64,000 bases of DNA from Marchantia polymorpha subsp. ruderalis (Eukaryota; Streptophyta; Marchantiopsida; Marchantiales; Marchantiaceae), in NCBI GenBank assembly GCA_037833965.1, contig AP031357.1, positions 20,294,001-20,358,000 of the forward strand, given 5' to 3'. Shown here piece by piece: positions 1 through 64,000 of the stretch (its first letter is position 1; every line of letters starts with the position of its first letter). The notes under the pieces are model-generated. The model saw only the letters and a list, made by a program, of their open reading frames with translations. It searched no databases and was not told where the DNA came from. The position numbers and the translations under genes were made by a program.

Positions 1-1540
1 TGCGTTACATTGCTTCTCTGAAGCGCAGTACCTATTTGTAGGAACTCATTAGAATCATTTGTATCATTTTGTGAGCTCGCGTCATCTATCTCTTTCTCGT
101 GTTCGTTGGGTCTTTGGTATATTCTTCATAGATCTAGTGTAACGGCTGAGCTGAAAGTGCAAATAATTAGTTTTCAAAGTACTTATGTTGTTGGCGCTAT
201 TGGATTCTCACAATCTGGTGTACAGACAGTGAAACATTGCCCTCATACGCTAATGACGTGGAAGAACAGATGCCCCGTTTCAAAATTGTGGCTTACTTCG
301 AGCTCGCTCAGCATGACGGTATACCTCCGACCTCATCTACACCAAAACCGTTGGAGTTACACAATCTTGATCGCAGTATGTGATAGCCATCATGTCATCA
401 CATCGAAATCCATCACCGTCTACTCACACTCGTGATGTACATACCCAGGGTCGTCAGTACTTCTTCGAACTCCGTCAGCCAATCGGACCTGTCATGTTTT
501 GTTGGCAGAAGGACCTCTTCTTACACTCTCCGCTGTCTATAAACCTCCTGTGCTTGGGAAGTCTCAGCTTTATCTCGTGTGCCGGAAGTAAAACTCTTGC
601 AGTCGTTCACGATACTTCCAGTTATCTCGAATACAGCTTGTGTATCTACCCGGACGAAACCGATGAGCATTCTCCGAACAACCCTCTCAAGCGGAGTGGA
701 AAAGTGACGATAGGTTCTGCGAGGACAAGCTGGACGGTGACGTTCCTTTTCCTCATCAAATCATTTCTGAAAGTCTGCGATGCAATGCCCACAACACAAC
801 GATTGTATTTCCGTAGAATAGCTAGCTACCCTGTAACACAGACCTTTCGGTGACCAAAGAAATATGTATTAGGGATAAAACTATGATCGGGAAGCCTTGG
901 CCTTTATTCTTGGGTAATGGACGATTCATCGCCTCGTACTTTTAAGATCTACAGCTGAAAGCTTTCAGGGAAGCAGACGTCTTTCCACGACTGTTGAGCA
1001 TATGAAGTGGTTCCACATGCGTTAGAGATACTGGAATCCTTAGGGTAGAGCACAGTTAGAGGTCAAGATCTGCTAAATTTAAGGGGGTTGAATCCGGTAA
1101 TTAAGGGAGCAGAGGGTAGAATCAAGTAAGTTACACCTGTGACAATGAGGAGGAGACCTCTCAGTTCAACAGTGATTCGAAAGATGCGCTAGATATGGAA
1201 CAGGTTCAACTTGAAGAACAGTGAACATTAATTTCAAGACGCCGAAAACTCAACACTGGAGAGGGGACACTGGCGTAGATCGGAGGAAGATGACAAAAAC
1301 AGTAGGAATCCGAGGTTCATGATGCTGCTGCATGCATCCAATTCTAGGGCAATCATGCACTGTATATGGCAGAGAGAACAGGCGAGAGAGACAACAAATG
1401 CTTCTTAATTTCGAGTCAGACCGAGTCGCTGCGAGACTGACGGAATGAACTACTTGACCAGTGAAGCCGAAGAGGCATGAACGAAGGAAACATGGATCGA
1501 ATTCCAGGCACAGAGTTCACTTCTCTCCGTCGACTCGGAT
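1..1540. other. No gene recognised
   Basis: Mixed-composition sequence. Open frames of 109 and 157 codons occur on the plus strand (106-435 and 380-853), but neither resembles a family I know, and they overlap in different frames. I see no convincing intron-exon structure. It could be the 3' part of a gene beyond the left edge, UTR, or spacer. Confidence 0.4.
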
Positions 1541-1723
1541 CTACTCAACAGGCCTGATCGGCCAGTGACGACAACATGCGACGTAATTGCTGATGTGCCA
1601 GAAGGGATCGAAATATGCACCCAACACTAAAACTAAAACTCCAGCAAGACCTCCGACTTGCAGTGGATTACGGGACATGATTACATGTAAGGCTGTGTCC
1701 AAAGCCTCCAGCATGCTCTTCAT
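1541..1723 (-). CDS. Possible short exon or small membrane protein
   Basis: A 60-codon reading frame starts MKSMLEALDTALHVI and contains one hydrophobic stretch (GGLAGVLVLVLGAYF) that could span a membrane. A splice-acceptor-like CAG lies just upstream of the ATG, and the GC-rich, promoter-like island at 1750-2560 lies on its 5' side, so it might be the first coding exon of a minus-strand gene. I could not find further exons downstream and do not recognise the family. It may equally be a chance ORF. Confidence 0.15.
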   Translation of the reverse strand: MKSMLEALDTALHVIMSRNPLQVGGLAGVLVLVLGAYFDPFWHISNYVACCRHWPIRPVE

Positions 1724-1749
1724 ACCTGCGCTCTGCGCGATTATGTCTC

Positions 1750-2560
1750 TCTCGAGAACTCACGTCGGGCTTATCGCGGAACGAGAGAGTCGCCGCGTTC
1801 GCCCGAAGCACCATCGAATGCCGATGGCGCCAGCACAAATTAGGGTCCGGCCGGCAACGGTCACTCGGCTGGCCGTGTGAAACGATCCCGAACCAGCCCC
1901 AGCTCCTTTGTTTTGAATTTTCAAAGCTCGCTCCCTCGCCCTGCCTTCGTCCGCTCCGCTCCTCACCGCGCCGCACCGCACACACACCCGCACCTTTTTT
2001 TCCGGCTCCGCGACGAATCTTTTCCACGTCGCTCGCTCACCTGCCCCGCCTACTACTCTACGGTGCCTTCACGTTCTTTCCGAGCATCGGGAATCCGGGT
2101 TTATGCTGCGCCATGCAGCGCGAGCGAAGATTTGGTCGAAGATACGTTGCCTCTTTCGGAACGAATAAGCACGTACGCACGCACGTCCGGCAGATCGAAT
2201 GCCGAACGGAACTGTCCGAGTTCCGGCTTCGCTCATTCGCACAGGCAGGCGACGACGGCGACGACGACGACGACGAAAGGTAGACAACCTTCGGTCGCGC
2301 GCATGTTGGAGTCTTGTCGGAAAGATGCCGCATCGACGATCGAGAATGTCTTCTTCACGTTTGCAGCTCGTCGAGCCAATCGCAGCGTACAGCACACAAT
2401 CGGAGTGTGTGCTGTGTCATTGACGCCGGTACAGATGCCCATTTCAGACTACGGTTCGTACGTGATAACATTCTCGATCTGCCGACTGGTGTGGACATGT
2501 TTGACCAGGTCTCCTGTCCCGCAACTTCTTCAGATAAAGTAGCGGTCTCTTCAGGGATCG
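1750..2560. promoter_or_regulatory. GC-rich promoter-like island with (GAC)n repeat
   Basis: Sharply more GC- and CpG-rich than its flanks. It contains CA/CCG-rich stretches near 1979-1995 and a GAC trinucleotide repeat at about 2250-2276. Long overlapping ORFs on both strands (including poly-Arg and poly-Asp frames) are by-products of this composition. The most economical reading is a promoter or 5' leader, but the direction of transcription is not shown by the sequence. Confidence 0.3.
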
Positions 2561-5500
2561 GACGGTCGGTTTGTCAGCAAAGAGCGGCCTTCGTCCGAAT
2601 GCGAGGCATTTATCATATCGTACAAGTCCAGACTCGAGAGTCGAGTCCAGTTTGGGAATGTATGTCAGTAAGCTTCAGAATTGTACAACCGGTCCTTTAT
2701 GTGACTCCATTTAACGTATGCTGCTTCACTTCAAGAAACTGACTTGTAGTCTTATTTCTCTAAATGGAAAACTTTGCTTATTGACGAATGTCCAATATTA
2801 TATCTTCTGGATTAAGTGCCTACAGTAACATGAGCAGATCTCATTTCAGTAAAATAAATTTATATCGTTAGATTTTGTCACGTTTGTACGAGAAAACCAT
2901 ATGTACAGTTTTGAACAGTTTGTCTTTGGAAGATGTCACCAAAAAGTCTTTCTAAGCCTGATTGATGTACTTTTTAATGTGTTGTCAAAGGCGACACTTG
3001 GTAATGAATTCATAGTGTGGTTGTTTTTTGTCATGATTTGATTGGCTAGCTTGTCATCGTCCAATATTACTGTATGACATGATATCACATATCATGTCAT
3101 ACAGTAATATTGGAAGTGTTGAAGTTTTACAAGTTTTATATAGTACAATCAAACAAGTCAGAGCTTTTTGACAAATAGACTTGAAGAGACTTTCTCGAAA
3201 GATCTTTTAAAATAATGGTGGTAAACTGGTTGTCACACGGAATAGGAACACATTGTATTCATGCAGGTACAGTTTGAGTGAGTAAGGAAATCGATCGACA
3301 GCTTTAGATAAAGTATACTTTTTAGTATCATATATGCACCGATAGTGTTCACTCCTAAAATTTTGTGTTGATGGATTGTATCGAAAATTGTGTAACTCGT
3401 AAAGCAAGATAGATCTTCTACTTTTCAAACAACATAGTATCGTCTTTGCATATGTGTAGTAGGAGTAAAAGATCCCATAGTTGATGAACAATAGTCAATA
3501 TATAGTACTACAAAAGGCTTGAAGAAAGTCTCGCTGAACCTTGAGATGAGAAGACACGAAGTGAGCTTCTATAATATCTTTTATTGTGTGTAGGATTTGA
3601 TCTAGTTGTTTCAAATTGGTTTATTTTCTGAAGTCACCACAAAAAATAGCTGACTTCAAAACTCTACATATATCTAAATATATATATATATATAGAGAGA
3701 GAGAGAAAAAGTAATTTCAAATCACATGTAATGATATCAACAGCAATTATAGCGCTGAAGTTGCATGGTTAGAAATTGTTATTGGCTGAAGGACATAATT
3801 CCATGATACTTTTAATTCAAGTATAAAGAATCTAAAATTGAAGAACAAAAGATGATTTTTTTCAAATTGAGTGTGAAAATATGTTACTCTTCTTAAGACA
3901 GAAGTGCTCAAACTCCGTTTAATTATAAAAAGGTCAAATTCATAAGTTTTTTCCATAATCTTGTTACGTTTTGGATGAAAATATTTCCGTTACTTTGTAA
4001 ACGAGACATCTAAGTGATTAATTAATTTATCCAATCTACTTTGTAATCTAACTGTGATCAAGTTTGAAATATCTTACTTTTTGAAAAATTTTGGAAATTT
4101 GAGATGATACTTTAAGAAGTCTCTTGATTTTAGATGAGCGCTAATATCTGTGGTTCGGCTAGTAATTTTAATGCTAAAATGGATAAGAAAACCACCGCTT
4201 GTATAGCAATATAAATTCTTATTTCATCCATTATAAAGAGAAGGCGTACATACTATCAATAACAAATATTGCAAATAGTTGTGGAAGTATTCTACACATG
4301 TGAAAGATAGATAATTCACCTGGATTAGTCTACTCAAAAATTTATGTACAAAGTATTGTAAGATTTCAAAGATTTATCATCAATAATTTTTTTCCACTTA
4401 TTGAAAAAATTAAAATAATGATATTGAATAATTATTATTTTTTAAAATCCAATTTCATAGAACTAACTATGGTTGTTTCATGAAATTTTTTCATGATTTT
4501 GCAATCAATGGATGAAGGAAATTCAATTGAGTTTGTATTGAAGCTTTTGCAACAAAAAAATTCACAATTTTGGTACAAAAATTATCCTTATTTAATATAA
4601 AATATTATCATAATTGATACTTGAATATTAATAACAAATCTTATAGAATAAAGACCATGCCAAGATAAGAAAAAGAATTATTGGTTGAAATATAAATTCT
4701 TGGAACTATCATGACTGCTGAAACATTAGAATAGAAAGTTATTGGTCATATGGATAGATTTTATATCAATTTTTAGTGCTTTTTTTTTATCTACAATCAA
4801 TACTTTTCAAAGATTGTGTACAAACATCCATTTTTAATTAGTTTCATGTTTATACCCACATATTTTTTTCCACCTTTCACATTCAAGATAGTTTAACTTT
4901 GTAACAGTTTGTATCACAATTGAACACTAACACCGAACAAGTCCAGTAGTATCTTTGAACCGAAGATCAATTATATGTTTAACAATTTTATGACAAGGTT
5001 CTAAATATCACAGTTTTCACATTTATGCTAAAGGATTAAGTTACTTTTCTAACCGTCAAAGCTAACATCTGCTTTCGTAAGATAATAGATTATGTTCGTT
5101 TCAACATTTTCGCCAAATTAACCTTCCATTCAAGTGTGGCCGGGACTTTGAAGTACTTCGTGACACACATGATGTCAAAGAATAGCCTCTCGTAAATCAA
5201 GCGAAAAGGTGGCTTACAGCTATGATGGTGAGAATGTACATAAGAACCGGTCAACATTTGAGAAAAACCTCTCGTTTTTAACGGAAAGGTAGTAAAGTAT
5301 GACCAAAATAGCGATTTAATTACCCATGACTTAATCGGGAATCCTCCCTGAGAATTGACGGAACTTAGCATTCATTATAATTTCACAAGTTTCATAGGAA
5401 TATACCTTCGTGTTTTCAATGGCTATGGGAATGTGTATAGAATATAATAGTAACACTTGCAAGTGGAACTAAACAGAAGATGAACCGGGATCGTAGTAAT

Positions 5501-5790
5501 ATGCTGTAGCGAAGAACGCATGAACATCAAATTAGGTTCTGTATAGACATAAGAATGATACGAAGAACTTATCAAGTTTAAACATAAATAAAAGAAAGAT
5601 TATATTATCAATCAATATCATGACAGTAAAGAATATATTGCATGTGCACAGTCTCATGTAAGATAATCTTCATCAGAAAACTTATTATAGATTTGATTTA
5701 TAACTATTTTTTAAAAGTAATGTTTAACCTTGAAAATAATTTGATTAAATATACTATAATCTTAAAAAACCTTTCAAATTACACTTGATT
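2560..5790. other. AT-rich intergenic spacer
   Basis: Long AT-rich stretch with no ORF resembling a protein. It contains the hairpin at 3061-3113 and a (TA)n(GA)n microsatellite at about 3670-3706. Nothing else was seen. Confidence 0.6.
3061..3113. repeat. Perfect 25-bp inverted repeat (hairpin)
   Basis: Positions 3061-3085 are the exact reverse complement of 3089-3113, with only a three-base loop (CAC, 3086-3088). The arm begins CCAATATTACTGTATGACAT. No target-site duplication or protein accompanies it. It could be a collapsed mini-transposon end pair or a recent palindromic insertion. The loop is too short for a standard plant miRNA precursor. Confidence 0.85.
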
Positions 5791-8700
5791 ACCTGTACTC
5801 TTGGACGAATCTGATAATCTTTTAGAACAGCCAATGTTGTTACGGTGGAATGCGTTGCGAGTAGAAGCTTCTATTAGTACCGACGCCACATTCTTTCCAT
5901 CTGTCAGGCAAAGACATCCGATCCAAGCACAGCGTGGCCACCAAGTAGCATTAATCCGTTCCATCACGCCATGGGATCCCAACTGAATGTTCTAAAAGTG
6001 CCAATCGGTCATCTTCTCCTCCACTCGCCTGCCGTCTCGATTCTGATCTACGGTAATCCCACTCCGTCACGTTGTTGGTGAATCGATGTTGTTCACACAT
6101 GTCTTATTCAGATTGCTACACGACCAACAGATTTCCGATTGTCCGGTCTTCACTCAATCCCATTCGCTTTGTTTCTTTGAACCCATCCGTCTAGCAGCTA
6201 CTTCTTCGTAGCGCGACTACATTGCATTGATCATTGTCCGAGACACCACGTCCTACCGACCTCGTCCACTGCCACTACATTAACAGGACTTCCACTTCCA
6301 CGCTAACTAGATCCCACCGCTTGCCATCTGAACGCCTTTTTCTTTATTCTACTCCTCGGCCTGAACCGAGCCGTCGACCCCACCGGCCCGGCCCATTCAT
6401 CCAACTCCAGTCCTCGTAGCCATGGGGCCCTCCGCTGTCCGCCTCATCGATCGCCACTTCGTTACTCATGGATTGGCCAGCAGCCGCCCTATGGGGGCGG
6501 TAGGGGCGGGGAAGGCGGGCGGAGCTATACGCAAGCAGACCCTCTTCACGTAGTCGATATACTGTAGGGAATTAATATGATCACTCCGTGAAGAAAGCAC
6601 ATGCAGGGGGCGGGGGAAATTCCGGTCTTGAGAGAAGTGGTGCCTGGAGGCGAGGCGAGGCTTCGGAATGGGACTGGGACATGTACAAATACTTGCTTAG
6701 CTCTGCTGAGCTGAGTCTGGGCATGCAAGGCCGAGCTTTTATACAGGGCGAGCCAATGTTCGTTATCAGTACAGCGGTTGAAATTAAAGAACCCCAAGCG
6801 AACGCGTATAAAATTATTCATGGTCCTTCCCTCGCTCCTCCAAGTGCTGAGCAGCTGAGAATTGGTTGAATTTTACTGTACGCAGTCGAGAGGGATGGAG
6901 GTAGGGAGCGAGGCAGTGATTGAGTGCGACGGGTCCTGCAAGAAAGTCAAGTGGTCAACCTGACTCACAGCAGCCACTCCGATCCACTTTCGATGTTATA
7001 CCCCTGTCTATATCTCCCTCTCCCTGTCTCTGTCCCTCTCGATAACAGTAATCTTCTCCTGCAGACAGACAGGCAGCCAACGAGGCTCGGTTCCGTTTGC
7101 TTGGCTCTAACAAACAAACAACAATCAACGCTTGGTTACCCACAGATCACTCTATCATTCTGATACTGAGACGCCAAGTCAGCCCTCCTCCTCTCCGTCT
7201 ACCTCGAACAGCAAAAACTGCTCAGCCCAGGAATGCGCGAAGCACGAAAAGAACGAGGACAAAGAGAATTTTCACGCGATGGACTTAAATCTGTTTCTCT
7301 GGGTGGTGCGGCTGGCTATTCCATTTGCACAGAGAATAAATATGTGGTTGGTTGAGCGGGCTGGGTTAGGATGTTGTATATAGTGCGAGTATTGTACCGA
7401 GAGTCAGACCGGTCCTGCAGCAGCAGCTGTGAGCCAATCCCCGAGGCTGTGGTAGCAACAAGAGTGGTTTAGCCTTAATTTTACGTAGTCGCCTCGTTTC
7501 CATTCCCTCAGTTTGATATTCCGGATGAGACTGACAACTGTATCCTTTATTCTTAGCGACCCCCACAAACCAGGAATCTAGTGCTTAGCATGTAGACGTG
7601 GAAAACCATCCACACCGTTCATCGATATCCTTTTGACTTCAGAAATGTTGTGAATTTTGGGAGCAGAAGCAAGATCTGTTTGGGGAATAGAGCTGGGCAG
7701 CCAGGCCAGGAGGCATAGGTCAGGCCAGAGCCCCCAGTAGCCAGGCCAACAGCGAGCCTTCTCAAGTAGATCCCAGAAGTGTGCTGCTGCTGCTGCTGCT
7801 GCTGCTAACTCCTAGCTACCGGTGAGCTACAGTTTCGGCCTACGCACAGCTCACAGCCCACAGTCAGTGCAGGCAGGTCGGGGGCGCTTGAGTGAGACCA
7901 GGCAGAGCTTCTCGGATTTCAATCTATCTAAATTTTCCTCCCGTCCCATCTCTCACTCTCTCTCTTCTCTCCTCTCTCTTCCATCGCTCCTCCTGTTCTG
8001 GTCCGTTCTCCGGGCCCTTTGTTCGCTTTTCGATCGCTGCTGCTGCTGCTGCCGCTGCTGTCTGCAGATGCTGGTAAGGAAAAGTAAAGGAATGAAGACC
8101 ACTACCATTAGCACCCTCGCCTCCTTTGGGTGCGCGCTACTTTTGACAACGTCAATTCCCCCCCTGTCTGATGGTCGCCAACTTCTGCTTGCTGATCATG
8201 TTGTAAGAGCACCCTTTCTCACCTCACCTCCTCACCACCTTCCTTCCTTCTTTCCTTCCTCTTCCTTCCCTCCATCTCTCTCCCTCCTTGCTCTCTTCAT
8301 TCCTGCGTCCTCAATTTCCTTCCTTGCCAACTCGACTCGTGTATTGTTCTATTTAACACTCTGTGTGGGTCACCCGGGCCTATGGATCCCGTCCTTCCAA
8401 TCCGCATCTCAAGCCTGAACAGAAGGTTTTTTAAATGCTCATCAAACTCCACGCAAAGTTATAGTTCACTGCTGAAACTTAGGATCCGTTTGTGCCATGA
8501 TTGTGGATGTGGGAACTCGTCGGTTCCTCTGACGTCAGGATGTAGCATATAGCAACTCGTTGACTCGTCCACTTTTAGCTTTTTCCTGCTTTGGGGAAGC
8601 TACGGCTGGCGAAGTCCATGGGTTTTGTTTCTAGCTTTCCACTCTCTTGCCCTCGGAATAATCTATCATTCTTCCCATGTTTTCTATGTATCATATCTAT

Positions 8701-9599
8701 CATTCAGCACGTACACTGTCCCACTGATGTGCAATTTCAAGCGCCACGGTCTTTGATCGACTCACGAGTGCTCTCTTTCATGATTCTATGCATGTGTATG
8801 CCTGTGAGGACGTGTACAGTTGCCGTTGTGCCTCGTCCCGGTGTTCACTCTCTTGGTCTATGGGATGTGGCGAGTGAGCGGCAGTCCGATGGGTTTTCCT
8901 GCCCCTACCAAGAAGGCAACCTCGTTTTCGAATCAGGTACGTACGAACCCACCCCGACGGACGGATGATGGTGTGACCGATTGATTGAGTGGCTGTCTCA
9001 GTCCGCCTTCTCGCCCGCCTGTCTATCTATCTACTCCATCTACTCCGAAGCCACTTGTCTCTGGACGTGATTGACTGCGATCATCAGGCCATTCACTTTC
9101 TCAACCAGACGTTTTCGTGCTCTCGCATCTCCTCGTGCTCTTTCTTGCGCTTGCCAGCCGCAGCCCGACCCGACCTGACCCGACCCGACCCCGAGAGCAG
9201 GATTAGCGTGGTCCGATGTGCGAATCTGAATTGCATTTTCAATTCCACTGCATGCTTTTATGACGACCAGTGGACCCACCCATTTCCCTTCCACCCGGAG
9301 ACGGCGAAACGAAGCGAGGTGCAATGACTATCAGATTGTTGCTGGTTCAAAGCTGGAAGGTTGCCCCTCATTATCGTGATATAGAATTGAAATTGCGAGG
9401 GCTGAAAGTTGAGAAATTCGAACAGGCAGGCTCTGAAGGGACTATCTTGTGCCGTTGGACGCACCAAACTTGGCTATGGCTGTTGTTGATTCTAGCGGCG
9501 TTATCCGTACTTAGAATGTGAGTCCCTGAAAATGCTGCGGACTGACAATGGGAGCTCGGTTCCTAGAAATGATATCAGTCTCGTGTGTGAGCTGTGCAG
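5790..9599. other. Upstream/leader region of the DCL1-like gene
   Basis: Composition turns GC-richer at about 5.8 kb. The stretch has pyrimidine-rich tracts (7950-8010, 8220-8290), CTG/TGC repeats (7782-7806 and 8038-8062) and many small ORFs. CT-rich tracts are common in plant 5' leaders, so this probably holds promoter and 5' UTR, perhaps with leader introns, for the gene starting near 9.6 kb. No helicase, PAZ or first RNase III sequence of a full Dicer could be found here. One possible coding leader exon lies at 9324-9518. Confidence 0.4.
7782..7806. repeat. (CTG)n microsatellite
   Basis: About eight uninterrupted TGC/CTG units lie in the presumed leader of the DCL1-like gene. A second, imperfect CTG/CCG run is at about 8038-8062. 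These are simple repeats with no coding meaning visible. Confidence 0.8.
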
Positions 9600-9683
9600 G
9601 TCACGTACTCCACGGTATCAATTTTGCCATGGGCTCCGGCACCACGTCTGGTTGCAGAAGACCTCGAGGACGCAGATGACGAG

Positions 9684-11537
9684 ATGGAGCTGAGCGACGA
9701 CGGGCACGAAGAGCTCGAGATTCAGAAGCATAGAGAGAAGTCGATGGAGCGGATGGATGAAGATGTGTGCGCCATGCAGTTGGAGGACGCTGACGTCGAA
9801 GAAGATTTCGAATTATCGAGCAGACGCTCGGACGCGATGGGGGATGGGCTGCAGGACTCGTGGAGGAGTTGCAATTGGGTCGCCCGCCCCGTCCCCCTGG
9901 AGCTCAACAGCGCTGCGCATGCAATAAATACTCACGGCCAGATTGGACTCGATGTGCTGGATAATGATTTCCAGGCCATCGACTTCGATGGTCTGGAAGC
10001 AGCAATCGGTTACAGGTTCAATGCACGCGCTCTGCTCGTCGAGGCTATCACTCATGCCTCTCGACTGTCCTCCGATTCGCCTTGCTACCAGCGCCTCGAG
10101 TTCGTGGGCGACGCAGTGCTCGACCACCTCATAACCAAGTACTTCTTTGTTAATTACAAAGACCTTGCTCCCGGTCGCCTGACGGATCTCCGCCAAGCAA
10201 CCGTCAACAATGAAAATTTTGCTCGAATTGCCGTGAAGCATAAGTTTCACATTCATTTGCAGCATGGATCAGCAGCTCTACAAGCCAAGGTGAGAATGAG
10301 ATGATGTTCCATCCCATCGCCATCGCCATCAGCAGATCCTACAACGTTTCTAGCTGTGGCTCTAATATTACTGGATGTACTTAGCTCGAGCTCTCGAGTC
10401 GTTGAATTTGCCTCGGAATCGTTTACCACTGCGAGAAAATGCTCGCGGAAAAGTACGTGGTGTAGGCTGATCATTGCGCGAACGAAACAACTGTGCAGAT
10501 CCACGCCTTCGTAAAAAATATTCAGGCCGAACTGGATAGACCGGGCTTAAATGCGTTCGGCCTCGGCGACTTCAAAGCTCCTAAAGTGCTCGGCGACATT
10601 CTGGAGTCCATAGCTGGAGCAGTGTTCCTGGATGCAGGTCTGGATACTGAAAAAGTTTGGCAGGTCAGCTCGTCTCTGCCCGTGGACTCTCATGACGAAA
10701 ATCGCTGGTCTGGCACGTGGATTTCATGAGCGTGAGCATGCCCGATCATTGGTACTAACGCTGAGATGGTCGTGCAGATTTTCGAGCCGCTGCTGCAACC
10801 CATGGTCACGCCCGAGACGCTGCTGAAGCACCCGGTCAGCGAGTTGCAAGAGCGCTGCCAGCAACGCGTTGAGGATCTGAGATACCACGCTTATCGACGA
10901 GACAATTTGACGTTTGTGGTGGAAGTGCATGTGAACGAGGAATTCATAGCCGTGGCGGCAAACTCCAAGAAGAAGATGGCACAAAAGCTCGCCGCTCGGA
11001 ACGCGCTGGTGATTTTGAAGAAGCGAGACGCACGGCTCGAAGCAGCCGCCGAGGAGGACGCCTCCAGCGATGCGGCCGAAGTGCTTCCTCCCGTTCCCGT
11101 CACCCACAGCAACATGCCCGTCGCCCAGCAGAACTTCTACGACATGTGCATGAAACGCAACTGCAAGCAGACACTGTACGAGATCTGCATGTCGCAGAAA
11201 TGGCCCAAGCCCGAATACAAGTAAGCGAGACTTCTCGAGTCCGAGTCAGTCTTCTCGCACTGTGCGGATGGATGTCTTCTTGCTCGAAGCTCTAATCTGA
11301 TTCTGAGTAGGGTCTCGGCTCGTAGCTTTAGAATATTGTCGATTGATGAAGGGGCATGTCGTGTTCAGGTGTGTTTCTGAAGTGGGCCTCGCTCACGCGA
11401 AGAAATTTACCTACTCGGTGAGGATATTCAGAGACCATGGGTGGAGCGAAGAACTGCCAGGCGAGCCCATGCCCAGTGTGAAGAGGGCCAAGGATTCGGC
11501 TGCGGCGACCCTGCTACAACACTTGAAAAGATGGTAG
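9684..11537 (+). CDS. DCL1: Shortened Dicer-like 1 protein: RNase IIIb plus two dsRBDs
   Basis: Four coding exons, 9684-10289, 10499-10663, 10778-11220 and 11369-11537, give 460 residues from the ATG at 9684. Residues 1-99 are acidic and unlike Dicer. Residues about 100-258 are a DCL1-type second RNase III domain. The metal-binding set is intact: E139 and D143 in RLEFVGD, D235 and E238 in LGDILES. A first dsRNA-binding domain (about 276-340, KKMAQKLAARNAL) and a second (about 370-458, GEPMPSVKRAKDSAA) follow, both close to DCL1. Family members make miRNAs from hairpin precursors in the nucleus using two RNase III domains within one chain. Here helicase, DUF283, PAZ and RNase IIIa are all absent, so it would need to dimerise or pair with another protein. 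The start is uncertain: exon 1 opens at an acceptor at 9598-9599 and its frame is open upstream of 9684, so another exon (perhaps 9324-9518, which splices in phase) could add residues. Confidence 0.92.
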
Positions 11538-14500
11538 AGGCGTATTATTTTACAACGTCATCAAAATTGAGTACCTTTTGATCAGGGAGCTTCCCTTCTG
11601 CTCATCACTACAGCACCACATTTTGACAGTTTCAAGGGACCATTTTAGTCATTCACAGAACAATTCAAATTTGTATATAGGATTCTTGGAAGATCTAGAC
11701 AGTCGCATAGTGGTGAGTAGAAAGGAAGGCTCAAGAATACACCAATTGTAAGGTAAGTGGACACCGGAAGAAAGGAAGGGATTTTCACGGTGATAAACCA
11801 AACACATTCTTGTTGGAGTGTAAACTTGGCCTCCGGAGGGATGGAAACTCCCCCAATGTTTGGAGATCACCGTGATACTGGATCAGAAGAGTGTTACAAT
11901 TTTGTCCATCTTGTACAGAGACCACCGCCAGCATGTAAAAAGTAGAAAGTTTTGAACTGGAGGTCTGGATGGAAATTTCCTCCTTTTTTTAGCTGCATTT
12001 ATCAGGACTCGTGTTTCATTTTTTGTTCTCCAAAATGAATAAGGATCTCTGTCTTAGTAAGTTACAACTTCTCCAGCGTGTTTCTCACGAGGTTTCCAGC
12101 TGACAAGCACGCGCCTCTCGTCGTCGCCCTGAGCCGACATTGTGTTCTCTAATGATCAAGCAGCCGTTTCGTCAATTCCACATGATCCGCGTGTTGTAGA
12201 TCTCCATGGCTTAGGTAGTCGAACCTGGACGAAGGACGAAATGGATGACAGAAGCGCGTCAGATCCCAGGTCCAGGCTTTTGTCTTCTTTGTAGAGCACG
12301 ATATCGTTCGAGGCCTTTGGCACGCACGAGTCTCAGAATGCCTCTTCGATTCAAGAGGCTTCTACAAATGTACACGCGTAATATGTCCACCCACGCACCT
12401 CACAAAGCTGTATTCTGCTATGTGTCGTCGACATTGCGAAACTAGTCCAAAACCCAGATGCCGCAAAATTAAGTGCGTATCCCTGCCCTGCAAGGGATCC
12501 AAACAAGTTCCACCGGTTCAGCATGGTTGCAGGTGAAGCTCTCGCAAACCTCCAATTCCAACTTTGAATTTCCAGACGTAAGTCAGTTAGAGGCGGGCCC
12601 TCGGCCATGGTCGGTTATCCCCTGGCTCCCCCAGAGCTTGAGAACAACCCTGACAAGCCTCAGAGTTGATCATTGAAAATCCCAAGGAGCGGCCCAGTCT
12701 CGTGTAAAGCTCATTAGACTTCTTTTCTGGACATGTATACAGATACCATAACCCGCCCTTGAGTGCTGTACGTTTATTCTGCGCCCCACACCCTCGAATC
12801 TTGACAAAAATATGCAGATCCCGGCTGTCGCTCACACGTTTGAAGCCAAGCGACAATCAAGTTTGTGAAGTGGCGCGGCTGCACGGCGGCGATCTGGGCG
12901 TACACCTTGGGTCAAGTCCTGCGGCCACGTACGTGTAGATGCAAAGTATATGCGACCGATCTCTCAGGTCTACGGTGCACAAACTCTCGCATACCGTTCG
13001 TGGAATAAGTTCACATGCAAAGTGACGAGGATCAGATACACCGTAGATGACACCCACATATCTCTCGTCTCTGAAACACACGCATCTCGCTCATGGTTTG
13101 CAAATCAATTTATTAACCCCTCGTTGCTGTACTCTCTCGATATATTCGGATCTGTCCGACCTTCGTGATTCCTGGGACTTTGGCCAGTCGATACACTAAA
13201 TCGCGAGGTAGTCTGCCATGGGTGCGATGACGGTGGCGGTTGTAGCCAGTAGTGTGCGAGAGTGCAGGCAGGGAGGTGCGCTCTCCCTCGGCAGGCCAAT
13301 CCTCGCGTTGTGTCGACGGTTTTGAGATGTGTCGATGTTTTACTGTAAAGGGTGTTGAAAAGATTCCAGGAAACCTCAATTGTGGCATGGTGGGACTACG
13401 TCGACGCATTGTAGTGTATAGACAAGCATGCGATGTCTGCAAGCTTTTGACGTCCAGTGTACAGAGTTCTGCCAGATAACAGATTTGCTGCTTTTGCGCT
13501 CCACGACTAACTAACCGACTCACAGCGTCTTAGCTTGGTCTACATGTATAGGAATAGATTATTCCCGTCGGCAGGAAGTTTTTGTCTTGTCAGACTCGAT
13601 CTTGTAAGAGCATCATCTCAGCATCCTCTTGACCTGCATCATACCTCGGAGAGACGTACAGTACAGTAAGGACATGACAAAGTCTCCGATACTCGGCCTA
13701 CGTTCGCTGTGATTTGGGATAGTCTTTTTGCCAGATGCCTGGATCCTCAAAAAGGCAGAAGATATGGGCTTCAGAACACTAACTTTGAACAATTTAAATA
13801 GAAGAATTAGACCTCGGCCAGTTGTTCCAAGTGTAATGCGTAAGATAAATGTGCGCTCAAAGGTTTTGCACTCCTCGAATTAATTCGTACAACATGCTAG
13901 AATTTTCACACTTTCATGCTTCAGTCTGAATTAGAGAGATATAACACGTATGCTGATTGCGGAGTTGACACAATTTTTACCTCGAACCGAAATGGGAAAG
14001 ATCATCTTATGAGCCCTGCAGTGAAAGCTGGAGACTCGTTTTCTCTATATCTGCACAAGAAACCTAATGTGTTGTCGAGTGCTTGGCAGGTCCTGGATCC
14101 TTCTGACCAAGTCAAGCGAAAAATCAGAGTTACGTGTTTGTGTTGCTAAGTTGCTGGCGTGGTCACTCATGGTCCGTCAGATGACCATGAAAAAACATGA
14201 GCATTGCCCCAAGGACATTTGTTGTAGTATAGAAACCAAGCTGTAAGTTGGTTACATAATGCTTCAATTGTTCTGACAATTCTTGTACTTCAGCATTCCA
14301 GCTCACAATGCAGCGCTTTTGGATGCAGAATTCTCACGAAAGTCACCCACAGATCATTCAAACTCTCACAAGCTGCACATGCCGACTAATACAGCAATGG
14401 ATGTAGATCTGCTGTTCAAACAGTTTGCTTTTCATTTGTATGTTGTTCCGATTGGCTGTTGCCTTCTGGAATCATTGCAAGTCCTCTACTCGAAATCTCA

Positions 14501-17059
14501 ACTTGGTAGATTTATTATAGTTTATAGTCTTGACAAGTACGTTCTACCCGTGTTTAAATGATTGCTCCAATATATTCTGGAACTGTCTTTCATCTAGATG
14601 TACTAAACATGTTTGGTATGTTAGTCTGCATGACTTTCAGAATAAAACAGCTGTTCCCCTTGATATGAACTCGCATGCGATAGAACTACTTAACAGTAAC
14701 AACGGGTTTTTGAGACTCCCCATTGGTGAAAATTGAAATAAGTTTTACTGGAGTTAAATTTTCTGTACGAGGATACAATCCCGAAATTTCCTCCTCGCCT
14801 TTCGTTATGTTAACTTCTGTCTATGATTAAAAATCGGCACAATGTCAACCGTTTTTGTTCCTTTCATCGTGTTGCCTAGTACTCCATTCTAAGGCTTAAA
14901 ACCTATCACTTCTCTTTCGGTCTAATCTAGTATTTCTGATTTCCCAATAAAGATGTATATTTCAACGTAGAGGTTCAGCTGCATATAAACCAGAAAGTAG
15001 ATGTGCTGCGAAGTTTAAATGCAAATCTTTATCACGTAACAGATGTCTTTATTTTCGCTTGATGTCATGTCTGTAACTGAATCGATGAGGTCTGGCTTGA
15101 AGGACTTCATTTCTTCAGAAAACCCACGAACACATGAGGAACTTACACTTCAAACTAGGAACGACGAACAGAAAATGGAGATATAATAATTAAGTAAAAT
15201 ATAGAATAACAACATTTTTATTTAAAATATCAATTAGTGAGCTGAGATAAACACAAACAGTTTGAACTAGATCTTATGAAGGATAAATACCAGAAAAAGT
15301 AGGTTTAGAATGAATCCATTCAAACCTATTGTTTCAGCTTATGAATTAAATTTCCAAATTTACATCGTATCAAAATTATTTTTTTCCTCTGTGAGATTTT
15401 TACTATCAAACATTGATTTTTCAAATCCCTAAGTAATTTCATTTTTCATTTTTGAGACACCTACTTTTGTGATGTCTTTATCACCACAGAAATCATCTGG
15501 TAACCTCTATGACGTCACAAATTTTATATAAGTTATATATTTACACATGATTTACCATGTTGGTTTTTTTCCAACCTTAGTGGTAATTTAATTTCTATAA
15601 TTTCTATAAAGTCCAAGAAAAATTTTCATGACATAAAAGACTTTAAAATTTTGATAAAATATTAAAATATTTTTAATTGACTAAAAATATACAATTTTTA
15701 TGTTTATCACTAAATTTTTTTGGGTAAATTTCTATAAAATTCACCATTTTATATCTCATACATTTCATAAAAATATTATAATTATAATTTCTTTTCTTGT
15801 TTATTTTATTTCAAAATCTATTGTTAAAAAATTGGTTACATGTAAAGATCGAATCACAGAATGTTAAAATTCTGGCAAATAACTTTATCCTTTTGGATGG
15901 ATATCTATGTATTTCATACAACTATAAGTAAATTTACAAATCAATATTTCATGTTCATACAATGAAATCAGTCTTTCTATTCTTTTGATTTTTTTCTGTT
16001 ATGGAAATTATAAGTTTTCAGCTGTTATCATAAATTAACATATGTTCATCACATTCGTTTACTTTACAGGAATTTATCGTTTATTTTTAACATTTCAAAT
16101 TTAAAATTAAAAAAATAGAGTCAATAAATTAAAATATATTCATTTTACTATCATACCTATAGATAATCAAATATCAATTTTTTTTCAATTTTTTCAATAA
16201 GAATTATATCTACTTCTAAAATATCCAAATAATCATCACATGATTGCAAAATGCTTCATACTGAAGAAGAAAAGAAGTAATCTATGTTGACAATTGTTAG
16301 ATCTATTACGAGAACATTCAAATAAAGTATCACATAATTACTATTATATGGATTAAATAAGTGATGTTCTTGTACATTAGATAGGCACACATTTCCTCAA
16401 AAATCCACAAAAAATTGCAGCTATGGCCGCAATGCTTTAACCCCTTAGGAAGTAATTTCGATAAAAGAAAAAAGTAATTATGGCGCCAAAGTATAGTGAA
16501 ACCGCTCTCAATATAACAAACATCTAATCACATTTTGAAGATCTAGGGCATTAACTAGAACCGGACAGAAGGGAGGGAAGCGCCACAGGATGATATTCAA
16601 TGTGTCACCTAAACGATTCGGAGCTTTCAGAGCCAATCTATGGGAACGGTGAACGCGGTACACCTTGCCTCACTGACTGCACGCCAAGTACTGCGGACGC
16701 AGTTGTGGAGATAATCCTCGCGTTCTTGCCTAGCGCCAGAGTATCATCATCCGGGACAGATTGCAACAGGGCAATTGAGCGACCTGTGAAATTTACTCTG
16801 TGAGCTCGAAGCTCGGTCGGTCTTGTCGATGCCCTAAATATTTCAGGATTTAGTCAACTTCGTTTGTCAATGGGATTGAATACCGAGGAGCTTTTATCTG
16901 GAGACAGAGCTGAAGCAAGCAGCAGTCGATTTGGCTATGATACTCAAGCCGTAACGGACGAGCTTGGAAATCCATGTGTCACGGTTGCTGTTTAGTTCAG
17001 TCTTTTGTCGATTGATTGGAGCTTCCTCGATTTGACTTCGGCCCAAAGCTCTATTCAAA
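11538..17059. other. Intergenic region, no gene recognised
   Basis: From 11.5 to about 14.7 kb the sequence is mixed, with scattered ORFs of up to 136 codons on both strands, none resembling a known family. From about 14.7 to 16.5 kb it is strongly AT-rich with no meaningful ORF. The last 500 bases before the RPC7 start (16.56-17.06 kb) are GC-richer and probably hold that gene's promoter and leader. Confidence 0.45.
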
Positions 17060-19231
17060 ATGGCGTTCCGGGGTGGGCGAGGTGGTCGTGGTAGAGGGCG
17101 GGGAGGCCGCGGCTTTCCCGTCATGCGTGATGAAGATGGAATGGCCCTCATTCCTAAAAGCCGTGATGGCCCTCCTCCCCTTTTTCCGGTTTGTTCATGA
17201 GAACACAATTCATGCTATCCTGGTCAGTTGCCGGTTCTGTAAGTTGTAATTTGATCTTATTATAATTACGAAACTTACTGTGCGAAGTTGAATGAGAGGT
17301 CACGCCGCTTTTCATAAAGCATGTCAATTTTGACGCGAACTTGTATCGACGATTTGCTGGTTGCAGACATTGGAAAATCTGCCGCCGCTGCCTGACCTCA
17401 CCCCAAAGGACGAAGCTTTGGTGTCCAGAAGAAGGCATTTGGAGTCAGCATGGAATGTCTCTCCGTATTACATAGAGAAACCGAAAGCGAAATCTGGTAA
17501 GTGATTTCCACTTGAGGAAAGGTTGAATTCGCACCAATAGGTGCTAGTGTGTTTTGGTTGAATATCCATGTACTGTTACTTTGAACTGGCTCACTCACAC
17601 GCCGATTCTGACCTCTCGTTATGGGTTTGAGTCGGAGCATGTGCTGGCGAGCCCCATCATCTGCGTCATCACTGCTTTATGTCGAGCAATAGTGCACAGA
17701 AAAGAAGTTTCTTTGTTGCCAAATAAGTCTTCAAATTTCCCAGATCAGTCTTACGGAAAAGTCAAAGATTCAGTGACCAATTGCTGACTGAACACTTTTT
17801 GAATTTGGTTTGTGCAGTTGGATTAGCAGCAGAGATAGAACGATATTCTGATCGTTACAAGCTCAGTGTCCAAACGAAGCGCCCGCCTCTATCCTCTGTC
17901 TTAAAACTGGCTTCGGCTTATTTCCCTGCAGAGCTGTTAGGCCAAGGTGCGTTCTCATAATGAAGCCACTCTTGGTTACGAGTTACTTTAAGGAGTTTCT
18001 GGTTTTCTTCTATAGCATCAACGATCATGCTTTGTGAAAAATAATTTGCAGGAAATCAAAAGCGAAATCAGCGAGCTGATGGAGCGCAATGGACGCTTCA
18101 AACAGGCTCAGCGAAGAATGGTGAGATTTTATCGTTTAAACCACTCATAATTGGACAAATCACTCTTTGTGCGTGTTCCTGTGAAATCAAAACTTTCACG
18201 AGGATTGAGTGGTATCTATTGGACGATGAGTTTTTGTAATCCCACCTCAGTGTTGCTGTCCATCTGTTCTTTTTGCCTCCTCAAATCTCTCTCGATCGAG
18301 GTTGTTGACGTTTGAACACTTTCTAATGCTCTAGAGCCTTTTGGTGAACTGACTGCAGATCTTCAAAGACTTGATCAACTGGCTTCACTAGAACAGAAAA
18401 GGATGAAAGATGGAGAGGTACAGTTCTACCACTTTCTTCATTTTTGGGTTCAGCCTCTTCAGAGTTTGAATGGAATGCGAAGGTCGTGAAATTAGTTAGG
18501 GGATTCCATTTTCCAAAAGTTGAAGTATGCAATCTACATTCTTTCGACATTTCAGTGTGTTCAGTAGCAATGAGTCTTTACATTTCACGTACCAAAGGTT
18601 GTTCAGGAACCGTTGTGTAAAGGGAAAGTTCAAGCTTGGACAGTGGTTGGTGTGTCCACTCTTTGCAGGATAAAGAAGACGTAGATAAGGAAGAGAAGAA
18701 GAAAAAAGAAGGTGAAGAAGGAGATGATGATGACGATGAAGAGAAACTTGATGATGAAGATGAAGAATTTGGAGATGACGACTATGCACAGGTATAGAGC
18801 TGGATGGCACAGAAATGAGATATGAGAACACTTTCAACTACTCTCAAATTATATATCTGCTTCTCGTGTCTTGATTGTTCTGATCTTGCCTTTTCTAGCT
18901 CTTTGTATCGTCTAAGGTGAAACCGTACCCTAAACCCTTATAGTCCTCTCCTTTGTTGGTAATTGATGTTTCTTATGTTTCGTGATTTCAGAACTTCGGA
19001 TTTGACGACGACGAAGACTATCTGGATATGGACGACGGTGGTGATGATGGTGAGGTCCAAATTTTGATTACTGTAGACGCTCTCATTTCTTGGTTCCTGT
19101 TTCTTGTTTCATCACTTCAGTTCTTGAGGTGATATTTCAGGACAGATTATCATACGGTTGTTCTAGCATTTCCTTTCTTCACACTTGAATCAATTTGTCT
19201 GTTCTGTGCAGAGGGAGCAACTTACACCTAA
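17060..19231 (+). CDS. RPC7: DNA-directed RNA polymerase III subunit RPC7 (C31-like)
   Basis: Eight exons splice in phase with GT-AG borders: 17060-17188, 17367-17496, 17818-17946, 18052-18120, 18335-18417, 18669-18791, 18992-19049 and 19212-19231, giving 246 residues. The protein starts with a Gly/Arg-rich segment (residues 4-18, GRG repeats). It then has the short conserved block ending SPYYI (about 57-79), a Lys-rich middle, and a very acidic Asp/Glu tail (about 181-240). This order and the length match Rpc31/RPC7, the subunit that with C82 and C34 forms the Pol III-specific initiation subcomplex in the nucleus and helps transcribe tRNA and 5S genes. The last coding exon is only 20 bases long. 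The identification rests on the overall pattern, since the family is poorly conserved and rich in simple sequence, but GR head, SPYYI block and acidic tail together are distinctive. Confidence 0.85.
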
Positions 19232-21719
19232 GCCGTTAATGGTTCCAAGTCTGATCAAGGTAGAATCTAAGAAACTTTAGTCGCTTATCGGTGGTCGTGT
19301 TCTTGTGTTTCATTACAAGAAGTTGGCTGAAGCTCTTCTCTGTTTCCATGATGAATGTTTGTCATCATTCGTCTTTCATGAAATAGATAGATGAACTGGA
19401 TCGATGATTAATATAAGAAATCAATCAGCTCTACTTTTAATTTGTACTTGTGTTCATTGTGATTCAGTGTTTTTCTCCTGGTATACGACTCAACCAGATC
19501 CCTCATCAAGATTAACATTCGCCTGCAATAGCACTCTGAAATTGTTCTTGTGTTTATTGTGATTCAGCTTCTTTTTATGATACACAATCTAACCAGATCC
19601 TTTATCAGGATTTACAAATGCCGTCAATGGCCGTCCAACTTTGGTAATAACTTGAAGGCAAGCCTCCCTGATCTCGAACTCTCCCCTTGAAGTCGGGGTG
19701 TGATGTCTTATTTTTGGTGAAGATCCTCGGCAAAGTTCTGCTCATGATGGTTTAAAAGGTAAATGTACAGCCGACCGATGTTTACAACTTAATCCTCTTA
19801 CAGTCCAAATCACAAAATACGGAAGAAGGATCGGGAAGATGTAGAATAGTTTCATGTTTTACAAGCTCGTAAGTGGCTTAGTATAGGCAGCTCGGCCCGT
19901 CTAACAAGCGATTGATGTGAGTCGTAGCAATGAGGAATAAAATTAAGCGATTTCATGCTCAGGAAACAGATACAGTACCAGTCTACAACAATATATACAT
20001 CAGTAGGACGATCTTTTCACTGGAGAAGGTTGCTAATCCCGACGCCAGCCGTAATGGAAAGTTTGGCTCTTGTTTCTGAAGTCGAAGGCCAAAGATTTTG
20101 TCCGGTCTGCCTCGTTCGTCACAAGACACGAGACAGGCGACAAGAAGCATTGGCCGCTCCCTCACGCAACCTCCCTGACGCAAATGGATGTCTTGGCCCT
20201 TCTAAAGCTCAGGCAGGGCGCTAGGATGCCACCCACAGATGAGGTCAGCATTGACGGGACAGAACTCGCAGTCTCAAACTAACAATGCATGGTACAAGCC
20301 TATTGACGAGTACAGATCTCGAAGCCTGTTCATACCTGTTCGGCGGAAAAGAATTTTAGATCAGATCAGAATTTCTCCCTTCAGATCACGAGTCAGAGTT
20401 TATTCTGTCGCGTCAAATTGTAAAATCTCTGTCGATTTCAGTTTAAGGAGGGTTGATGCGAGATCGGCACCCTCTAGGAAGCTTCGAATTCCGCCGAAGC
20501 CTGTTGCATGTAAAACCCGTAAACCTGCACATCTCGACGCCGCCTGGCCTGAATTGGTATGTTGGTGATTGCCTTAAATCTGGCAATCTTTCCAAGACCA
20601 CACGCTGTGTGCAACAACATGATGTAAATCGTGTACTGAACAACTCGCTAGCCTCTAACAGGTCACTGATCCAGACATCTCAAGAATGTATCGAGAACTT
20701 GACGCCGAAGGAGATCGAAACCATTGCGGACAAGGGACTAGATCTTCCGAACTTGGACTTGCCATGGCCTACAAGTCTTCTCACTACACCCACGAACCGC
20801 CTGGGTCACTTTGGTCCCAGCTCCGGAGGCATCGACACCGACCACAGTGGGCTTTCGTGATCTATCACGCCAGAGCAGTAGGACACGCGAGGGCGACGAA
20901 AATCGTTAAGCACCACGCCGTTGAAGATAGCGGGAAACTCTGGATCCGTCGAGCGATCTTCGATGCAATGTTCGAAGCACGTGCACGGGCGATTGTTTGC
21001 GTCCGCGAGGTGGTCGTTGCGTCGGCGCGGCGGAGAACCACGTGACCCATGTGCGCGCTCGAGTCGGGTGGCATCGTCATCCGCCCCTCCAGCTCGACCC
21101 ACAGTCGGCATGGAGCTTATCCGCCACCTGGGCAGCTACCGGCTCGGCTGGTGCTGCCTTTGGCCTTTTTGTCTCTCGGACGACGCAGTGGCACAATCCC
21201 TAAGCATTCGAGCTCGACTTTCCCCGAAAGCCTTTTTCGCTCGACTTGACCGTCTTTGCGGTGCGGTCCTAGGTCATGCAAATATTTCCAGTCCGGACAT
21301 GCAGAACAGCCGTCTCCGTGGACCTCGACATCCGACTTTCCCAGTCAGCCGCGTGCCATCCTACGCGCACCCGGACTCTGCCCAAAAGGTCCGAGAAAAG
21401 TGCCAGCTCTCGCCTCGACGATGCTGACAGTGCTCCAGCGTCTTCCGGGTTCAATCTCGTAGACGACGTTGGGCGCGGTACGCGCGAGAAGACGTTGCAA
21501 TTTGGAACGCGCGCGCGGTGATCGACGACGGCGTCAGAGGTGGATGGATGCTCGTTGGTCTCCGAGCCGAGGATCGCAGGCCGAGAGGAGCGTGTAATCG
21601 ATCGTTGGCCGAGCGCTGTCGTTGCAGCTTTCGCGGGGCGATTGGATTGCGAGTCGTCGTTCTTGCTCGTGGGCCGAAGACAGGATTGTTGTCGGCGGGA
21701 CTCAGGATTGGGACCGAGT
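19232..21719. other. Intergenic region between RPC7 and the 21.7-kb gene
   Basis: Contains the RPC7 3' flank and a diverged tandem duplication (19444-19615). From about 20 kb onward it is GC-richer, with many overlapping ORFs on both strands, the longest 168 codons, none recognised. The GC-rich stretch 20.8-21.7 kb is probably promoter and leader of the gene starting at 21720. Confidence 0.4.
19444..19615. repeat. Diverged tandem duplication, period 100 bp
   Basis: The block starting GTACTTGTGTTCATTGTGAT at 19444 recurs as GTTCTTGTGTTTATTGTGAT at 19544. Both copies share ATTGTGATTCAG and, further on, CAACCAGATC.. or CTAACCAGATC.. followed by ATCA.GATT. The copies are clearly related but have many differences. 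Confidence 0.65.
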
Positions 21720-23251
21720 ATGCCACCGACCATGCCGGAGCCGCTGTCGATAATATGGAGCATTGCAATGCAGCTGAAGATCCTAATTGGGGCAAAGAAT
21801 TCCCTGAAGAAGGACTGTGAAAGTCTTCTGAAGGTGATCGAGAAACTTCACGCGAACCTGCAAAGACTCGAGGTATTTATCGCCCACGCTTCGTCGCCTT
21901 CGTCCCTCGGCAGATGTGTTTTCCATCCTCAGGTTTGTGGATGGCTCGCCGAGGCCGATCGCCCATCGGCTGATTTCTTGGGCATTTATGTAGCTTGATT
22001 GTATCTATGGCCTGCAGGCTCTTATTATCTGCTCTCATCGTGACTAGGGAAGCCCCGATGTTGATCAATTCGAAAGGGTCTTGAATAAAATTCGCATTTC
22101 CTCCACTAGATGTTATGCTATGCTGGAGGCGATTGAGGCTCGGAGCTGGACGGATTCGCTCTTGAATCAGAAACTGTCTTTCTTCAACGAGAAGCCGAGC
22201 GACCTCATCAAGAAGCAACAATCCGAGTTTTATGATCTCATAGATGAACTACTGGGCGAGCTCTGTACAAGAGTAAGTCACTATCCCTGGCTGTCGACCG
22301 AACGTGATTTGTTGTGGAAGTTTCTGTGCACAGGCATTCACCATCCGGAACCTGAGTCCGGAAGTTTGCTGGTGACGCACCATAGATTCCTGAGTGATCT
22401 GACAATGAGAGACATGGCCGGAGTACTCGAGTGTCTTTCACGCCCAGGTCTCTGATGTGTGCACTTTTTTCTTCGGGAAATGTGCACAGGGAGTCAGAAA
22501 GGCAGAAACGGACGACATCTATGAAGCCGGGTCGAAAGAAACGCGACTGTTGGGAGTTTCTAAACTGAGGGCAGTTCCAATGTGCGGGAAAAATGACGAT
22601 GCCATCCTTCTGAGCGGCGAGAAAATTCGATACAAAATCATCGAAGACACCATAGAAAACGTCGGCGTGGTCTACACGTTAGAGATGGAAATCAAGAGCT
22701 TCGCACCTGGCCTTTACAACTGGCTTCTGCAGGATCGGACGCATCTGAGTGCCATGCTTGCGGTAAACAGCAGCTCCGGTCAATCGACTCGCGTACTGCA
22801 GATCACAGAGGAGGACAAAAGCTCCGGAGGTGACAACCCCACAGCCTGCATTTCAGACGAAGACGGAGTGGTAGCACACGTCCAAACCAAAAACCAGTCC
22901 TGGTTCAACAACGCCGGAACTATTTTAATGCGGGATCACTTCAGGCGGTCTCTCATACTTAGGCTCAGAAACGGATACAAACCTCAGATATACGACGCCG
23001 AGATTCTTGTCCGAAAAGACAGGCTCCCGTCGGACGATTTGCTGAAATTGCGTATTCTCGGTAAGAAGTTCGAAGACCTGACCTACTACAAATGCGACAC
23101 GGAAGAAACGGGGGAGGTACTCGCCGTTTATAGACACCGCAAGTCCGAGGCCTCAGGTTTGCTACATCTCTTGGGAAGGGCAAACCAGATGGAAATCCAA
23201 ACCATCATAGTTGCCAGTTTTGCTGCTCTGGGACTGACCAGTGATTTCTAA
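21720..23251 (+). CDS. Unknown protein, helical N-terminus and beta-rich C-terminus
   Basis: Three exons (21720-21872, 22048-22272, 22490-23251), all joined in phase 0 by GT-AG introns, give a 379-residue protein ending with TAA. I do not recognise the family firmly. Residues 1-126 look all-helical: a hydrophobic start (LSIIWSIAMQLKILIGA), then KKDCESLLKVIEKLHANLQ and further amphipathic helices. This recalls the four-helix N-terminal domains (RPW8, MCAfunc/HeLo-like) of plant membrane-associated and cell-death proteins. Residues about 150-379 look beta-rich and end in a hydrophobic helix (EIQTIIVASFAALGL), a layout reminiscent of LURP-one/tubby-like barrels, with CISDEDGVV in the middle. Both resemblances are weak inferences. 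There is no signal peptide. Codon use and splice signals support a real gene. A second in-frame ATG (21732) is an alternative start. Confidence 0.72.
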
Positions 23252-24781
23252 CCTGGCTTGACTGACACTCTCGGAAGGGATTCTTTGTCGGAGTAGAGTT
23301 TAGTGTGAGTATGATTGTGCTTGCGTTACAGAGTGTAGGGTGCAAGAGTAAGTCGTGCACTGACGCTCTTTGTATGCTTGGAAGACATATATATACTGGC
23401 TGCACACGTACGGTGCTCGTCGGAAGACGTGTTTGTTGCCTGTGTCTTTAGTCACCAAGGAGAGCAAGCACCACCTTCTGACCAATGCCTTCGAGGCGAA
23501 AGCTGCAATGCAGCGCACCTCATCCGCCTTGACATCCTGTACGCGGTCGATCCACTCGTCAATCAATCCTGTAATAACAAATGGAGTTCTGTTCTGTCGT
23601 CCGAGCTGTCCCTCTTTCCCGGAACAAGTAACCAATCTGCCCCACGGCGGGTTTGTGTTGCCTGTTAGTCGAACTCTAATGGAGACCTATTGTGGCGTAA
23701 TTACTCGTCGTGTACGGTCATGGAGCTTGAAACAATTGACGGGAAGATATCAGTCCGAACAATGGCACGAGAGCGAGGGTTCATTCATCGCTTCCTGTCT
23801 CACGAGGAGCGAGCTGTGAAGAACTTAGCGCTTAGACACGTACTCCTATCATTTCATGCACTACATCCACTTTTATCTGAGGAGTGGAGTAGGCCACAAG
23901 TGCCCAGTGAAACGGCGTGAAGTATGGCACTATCTGTGATGCAAGTCCCGGTGATCAGAAGAGTTCTCGTGCTTTGAAAACAAGTTTCCGGAAACAATGT
24001 CGAACAAACTGTCAAGAAGAATGGGAAAGACTCCATCTTGTATCTTTCAGGGTTCTTCATTCACTCAAAACCACTTAAGGTTAGGATTAAGGAGATGAAA
24101 ATCAACGAGTAGAAATGTAGCCCGCCCCGTACAACACGACTGTAAGAAACCACTTGAAACCGACCGATCTGAACGCAAGTGAGCCACATGTTCGGCGGAT
24201 TATTCTGAAAAGCTCTCGGCGCATATGTCGTCAACTATCATCGAACTGGCGTGTTTCCATAAAGGTGAGATACCAAACATTCGAAATCTACTGAAGAAGA
24301 CAAAATGTTGCAAATACATATTTGTTGCAGATAAACATTAAATAAGATCGAAATAATCCAACCAATCTTCTTGGCAGCTCCCGTGTGGTGCACACCGTAA
24401 GTCGAATTCGACTCCGGTTAGCTAACCCTTTCTTTCAATCATCTTTCTTTGTATCAAGGTCTTTCTCTTACTATGATGTTTGTATAACATTTACGCTTCC
24501 AAACTAGCCTTTCAGCGTAAACACTGATGAAGTTATTGAGTTGTTTTTCAGGTTTGGTACATCACTTGTTAGAGGATAGATTCCATGTGTAGTTACTGTA
24601 GTCCGATTCTAGTTGGCCTTTCGTAACGGAGAATATCATTGGTGTATTACATCAAATGTTATTGAATACCAGCGGGAGATATCCTAGGCCAAAAAAGTCT
24701 CTTCCGGACCCTTCGGCCTTTGCGCTTTATGAGAAGTAGGATTAGTGTTGTGACTTTTTAGTTATCAGAACATGATTAGAA
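23252..24781. other. 3' flank and spacer, no gene recognised
   Basis: ORFs of up to 149 codons (+, 23370-23819) and 111 codons (-, 23300-23635) overlap each other and match nothing known to me. The rest, to the mini-element at 24784, is featureless. Confidence 0.4.
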
Positions 24782-24783
24782 TA

Positions 24784-25550
24784 CAGTAGTCTCCCCGTTA
24801 AGTACGCACTTTGAACCCGGGAGTGCTGTCCGTTTTTAACGGGGAGGTGCGTACTTAAGAAAATTGACTTCCTAATCTTTTGATTTGAGTGTAATGTCAA
24901 AGGAACCTTATATGAACACTACTAAATGACTGAGCTCTATTTGATATCATAGAGAAACTGAGCAAAATCATGATTCCATTGGAAGAGCTCGAACTTGCAA
25001 GTGACTTGATCATGAAGATGAGACAAACGGAACAAATCACAAAGCTAAATTGAGTTAATGTATAATGAAGTTAAAGAGAAGACTTTGTAATCTCACTCTT
25101 CTAACATCTATTGACACCGCCAATTTAAAAAATATTGCATTGAGTTTATTGATTTCATATATGGACTCCAATACATATTTGTAATTGCTAAGTCGTATTC
25201 AATTGCCAAGTGAGTTGTAAAAGGTGTTGCTTCTATGAGAGTGATTTGAAATTTTATCATGGACCCCAGCAACGTTAACTGTTATAGCCCAATATCATCT
25301 AAAACCTCAAAAAAATGAAATAATCTTTTCTTCATTTTGCGATAGTGGCTTGCTTTTTTCTCTACTATGAGAGTTTGTCTCTAATGTTAAACGAGTATCA
25401 GCCACTAGAGTTTCACGCTTCTAACAATTTTTGACCATAAACCAAATGAACTACATGTCATGGATTAAACCCTATTTTTTGTGAAAAAAAAATGCTTACT
25501 TAACCGGGATGCCTACCTAAAGAGGTGCGTACTTAACCGGGAGACTACTG
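24784..25550. mobile_element. Pogo-like mini-element with 26-bp TIRs and TA duplication
   Basis: The left end CAGTAGTCTCCCCGTTAAGT (24784 onward, 26 bases) and the reverse complement of the right end (25525-25550) agree at 25 of 26 positions. Both sides are flanked by TA (24782-24783, 25551-25552), the target duplication of the Tc1/mariner-pogo superfamily. The 767-bp interior is AT-rich and has no transposase frame, so it is non-autonomous. Close to the left end an inverted copy of the terminus (AACGGGGAGGTGCGTACTTA, about 24838-24857) lets that end fold on itself. Near the right end a related copy (AACCGGGATGCCTACCTAAA) lies just inside the terminus. Confidence 0.85.
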
Positions 25551-25552
25551 TA

Positions 25553-26235
25553 CTGGTCACACTAGTGTAAAATAACCATACCGTGAGGTTGTGAGTCAAT
25601 AACATTAGACATTCATCCATAATATATAGCCAAATTGGAACTATGATGTTTTCGATAGCACTTGAGTTGCACACACTTCATGTCAAGTTGTATTTCAGGC
25701 ATGAAGATACTCCTACTATGCATTTGTAGTCCACAGATATATATATTTGGTTCCAGAAAACCAAGATTTGGTTGGAGATGTGATAGTTATCTTGTTATAG
25801 CTTGGCTTTAACTCGGATTTCGAGTTAACCCATGGCCAGCTAACTTTAGTCAGTGGCCAAGTTAGCATTGCCACTATACAAACCTTATTCTTGTTGTTTT
25901 GTTGTTGGAAACCTTCATTATTACTTTGATTGTTTTACTCCCCTTGGACTTAGCCCACATTTATTGTGCAACCTTTCGTTTTTGTTTTTTCTTGCCTGGT
26001 TGATTTTGTCTAGTGTTACTTTTATAATTAAAGTTGTTATTTCTAAGTTCTGAAGAAAAATTTCGCCCATTGATATCAAAGTATGGTTTTGTTACTGTTC
26101 TGCATTCGTCCAAGCTGTAGATTTTACTGTTTTTAGTCGATCGTCTTCCATCATCAAGAGCTTGCAAGACCGAGTATCCTAGGAGGTTGGAAATGAATAT
26201 GAAGTTCTTGTACATTTTTTCACATTAGCAATAAT
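25553..26235. other. AT-rich spacer
   Basis: No gene recognised. There are short inverted stretches around 25800-25870 (AACTCGGATTTCGAGTTAA; GGCCAGCTAAC with GGCCAAGTTAGC). A 66-codon frame at 25853-26053 is hydrophobic and low in complexity and is probably chance. Confidence 0.4.
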
Positions 26236-26684
26236 TTGCCCGATGTAGCCAAGCAAGCGCAAGCTCACGATTTTGCCGTCGAGCTATGTGCGCTTCCTCC
26301 CGACTTGTATAGAGCCATTGGCAAACTACTATACTTGGATATAGGGGTAGGAATTTGTGAACAATCTATGGCACGAGGACAAGGCGACAAAGCTATAGGT
26401 AAATTATGTTATTTGGATATAAGGTGGAAGAATTCCTCGACAATATGTGGCACGAGGAAGAGTGAAGCGGATGTTGCAATAGTGGAGTATTAGTGTCATG
26501 TCCATATGTGTTGTTAGCTAGTAATTTTAGATCACAATTAATTCTAGGTTATCTTAGATTAATGTCCACTCTTGTTGGAAAATATAATTGCGTGAAGACT
26601 CAACAAACCTTCAGTTTTTTGAGTTTAGCCTTCAGCGTAAGTAGTAGCTCTCAATGGATTAGCTATGATGTCTCGTTAACATGA

Positions 26685-26938
26685 CATGGATTCTACAAAT
26701 TGTGGAGAGAACTCGGATCGTTGGCAAGTGTTTTCATGCTGGTGGGAGCCGATGAAATTGGTTTGGGCGGTGTGAATCCATGGAACTAGCGATCGAACTA
26801 GAGAACAAGAGCATGGATTCTACAAATTGTGGAGAGAACTCTTATCGTTGGCAAGTGTTTTCATGCTGATAGGAGCCGATTGGATCGGTTCAGGCGGCAT
26901 GAATCCATCGAACTAGAGAACAAGAGCACGCAGCATAC
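26685..26938. repeat. Two-copy tandem repeat, 127-bp period
   Basis: The block starting CATGGATTCTACAAATTGTG at 26685 is repeated from 26812. Both copies share GAGAGAACTC.. ATCGTTGGCAAGTGTTTTCA and end near GAACTAGAGAACAAGAGCA. The copies differ by scattered substitutions and a small indel. It lies within the retroelement relic. Confidence 0.8.
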
Positions 26939-28227
26939 GTGAAACATCCTAGATAACATACGTGAAACATACTCGATAACATTTGTGCACGTCGGTACAC
27001 TTGCGTTGGGGCAAAACGGACACGATTGATTTTGACAATGGATCTCATGTGACATTGTTTTACGTTATAGTCCAGTTGATTTAGAAGATGAACCAGATGT
27101 ACGGGATCATGAAAGACCCACAATGGTATTCAGGTGCAACGCGTATCATTGAACTAAACAAATTTTAACTATAGTTTGATATGTGGTGTGATATGCAGTT
27201 TTTGCAAAATCCCACGTTATTCACATACTACTTCGCATGAAAAGTATTGTTTCAGCAATTAGAAATAACCTTTATGGATGATTATCATGAATTTGGAAGA
27301 TGTTGTAGAGATTAACGCATGGATACGTTAATGGTTTTCAAACTACTTGTATATTATTCAAGGTGGTGTTGTTACTAATGGAGATGCCAGTGGTATTGTT
27401 ACCATTGGATGTGCAAATAGCAACACTAGTGGAGGTATTGGTGGAGCTGCTAGTGAAGATATAAGGAACTATATTAGTGACGGTACTTGTGAGGCAGTTT
27501 GTGGATGTATCAAGAACAATAGTATTGGACGTATCGGTGAAACAATTGGAGTAGACACTACCGGTGAAGCACTGACTCTAGCAGCTTGAGTGAAGATGTT
27601 AGTGACGTATTTTTATTTAAATCAATTGCTAAGTTCTTTAAAAGATTAAAAAAGAACTACCAATGTATGAAAATGGAGAAATTGAATAGTCTTTAAGAGT
27701 TTGAACTCAAGACTTGTGAGAGTATTTGAGAGATATACATTTGTATGCGACGTTTTAATATTCACGGTGTGATTGAAACACATGTTGTTCAGTATTGATT
27801 TTGTATTTTAGACGGAGGTTTGCAAAGGAGAATATGTGATGCTACTCTCATGAGCAATGCGTCACCCACATTGGTCCATGTGTTTGCTATCTCTTAGATA
27901 ATTGAGTTTAACATTGTAAAGTAGAGAATGGTGACATCTTCGTATAGCAAGAACACGATTAATACTTCTCGTGTCCAGTAGAACATCATACAGTCTCGTC
28001 CCATTGGTGGTGATAGTAGTGGAAATTGTGAAATTCAAACACGACATCAGTCAAATTTCAGAGAGACGGATGTACGGGCATCATTTACATCATTTTCTAG
28101 TCTACAACTAGTACCGGTATGTTGGACATGTGAAGTTGATTATCTAGGAAAATATTATTTCCAAGTGCGCGAAAGACAAAGTTCACAATCTAGTCCTAAG
28201 TCAGCATAGGTTGTGTGTGACAATTGT

Positions 28228-28294
28228 GGCCGAGTGTATCAAGGATGATACACTCGGCCTTGAAACAACGCTATCATCCTTGATAGCGTTGTTT
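28228..28294. repeat. Twin perfect hairpins with complementary loops
   Basis: Hairpin 1 pairs 28228-28240 with 28247-28259 (13 bp, GGCCGAGTGTATC arm, loop AAGGAT). Hairpin 2 pairs 28263-28276 with 28281-28294 (14 bp, AAACAACGCTATCA arm, loop TCCT). The ATCCTT around loop 2 is the exact complement of loop 1, so in RNA the two stem-loops could also pair with each other. Only three bases (28260-28262) separate them. Confidence 0.85.
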
Positions 28295-29782
28295 GGATCT
28301 TCATCAAAGTTGAGATCTAGTGATAGAGGTCGTGGCGTAGATGCTCCACAAAGCCGAGGGGATAGACGTGCTGATGCAATTGAGAGATCTGTAGTTGTTG
28401 TCTCTTCTATCATAGTAATTGTTATGATTGCTCGGATTATGCTGTTGAAGTAGACGCTTGCAGCTATGGCTGGTATTTGAGCGGAAAATTTTATCTCTCA
28501 TGAAATAGAGGATTTTTCCTAGTTGGTGAATGCAACATAGGAAAAAACATCGGTTGTAATAACAAGAGATGTTATTCATGTTTCTTAGTCATGTGGTGCG
28601 ACTGTGGAGTTGGATACTTAGAGTAATGAGAATGGAAGGTAGACTAAACTTTTGTAATCATTTTTGTTATTAGAGATGGGTAGGATTTCATCGATGAATC
28701 TTACGCCATCTAATGATCTTGGAATGAGTACGGATCCATCTACATCACATGTAGTGGGCACATAGACGACATATTGTGCAAAATTGCTCATGACTACTTC
28801 AGTTATGAAATCTCCATTATTTTCAGAAACGGAGGTGATAACATATGGAGTTGATTTGACTTGGATATTTCATGTAGCAGCCACGTTATGTGAATGTGGG
28901 AGTGTCATTGTTACGAGTGCAGAAATATGTGAGAGATTGTTCTAAAGCAACTCTCAACATCTACATTGAGCGGCGATGCAAATTGGTTGGCGGCAATGGC
29001 AAGGATGAAGTCATTACCAATCTAGCCAATCATTAATCGTGAGAGTATTGTCTTTGGTGTATATATGGTACACAATTGACAATATTGAAGTGATTTGTTT
29101 TGCTTGTTTTCTTACAAGACAAGTGTATGTCCCCGTCAGAATTTTGTTTGACTCTAGTACACAACCCTTGATGTTGAACAATGCAACATATATTAGTTTG
29201 GATGTTTAAAGCTTAGAGTTGGAGTCTTGTACACTCAAGATTTAGACATCATTTGACGTTGCCGGTGATAGATATTACTTTATGAACAATTAGAGCGTAT
29301 TGGTGTAGTTAAAACATGATCATGCATGTGATAGATCATGGGTTGGAGCTCGTGCTATGATTACATTAGCAGAGTCATACGATGTCCTTGTTGATGGGGC
29401 AATCTCGTATCTGATGGGTTTTCAGATAGATTATTGGACGTAGACAGCTGCCTATTGCCCTGATTGACAATTTGGTGATGGACGTGTGAGCAAGCTACAT
29501 GTGAGATTTACTTTTAGAGCTCAATCTCTTGAATCTTCTACTACAATTTTGTGTCTTGAATTCTATCATCAGGATAGCACACGAATTACACATGATACCT
29601 ACATGATGTACATCCTAGCTCATTGGATAATACTATCTTGCTCCTTGACATTGAAGTATTGCATTGAAACAAAGAAAGTTCTATAACAATGATTCATACA
29701 TCGATAAACAGAATTCAATGAACAAATCATGACATTTGATACAAGCTATGGTTTTTGACATTCTTTAGATCTCTAGCATTGA

Positions 29783-29818
29783 AGTTTAGTACATCTATTG
29801 AAATAGATGTACTAAACT
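29783..29818. repeat. Perfect 16-bp hairpin
   Basis: Positions 29783-29798 (AGTTTAGTACATCTAT) are the exact reverse complement of 29803-29818, with a four-base loop TGAA. It lies in an AT-rich stretch just beyond the retroelement relic. Confidence 0.85.
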
Positions 29819-30196
29819 GCAAGATTTGAAATGTTCGTTAGAGAGTGCATGAGTATCCATAAATGAATGATACAACTTTTCATAGCACCTTAAATAACAA
29901 TACTTTAAACCTAGTGTTCATATTGCTCTACCAATAGTGATATATCCGAGTAGAATAATCACTTATTATGCAAAATCGGATGATTCTCTCAATTCTATAC
30001 TACTAGATTCACTTAATTTTGACTTCGCTGGAAGAAGTATTTTTCATCATAATGATATAGAGTTCTAGCCCGTGGTTTTCTTTTGTTTGTCTTTTTTATT
30101 TTGTTTCCATTTCCTGTTTTTTCTGTCCAATCATCCTGTTTTTTCTGGTGGAGTGTCGACTAATTTCTGTCCATTGAAATCGATCTCACCCGGTGG

Positions 30197-30662
30197 TAGG
30201 CTTGGCCACGGCACGGACTGGCGGTTAACCGGTAAATTGTCGGTCCGGTTTAACCGGTGCCAGGGAAATATTCATTTTTTGGTACATTTTTTGCATTTTT
30301 TGGTACCAAGAAATGTTGATTAACAACCTAGCCGGAGTCAACTGTTGCTATCCTAATGTGTGCATAGTCTGCTAAAATAGTTGTGCAAGATAAAATGATC
30401 GTTGTAGACTCCGTTCCATTCGAGAACAAAACGCCTCCCGAATAAAGGAGAGTTCAGCAATGCTGGGAGCCAGTTGGTTTCCTCATCATTTTGGCGTAAT
30501 CAATCATCCACTTTCTGCCATTTTAGCTTCAAGCAGAATATACTATCATCGCGGAAAAATATTTAAAAATTTAGAAAAATTTTACTCCTAAATAATGAAC
30601 CGGTTAATCGGTCCACTTTTTTTCGAACCAGTAAACCGTTCACCGGAACGTGGCGAAGCCTA
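30197..30662. mobile_element. hAT-like mini-element upstream of D27
   Basis: The 466-bp block starts TAGGCTTGGCCACG and ends with CGTGGCGAAGCCTA, so its ends are inverted copies with one mismatch in the first 14 bases. Eight bases on each side (CCCGGTGG at 30189-30196, GGCGGTGG at 30663-30670) match at six of eight positions, as for an old 8-bp hAT duplication. Inside each end are copies of GGTTAACCGG or related ACCGGTTAA motifs, typical subterminal repeats. There is no transposase frame. It ends 282 bases before the D27 start codon, so it probably lies in or beside the promoter. Confidence 0.7.
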
Positions 30663-30944
30663 GGCGGTGGAGGTCTCACTCGCTGCATTCAAGCGAGTGG
30701 AAACAAACAAACAACGTCCGGAAGAACCAGCTCGTGGAAGTAATTGTGTGTGAGTGAAAGAGGTGCAAACGCGTGGCACGGGGATCCATGTCCCGTTGCT
30801 GACGACGACTGCGGAGGACGAGGAGTTTCCAAAGCTTTGAGAACATGGCGACTCTGCCTCTGGTCGCCACAGACAGAGGTTCACAAGCCTCGTGTCCCGC
30901 ATTTGCATCTTCCGTAGTTCGATCTAAGATTCTCGACCGAGGGA

Positions 30945-32844
30945 ATGGCGGAATTTCGATGCCTCCTCGCAGAGCCCCCGGCGGCTCACGCTTGGATTCC
31001 CAGGCGACAGACGCTGCCTGTGACAGATTTCCAGCAGAGAGCGAGAAGGGTGACCGTGCGCTGTGGCAGCAATCCCTCTCTCTCGAAGAAGGGCTCGACA
31101 GAGTATCGGGATTCATGGCTGGACCTTGCATTCATCGATGGTTGTCGCAAGGCGTTTGGTCGTGTCGCCGGGTGGCAGGTAGACAGACAGACAGCCAGAG
31201 CTCTCTGTTTCAAATAAATGGCCGGCAGATGACGATGTGACGTGAGAGCGTGGCCAATTTCCTCGTGTACTGAATCGTTCAGCTGAATTTGCGTGCAAGG
31301 GCAGTCTTCGAGATCCTGGGAAGAAGGCTATTTGGGCATGGTCGAGGTTTCCCATGCTCTAATGCGAGGAAGGACGGCTGCTGAACAACAAGCCGCAGTT
31401 TTGCAGGTTTTCTAACCTTTCTTCTCACTCTGGCACTGCTTTGTAAGTAATGGCTGTGACATTTACGTCAATCAGGTCTTTAGACGTGGACCGTCATTAA
31501 TCATTCAGTCCTAAATAACTGTAACACCTGGGCAACAGCTTTGAACATATATAAAAAAATAAAATAAAAAATTTCCAGAGCCTGCCAGTTACTCTAAGAC
31601 AAGATTAGCTCGTGGAAGATGGCTGTGTGAGACGATCTGAAGGCATCTCCGGTCGTCACTTGTTTTCTTTTCTTCTTTCCCTTCGGCTGCACTTTTCCAA
31701 CTTCAGTTATTCTTCAACTTCGCAGTTTCCAAATTCATCGATCTTGAAAGTTCCCAACAGGAAAACCTCGAATTCTGTGATTGCTGTCGAATAAGTGGAT
31801 CATACTTGTGTTGTGGGGGAGCACGTGATTAAAAGATTAGAAGCCTACCTACAGAACCTATCGTGGTGCTTCCTCGTTCTGGACCTCCAGTGATGCTCGA
31901 TGACCATTTACGTATTCGCAGGGCTTCCCACGAGTTCCTGACTGGTTTCGCAAGGTTTTCCCTTATTCGGATTGGGGAGCAGAGCTGAATGCACGCATTA
32001 CCCCTTTATTCTTCGAATGGCTAGTGGGTCCCTGTCAGGTAAGGTTTATTTTCTGTCTTCAAGAGGTCCATTAATCTATATGCAGAAATTTCCAGCTGGC
32101 TTTCAGGCTTCAAGCCCAAATGCCGGATGCTTGTCTTGTATAACGTTGTCGGTGGATTTCCTATCCATCCTCCACCCGGTACTTGAGTCAGATCGTTCTT
32201 GTGTGTTCATCTGTGAAATGATTACAGAAGTAAGATCTTTGAATGCGGAAAGGTTCATGTGAAAGCAGGTGGCAGAAGTGCAAATCGGGGATAAACTTTT
32301 GCGCAGTGAGGTGCAAATAGAAAAGTGTCGCTATCTGGAGACGAGTGGATGCACGGGCATGTGTGTCAATCTCTGCAAAGTACCAACACAATACTTCTTC
32401 ACGTCGGAACTGGGGTATGTCCACTCTGCTGATGTCAATCATGTTTGGACCATACTGAACCTGATTACTCTCTTTCGCATGAACCAAAAGAGTACGTGAG
32501 TATGTGCGTAGCTGCCGAATTGTCGTGAGTGCTTGTGGATAGAAAGTCTGCTAAAAAGATCGGTCAGACCAGGAAGTCGGCGCAATTGAGTTCGAGTGTT
32601 GAGTATCAGGTACTCACTGTATGCAGCTGCATACAGTTAATCAACAATTTGTCACAAGAGTGGAGATGGATGGTTTGTGTGCAGGATGCCGCTGTATATG
32701 GAGCCAAACTTTGAGGATTTGAGTTGTCGAATGGTGTTTGGCCAAAGCCCCCCTCCGCTCTCTGAGGATCCTGCGCTGCAACACGGTTGTTTCTCCACAT
32801 GTCCTTCAAGTGCAGAAACAAGCCCCTGTCCAAAATTAAGATGA
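30945..32844 (+). CDS. D27: Beta-carotene isomerase DWARF27 (D27)
   Basis: Five exons (30945-31178, 31305-31406, 31922-32038, 32269-32414, 32685-32844) join in phase to 252 residues. D27 is an iron-containing plastid enzyme that converts all-trans to 9-cis-beta-carotene, the first committed step towards carlactone and strigolactones. Residues 1 to about 45 are Arg/Ser-rich with few acids, a likely chloroplast transit peptide. The core carries FFEWLVGPC (142-150), the Cys cluster [20 protein letters not shown] (168-187; C171, C179, C183, C187), then [19 protein letters not shown] (201-219) and the family ending [16 protein letters not shown] (222-239). All are hallmarks of D27. The start at 30945 is the first in-frame ATG after a stop at 30915; an ATG at 30845 is out of frame. 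The link between exons 2 and 3 (AAVLQ|GFPRVP) is short, so a missed tiny exon is possible. D27-like paralogues are the main alternative. Confidence 0.92.
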
Positions 32845-35800
32845 CCAACATGCGGCTGACAGTCACTGGAGAAATGTCCCGACCAGTTTTGGTCACTTTC
32901 CACATCTTCAACTGAAAAGATACAGAAAGTTTTTCCTGCAAGTTGCAGCCTGTAAAATAGGAAATTCAATCATCGAACGATGTCGCGTTGAAGTTCGGTA
33001 GATTCCTGTAAATAGCACAAGTACTTATCCACTCCTCTTCGTGCCTCAGTGCTTCCTAATGTTTGCCAGCAGACCGTGCCGTACTCGACGTGAATTTTGC
33101 AAGCTGCAAACATCTCAAAAGCCCGAATTTAAGTGCCTACTTTTAATAACTGTATAATCGGAACTGCCATAAATGCCGAGTTTCTGGAAGATCTGCCTGA
33201 GCAGATTCGATTCAGTCTGTATTCTCGAGCTTCTAAAGCTACGTGCAAATATCGCTCATTTTATTCAAGTAGAGTCGTAGGTTGAGAAATTCCACACCAA
33301 TCGAGCGAAGTGAGTTGTGTTTCAGTATTTGGTATTCAAATTCCACGAATTTTTGGCCCCCAGAAAGGTCGGAAGGAATCATCCAATAATCATCTTCCAG
33401 GTAAGTTGCCTGGAAGTTGACTGTTGGAAGACGAGCGCTTGGTTTCGACGTTACTGCGGACCGAGTTATTGACGCGAGTGGCAACGTCAGCTGGCGTCTA
33501 CCGAACCTGGACCAGAGTCCTTCAACACCTCGGAAAAGTGGGGATGTGAAGTCTCGAGGATTCTACTTTGTCGGGACCACAGATGTGGACCTCAAGCCGC
33601 TCGATAACACAGACGTACACGAGGACTGGGAGCATTCTCCCGTCTGGAGTGGGAAACGAGACGTATTATCTCTAGAAGGTCTCCTGTTGTCGGTGGGTGA
33701 TGAGAATAATCGTCGTTCTCCTCGACTAAGGCCCCTGCCACAATCTACGAATAGTGGTGCTTTCCAGGCACACATCTGGACGTTTGCTCGTGTCACACAC
33801 TGTCACCAACCATTCTCCCTGCCAGAACTGATCATTCTCATCCTTCCATGAGGACCTTGACTTCTGTACCTGCGAGAAAATCGGTACGGCCTCCGTCCGA
33901 GGAAAGTTCAACTTTCAAGATTGAAGTTTAATAATCGCCCACTTCCGTGCTGTCTTCAAGCGTTTGTCCAAGCTTTCTAAGCATTTGCATCAAGAGAATG
34001 ACGTAAGAATGTCCTTGGCTTCAAAGCCATGGATTCCTTGACAGGACAGTATTAGAGAACCTCGTACCGATTTTTAGTTGAATTCAGTCAAACCCGGCCT
34101 CCCATATTCGTACCTTTAACAAAGAAGAAATGCAAGAATTTTCCAGAGAATCGCTTCTGCACAGTCCAGTCCGTATGTACTGGAGGATGATGTGCTGTCT
34201 ATCGCTTTGTGGCTGTGAGAATGTCCTCAAATTGGATGCCGTGAAGCACAAGCGCACGAGCTTGACGGTACTGAATAGGGCCACGCGAGTACAGTAGATT
34301 ATTTCCTCGAGGAATTCTGGCCTTCAAATTCTCAGCGTCTCTGTTATGCCCCAACTCCTCTTTCTCAAGGTACCTCCAGCATGTCAAGATTCATTCAACA
34401 GAAGATCATGTGCAGGACTAGAGTTACGAGAAAGCTGTTCCTGATTACTGCAGTCTGAGCCTCAACGAGCTTCAACTAAACTTGAGGATCGAGTTAGGTT
34501 CACCATCTTGTAGGTCAGTTACCGGAGCAATAAATCGCTCTATCCCTAGTTGAGAAACATGCAACATTGGAGTTCCTCCATTCTGGGCCAGGTGACACGA
34601 AATGAAAACCTGTTGCATCATCAGAAGACCGACAGACAAGCTTGGAGAAATTTGTTTAGAAACCAAACAAAACCAGGAGGCATTCTGACAGCCAGTTTAG
34701 TTAATCTTGTGCAACTGCTGACGGATCAAACCGCGAAAAGGCGTTCCATTTATAATGCTCCAGGCTTTTGTGATTTGATCAGAAGTTCAAGTGCATCCTG
34801 TCCTACTACTTTCACAGTTCATTGAAGGTTGGAGGAACCTTCGATGACTTTCGCCGACAAGGCTTTACATCGTGAGATGGACAGCACTTGAAGGGTCTTT
34901 TGCTTCTGTAGGTGATGGGTATAATTGCATCTTCTAGTTTGGAAGGTTTCAGAGCACAAACATCGCAATCCAGGAGTAATGAGTTTCGCATCGCAAGATT
35001 CCCGCGGAGACTCAAGCTTTGGTCCTGTCCTCAAGCACTTGGAAGGTTGCTCAAATGGTGAACCTGACATACTTGGGCACCACAGGAGGACAATCCCGCA
35101 GGAGGCTGGCGACTCGAGTTTGCTAGCAACCTGCATGATTGCAACGAATGCCACATGAACTGACTCGAGTGTATGGGAGGAGATAACACAGTACAAAAAG
35201 GAATTCAAAAGTAAAAGTGGTGGTTGAAGAGTACAACCAAACAGAAGTTGTGGATCATACGTGCATACATGTCCATAGGCAAACTAGTACCTGCGTCGGG
35301 GGTATGGTATGGCATGCTATAGAGCAACCAAAACAATGCGCAACGCCATACAGTTCTTACTGGCTTTACGGTACGAACGAGCAGAAGATGACGAGTCCGT
35401 GCATCAGCACAAATATCTAACATACGAGAAGCGACGCGAAGATCGAGGAAAGTAGTTTTCACGCAAAATCCAAGCTCTTGCAAACCGACATGCGCTTTGG
35501 ATGAGTGCGTTGAAATCAAGAATGTGATTCCAAAAGGAAAGTACGGCAGCTTGAAGGAGAAGGAAGGAAGGTCTCGATGAGGCTGCCCAGTCCGTGCCCA
35601 CGATTCTAGAGGAGGCACAGGTTTGCTGCTACGTAGGGAGAAAGAAAAAGAGAGAGTGCAGTTCAGAAGGCCCCAGAATCATGGTCGTGATAGATTGTTG
35701 CCGTATGGAGCATGAGGTGAAGGCCAAAACGTTGTCCCGATGCAGTTGTCATCCGAGCACTTCCCAAGTGCATGACGTACTTCAAGCCTCTCTCTCTCTA

Positions 35801-38800
35801 TACAAGAAGAGATCATCCAAATTTAATTCCTGTATTCACGATCACCAATATTCGTCCATTGTACGGCACTGATGATATCCACACGTGAACTCCGAAACAT
35901 GGAACTGTGCTGAGATAGTATATTTTATTGCGCTCGGATCAAGCCTTTGCATGTTTACAGATTTGCAGCAGTCCTCGCGCTTCTCCCTTACAGCGGTCAA
36001 GACATGAATAGTGGCATGAAAGATGAGTGCGTGAGTCGCGCACCTTCTGAAGGCGAACTTTCTATATACCACGCACAACACCGTAGCTCGACCAAGGGTC
36101 ACAGCTTTTCCATCTATCGGTTTTCTAATACATGGTCCTCCTTACACACAGAAAATGGAGCGAATCTTCAATGATTTCATACCCCAGGTCAAAATAACAA
36201 TTTTACTCTGGCTCAGGGTACTTTAGCCTCAGTGTGTGCAGTACGAGAGTGAATGTTCTGAAATGTGCTAAGCCGGCAGATTCTGGACCCCACCGGATGC
36301 ATGTTTTCATGGATCCTCAAGGTGAAGTATTCTGGAAAGGTAGTCCGAGGTATATCCACCGTCTGCTACCAGACCAGCTGCAACTAGCATGAGCTTCCTG
36401 TCGCTGTATCTTGGAGGTGTACCTTGTTTGGCCATCCATCTCACAGTTCTTCCCATCTTCCGGTGGCTGCTGCATTGGGTCTCGAAACTCGTCATCTCAC
36501 ACCATGCATGATCATTCGTATAAACAGAGGCACACCACACTCCACGTTCTGGTTCTACTACCTCATACCTGGTCATCGGTGTAAAGAAAACTATTATGCG
36601 GTATCTTCTACCCGTGCTTCTCTCCACCCCGGTATCGAGTCACTATCACCGCGTACATGATTCTCAATCTGAACAGGTATGCGAGTGATCACTGATTGAT
36701 GTAGCATGTCTCGACTCCTGTAACCACGAACATGTTTACGAGAGATTCTGCTGTCAGCGAAGAGCTTTGCTTATTTCTCACTCCCAACTCGTATCTGCAC
36801 TTTCTCGATTTATGATTATAAATGAGGAAGTACTGTAACGTCCAATTTAGACAATGTGAACATATAATGTTCGTTACCTATAATGTACCGGCTTCGATCA
36901 CAATTCCTCATGACACATGGCTCGATTATGAAATATTCCCCAAGCAAGCATGAACACCCTACCACCAACCAGCTCGCCATGGCCTCGCACCATCGATGTA
37001 GTTCGCGTCCAATCACATATTGTTCAGCCGGTGCCTCAGCTCCAGATCACACGACCTTCTCTGGCACAGGAGACAAGCTGGAACCACTCAAGTGTGACGG
37101 TCAGCCCACCACATTGTTAAAGTTTACGGGAGTCGCACGTACCTGGCCCAGTGTTATGCTTGTCGATCTCCTGCTCTGAGTCCGAAGCTAGTGCTGGGAG
37201 AGAGACGCATACACTGTCTGCGAAAAGACCGAATAGTAAAGTAGCAGGAAATGATATATTCGTCAATCCACTGTAACACCCACCCACCCACTTCCTTGCG
37301 CTTTGGGGCACTGTCGTGATTTATGAACTGGATTAGCATTTGAGCAGGGGAAGATTCGAGGATGTGCTCGTGAGCAGCTGGAGTGACTTTGGCTCGGGAG
37401 GTGCTGCAGCGACTTTCACGACCGCTCTGTGTTGTTTTGCTCTTGGAGGTCAGGGTGCTGGTTTGGTATGGTTTGGAAGATCCTGTTTTGGCTTTTGTGG
37501 ACTCCGTCTCTTCTCTCGTGGAACATTCTTCACACGAACAGTAATGGAATGAAGGGCAAGGGACAATAACTCCATCTACCAAGTTCAAAGTACCTTCTAA
37601 ACCATCAACAGTTTGCTTGTCTGTCTGCCTGCTTGGCGAATACTCGCTCATTGACAACTACTACTCTTGAGCTCCGGTGCAACTCACTTTCTGTCCCTAC
37701 TCATAAATATGTAGATAAGAATAATATTTCCGGATTTTAAAAGTGGGAATAATGGACCTTGCTGCTCTAGCTTCGACTGGCAGGCTTTTTGGGGCCATTC
37801 ATTGTTATATTATTCATTACATTATGCAGGAGAAAACCCTGCTGGTGTATAGGCCCAGCTTTTCCCTTTCTTGGACTTCAGAAGTGATGTCGATAGATAG
37901 AATATCAGAATGAGTCCAAAGTGATGTCAGAAATCATGGCACTCTACCGCCGTAGCTTGACATCAGATGAGCAATCCCCTGGAATCATGCTTGTGTATTC
38001 GCATTTGCCATATAAGAGTGTCTCTGTTGAGCTGCATTAGTATTTTATCATCAATGATCCAGGTCCGGCGTTCTGAAGTTTTACAGTCTACCTTCGAAAT
38101 TTCTCCGAGTGATACAAGATGCATGCAGACAGAATCTCCATGTAAACAGCGAAATCATATCGAGACTCATGTTCCTACGACTTTAGCTCCAAAGTGGCAG
38201 GCTTTTGAGCACTCTATCCCTTCTAAACTTACTCCATGTCAACAGAATTGTTATCTACGAGAATGTTTCTCGATTTATTCTCCCTCGGCGAGGCTCCTGG
38301 AGTCCAACAATAGGCCCAAATAGCTTTCATCTATATGAAATTCGCAGTCATTATCTCAAATCGAGATAAAGCTCTAGCTTTCAACCACGACATAAAATAT
38401 CTTCCCGAAGGTATCCATAAACTGGAGCTAGAGCACCTAGCGTAGCTCCTGTTTTCCTTTTGACTCGATCGCTCTAGAAAATGCTGCACTAGGAAGAATA
38501 TCTGACAGATGATGAGTTGTGACAGCTGATATTTCATCCTTCGTATTTTGGGTATATGTTCTCTACGCATATACATATTTACCAGTACTTTACTGTACTT
38601 CATAATGGCGAAGACCAATCTGGATTTTCTTCTATGACATCCTATACTACCCGTCGAAGCTCTTTGCATCTATCTGCTCGTGACAACTCACGAGCATGTC
38701 TTTCGAACATCAATCCTTCCCCAGTTCATATGGCGCATCCACGTAGAACATCCAGAAGAGTATGTACATAATGCGGAGGTGAAATTGAGTTTTAAGGTTA

Positions 38801-39240
38801 CAGAGCGGCGACATAAGAATAAATGAAAAAGTCACCTGACACGTCTTCCCTTTCTAGTTCGTTTCATGTGTGACGGAAAATTACAACTATATTGAACTTC
38901 TATGTACTTAGAGAGATGATTTACCTCACTTCTTCAACTCTTTGCCCACCCAGAGCTCTACAATTTACTCCTGTGGACTGGAAGTCTTCCGTCTACCTTT
39001 AAGGACCTACACTTATAGTTTCAATATATGCTATATATTACATCGAGAGCATGCATCCGGTCACTCTTCACGCTACTATAGCTTGTCAACGATTTTATTT
39101 AGCAAGCATGCAGGCTACTTGATCTCAGCACGATCATGCATTGAGGTTTCTGAATCTGTGAATTTGCACCAGCTATTTATCTACCTATTTATCGTACTCT
39201 ACAGCGTAGGTTATCCATCCATCTATATTTCCATTGGTGA
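32845..39240. other. No confident gene
   Basis: Mixed composition with many ORFs of 60-167 codons on both strands (for example + 33417-33851, - 34819-35208, - 37154-37657). None resembles a known family in a way I would defend, and I could not chain them into a spliced model. A minus-strand frame at 33239-33484 has a faint likeness to the end of phloem-protein-2-type lectins. The region may hold a lineage-specific gene, non-coding transcripts or old decayed sequence. Confidence 0.35.
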
Positions 39241-41926
39241 CATGTGAGTGAGAATCTACAATATATGCATTGAGTATGAGACTCATAATCATTATTTCGA
39301 ATGTGGGTTACTAGCTTAAATGCCTCAAGTGTCCATATGACTCATCTTCACATGCCACTGTGATATCACCTAATATGCATCAAGTATAAATTTGACTCGT
39401 TCGTCATTTGAATGGCTAAATTTATTGACTCATATCATCAGTACGAATTTTAAATCTTATGGTGGCTTGAGATGATAGGTGTCTCACATTTGTGATGGAA
39501 AATGCATTGAACTCGTACTTTTGCAAAAATTATCTCATAACGTAGAAACTTATGTGAAGATTCAAAGATATCAATTGAAGTCAATTGAGAAGTTAGCGTC
39601 ATTTGCAAAAAAAAAATTTGATTAAGATAAAAAGCACATTTAGAGTACTTAATATTGAGGAAATAGAGTTCCAATTAGTGCTCATGAATCTTCAATTCAG
39701 AAGTTGAGACTTAGAGAATGCGGCTGTTGTGGAAAATAGTTAGTGTACAAAACTTGTATTCTTTCAATCACAAAGTGAGTTTAGCTGGACTCTTCTACGT
39801 TATAATGATCATCAATGTGTTCTTGTAGACGTTTAAAGAGTAAAATAATCAACTTCATACACTATGAGTGAATTTCAGAGAGAGATTTTGGTGAGATTGA
39901 TCTTGAATGTTAAAGTCGAGTATTTGTACACTAGTTTCAGAAGCTCAAAGAAGCACTAAAGGATATATACTTGAAAAGAAAGTAGTATTTAGGCGAAGCT
40001 TAGGATGGATTGAGTATCAATTCTGGAAACTGTTTACGATATAATTTTAGGCAGTTTAGTCAGATTTCAAATTATAATTTATCGAATTGGAATTGAATGT
40101 ATTCCAGAATTTTAAATCATTTTTCTTTGTTTTAACTCAGATTTTTTCGACTTTAAAAGTTTTATTCTCTACTTTGATGCATGTCTTGAAATAAAATATC
40201 TTAGTTTGTAGTTTTGAGATTCATTACTTCATCATGTAAAAGACTGAAATTTTGGCAAAATTCATATATTTGCATTATATACTTAAAGTAGATTATCTAG
40301 AGCTGGAGAAATGAAAGTTGAAACAACAACGATAAAAGTTCAACGACATAGAATCAAACATGATATGATTCTAAAATTTTTTTGATAAAGATAAAAGTTT
40401 TTGTATGAAAAATCAGATTATTTTGAAAGATTGTTAATAAATTTAAGAAACCAATTTTTTAAAATTTATAATAAAATGATGAATATGGAAAGTTTGATAT
40501 TTTAGTTTGTCACATTGAATTTATAAAATCTTATTTCATCCTTGTGAAAAAATTTCAATCTTAATATTCCAAATGTATCAAAAAAATTAAATATTGTGGA
40601 GTGAAGATTAGAAAAAATTAAAATAATATTGAATACAAATCCTCTTTCAATTTTTTTAATCATTTCAAATCTTATTATTACAGGTATGAATGAAATCTGT
40701 GAATACAAAATAATTTTCAGTAATAAAATATATTTTGTTATTGTAATCACATGTTCTCAATTTAAAAAATTTGAAGGTTACTTAAAAAAATTTTCATGTA
40801 ATAACCTTATAATTTTTTGTAATTATTCTAAAATATTAAACTTGATATATGTTTTTGGAAAACATTGAATAATTTGCTGGAAATAAGAGTTCTTGTAACA
40901 TCTTAGATAAATTCAAAATATTCACATTTTTACTGTATTCACATGTATTGATTGTTGTTTTAGATCAATTCAACTCAATAACAAAGACATTGTGCTTTAC
41001 TTCAACTCCGTAGCTCAAGATTCATTGAATCATGACCAGTGTTGTGCTAATTTGCTGTACACCATAATGATGTTTTACATATATCATTCTATAGGTTATA
41101 AATCTAAATGATTAGAAGTAGATCAAATAAAAAAAATTGTGAACAATGCTAACAATAATGAAAGCATGATGAAATATCAATGTATTGTACAAAATTATTT
41201 ATGGCCATCAAGAAAAATTAGCAAGAGATTATAGAAAAAATATTCTTATTATTATAGTTATTGGATGTTACTTGCAAGATAGAAAATATAGTGATAATTT
41301 TTTATCATTATTTATTAGCTTGTATAAATTATCAAATAGACGATTTTCTGAACAATATATGGCAAGTAACCAAAAACTTTGCTGATTTACAATGATTTCT
41401 TGCTAAATTTGAAATATAATATAAACATGATTTATTTATATAATTAGAATGTATCTTTTATTTGTATTTTCAATATCAATTTATGACATTATTTAATTGA
41501 ATGATCATAATTGACATTCATGTATAAACTAAATAAAACGATGTTTTCTTACGTAAGACAAAAGCATTAACATCTTGACAAATTTTTTTGACTGAATCTT
41601 GATTCAATTTATGTGAATCATCATATTTAATTAAAAAAAAGGATAAGATACAAATAGATTAGTTCATGAATTTGCTATCAAGATTTTTTTTATTCATTAA
41701 AATAAATATAGCAGTGTTTACAATCTCTAATCAATATAGCAACAAAGAATAATAATCTTAGTAATATATTATATGTTCCAAGTCTCGACAATACATAAAT
41801 TTAATGAGATTTTAGTTTATATATTATAATACTCACATATAATACATTTTTTGATTCATAATTTTATCTTAAATGAAATACATAGCATCAATTATAGAAA
41901 TCATATTATATATGACTTATAGATGA
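39240..41926. other. AT-rich spacer
   Basis: Very AT-rich with no meaningful reading frame. No terminal repeats were noticed apart from the Mutator-like insertion that follows. Confidence 0.55.
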
Positions 41927-41935
41927 ATTTATGAA

Positions 41936-42284
41936 GGGGACGACTGGGTACACATCCGTTTTTACTAGTGCCACACCCGTTTTTGCTACGGCCACACCCG
42001 CCCGTGTTAGTTGCCTTGATCAAAGCCCCCGAAGGGAGTTGAAGGGGCATGGCAGTCAAAATAGATCAATAGAACGGCAGCACCAGCGGCAGCGGTACAA
42101 GCGGCAGCGACGGCCGCAGCGGCCCCGCGCCCCTCGAAGCCTCTTGACTACGCTCTCCTTTGCCTCGCTGACGAGCTCGGCTTAGCAGCTGGGTTTGAGG
42201 GGAGGCGTGCTTTGACGCGCAATCAGTTGTTTGTATGTAACAGGTGTGGCCGTAGCAAAAACGGGTGTGGCCCTAGTCGTCACC
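41936..42284. mobile_element. Mutator-like mini-element with 9-bp target duplication
   Basis: This 349-bp GC-rich block sits in very AT-rich DNA. It is flanked on both sides by the identical 9-mer ATTTATGAA (41927-41935 and 42285-42293), the duplication length typical of Mutator-like elements. The left end (GGGGACGACTGGG...) and the reverse complement of the right end (GGTGACGACTAGGGCCACAC) are related. Both continue into CCCGTTTTTGCTACGGCCAC, with an extra diverged copy of that unit on the left. The core is rich in CGGCAG/CAGCGG. No transposase is present; an 84-codon frame over it is spurious. The perfect duplication suggests a fairly young insertion. Confidence 0.82.
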
Positions 42285-42293
42285 ATTTATGAA

Positions 42294-43550
42294 TTACACA
42301 CACAAATAGCTTCATAAACGGAGAAGAAGTTCTAGTATGTTGAATATCTTCAAAGGATGCATTTAGGCAGCTATATGAGTGAGTTAATTTGGGTAGGAGT
42401 TAAAGTTTGTTGCTTATAATCACATCAAATTTCTTGAACAAAAATTCTAGTTTATACTTATTCCCTAGTGTTACGTACTCCAAGAAGTAAAACAAAGTTA
42501 GGCAACCTATTTTTCTCTACAAAGCAATGGCGAGTGCAATCTATCGCATAGTAGACATGATCTTTTGCACGGTGAAGTCCATACTAGTTGTTTGGATATC
42601 TTTTATCTTTAGATTCAAGAGATAATTTTTTTGGTAGATATTTCCTCAAACTAGAGATGTGAGAATTGATGGATTAGTGCTAGATTTTTTGTTATTTTGA
42701 GATCTATTCATGTTGTGCGAATATATATCATCATACAACCCTATATCGATAACATGACATACTCACATACATATATAGGAAACGAAAACGTACACATACA
42801 CAAATATTATCACATCTTTCAATTTTTGGAATGAAAACTATCGTGCATAGCCCATTGATTTATACACGAAAATTCACATCAAGTTGAACCAAGAATCCAA
42901 GCCGATGCTAGTGGACAACACAACCAACCTACTGGAAACTACTATAATGCCGAAAGTTTCAACTCCAAGAATTGAGAGTTCTTCGAATACACGCGACTAT
43001 ATTTTTCTAAATGGAACTAACTTAGGCTCTAACCAGAGTTAACTCAACTAGAATTAGACTTAATTTGATGTTAATTATAGATAACACGTATAAACATGAT
43101 AATAATTATATTTGTATTTCAAATAGAATATACTTGACAATACAAGGTTTTTTGAAACACATCTTTCCTCTGCAATAAGAAAGTAAAGATATCCCGTTTC
43201 TAGAATTGTTGGTGCTCATATGCTCCCTTGATTTGTGTCCAGCTACACATCTCAACTAAACATGTCATGGACATTAAAATGCTTGAGCCAACCACCGTAG
43301 CCACTCCCATTTGCATAAGCCTTGCACGAACAACATGTTCATGACATGCGATTAGCTGCAAGCTGGAATGTTAACGGACCCTTTCACCTCCTCTGGACCA
43401 AGCGGAGGCAGAAAATCTAGCACGAGAGTGCCAACGAAAGGGGTCGAGGTCTCACATTTTCTAGTGATCTAGATGGGCCAGGCGCTCGATCGATGTCATA
43501 GGGGCGGAAATTTGCTGATCTGGAGATCGATCGATGCTCAGAACTTGTAA
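42294..43550. other. AT-rich spacer
   Basis: AT-rich, grading into GC-richer sequence at about 43.2-43.5 kb. No gene, RNA gene or clear repeat was recognised. Confidence 0.45.
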
Positions 43551-45560
43551 AAAGGCTGGTACCATCCACCTGCCCTGCCCTGCCCTGTGCTGCGGGGTAG
43601 CCATGGCCAGGGAGGTCGATGCCTAGAGACCACTACTGGTCGAGGACTCAGAGATCTCTGGCGGCTCTTCTCGACTTGAAGGCAGGGCAAGGCAAGGCAA
43701 GGCTAGGCCAGGCCAGGCCAGTAAATGGCGGTTCTTCTGAAGATACGTGCTCCGATGCGACAACATACGCTCGGCCTGGTCAAACTGCCTCGACTCTGAC
43801 CGAAAACCACATACGATGCTCGTGGGTTGCTTAAAGAGAAACACTATAATAAATGCGAGGGCATCCATTCTGAAGGGCCGGCACAGGGGCATTGTTTGCT
43901 AGCGGAAAGAACCGAGCGCTGGCTTATCCGTTCTGCCGAGACATAGTTCGTGCATGTCGCTCCGCACCAATAATTCTCGCGACTTACTCGACAGCTTTAC
44001 TCCCTAATCTCAACATGGAGTCATGCTACGCGGGCCCTCGTTCCACAGAAGTCGGATGAGCTCATGCAGCGAGAGTTTCGGTGCGCAGCTCCATCACTCG
44101 TGCTCATGCCACACCATGTCCGGCTCGATGGCACCGAATTTCTCACATCCTGCCAGCCTCGACCCCCTGAGCGCAAACCCGACGGCGACCAGCGGACGGT
44201 GACTGTTCCGAGCGGAGGTCCGAAAGCGTCGTCTACTTCTCAGCCCCGCGCCTTGAAGTACGGTCCGGGCAGCCGCGGGATTCGATCCGATCGAGATCGC
44301 GATCGGCGGACCGCAGGTCTCTCGCCCCGCGCCCGGCCCGGATAGCATGCAGCAGCCGAGACGGGACGGACGTAGGAGCCATAGACGGGGTCTCTACGTC
44401 TTCTCTTAGCGAAAGTCGGTTGGTGGCTGCCGGATGGATGGATGGAGGGTCGGACGGATGGATGGATGGATGCATAGAGGCGGATGTCGACAAGGTGATG
44501 CCACGCTCGCGCTCTTCGAGGCAGTCGGTCGCTTGACTAAACCCAACCGCTGGCGATGGTCCCCTTCCCCCTCGCCCGTGGCTCCCTCCGTGTCGTGAAA
44601 TATCGGAGGGAGCGCATTTTGTTGGCTTTGTGCCAACAAAATGAACGATCCTCGGTCATGAATGAACGGGCGCCCCCCTCCCTCCTTCGCGTGACCCGAT
44701 CATCCGACGATTTTGTCAACCCGGGGCCCCCTGCCGCCCGTTGCACTCTCTGGTTCGCCCTGCGCGTGCGGGGCGGGGGGACTCTGCGTCGGTTGTGGGC
44801 AGAAATGATCTTCGGCTCGGCTCGGGAGGTCCGGAGAGGGGCCGGCAGCGCCGGTGACGGAAGCACGGAACGTCGACACGGAAAAGGAGCCCATGGGAGG
44901 CGGACACGTGGATGAGGCGCGCGATCCGGGAAGCCGAAAGTCCTGAAGGTGGGGCCGGCGCGGGAAGGGCAGAGCGAGCGGCGGACTTGGAACGAAATGT
45001 CGTGGGGTCGATGTTTGGTGAAGGAAAAGGGGGCATCGGCATTCTTCTGCATTTCGCTTGTCCCATCGCCTGTCCACATGGATGTCCAGGCGGGGAGGCG
45101 CTCAGAGCTCGACATTGTCGTCGACTCTGGACCCGAGTCAGTCAGTTGTGGACGACCTCGCCTCGCCTAGCCTCCACTCCATGAGTCCATGTTCTCTTTT
45201 CAGGCTGCCTCTACGAACGCATCTCACTACGTGCCGACTTCCTCACTGCACAGGCATACGACATGAGCATCAGCCCCGCCTCGCCCCGCCCACCCACCTA
45301 GCAGCCGTCTGTATGCAGCTTCCATGGTTCAGGAACGTAGATCAGGCATAGACTCCCCTATTGGCACATCACGTCAAAACCAAGCTCTTAGAATCAAAAG
45401 TTCACATTTACTCAAACTCGACAATGTGACTCGAGATGCTCATAGTCACAGTCACTTCGACAGTCTGCTACTCACAAAAGCTCCAAACATCACTTCAGAC
45501 ATTTCTTCTCGTCATATAAGCACACAAACTTTCTGTCAGAAGCTGCAGCAAAATTGCTCT
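43550..45560. promoter_or_regulatory. GC-rich island, promoter-like, simple repeats
   Basis: CpG- and GC-rich. It contains GGCAA/GGCCA repeats (43680-43725), GGAT repeats (about 44431-44471) and a perfect 12-bp hairpin (44615-44626 with 44632-44643, loop TTTGT). Long ORFs on both strands (up to 192 codons, minus 44537-45115) overlap in several frames and read as Arg/Pro/Ser-rich, as expected from composition. It could be a promoter and leader for an unrecognised gene; no exon could be supported. Confidence 0.3.
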
Positions 45561-48240
45561 CGGAGATGGTAGGCAATGAGCGACCATGTAGTAAGCTCGT
45601 ATCGGAACTGACCATCAGAGCTTTTTCAGATTGCTGGCACCGTCCATAACATCACAATTCTACAGCCATTGGGGCACCACCATAGTGTCCGATGTTGCAG
45701 CTTTGAAGTCTCCACTAGTGCCCATGTGGTGCTATACGCACAAATCTGACGCAATGCAATCTTCTTGACTTGATGCCACGCGAACACAAGGATGCACATT
45801 CTGTGGTGTGAACGTGTCAAGAACAAACGACGCCATTGCTAAGACTGTATGGTTCATGGAAAACCAAATTCCCATAGAGTGGACACAATAGGATTATTTT
45901 GCACAAGATCTGTAATGACATGACCATGGAGTTTTGGAGTTTGGAGTTTTCGAGTATGAAGATGCACTTGCAGTTCGTTTCTTCCCACAAATTTAGACAA
46001 CATCGAAAGGGATTACTCTTGTCCAAGATGATGAAGTGAAGAATTCTTTCAAACGAGTACATTCGATTCTATATTATAGAATCATGTTTCAGTAAGATGC
46101 AATGAAAGAATTTTTTTTCCTTCAAATTTTAGAAATGTGCATAAATATTTCGTAGAAATAATAAGTATAATGCATGTAAAATGTATCAATTTCCAGTACT
46201 TTCTGAACAGCTTAAATATTGATAAAAAATTAAGACTTTATTTCTTAAATTAAATATTAAAGATGATCGTAGTAGATACGACGTATCTACTACTTTAAAA
46301 AAAATTTGAATTACAATGGATGTAACGTATCATTAATAAAAACTCATTTGGATTCTTGAACTTTTGTGAGATTATTTCTCAATTATGGTAATTTTAATCT
46401 TATATCATATTCATTGAAGCCTAATTTATTTCATGAAATATCATTCAAATTTTCATTTTATTGAATAATACATGAGACTGGCAAGTTCAGAATTATTTTT
46501 CTATATGAAATCATCAAATGTATATCTAGATTTCAAAACGGAAAATGATCTGTTGATGTTTAACTTGTAAGATGTCTTCCAACATGACGTCTGATAATTA
46601 TATAAATATTATATGATATTACATATCACTATCATCTGATATGTTTATTTATTATGTTTTAGCTATGGAAAACCGTCAGACCTATGATAAATTCATCACT
46701 CCAAGAATATTGCAATTTAACATAAAAAAAGCATGTAATCTGAAATACAATAAATGTTTTCAAACCTAAAATCTTGAAAGGATGGGCAAATTTATAGAAA
46801 GGAAAGTCAAAAAATATTCTGTAAATAGATTGACAATCATCAAATATAGAAAAGTCCAAAAATTTATTTATTTGTAAAGAATCAAACTAATCAGATCATA
46901 CAAAAATATTACTCATTGGCCAATATCATAAAAAATCACTTGTATGTGATAATTTTCAAAAATTATCTATTTTTAAATATTTAAAAATTATTTTAATGCG
47001 TGAAACTGTTTATTTTGATCGATAACTTTTTTATGATTTGATGCAATACATCTTAGATTTATAAAAATTAAGCTCTTCAAAAGTTTTAATTACAAAACAA
47101 CAATGTATGATAAGCTTAACTTATATTCACTTCTAAAATTTCAAAATCATATTCAGAACTATCACAAAATGTTTGATATCAACATCATAAAGAAAAAAAT
47201 CAATTCGTAAATGATGTATATTACTATTTTATTATATATTAGTATCTGGATTACAATCAACATTCATAATGGGACACAAAGCTATGGTTGTGATTAATGA
47301 ATCGCTTATGATAAAAATTGTTTGTTAATGCTTTATACAAGTCTTGATTAACATCATTGTGGATGAATACCTTTTGATGAAGTCTTTTAGATAGCAAATG
47401 AAACATGAATCACATTTGATATATAATATTTGTTAAATATTGATTCAGGTCTTCCTTAACATATGTAGTATAACAACGCTTAGTGAGATTAGGTGATTAC
47501 TATGTTTTGAAGTCATACTAGATAAACTAAGTTTTTGACTTGAAAAATTTTCATTTGTTATAAATGTATGCAGTAGAATTGTATAATGCTGCCTTTATTT
47601 CAAGTAGCAAATACATGAATCATTTGTCATTTGCAACCATTATTTAGAACGTATAATGCTGATATTCGCACGCTAGATATGTTGAACTCGCAGTGAATCT
47701 GTGCCAACAATAATTGAAGGTAAGTGAGGTCTACGACAAGATTCCATATCATCGTGACATGAATTTTTGAGGAATATTACATCTGATATTCAAGATGGGA
47801 TGTAATTTTCAAGAGCATAATACGAAGATGTGGGAACTGATCGTGATATTCTCACGAGTGACTTCAAACTTATGCTCAACGCGTTAGATCACTCAGAGGG
47901 ACACAACGGTGCATGAAGTACCTACATTCATGATAAGTGTAAACACTTGAAAGCTGTAGCATCCTAAAATTGTAACTTTTAAATACTTGGTAGACGGATG
48001 TTTAGAAGCCGTTGGAGAATGAGCCTGGAAGCTCGTTGATGGTTGATGAGATGAGTGCATTAGTAGGTGGTCTGGATTTTTAATTCCACATAGGATCGCA
48101 GATCCTGGTGGTGCGGATACAGTAAGATAGAATAAAATGTGCAAGGGCGAAACCATGAACAAGGCTGTAAAGTTGTTCACTTGCGTCTTCTCCTGACATC
48201 ACAGAGTTTGGACAAAATTCCGATTGTCTTCACATAAGCT
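45560..48240. other. AT-rich spacer
   Basis: AT-rich with no convincing coding frame. It includes an 11-bp palindrome with a three-base loop at 46269-46293 (GTAGTAGATAC arms). Nothing else was seen. Confidence 0.5.
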
Positions 48241-51115
48241 TTCTCAAGCTTACGTGAGGACAATGGGGAATTGTCCGCATGTCAATTACTGTTGGGTGTC
48301 ATGGTTATCTGCCATGGAGTTCTTATCTCAATAAGAGCTTTTCAAGGGACACCAACCAAAATGTTGCTGGTCAATACGCTCGGGGTCTCGCAACTTTCGT
48401 CATGAAAAGCCGAGGGTCCCCTTTCCAGGCTCGAGCCTCTTTGCATTAACTGCTGGTCGGCGTCCATCTGAGAGCCCGAGGAGCCTCCGAGGCCTCCTCA
48501 TTCCTCTATAGTGGTGTTCTCCACCGAGCGACAAGATCCATTTGTTCCGAATCGATTCTCTACAATTATTTTGTCCACAATCCTGGTCTGACTACGTGTT
48601 ACAATCTTCGATCTACTTACTGTACGCTACAACATTATTGCCCTCTTATCGATGCAACGAGTACGTCTCGGAAAAAGGTGAGGATTTCGTTCTCGGGTCT
48701 ATATCATTCAACAGTTTCTCGCGCTAGACAGTGCAGGAATCAAAGGCATTTTTCACGAACTCCAGCCCTTTCCGAGAGGCTCGAGATCCAGATGCTCGAG
48801 CTGCATCGGGAGTGTGAACATGAGCTCCGAACGAAAAGGTCACCGGGTGCAGCCAAACACGAGTCACGTACAGAGGTTAGAAAAATTCGGCACCAAAAAA
48901 GCAAAAGCGTGCTCGATATGACAGCGACCTTCGAGACCACCACCGGGGACTGTGCGAGGATCTGATCGATTAGGCCTAATCTCGTACTGTATTCACACTT
49001 ACGGGGGACGGAGGCTTCTGCACAAGCAGAAGATGGAGCGACGTGGGCCTGCGTGTTCGCCCGTCTGACGACATGTATTTGAGAAACCACTGGCAGGTAC
49101 GATTTTCTAGAGAGCGTACGTGCATGGACCTCCCCTCCCCTCCCCTCCCCTACGGAGTGTCCCCTCTCGACCGCCAGACTCTGACTGCGGGTCGGGGTCG
49201 CGATGCAGAGGAGTATTGTAATGAAGGCTCGGGACCCATCGAGTCCACGGACAGAAGACGAGGCCACTTTTGGCCACATTAATTCGCATACGGAGCGACG
49301 TACATGGCCATCGCCGGACTGGAGGCGTAACGTATGAGGAGGACAGAGGCGAGCCGCGAGAGAGCGTCTGGCGCAGGGCAATGGTTCGCGCCGCTGGCCG
49401 TCGGGAGTCGCAGCAGCAGCGTGGGACCCTCAGCGCCTTCTGCTGCTGCTGCTGGCGCAGCCGGGGCTCGTGACGACGCCCGCCCGCCCGCCCGCCAGCG
49501 CAGATCGTGGGACCTTGTTCGAAGGCCGGGGCCGGGAAGGGGCGGGCCGGGACTGCAGCAAAGGAAAGCAAAGCAAAGGGGGTGGCCACTCTCGTCGGCA
49601 GTCGTGTCATGACCGTGGACGGGGCTACATGGGTCAGCGAGCTGCTGCTGCTGCTGCTGCTGGCTGTTGCTCCGAGAAAAGATGGCAGCGCTCTCGAGCT
49701 CGACTGTGGCACGAGAGCCACACAAGCGCGAATCGTCGTTCGGGCCTCGCTCGCTGTTGGGTTCGCCGGAGGGGTGTGCTACAGCCGACGACTGCGACAA
49801 GCGGACGGGCAGTGAGTGAGAGAGCCTGAGTGTGGAGTGTGCCGCCGAGCCCAACTCTGAGCCTGCCAATGCTCGCTCTAATCCCATGATTGCAGGACCC
49901 GGAAGTGGTTACCATAAGCACTGTTCTGTAGGCACGTACGTACCCAGTGCAGGTTGCAATGACATTGTGGAGATGGTGTCTGACACAGCGAGAGTTCAGG
50001 AAACTTTTTCTGTTAGCCGGAGGCTTGGATTTAATGCCATCGCATTACAGTAGTTTAAGCTCCGAGAAGACCACCGAAACTGTTGTTAGCATCTGCCCTG
50101 ACACAAGTCGACAGGGCAGGGCGTATTTGTATTTGGGGTCCTTGGCATCTGGGAGAGGAGAAGGAAGCCACAGTTCTAGACTTCGCTGTCCAACTCACGA
50201 CGACTGTCACAGAATTTGCCCTCCCCACCCACCCACCCACCCATCGCCGAGACGAACAGACCACCCTGGTAATCGATTCCACCCCCGGGCCCGATCGTGT
50301 TCTCCCATCGCAGGGCTCTATGGCAAGGGCAGGCAATCCATGAGCATGTGCTGGCTGACACACCCAACTTAGCAATCGAAATGGTCACGTCTGTTCATTG
50401 TTTGCCTGCTAGAGGTAGAGAGAAGACTACGGACGACTCCGCGGAGCTTGCCATCTGGTGGTTTCTAGCGATCCGAGTGCGGCATCGACTTCGGGTCGCG
50501 TCGAGTCAATTCAGCAGCGCCCAGCAGGTAGACGAATGTGCAAATCTTAGCGTCCGCCGCATCGTGCAGAGCCAGGAGAAAACACTACGGAAGCGCAATT
50601 GTTGGCACAAAAGCGACGATGGGCGAATGCGACTGGCGCCACCGGATCTGATCTGAGCAGCCCAGGCCGCGGGCGGTACTTGAAATATCTACCCGTATCA
50701 AATGTGTCGACTTTGAAAGCAGCGTCTACGGCAGCAGGAGTCTAGGAGTGAACAGTCAGCCAGCCAGCCATGAGCCATGAGCACATTTCGTTAGCGCGAA
50801 TCATCGGTCTCTTCAGGTGTTAGGTGTCAAGATAACGCACGAAAATGCGCTGCAGGCCAGGCCAGAGCAGACAAGGCCGAGCCAGCCCTTCCTTCCTTCC
50901 TTCCTTCGCGGGTGTCGAGAGATATTGCACTTTTAAGGTTCGCACGTATCAAGCTCACTGCACTGCACTGCTCCGCTCTGGACTGCTAGTGCGGACCTCA
51001 GAGCAAACGAAATGATGGTCTGTCTGTACGTCTCGCTATATTCAACTTGTTACTTTGACCGAGTTTTACGACCGGACGAGGGCGAGCAAGAGAGCAGCGA
51101 GGAATGTCCTGTGAG

Positions 51116-51154
51116 GTGTGTGTGTGTGTGTGTGTGTGTATGAGAGAGAGAGAG
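51116..51154. repeat. (GT)n(GA)n microsatellite
   Basis: An uninterrupted run of about eleven GT units is followed after TA by about seven GA units. It is a simple repeat with no coding role. Confidence 0.85.
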
Positions 51155-51456
51155 AAGAACATGTGCTCGCCACTAAATGCAGACCAGCTCATGGGTGGGC
51201 AAGGTGAGATGAGAAAACTCCAAAACAAGAGAGAGTGTACCGCGAAGACGGACGACAGTACCGCAGTACGAGACCGGAGCACATGACGAAACGGACACGG
51301 GCGAAATGCATATGCTGGCGCAGTCGGGGCAAATGAAAGAATTAGGAATTATGGTATGACGTCGCAGAAGTCCTTTACATCACGAGTCCGGACTAGTTTT
51401 TATCGTAACAAATTGAGTGCTCGGCCGAGAGCCAGCCAAAGTGTGACGCATAGAAA

Positions 51457-51465
51457 TATATAAGG
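51457..51465 (+). promoter_or_regulatory. TATA-box candidate
   Basis: TATATAAGG followed by GC-rich sequence, with an A/C-type start possible about 25-35 bases downstream. No protein-coding exon follows nearby on the plus strand. A perfect palindrome lies 83 bases downstream (51548-51572). It is a motif match only. Confidence 0.25.
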
Positions 51466-51547
51466 CGCGAGCTTGAAAAAGCTGCATTGTCAGTCAACTG
51501 AGATTCTCTTCTTACATGATGTTACCACGTTTGTTCCTCGTACATGG

Positions 51548-51572
51548 ATGGCAGTTGACTGTCAACTGCCAT
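51548..51572. repeat. Perfect 25-base palindrome with a second pairing partner
   Basis: ATGGCAGTTGAC (51548-51559) and GTCAACTGCCAT (51561-51572) are exact inverted copies around a single base. The overlapping stretch 51552-51564 can also pair with 51488-51500 (TGTCAGTCAACTG) with one mismatch, giving an alternative stem with a loop of about 50 bases. Two competing folds are therefore possible downstream of the TATA-like motif. Confidence 0.75.
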
Positions 51573-52101
51573 GGGTGTCTGTTCGCGTAGCTTGATACAG
51601 CTAGACAACTCTTCCACTGAAACAAGGGTATAATTTTTTTGAATTTTTCATCTGGATTTGGTCTGTCTCTTCGCATCAAACAAGCGTCTGCGTGCTAACC
51701 ACTGTCAATTTACATCTACAAGGCTACTTCTTTGCTTAACCTCCTGTTTAAAAAAGTAACAGAAGCTCGTCGTCGGCCGATGTCGTTCTGTGCTGCGAGT
51801 GTGCGTGCGTGCATAAGTGAGGAAGAGACGGGAAGGCAAGGGATGGGGTGATGGATGTCCAGGGCCAAATCTTACAGGTACATAATCTAAATCGAGATCG
51901 TGCTGCAGCTTCCGGAGCTCTGCGAGCTCTCGCCTCCCTCGTGCGCTATCGCTCTTCCGCCCTCTCCCTCACTTACACACCCTCTCGTCGCAATCTCTCT
52001 GTCTATGTCTGCGCGGAATCTATATCATGATGAGTTGATGAATACAACCAAGAAGAAACTGTAAGAAGAAAAAAGGTGCCGCTACGGCTACGGCGTGGTG
52101 G

Positions 52102-55100
52102 CTAACTAATAATCTCGCTCAGGAACGAGTTGTAAGTCTCGCTGTTCTCAAGCAGCTCGTCGTGCAGACCCAAATCCGAAAGAGCGTCTGGATCGAAAGT
52201 GTCCAGAAACGACGACAATCTTTCCTTGTTGCCGCCAGGGCGGTGGTGCGGGTGGTGGTGCTGGTCCGACATGCCACTTGCCTGCTGCTGCTGCTGCTGC
52301 TGCTGCTGAGCATGATGATGATGCTGATGCTGATGATGCTGCTGCTCTGCGTACTCAGAGTTGTGCCAAGATGATTGTTGTTGGTGCGGTTGTCTTTGCG
52401 AGCTACTCGTTTCGCTCACACTCCTGCCATTATCATGCCTCGAGCCCGCTCCTCCTCCTGCTCCACCACCACCTCCCGCTGCCGAATCCGCCATCCCGTT
52501 GCTGCCATTGGCGCAAGATTGGTGCGGCGGCGACGACCTAGGAGACGGATCCTGGTCTCCCATCATTCCGCCGTGCGAGTGCAAGCTGCCGACGAGGCCC
52601 GGCGAGTCGGACGACGAGCTCGGGCTCAGAGGCTGCCGAGAGAAGGACTGCGAATGCTGCAATTGGTTGGACAGGCTCAGGTTGCTGAGCACCGAAGGCG
52701 ACGAGGAGAGGGGCGAGCCGTTTTCCGACGCTGTGACGGACGGCAATTTGGACAGCAGATTGTGCAAGCTCGACATTGAAGGCAGCAGCGAGTGATTGCC
52801 GCTGAGCCCCGTGTTCAGAGCCTTGGGAGGGGACGGGCACTCGGGCGCCCGATTGAGCTGGCCGCAGTTGAATCGCGGACTGCCGGAGAAGTTGATGGCG
52901 GGGGAGAGGAAGGGGAAATCTCGGCCCGTGCCCAGAGTCAGAGGCACGTCCTCGTTCGGGCGCTTGATGCCCAGCACGCCGCTGCCGAGCTGCTTGCTGT
53001 GCGCCGTCAGCCGGAAGGGGTCGGAATTCGACCTCGTGAACAAGCCGATCATCGAGGCCGGGTCCTTGGCATTATTTGTGTTGCCTGCCCAGCATCCGGC
53101 CTCGCTCGGCGGCGAGCCGTCCAGCGAATTGTTGCGCTTGATGCTCGGGTGCGGTGACGGATGCGGCACGAACACTCCCGGAATGCTTTGCAGATAGTTG
53201 AACTTGCGCTGCATCAGAATGACGAAGTTGAGATCCTCCACGACCTGGATGAGATCAAATCCCAAGCGTCTGCGAGTTAGTCCTCCCGCAGCCCATGGCC
53301 TTCCCTCCTGCCCTCCCTTCTTCTCTTCGCCGCTCATTGCGGCCCGAACGACCAGCTCGCTCGCTCGCTCGGCCATGAGGCGAATTGAGAGCATCACAGT
53401 GCGCGTCAGGCTAGCACTGCTAGCAGGGCACCCGGTGCTGGTCAGGACGAATAGCAATCCCATTTGCATTTTCAATTGCCCCCGTCGTAGGACTTCACGA
53501 GCTGGCGATACTAGTGCACTGAAGCTTGAGTGTGCGACGTGCCTCAATCGGACCATGCGCTATGCATAAAAATACTATTTCATGAACTGAAACATGCCGC
53601 AGACTTAGCGTAATGCCGGAAATTTGGCCAAGTGTTGGTCTGTAAGCACCTTTTTTAGGGATCCGAGTTGCACCAGCCCTTCTCGAACTGAAATTACAGC
53701 CACAGTCTGCACCGACAGTGCAATGAGAACATCAGAAGCATGTCGAGCGATGTTCGTAGCTTTTCGGGTCCAGAGAAATTGTGGCCACTGCACTGAGCGT
53801 GGAGTCGCTTCGGTCGCACAGCAGCAATTATTAGAGACCGCAAAGCAATGTCAAGGGAAGTGCAGCCGAGGGCAGCGCTTGAATTTGGTCAGAGCTCCAC
53901 GTACCTGGATGCCCGCTTTGAATTGAGCTTCCCAAGTGCGTGGATGCTGCAAGACAACAGCACAAGGCCCACAATCAGACCGCATACACCTCAAGACGCC
54001 TGAATCAGATCTCAAAGCAGCACTCGCCACGTTCAATTGCACGCCGTTCCCGTCTGCAGCCCGCTTACCGGATCGAGAGAGCCGTGCCATGGAGACAGAA
54101 AGCTGATCTCGTGCTCCAAAGGCTCTCGATACACCCACTTGTGACTGTTGTCCGCAGCCACCTTCCCCATCAACCTGAGATTGACAACAGACGACGATCG
54201 TTGTGGGAAATTGCTACTGAAACGACAATTCCCTTCGACATTGGCAGCCCGGGGCTCTCAGCAAGCCAGAGACACACCGCTTGCAGATCTCAAGCGGCCC
54301 TAGTGCAAGACACGCATTACACAGCCAGCCTCGGGGGGACAATCCAATAGAGAGCAGTGTGCTGGGTGTGTGCTCGAGCCTACCCTTCGCCGTAATTGTA
54401 GACTTCGTGCGACATTTTGAAGAACAGCTCGGGATGCATTGTGGGCTCAGCAGAATCGTCAGTGTGGTAAGAGTGGGCCCCGTATCGAGCTCCGGGCTTG
54501 GCTTCCCTCCCGGCCGTGCAAGCCGAGAAGTCGCAGAAGCCATCCTCCCACACTAAAATCCTGACATTCACAACAGGTGCACGTGCACACGCGTTAATTC
54601 CAAGCACAAGCCAGCCCCCCACGACCGCTGATCGATCTGCTTCACCATAACCAATGACCAATCCTCTCCAAACTCGAAAAATTTCGCAGACTGCGGGCTC
54701 AGTACCAATTGCGTTTGTTGCCTTTAGATCTGTCCATGACTCCGCCTTCATTCTCCCACCTGTACACGACACCAATCTCACAATCAGAGACCTTCAGCGG
54801 ACACAGTCAGAGCGAGCACGGCCTGTCAGCGACCCGGCACATTCTCTCGTCCCCACAGAGCTTCACGTGTCCGAAAGCGAGGTCGGCTCGAGAGCAGGAA
54901 TTGGGACAAGCCTGGCATCGGGAAAGATCTAGAAGCGGAGTGTGCAGCTACGGGGCCTAAGAATGGAAACGAGATTCGGGAGGAGCAGGAGGCGCACTTG
55001 GGAGGGGGATAGTTGCGCGGAAGAATGCGCCAGAAGACAGCGTACACCCACTGCGTGTCGCAGCACAGCCCGCGGAGGGTGTGCTGCAATACGTGATTGA

Positions 55101-55128
55101 GCATTGGCAAGCCTTGCCTCTCCATCAT
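52102..55128 (-). CDS. bHLH-MYC_N (LHW-type) regulatory protein with Gln/His-rich tail
   Basis: Six exons, in transcript order 55128-54998, 54560-54384, 54175-54070, 53946-53905, 53706-53650 and 53244-52102, join in phase to 551 residues. Residues 1-175 form the N-terminal domain shared by plant MYC/LHW factors: TQWVYAVFW (25-33), WEDGFCDF (48-55), FFKMSHEVYNYGEGLMGKVA (about 90-109), then AGIQ|TVAVISVREGLVQLGS and EDLNFVIL. The same block makes up small plant proteins that databases name WNK kinase-related, although they have no kinase domain. No bHLH helix is present here. Residues 176-551 are Ser/Pro-rich and contain a poly-Gly patch, a Gln/His run encoded by CAG/CAT repeats (forward 52281-52350) and an acidic-hydrophobic end (LSSFLDTFDPDALSDLGLHD) that could activate transcription. 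Expected role: nuclear regulator acting through partner proteins (inference). The start ATG at 55128 lies just after an acceptor-like site, so a leader intron is likely; ATG 55125 is equally possible. Confidence 0.87.
52281..52350. repeat. CAG/CAT coding microsatellite
   Basis: On the minus (coding) strand this run of CAG, CAT and CAC triplets encodes the Gln/His-rich part of the bHLH-MYC_N-type protein. Nine consecutive Gln codons make it likely to vary in length between strains. Confidence 0.8.
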
Positions 55129-55834
55129 GCACCTGTGACCGATTCTGCCCCGAAGCACGACTAAAACTACCTACGTTGAAATCCGCGGCTTGCTCCAGAC
55201 TTCCAGAATTCCGAGCATGCGAGCATCACACACACTACACGCTACACGCTCGAACATACGAGGTCCGCGCACCCGAGGAATGTCATTGGCAGCAGCTGAG
55301 GCTGAGGCTGCCGCTGGTGCTGCGGCTGCTGCATTGATAGATCTCCGTGCGGGAGGATGATGCTGGCGAGGCACCAGGCACCAGGCACCAGGCTCAGCGT
55401 GTGGGGAAGGGAGCCGCGCTACGTTCCTCTACTCGGCAAAAAGCACGCCCAAATTATGGATTCTTTCTCCGCAGGTTATATGGAAGATGCACGCGCCATC
55501 ACGATCTGATTCACTTCGGAGCAGCGAGCAACAAGTCTCAGCTCTTGGCGCTCACATCTCCTCCTGTGCGCCTGGCCTGTCTCTCGGGTGGTCGAATGTG
55601 TAGCTGGCACTTCGCTATGGGACGGTAGGCAAACGCAACGCGAGGAGGGAATGAATGGAATACACCTTGCTGCGGCGGATGGGCGTGAAGAGACTGTTCA
55701 GGAACGAGAGCGAAAACAGGAATGGGAGTCCGCGCCCATTACATATACTAAAACACCACCCGCACCAACAACGAGTGCGGCAGTGCAGAGCAGTGCAGTG
55801 CGCAGCTAGCTGAGGGCAGCCGATGACGCTGCTT

Positions 55835-55865
<31 letters not shown>

Positions 55866-57780
55866 CACCACCACTACCACTGCTACCTCCTCTCTTCTCC
55901 TTCTTCTTCGTCTCAGCCACTGTCTCCCTTTTCTTCTATCTCTTTCAGCTTCTCATCTATTTATTTTCTTTTCCTTTTCCTTGACCCCTTTTCCGCATTT
56001 GCTCCATCATCATCCTCCTGTAGTTCAGTTCCTCCTCTTATACGACAGACGCAGAGAGCAACGCTTGTGCTAGGGGGGTCTGTCTCTCTCTCTCGCTCGC
56101 TCGCTCTCGCTCTCTTTCTCTCTCCTTCCCGAGACAGGAATGAGTGGAGGAGTGCATCCTCTCCTACTTCTATCACAGCACTCCCTCTCATTCACTCACT
56201 CGCCTGACAGCTTCTCCGAGGGGGCCCCTGGACCCGGCCCGGCTTTCCTCCACCAGGCCCCAGTTTGGGGGGGGGGGGCCCATGGCAGGCCTCTCCTCTC
56301 GTTGCGAGCACCGAAATTCCTCGCCGGAGGACCGTCCTCCATGCGGCCCCATCCGCGTCCCCGTCCCCTACGACCCTGCGTACTTTGGGTACGTAGGCCA
56401 CCGCCCCTTCCTCGCTCCGGCTGACTAGGCTAGGATCCGTTCCGTTACCGGGAAAGTTGCAGCCGTATGCCGTCCGTCTTTACTCTTCGAGCCTGCTTTA
56501 CGACGGGCCTTTGACCAGCGCTGACCCGAACTCACCTGACCGAAACTGCGCTGGGCTGGGCTGGCCTGACCGGGCCTGACCATCGCCCCCTCACCTCCGG
56601 GAGCTCGGGAACCTCGGTCCCCACTTCCCGGTTCCGCAAACCGGCCTGACCGCCAGGTTGCCGACTCGCCGGGAGAACACCACGAAGGGCGAAGGGCGAA
56701 GCGAAGCGGGGAGAAATCGAGCCCCGGAGTCCCAGTGGTCCCGACGGCCGCAAACCGGCGCCGCAGTGCAGCGCACGCGCGCACGCACGCCGCACGCTTT
56801 GTCTGTTGAGAGCGTGCATCCGACAACCTCGGTCTTGCCTGGCCTCTTTCCCGGCCAACTCCCTCCTTCCCGGCGGTGAGGTGATTTCATATTTAGCTCC
56901 ATTCTGGTATTCCGTCTTTCCGTAGATTATTTCTCTGCTGCCCCCTTCCCCCCGTTCATTAATTTTAAATTCCATCCCTCCGTCTTTCTACGACAATCAT
57001 TATGCCCACCCCATAGATCTCCCTGCGCCTCCTCCTACACTCCCTCGCACTTCATCTCATCTCGCCTCGTTCTCAAATCCAAGCTTCGACACAAAAGGAG
57101 CGCGCGAGAGCATGGCCTCGTTTACCTCTTTCGGCCTGCCTTGTGGTGCGAGCGATGCGAGCAGGACAAGTGTGTCCACACTGCCCCCATCTCACGATGA
57201 ATCTGTCTGTTTCTATCGAGCACTCTATGGTCTCCCTACAAAATCTGCCGAAATTTGGTTTAGTTCGTCCTAGATGCGCTGTTTTGGCAAGTAGCTTCGC
57301 ATCATTGAACGAGCTTTCGCCCGCTCGACATTGCTGAGAGATCTTTCTTGGGTTCTGGTAAATACGTTCGCGAGATTGCCTCCGCTTTCTACTTTCTCTT
57401 TCCTGGTTTTCTTCCAAAATCATGATTACCGGCAGCTGTTAGAAGCTCGGAGTGGTTGGCCTAGTGTCGTTCTTCAACCTTCTTCATTCATTCATTCAAT
57501 TGTTCTTTGTCCTTGTTTTCTACTGTACTGTACAGCCGGAGTTACCACTCGGCTGTAGACCTCGGAGCGTTTCTTCGAAATATGCTCTTGATTGCCATGA
57601 AGGTTCAGTGGGCAGGATACGGAGGTGATGTACAACTCGGGATGAAAACGAGGACCATACTTATTGTAGGCATCTGCTTCTATCTTCCGTGCTAGGCCCC
57701 CAGGTTTCCATTTGCATCCATTCATGAAGTCGGTCTCACCGGAATAACTCATTAGAGAATTCGAGGAGGCTTAGTTTTAA
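55129..57780 (-). promoter_or_regulatory. GC-rich leader/promoter region of the 52-kb minus-strand gene
   Basis: CpG-rich, with CTC/CTA trinucleotide runs (55836-55880), CT tracts (about 56080-56130), poly-G at 56266-56278 and frequent GGCCTGACC-type units near 56560-56660. All long ORFs here overlap on both strands and are low-complexity. By position it should hold the 5' UTR (probably with an intron ending at the acceptor just before 55128) and promoter. No TATA box was singled out. Confidence 0.4.
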
Positions 57781-59540
57781 AACGCTCAGATATTTATTCC
57801 GACTTTTATAGGAGGGACGGGATCTACGACTCTCTTTATTGGAAGTCTACCGGAGAAGTTTTGTACTGTCCAGCACGTGATACATATTCTCGAGATGAAA
57901 AGAAAGAGGAAGCATAGAGTGCTAAAAAGTGTCCTCACTAAATAAATAAAACGAAAGTGTGTGATGATATAGGCTGATGTGCGTACACTTGAATATAGTT
58001 TCCCAACTCGGAATGAATGTTAAACTGCAGGCAAGAATGAATGCTGGAATATGGATGCGACCATTGATTCCTCATGCCTCCCAGAAATCATGACAAATAT
58101 GCGTCCCGGTATTGATGCCCGGCGCACATCATCGGGAGGGAGGTCGGAGAAACCAGGGCACGAACGGGAAGTAGCTGGAAGCTGCAACCGAGGGAGGAAT
58201 GGACAATACGCTTCAGAGGCGACACATAACGTCGAACAGCAAAGGGTTAGAAGAGAGCATTAGACTCATGTGGTGAGGCCGAGATGGCGCTAATAAAAGG
58301 CCGGCGAAGGACATAAGTCTTCGCTACTTTTCCTGACCTTTTGCTCCATGTCTATAGCACCTGAAACTATAACCCACAGGGCGAATTCTGAGTGGACTCA
58401 CTCGAAAGTGTTGAAAGGTCCAGTGAGAGCAGAGTGTGTTGGTACCAGATTGGTAGAGAAGGACATTCTACAAATATCTATCTACTTATCTATCCATCCT
58501 ACGTGACCGTACCTACCTCCTGCATCGCCGAAATGAAAGGCCCACACTTGCATCAAATGAACTTGCGAGCCATTATCGTATGAGCGAACCCTCCCTCTCC
58601 TCTCTGCTGATCGACACTCGCTGCTCGAGTCTAGACGAATCGTCCAGCAGCCAAACTAATCCCGGCCAGCTCGGGCCACGCTTGTCAAATTCAGCAACAA
58701 CCTCGGCCTTGTCTGTTCCTTTCCTGCTCGCCTTCCTGAGCTCAACTGAACGCAACTGAATGCTCTCGACTGACTGCGTCGATGCGAGGAGACGGAAGCG
58801 AGGGCAGCAGCCATTTCGAGACGGCGTCAGGCAGAGGACGAGGGCTGGACTAGTACCGGGCCGGGGCCGGTCCAGGACTGTACAGCCCCACCCGGCCCGT
58901 GCTGGCGAACTATTCCCTCGGACCCTCGCCTGCTCTGCTCATGCGCACTCGAACAGTTATCGCGGGCGCGGCAGCCGACACGTGGCGCGTATCCACCCTC
59001 CGGGGCGGGGGACGACAAGCAGCCATGGTAACGGCGACCGGCCCGAACGTCACCCTCCGACATTGACGTGGCGATCGTTGGGCGCCACAGTGAGAGCCTA
59101 ACCAAAAGCTGCTTCTGCTTACCCTACCAGGCACGTGGCCTCGCACTTCTCCTCCCCCGGCCTTGGGCCCATCTCTAACCCGTGGCTCCACCTTAATTAA
59201 CCCCGGTCTTCTCCGTTTTGCTCCAGCGCTGCCCAGTGCCGTGCCCCGTGTCTCTTCTGTCCGACGCCTCTACGACGGCGTTTCCGTCTATACAATGTCT
59301 GCCAAATCGATACGATATTGCAAATATTGCAAATCTTATAGCACTGGCCACGATGGAGACTCTAAACCTTTGGCATGATACCCAAATCGATGTTCTATTT
59401 CACTTTTCCATTTCCCAGCTATACTTTTCCAAGTATCATAAGGCGAATGTTTCTTTGCGAGTACATGAATTGCAGTTTCTTCGTAGGAGAATAAGCCCAC
59501 TTGGTTTGAATCATTCACAGTGTTTAACATAAACCCTTTA
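57780..59540. other. Mixed-composition spacer, no gene recognised
   Basis: Moderately GC-rich, with a GC-rich core at 58.75-59.25 kb and short ORFs on both strands, none recognised. It could include another promoter-like island; no exon is supported. Confidence 0.35.
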
Positions 59541-62100
59541 AGTCAAATGCCTAAAGCCTAATTTTACAAGTCTTCAAGCTTGAGCCCAACATACCAAATT
59601 TTCGTGCAAGGATAATCCAATTAATACAGGTAAATGGGTCTAACACAGATCTCATTAAAAGTGGCATTTTATGAAAAAATGCCACTTTTGACACAATGAA
59701 AATTGAGTCAATGCCACAATCAAACCTTGAGCCTGATAGTGTTTTTTAGCCGATTATGGACAGAAATCGAAGTAAAGCATGATCACCTGATGGATGTAAA
59801 ATTCGAAAGAAAATACTATTACATATACTGCGAAGGTTTTCCAAAACTCTAATGCCAAAATAACTCTCTTATGAAATCTAGTTTCTCTCCCGTCCTAGGA
59901 TTGGAGACATGGTGATGTAGTACATCTTCGGCTGAGGTTTTGAGGAGTAATAAAGTTCACGTCTCGTGGATTTTGGAATTTCTCACTATTTAGTTGAAGT
60001 CTAATATCCTTGAAATCATTTCTTTTCACGCCTTGTGCTCTGCTCTTTGAGTATCATCGAGGTGAATAATCATGCGGCATGTTCATGGACTCTTCTAAAT
60101 ATTTGCTAGATATCGATTGCTTTAGTTGTCCGGTGAACATATATGAGTGCTGAACCTAAATCAGCCACAATGGAGAATCAACCCTGCCTGACGTTCTTGT
60201 GAAATAAGCTCAAACTCTTATGATTTTTTAATTTTATTTTTTGAGACAAATGGCAAACTCTTATGATTTCAAGACTGTCACCAAAGTTTTCAATCCAAAT
60301 GCCACTTTTAATGTGTTCTTAATGCTTAGAGTCTAAGCATTCAATTCACTCAAGCAAAGTCCAAAATTCTAGTTTTACAGTAATGATGATATTATTATCC
60401 ATAAATTTAGGTGTAAACATTGATTAGCATACTCTAAGTGAATTTAGAGAAGAAAGAAACTCACCTATATATAATGTATATGTTATTTAAGCTTAAGATG
60501 AGGCACTGCTTTTGATCAACACATTTTATAGTAATTATTGCATATATACAATAACATATATAAAAACTTATTACACTTCAATTTTCTTAGCATGTGCATA
60601 GAAAATTTTCATATTTCCATGTACCTTTATGATCAGAATGTTTCAATGTAGGGTACTTAATTGCCAACTTGATGTTCATGTACATTGTGACATGAATTGA
60701 TCATATAAAATGTGGATCATATGAATGGATTCAGCCGAAGTTTTGTCCTGTCTTTGTTCCAAATCATGATGATTAAGTTGAAATAATCGATATGTGTTCT
60801 TATTGATATTTTCATGAGGTCATTTATGGGCAGGTGTACATTTAAAAGTGACACTTCCAAAATTTTGTAATTTGTAAACGCTTAGAATGCATTTTTCTTG
60901 CGTCTCAACATTTATCTTAAGTAGAAAATCAGACATACGGTTAAAATATTTGGTTCAAGATATAGATTGCCTAGCAAAATTTTCAACTGCATTAGGCACA
61001 CGAAACAATGAAGATAATACTCAAATAGTGCATTTTATAAAACAGACTAAATATCCCATCCAATTTACATCACGTTTAGAACCTCGATATGAAATATAAT
61101 CATACTTTAAGTAGTGTTGAAAGATTATTTCTAGTTCATTGATAACTAAACACACAGAACTTACAAGTGAAAAATATTGATCAATTCCATATACTATTAT
61201 GTCATACTAGTTTTGGATAAGTATATACGTTACGGGAATTATCATTTTTTAGTATAAAATTACCATAAACCATATTTTCATCTCATTAAAAATGATATGA
61301 AAGCTAAAATGTGTTGTGAGTATAATTTTTTTAATGTATGAATCATTACTTTGCCCAAACATCATCAATAAAGATTGATTAGTATTCAATTTTTCACTTT
61401 TAGTACTTGATTGCATTGCATGAGTTGCAAATATCAAGTTTTCATGAAACTGAAATCAAATTTTCAATCGGTGAAAATATTTTGATTGAAAGTTTTAGAT
61501 GAAATCAGTTAAAGTGCAAGAATTTACAGCATGGTATCGATAAAACAAAGAAAAGTATACTAAAATTTTTATCTTAATTTCAAAAGAATCTGTGGAATAA
61601 ATTTGATATTTTTTATAACACTTACTTCATGTACAAATTTAGCTTAATTTTGTTTAAAAGAAATTCTACAAGTCTTTTGACTGGGAAACTTAATTTTGGA
61701 ATAAACAATGTCAGTAAAAACATGTTATCATGTAAGCACTAATGTGCAAGACGTGTACTGAAAAGAAAAGCAATCATATATCAAGCATACGCAATATAAA
61801 GTTGAGATTAATATTTTAGTAATTAGAACGATATCTAATACAAATACAAACAATTATACAAAGTATGTCCAACCTCGGTAATACTTTGAACATTTTTCAT
61901 GGCATTGTTACAAAGAAAAATTCTTTGATATTCATCAAACATGTGTTGATTCAACTGCTATCATTTTTCTCTATTATTATCGTTATTTTCAGATGACATT
62001 TTAAAAGACAATTGTTCTATGTTGAAGTTGATAAATGATTCGTGGGTCTCCTTCCATCGGAGCAGGAATCGGAAAGATTCAATCCTGATATGGCAAGAAT
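59540..62100. other. AT-rich spacer
   Basis: AT-rich with no convincing coding frame. Contains the inverted-repeat block at 59653-60313. Nothing else was seen. Confidence 0.5.
59653..60313. repeat. Inverted-repeat block, possible mini-transposon
   Basis: CATTAAAAGTGGCATTT (59653-59669) recurs exactly inverted at 60297-60313. Within the left arm there is a second inverted copy: AAAAGTGGCATTTT (59657-59670) pairs with 59676-59689 across a five-base loop. No flanking duplication could be fixed, so the ends and the class are uncertain. Confidence 0.5.
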
Positions 62101-64000
62101 TCTATTTCTTTGTGTTGGACAATACGTATGGTAGTGTGTGATATAGACCATTCCAAGCATGGTCCGCAGTCAAACGTGAGTAGTGCAATGACCGAAAAGG
62201 CTCTGGAAAGTGCCAAATCGCTTCAGAGAGTGCACCGAGAAATACAGCAAAAATCATGGGGTTACCTAATAATTCCTCCAGAAATAAACGAGACCGAACG
62301 GGTAGATGCCCACGCCCCAATAGGATCACAGTGGAAAATACATCACAGTGCATATGATATTTCTGCTATATTATGACAGTACAATATTGCGATCGATCAG
62401 AACACCCGGTGAAAATCTTCGCGGGCCACTCTCCAACGATTTGTGAACCGTGAGAAACAAGATGGCCGTCGAAAGTAAATGGAGCCCCAAGCCTCGAGCA
62501 GTAGAAGCGGAGGAACATGGCTCTCCTGCGGATGCGTCTCGAGTTCTCAACATGTGTCCAAGCTGCCGTTCCGTTGTGGCTTAATATAACCGAGCCCCGA
62601 TCTGTCGTCGCGATCCGGAGGTAACCAGGGTTAACGAATTTGTTCGTTTCTCTGGTTCCAGAAGAAAGGCCAAGAACACCACTCGTGCCGAGGACGGATT
62701 AAAGAGCAGCTAATGGACCGGATGACCTCAGGACCTTCGAGTCTACATGATAATGAGAGCAAAAAGGCGATGCAAAATGCTGCAGGAGCATCCACTCGCA
62801 TGCTCCAATTCAAGTCGCATCACGTGGTGAACCATCCCCCGCCTTCATTTCACACGCTCATCTATAGTGGCTTTATGACCAAAAGGTAACTCTGTTAGAA
62901 GATTAGACGTGGCGCACGGCGTTAACTTACCACTTCGTGCCCGTCGTCTTGCCACCGGCGTGTGGCTCGTCGCGGACTACAGCAGGTTTCCCCGATACAA
63001 TCCTGCAACGAGATTCTGACAACCAGTTCACCCGGTCCTCACGGCTTTGATCCTCTCCTGCCCTTGTATCTGGGCGTCTTCCCGGCGACCCTCGACGCAG
63101 TTCCCGTCCGCCACCATCGAGGTCAGGCAGCTCCCGTGCACCGGAGCCGGGGAGACGTCGCAGAGTACACGGCATGTATTTCTCGAATCCCGTATCGGGA
63201 ACGACCGTTTCGTTTTCGCTAGACTCACTCGCTATTCCTATTCAGCTGATTTGCGAATTGCGACTTTTTCATCGAAGCGAGAGCCCTGGTTTACGCGCCG
63301 TGAAAACGGAGAAGACACGGACGTATCCCGATCGTAATCACGAACGATGAGCTTTCGCTCGTGTATTTTACGGTCGTCGGTAAGGTTCTTACGGCGAGTT
63401 TAGGAGAAGAAGACGGCCCCGGGATGGGGACCAGACGGACCTCGGAGCCTGCCATAGATCCGTCCCTAGATATTCGCCGATATCTAGAGCCTAGACTGGC
63501 CACCGAGCCGGGCTCACCTTGCCCGGGTCTGAGCGGGGACCATACCCGGCTTCGCGCCTGCTGGGGACGGACGGACGGACGGCTTCAGGCCCTGCGACGC
63601 CACGCCCGGTTTTCCTGCCTAACGGCTTGCCCGTACTTACCTCGCATTAACATTCAACAGGTCAGTTTGACTAATTAACTACTTGACTTTGACCTCGGGA
63701 GGCCAGGCCATGACGTGGGGAGATCTAAAGGTCGGCTTGCATTGGCCGATCATCCGATCATCCGATGATCCTCTTCCTCGGAGGCGACCACCGGTCGCGA
63801 CGACGCACCGAGGGTCCGGTACCTAGGCCAGGGCCCGTAGCGAGTCCTGCACTGTGCGGTCTCGTAACGTCGTCAAACCGAGGTCGCGACGGGGCTGACC
63901 GGCGAGCGGGCGGGCGGGGGCTCTTTATGGGGACAAGTCCGGATATAAGCTTATTAGAGCGGCTGACATCAAGCCCTGTGGATAATTGCGGCCCGCGCTG
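62100..64000. other. GC-rich right end, promoter-like
   Basis: From about 62.4 kb the sequence becomes GC- and CpG-rich up to the window edge. ORFs of up to 105 codons overlap on both strands and are not recognised. A TATAAG hexamer at 63944-63949 follows GC-rich sequence and could be a TATA box for a plus-strand gene starting beyond the edge. Only a short candidate ORF at 62462 is listed separately. Confidence 0.3.
62462..62584 (+). CDS. Candidate 40-residue ORF with CPSC motif
   Basis: Starts at an ATG in the context ACAAGATGGCC, good for plant initiation, and ends at TAA. It encodes MAVESKWSPKPRAVEAEEHG followed by a Ser/Ala-rich part and a CPSC motif (one half of a zinc ribbon) near the end. 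It could be a small protein, an upstream ORF of a gene to the right, or chance. No family is recognised. Confidence 0.2.
   Translation: MAVESKWSPKPRAVEAEEHGSPADASRVLNMCPSCRSVVA

What the first reader, a model, noticed from the sequence alone, without database searches (positions are those of the whole stretch)
9684..11537. DCL1 reduced to one RNase III domain and two dsRBDs
The exons match the C-terminal part of plant DCL1 closely, with both RNase III metal-binding pairs kept, yet helicase, DUF283, PAZ and RNase IIIa are missing and an unrelated acidic leader takes their place. A Dicer normally uses two RNase III domains within one chain, so this protein would have to dimerise like a bacterial RNase III or pair with another DCL. 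Intact catalytic residues and clean splice sites argue that it is functional. Moss has a described minimal Dicer-like protein lacking the helicase, and I recall a short DCL1 paralogue in liverworts, but this form keeps even less than the moss one.
Basis: partly seen in the sequence, partly recalled or inferred. Interest (0 to 1): 0.75.

Follow-up and report, generated by a model that had tools for sequence, protein, structure and literature searches.

The report
Liverwort one-RNase-domain DCL1 paralogue
A liverwort chromosome carries an old, intact duplicate of the plant microRNA-making enzyme DCL1, cut down to its last cutting domain and two RNA-binding domains, which probably works as a pair of identical subunits that cuts double-stranded RNA.

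Summary
Four exons (9684-10289, 10499-10663, 10778-11220, 11369-11537, +) encode a 460-aa protein with one RNase III domain and two dsRBDs. It is an old paralogue of the full-length DCL1 on the same chromosome. They group at 96/96 support against Arabidopsis DCL1 and share three intron positions. Synonymous sites are saturated while pN is 0.175; 87 of 91 invariant columns and all four metal-binding acids are kept. No helicase, PAZ or first half of RNase IIIa was found in 29.5 kb upstream. The genome is probably Marchantia polymorpha or a relative; a review counts four DCL genes there, and I find five DCL-derived loci.

Main correction: the 'unrelated acidic leader' is probably the worn-down second half of DCL1's RNase IIIa, although a reversed control also beats shuffles. 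The breakpoint then lies inside a DCL1 exon.

Most likely it acts as a homodimeric RNase III, as mouse Dicer RNase IIIb-dsRBD does in crystals; Arabidopsis RTL2 and budding-yeast Dcr1 share its architecture. By descent it is a DCL1; by domain content it no longer meets the definition of a Dicer. Expression, dimerisation and products are untested.

The parts
9600..9683 (+). open stretch upstream of the first ATG, in frame; carries the W-A-P motif that aligns with the DCL1 RNase IIIa insert; 5' UTR or end of an unseen upstream exon
   Evidence: AG at 9598-9599 read directly
9684..9968 (+). acidic leader, coding-like base periodicity; probable remnant of the second half of DCL1 RNase IIIa
9684..10289 (+). 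exon 1: leader and first part of RNase IIIb, including E139 and D143 (codons 10098-10100, 10110-10112)
10290..10498 (+). intron 1, phase 0, same position as in DCL1
10499..10663 (+). exon 2: second part of RNase IIIb, including D235 and E238 (codons 10595-10597, 10604-10606)
10664..10777 (+). intron 2, phase 0, same position as in DCL1
10778..11220 (+). exon 3: dsRBD1 (about 10829-11017), poorly conserved linker, first part of dsRBD2 (from about 11165)
11221..11368 (+). intron 3, phase 2, same position as in DCL1
11369..11537 (+). exon 4: rest of dsRBD2, ends QHLKRW-stop as the own-genome DCL1 does

Best explanation
An old DNA-level partial duplication copied the 3' end of DCL1, from the middle of the RNase IIIa exon to the stop codon, to another place on the same chromosome. 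RNase IIIa lost its first half at the breakpoint and its second half probably wore down to an acidic leader, while RNase IIIb and both dsRBDs stayed under selection. The product most likely forms a symmetric homodimer through its RNase IIIb domains, binds long or near-perfect dsRNA with its two dsRBDs, and cuts both strands leaving two-base 3' overhangs, without helicase- or PAZ-based measuring. It would therefore work like RTL2 or class-II RNase III: pre-cutting or degrading dsRNA, or processing structured RNA, rather than measuring 21-nt miRNAs. Shown here: descent, intact catalytic acids, purifying selection, and no helicase, PAZ or first half of RNase IIIa found upstream. Inferred: expression, homodimerisation, cleavage and substrate.
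For: Tree with own DCL1 at 96/96 support; three shared intron positions and phases; pN 0.175 against saturated pS 0.90 over 340 codons; 87 of 91 columns invariant in both DCL1s, DCL3 and DCL4 are kept. GC by codon position of the leader (0.65, 0.35, 0.70) matches the core (0.61, 0.37, 0.65). PDB entries 2eb1 and 3c4b, Dicer chains of 200 and 265 residues, match at E=2.1e-37 and 4.9e-40; that they are the human and mouse C-terminal RNase III constructs is recalled. Mouse RNase IIIb plus dsRBD crystallised as a symmetric homodimer (PMC8138440, passage). RTL2 has one RNase III and two dsRBDs (PMC4687873, passage), and its RNase activity is regulated by its dimerisation state (PMC5985474, passage).
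Against: No transcript, protein or small-RNA data were available. Only one plant genome could be searched, so conservation in other liverworts is untested. The gene evolves faster than DCL1: 41 residues are unique to it against 4 unique to own DCL1 and 26 to AtDCL1, of 239 columns, so constraint is weaker than on DCL1. The open frame continues upstream of the first ATG to an AG at 9598-9599, so an unseen 5' exon cannot be excluded. A catalytically idle dsRNA-binding role is not excluded.
Confidence: 0.6

Rival explanations
1. A homodimeric 'inside-out' small Dicer like budding-yeast Dcr1: adjacent dimers on long dsRNA release small RNAs of fixed length that enter an Argonaute.
For: Same domain order, one RNase III and two C-terminal dsRBDs (PMC4521922 and PMC10328071, passages); both dsRBDs kept under selection (pN 0.18 and 0.20 against pS 0.84 and 0.87).
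Against: Cooperative packing in Dcr1 may rest on features of the yeast protein that are not shown here; the yeast protein matched the first RNase IIIb exon only weakly (3rv1, E=0.00076).
Confidence: 0.15
2. It is a regulator without needed catalysis: it binds miRNA precursors or DCL1 partners through the DCL1-derived dsRBDs and competes with DCL1.
For: dsRBD1 and dsRBD2 are recognisably those of DCL1 (55 of 79 and 53 of 82 aligned residues identical).
Against: The RNase III part is better kept (82 of 105 and 43 of 55 identical) than the dsRBDs, and all four metal ligands are intact; a pure binder would not need this.
Confidence: 0.12
3. It supplies an active RNase IIIb in trans to the reduced DCL at C7:12.78 Mb, whose own RNase IIIb has Gln in place of the last catalytic Glu.
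For: GDLLQT in place of GDILES in the C7 gene, CAG codon read directly; no helicase matched in about 22 kb upstream of it.
Against: RNase IIIa and IIIb pair within one Dicer chain (established knowledge); no evidence of exchange; the C7 protein is very divergent (41% identical to the window gene over 231 columns).
Confidence: 0.05
4. A decaying or unexpressed duplicate.
For: Faster evolution than DCL1; RNase IIIa already lost; no expression data.
Against: No stop or frameshift despite saturated synonymous sites; conserved splice sites and C-terminus.
Confidence: 0.08

Closest known systems
DICER-LIKE 1 (canonical; own-genome locus C8:15.32 Mb and Arabidopsis DCL1)
   Same: Direct descent: RNase IIIb, dsRBD1, dsRBD2, three introns and, with own DCL1, the C-terminal QHLKRW.
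   Different: No helicase, platform, PAZ or first half of RNase IIIa found; leader diverged; GC-richer codons (GC3 0.65 against 0.45).
Arabidopsis RTL2 (RNASE THREE-LIKE 2)
   Same: One RNase III domain and two dsRBDs, no Dicer-specific domains (PMC4687873, passage).
   Different: The window gene is derived from DCL1; descent of RTL2 was not tested here.
Budding-yeast Dcr1
   Same: One RNase III and two dsRBDs; works as a homodimer (PMC4521922, passage).
   Different: Presumed different origin; only a weak sequence match.
Moss MINIMAL DICER-LIKE (mDCL)
   Same: A reduced bryophyte DCL (PMC10721683, section 5 read).
   Different: mDCL is described as lacking the helicase and the Dicer dimerisation domain; the window protein keeps far less. 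The C7:12.78 Mb gene of this genome looks more like mDCL. No moss sequence was aligned.

Membership tests
DCL1 clade (by descent) | groups with DCL1 rather than DCL3 or DCL4 | tested here: met
   6-row tree, 96/96 with own DCL1; 7eld best PDB match
Dicer / DCL (by domain content) | helicase and PAZ domains | tested here: not met
   one search is weaker, it missed the PAZ of two other DCL loci
Dicer / DCL (by domain content) | two RNase III domains in one chain | tested here: not met
   one Ribonuclease_3 stretch; no first half of RNase IIIa found upstream
RTL2-type / class-II-like RNase III (by architecture) | one RNase III and two dsRBDs, no Dicer-specific domains | tested here: met
RTL2-type / class-II-like RNase III (by architecture) | descent from the RTL lineage | not tested
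   no RTL sequence was aligned; descent from DCL1 shown instead
RTL2-type / class-II-like RNase III (by architecture) | dimerises and cleaves dsRNA | not testable with these tools
   needs purified protein
active RNase III | both pairs of metal-binding acids | tested here: met
   E139, D143, D235, E238; which residues are ligands is recalled
budding-yeast-type Dicer | releases small RNAs of fixed length | not testable with these tools
   needs in vitro dicing or small-RNA sequencing

The most novel reading that the evidence does not exclude
A plant Dicer has re-evolved into a homodimeric, one-domain enzyme: a DCL1-derived counterpart of RTL2 or yeast Dcr1, with its own small-RNA or dsRNA-clearing output, perhaps standing in for dsRBD-bearing RTLs that my RNase III searches did not find in this genome, or completing the half-inactive reduced DCL at C7:12.78 Mb.
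Probability: 0.25. Interest if true: 0.75.

Novelty: new variant of a known kind. Interest (0 to 1): 0.52.

Why it matters
It is a natural experiment in undoing a Dicer: loss of the helicase, PAZ and one of two nuclease domains, with the remaining catalytic half kept under selection. If it dimerises and cuts, it shows how an RTL2-like enzyme can arise from a DCL. It also means that a model liverwort credited with four DCL genes (PMC10721683) has five DCL-derived loci, so its small-RNA genetics may have left one out.

Tried and rejected
Frameshifted relic: by eye, another frame of about 9840-9930 resembled the ADVVEALIG helix of RNase IIIa; the test gave p=0.305 (frame 2), so I dropped it.

Upstream exons: recalled Arabidopsis DCL1 gave no match at E<=1 in 29.5 kb upstream, and six pieces of the own-genome DCL1 gave four weak matches there, best E 2.2. 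The first half of RNase IIIa gave nothing convincing in window 1-9600 (best E 4.5), nor at DNA level in 8800-9599 (p=0.18) and 6000-8800 (p=0.70).

Leader homology, results against: the reversed leader also exceeds its shuffles (p=0.006; block shuffle p=0.023); matches to Arabidopsis DCL1 (p=0.139), DCL3 (p=0.103) and DCL4 (p=0.535) are not significant; the part after the acidic stretch alone has p=0.109, 0.048 and 0.029 by gap cost; the leader from its ATG alone has p=0.118 or p=0.016 (gentler gap cost). Hence 'probable' only.

Retroposed copy: rejected, the introns are kept. Short repeats in 4000-14500 gave no sign of a mobile element. Rfam listed nothing in the window at gathering scores. 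The sigma-70 and terminator scan does not apply to a plant and is not used. Six of the 15 frames of 170 aa or more in the window were scanned and matched no Pfam family at E<=0.01.

Full report
What is there. The window is G000:C8:20294001-20358000 of a 241-Mb genome in 9 contigs. DCL3 on C2, DCL1 and DCL4 about 0.4 Mb apart on C8, and Aquarius on C7 fit the Marchantia polymorpha gene numbers Mp1g02840, Mp7g12090, Mp7g11720 and Mp6g16570 in Table 2 of PMC9291395 (passages). Table 2 lists Mp1g02840 as a DCL1 homologue; that it is DCL3 is recalled, and the DCL3 and DCL4 labels of my loci are inferred.

Gene model. Exons 9684-10289, 10499-10663, 10778-11220 and 11369-11537 on the + strand splice by GT-AG into a 460-aa protein. 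Pfam gives Ribonuclease_3 at residues 136-249 and dsrm with two stretches, best at 387-457. The four metal-binding acids are E139, D143, D235 and E238 (motif positions; codons read); which residues are the ligands is recalled knowledge of RNase III.

Descent. The RNase III family matches ten places in the genome. With the first RNase IIIb exon as query, own DCL1 at C8:15.32 Mb is the nearest other place, 78% identical, of nine listed. In a 6-row tree of RNase IIIb plus dsRBD1 (window gene, own DCL1, recalled Arabidopsis DCL1, the DCL3 and DCL4 loci, the C7 gene; none dropped) the window gene joins own DCL1 with 96/96 support; the C7 row is a long branch. All three introns sit at the same codons and phases (0, 0, 2) as in DCL1, whose introns there are 99, 281 and 2606 nt. 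Both proteins end QHLKRW, recalled Arabidopsis DCL1 does not. The copy is therefore DNA-level and later than the split of the liverwort and Arabidopsis lines.

Selection. Over 340 aligned codons 240 residues are identical, pS is 0.90 (saturated, above the 0.75 expected for unrelated bases, with GC3 0.65 against 0.45 in DCL1) and pN 0.175. A single dN/dS cannot be given, but it is far below 1. Of 91 columns invariant in both DCL1s, DCL3 and DCL4, 87 are kept, against 61 in the C7 gene. In a neutral simulation on the DCL1 sequence 7 of 400 runs stayed free of stops at 0.1 changes per site and 0 of 400 at each of 0.25, 0.5 and 1.0. The gene does evolve faster than DCL1: 41 residues unique to it, 4 to own DCL1, 26 to Arabidopsis DCL1, 14 all different, of 239 columns.

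The leader. In frame and in order, it aligns with the second half of RNase IIIa in own DCL1: WAAPGVPP with WAPAP, the acidic insert with the acidic stretch, NWIG-IPVEF with NWVARPVPLEL. Anchored alignment is reached by 2, 0 and 0 of 3000 shuffles at three gap costs and by 15-residue block shuffles with p=0.0097, 0.0013 and 0. Local alignment gives p=0.005 and 0.0025, and with a gentler gap cost 0 of 1000 shuffles and block p=0.003. DNA alignment exceeds codon shuffles with p=0.003. Against: the reversed leader reaches p=0.006, and Arabidopsis DCL1 and the other DCLs give no significant match. Acidic composition explains part of the score. I put shared descent at about 0.75. If right, the duplication broke inside the DCL1 exon that holds RNase IIIa and the start of IIIb, about 82 residues into it, and the leader is a relic turned linker. 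Its codon-position GC (0.65, 0.35, 0.70) suggests that it is translated. The DNA similarity starts near 9629, above the first ATG, so either that part became 5' UTR or an unseen exon splices in after 9599.

Missing parts. Recalled Arabidopsis DCL1 matched nothing but these exons in the window below E=1 and nothing at E<=1 in 29.5 kb upstream. A genome-wide PAZ family search listed eight matches, none near; since it did not list the PAZ regions of the DCL3 and C7 loci, the tblastn searches carry the weight.

How it probably works. Two RNase III domains must pair to cut both strands. Mouse Dicer RNase IIIb plus dsRBD crystallised as a symmetric homodimer like bacterial RNase III (PMC8138440, passage, citing Du 2008); the title of Takeshita 2007, seen only in that reference list, reports homodimeric structure and cleavage for the human domain. 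The window protein is close to a natural version of that construct. Arabidopsis RTL2 has the same architecture (PMC4687873; PMC13103733), and its RNase activity is regulated by its dimerisation state through a disulfide (PMC5985474). RTL2 mutants and overexpressors show minor small-RNA changes (PMC13103733), a warning that a mutant here may look mild. Budding-yeast Dcr1 too works as a homodimer (PMC4521922; PMC10328071). All of these were seen as passages. I take RTL2-like dsRNA cleavage as most likely, Dcr1-like dicing as the boldest credible rival.

Other reduced genes. The C7:12.78 Mb gene keeps platform, PAZ and both RNase III regions, has no helicase match in about 22 kb upstream, and its RNase IIIb reads GDLLQT where the others read GDILES, GDIVES or GDLVES. 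Outside DCL loci and the window gene, two RNase III family searches found only C2:4.62 Mb, in a 300-aa frame that may be an RTL4/5-type protein (inference). I found no other gene with one RNase III and dsRBDs, but these searches score only the best candidates exon by exon, and no dsRBD family search was run.

Print. [quoted passage not shown] Which locus it means by 1b I could not check: the recalled number Mp6g09830 points to the C7 gene, while PMC9291395 and PMC9864873 use the name MpDCL1b for Mp7g12090, the canonical DCL1 (passages). Either way five DCL-derived loci are present and four are counted. It remains possible that 1b is the window gene. Searches gave no paper that, in what I opened, describes this locus; several listed papers were seen as listings only, and Csicsely 2023, Coruh 2015 and other unheld papers were not seen.

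Verdict. Real, old, under selection, and not described in what I could read; a new variant of a known kind. Its activity is the open question.

Noticed in passing
L010 (G000:C7:12772500-12782400), about 2567-7893: A second reduced Dicer-like gene: platform, PAZ, RNase IIIa and IIIb but no helicase match in about 22 kb upstream, and Gln for Glu at the last metal-binding position of RNase IIIb. Possibly the gene called MpDCL1b; resembles moss mDCL as described.
   Followed up: partly
L013 (G000:C2:4619500-4627400), 3639-4541 (-): A 300-aa frame with a weak RNase III match (27.8 bits), possibly an RTL4/RTL5 (RNC1) relative; no dsRBD search was run on it.
   Followed up: partly
L029/L009, last intron of DCL1: The last intron of own DCL1 is 2606 nt long, against 148 nt in the window gene; it was not searched for an intronic miRNA like those in moss and Arabidopsis DCL1.
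   Followed up: no
literature: The name MpDCL1b is used for different genes: PMC9864873 gives it to Mp7g12090, the canonical DCL1, while PMC10721683 lists it apart from the DCLs with Arabidopsis-like domains.
   Followed up: partly
52102-53559 (-): A 485-aa open frame rich in Ser, His and Gln with no Pfam match; could be part of a neighbouring gene.
   Followed up: no
22409-23251 (+): A 280-aa open frame with no Pfam match.
   Followed up: no
26678-26916: Tandem repeat of 127 nt, 1.9 copies, 86% matches.
   Followed up: no
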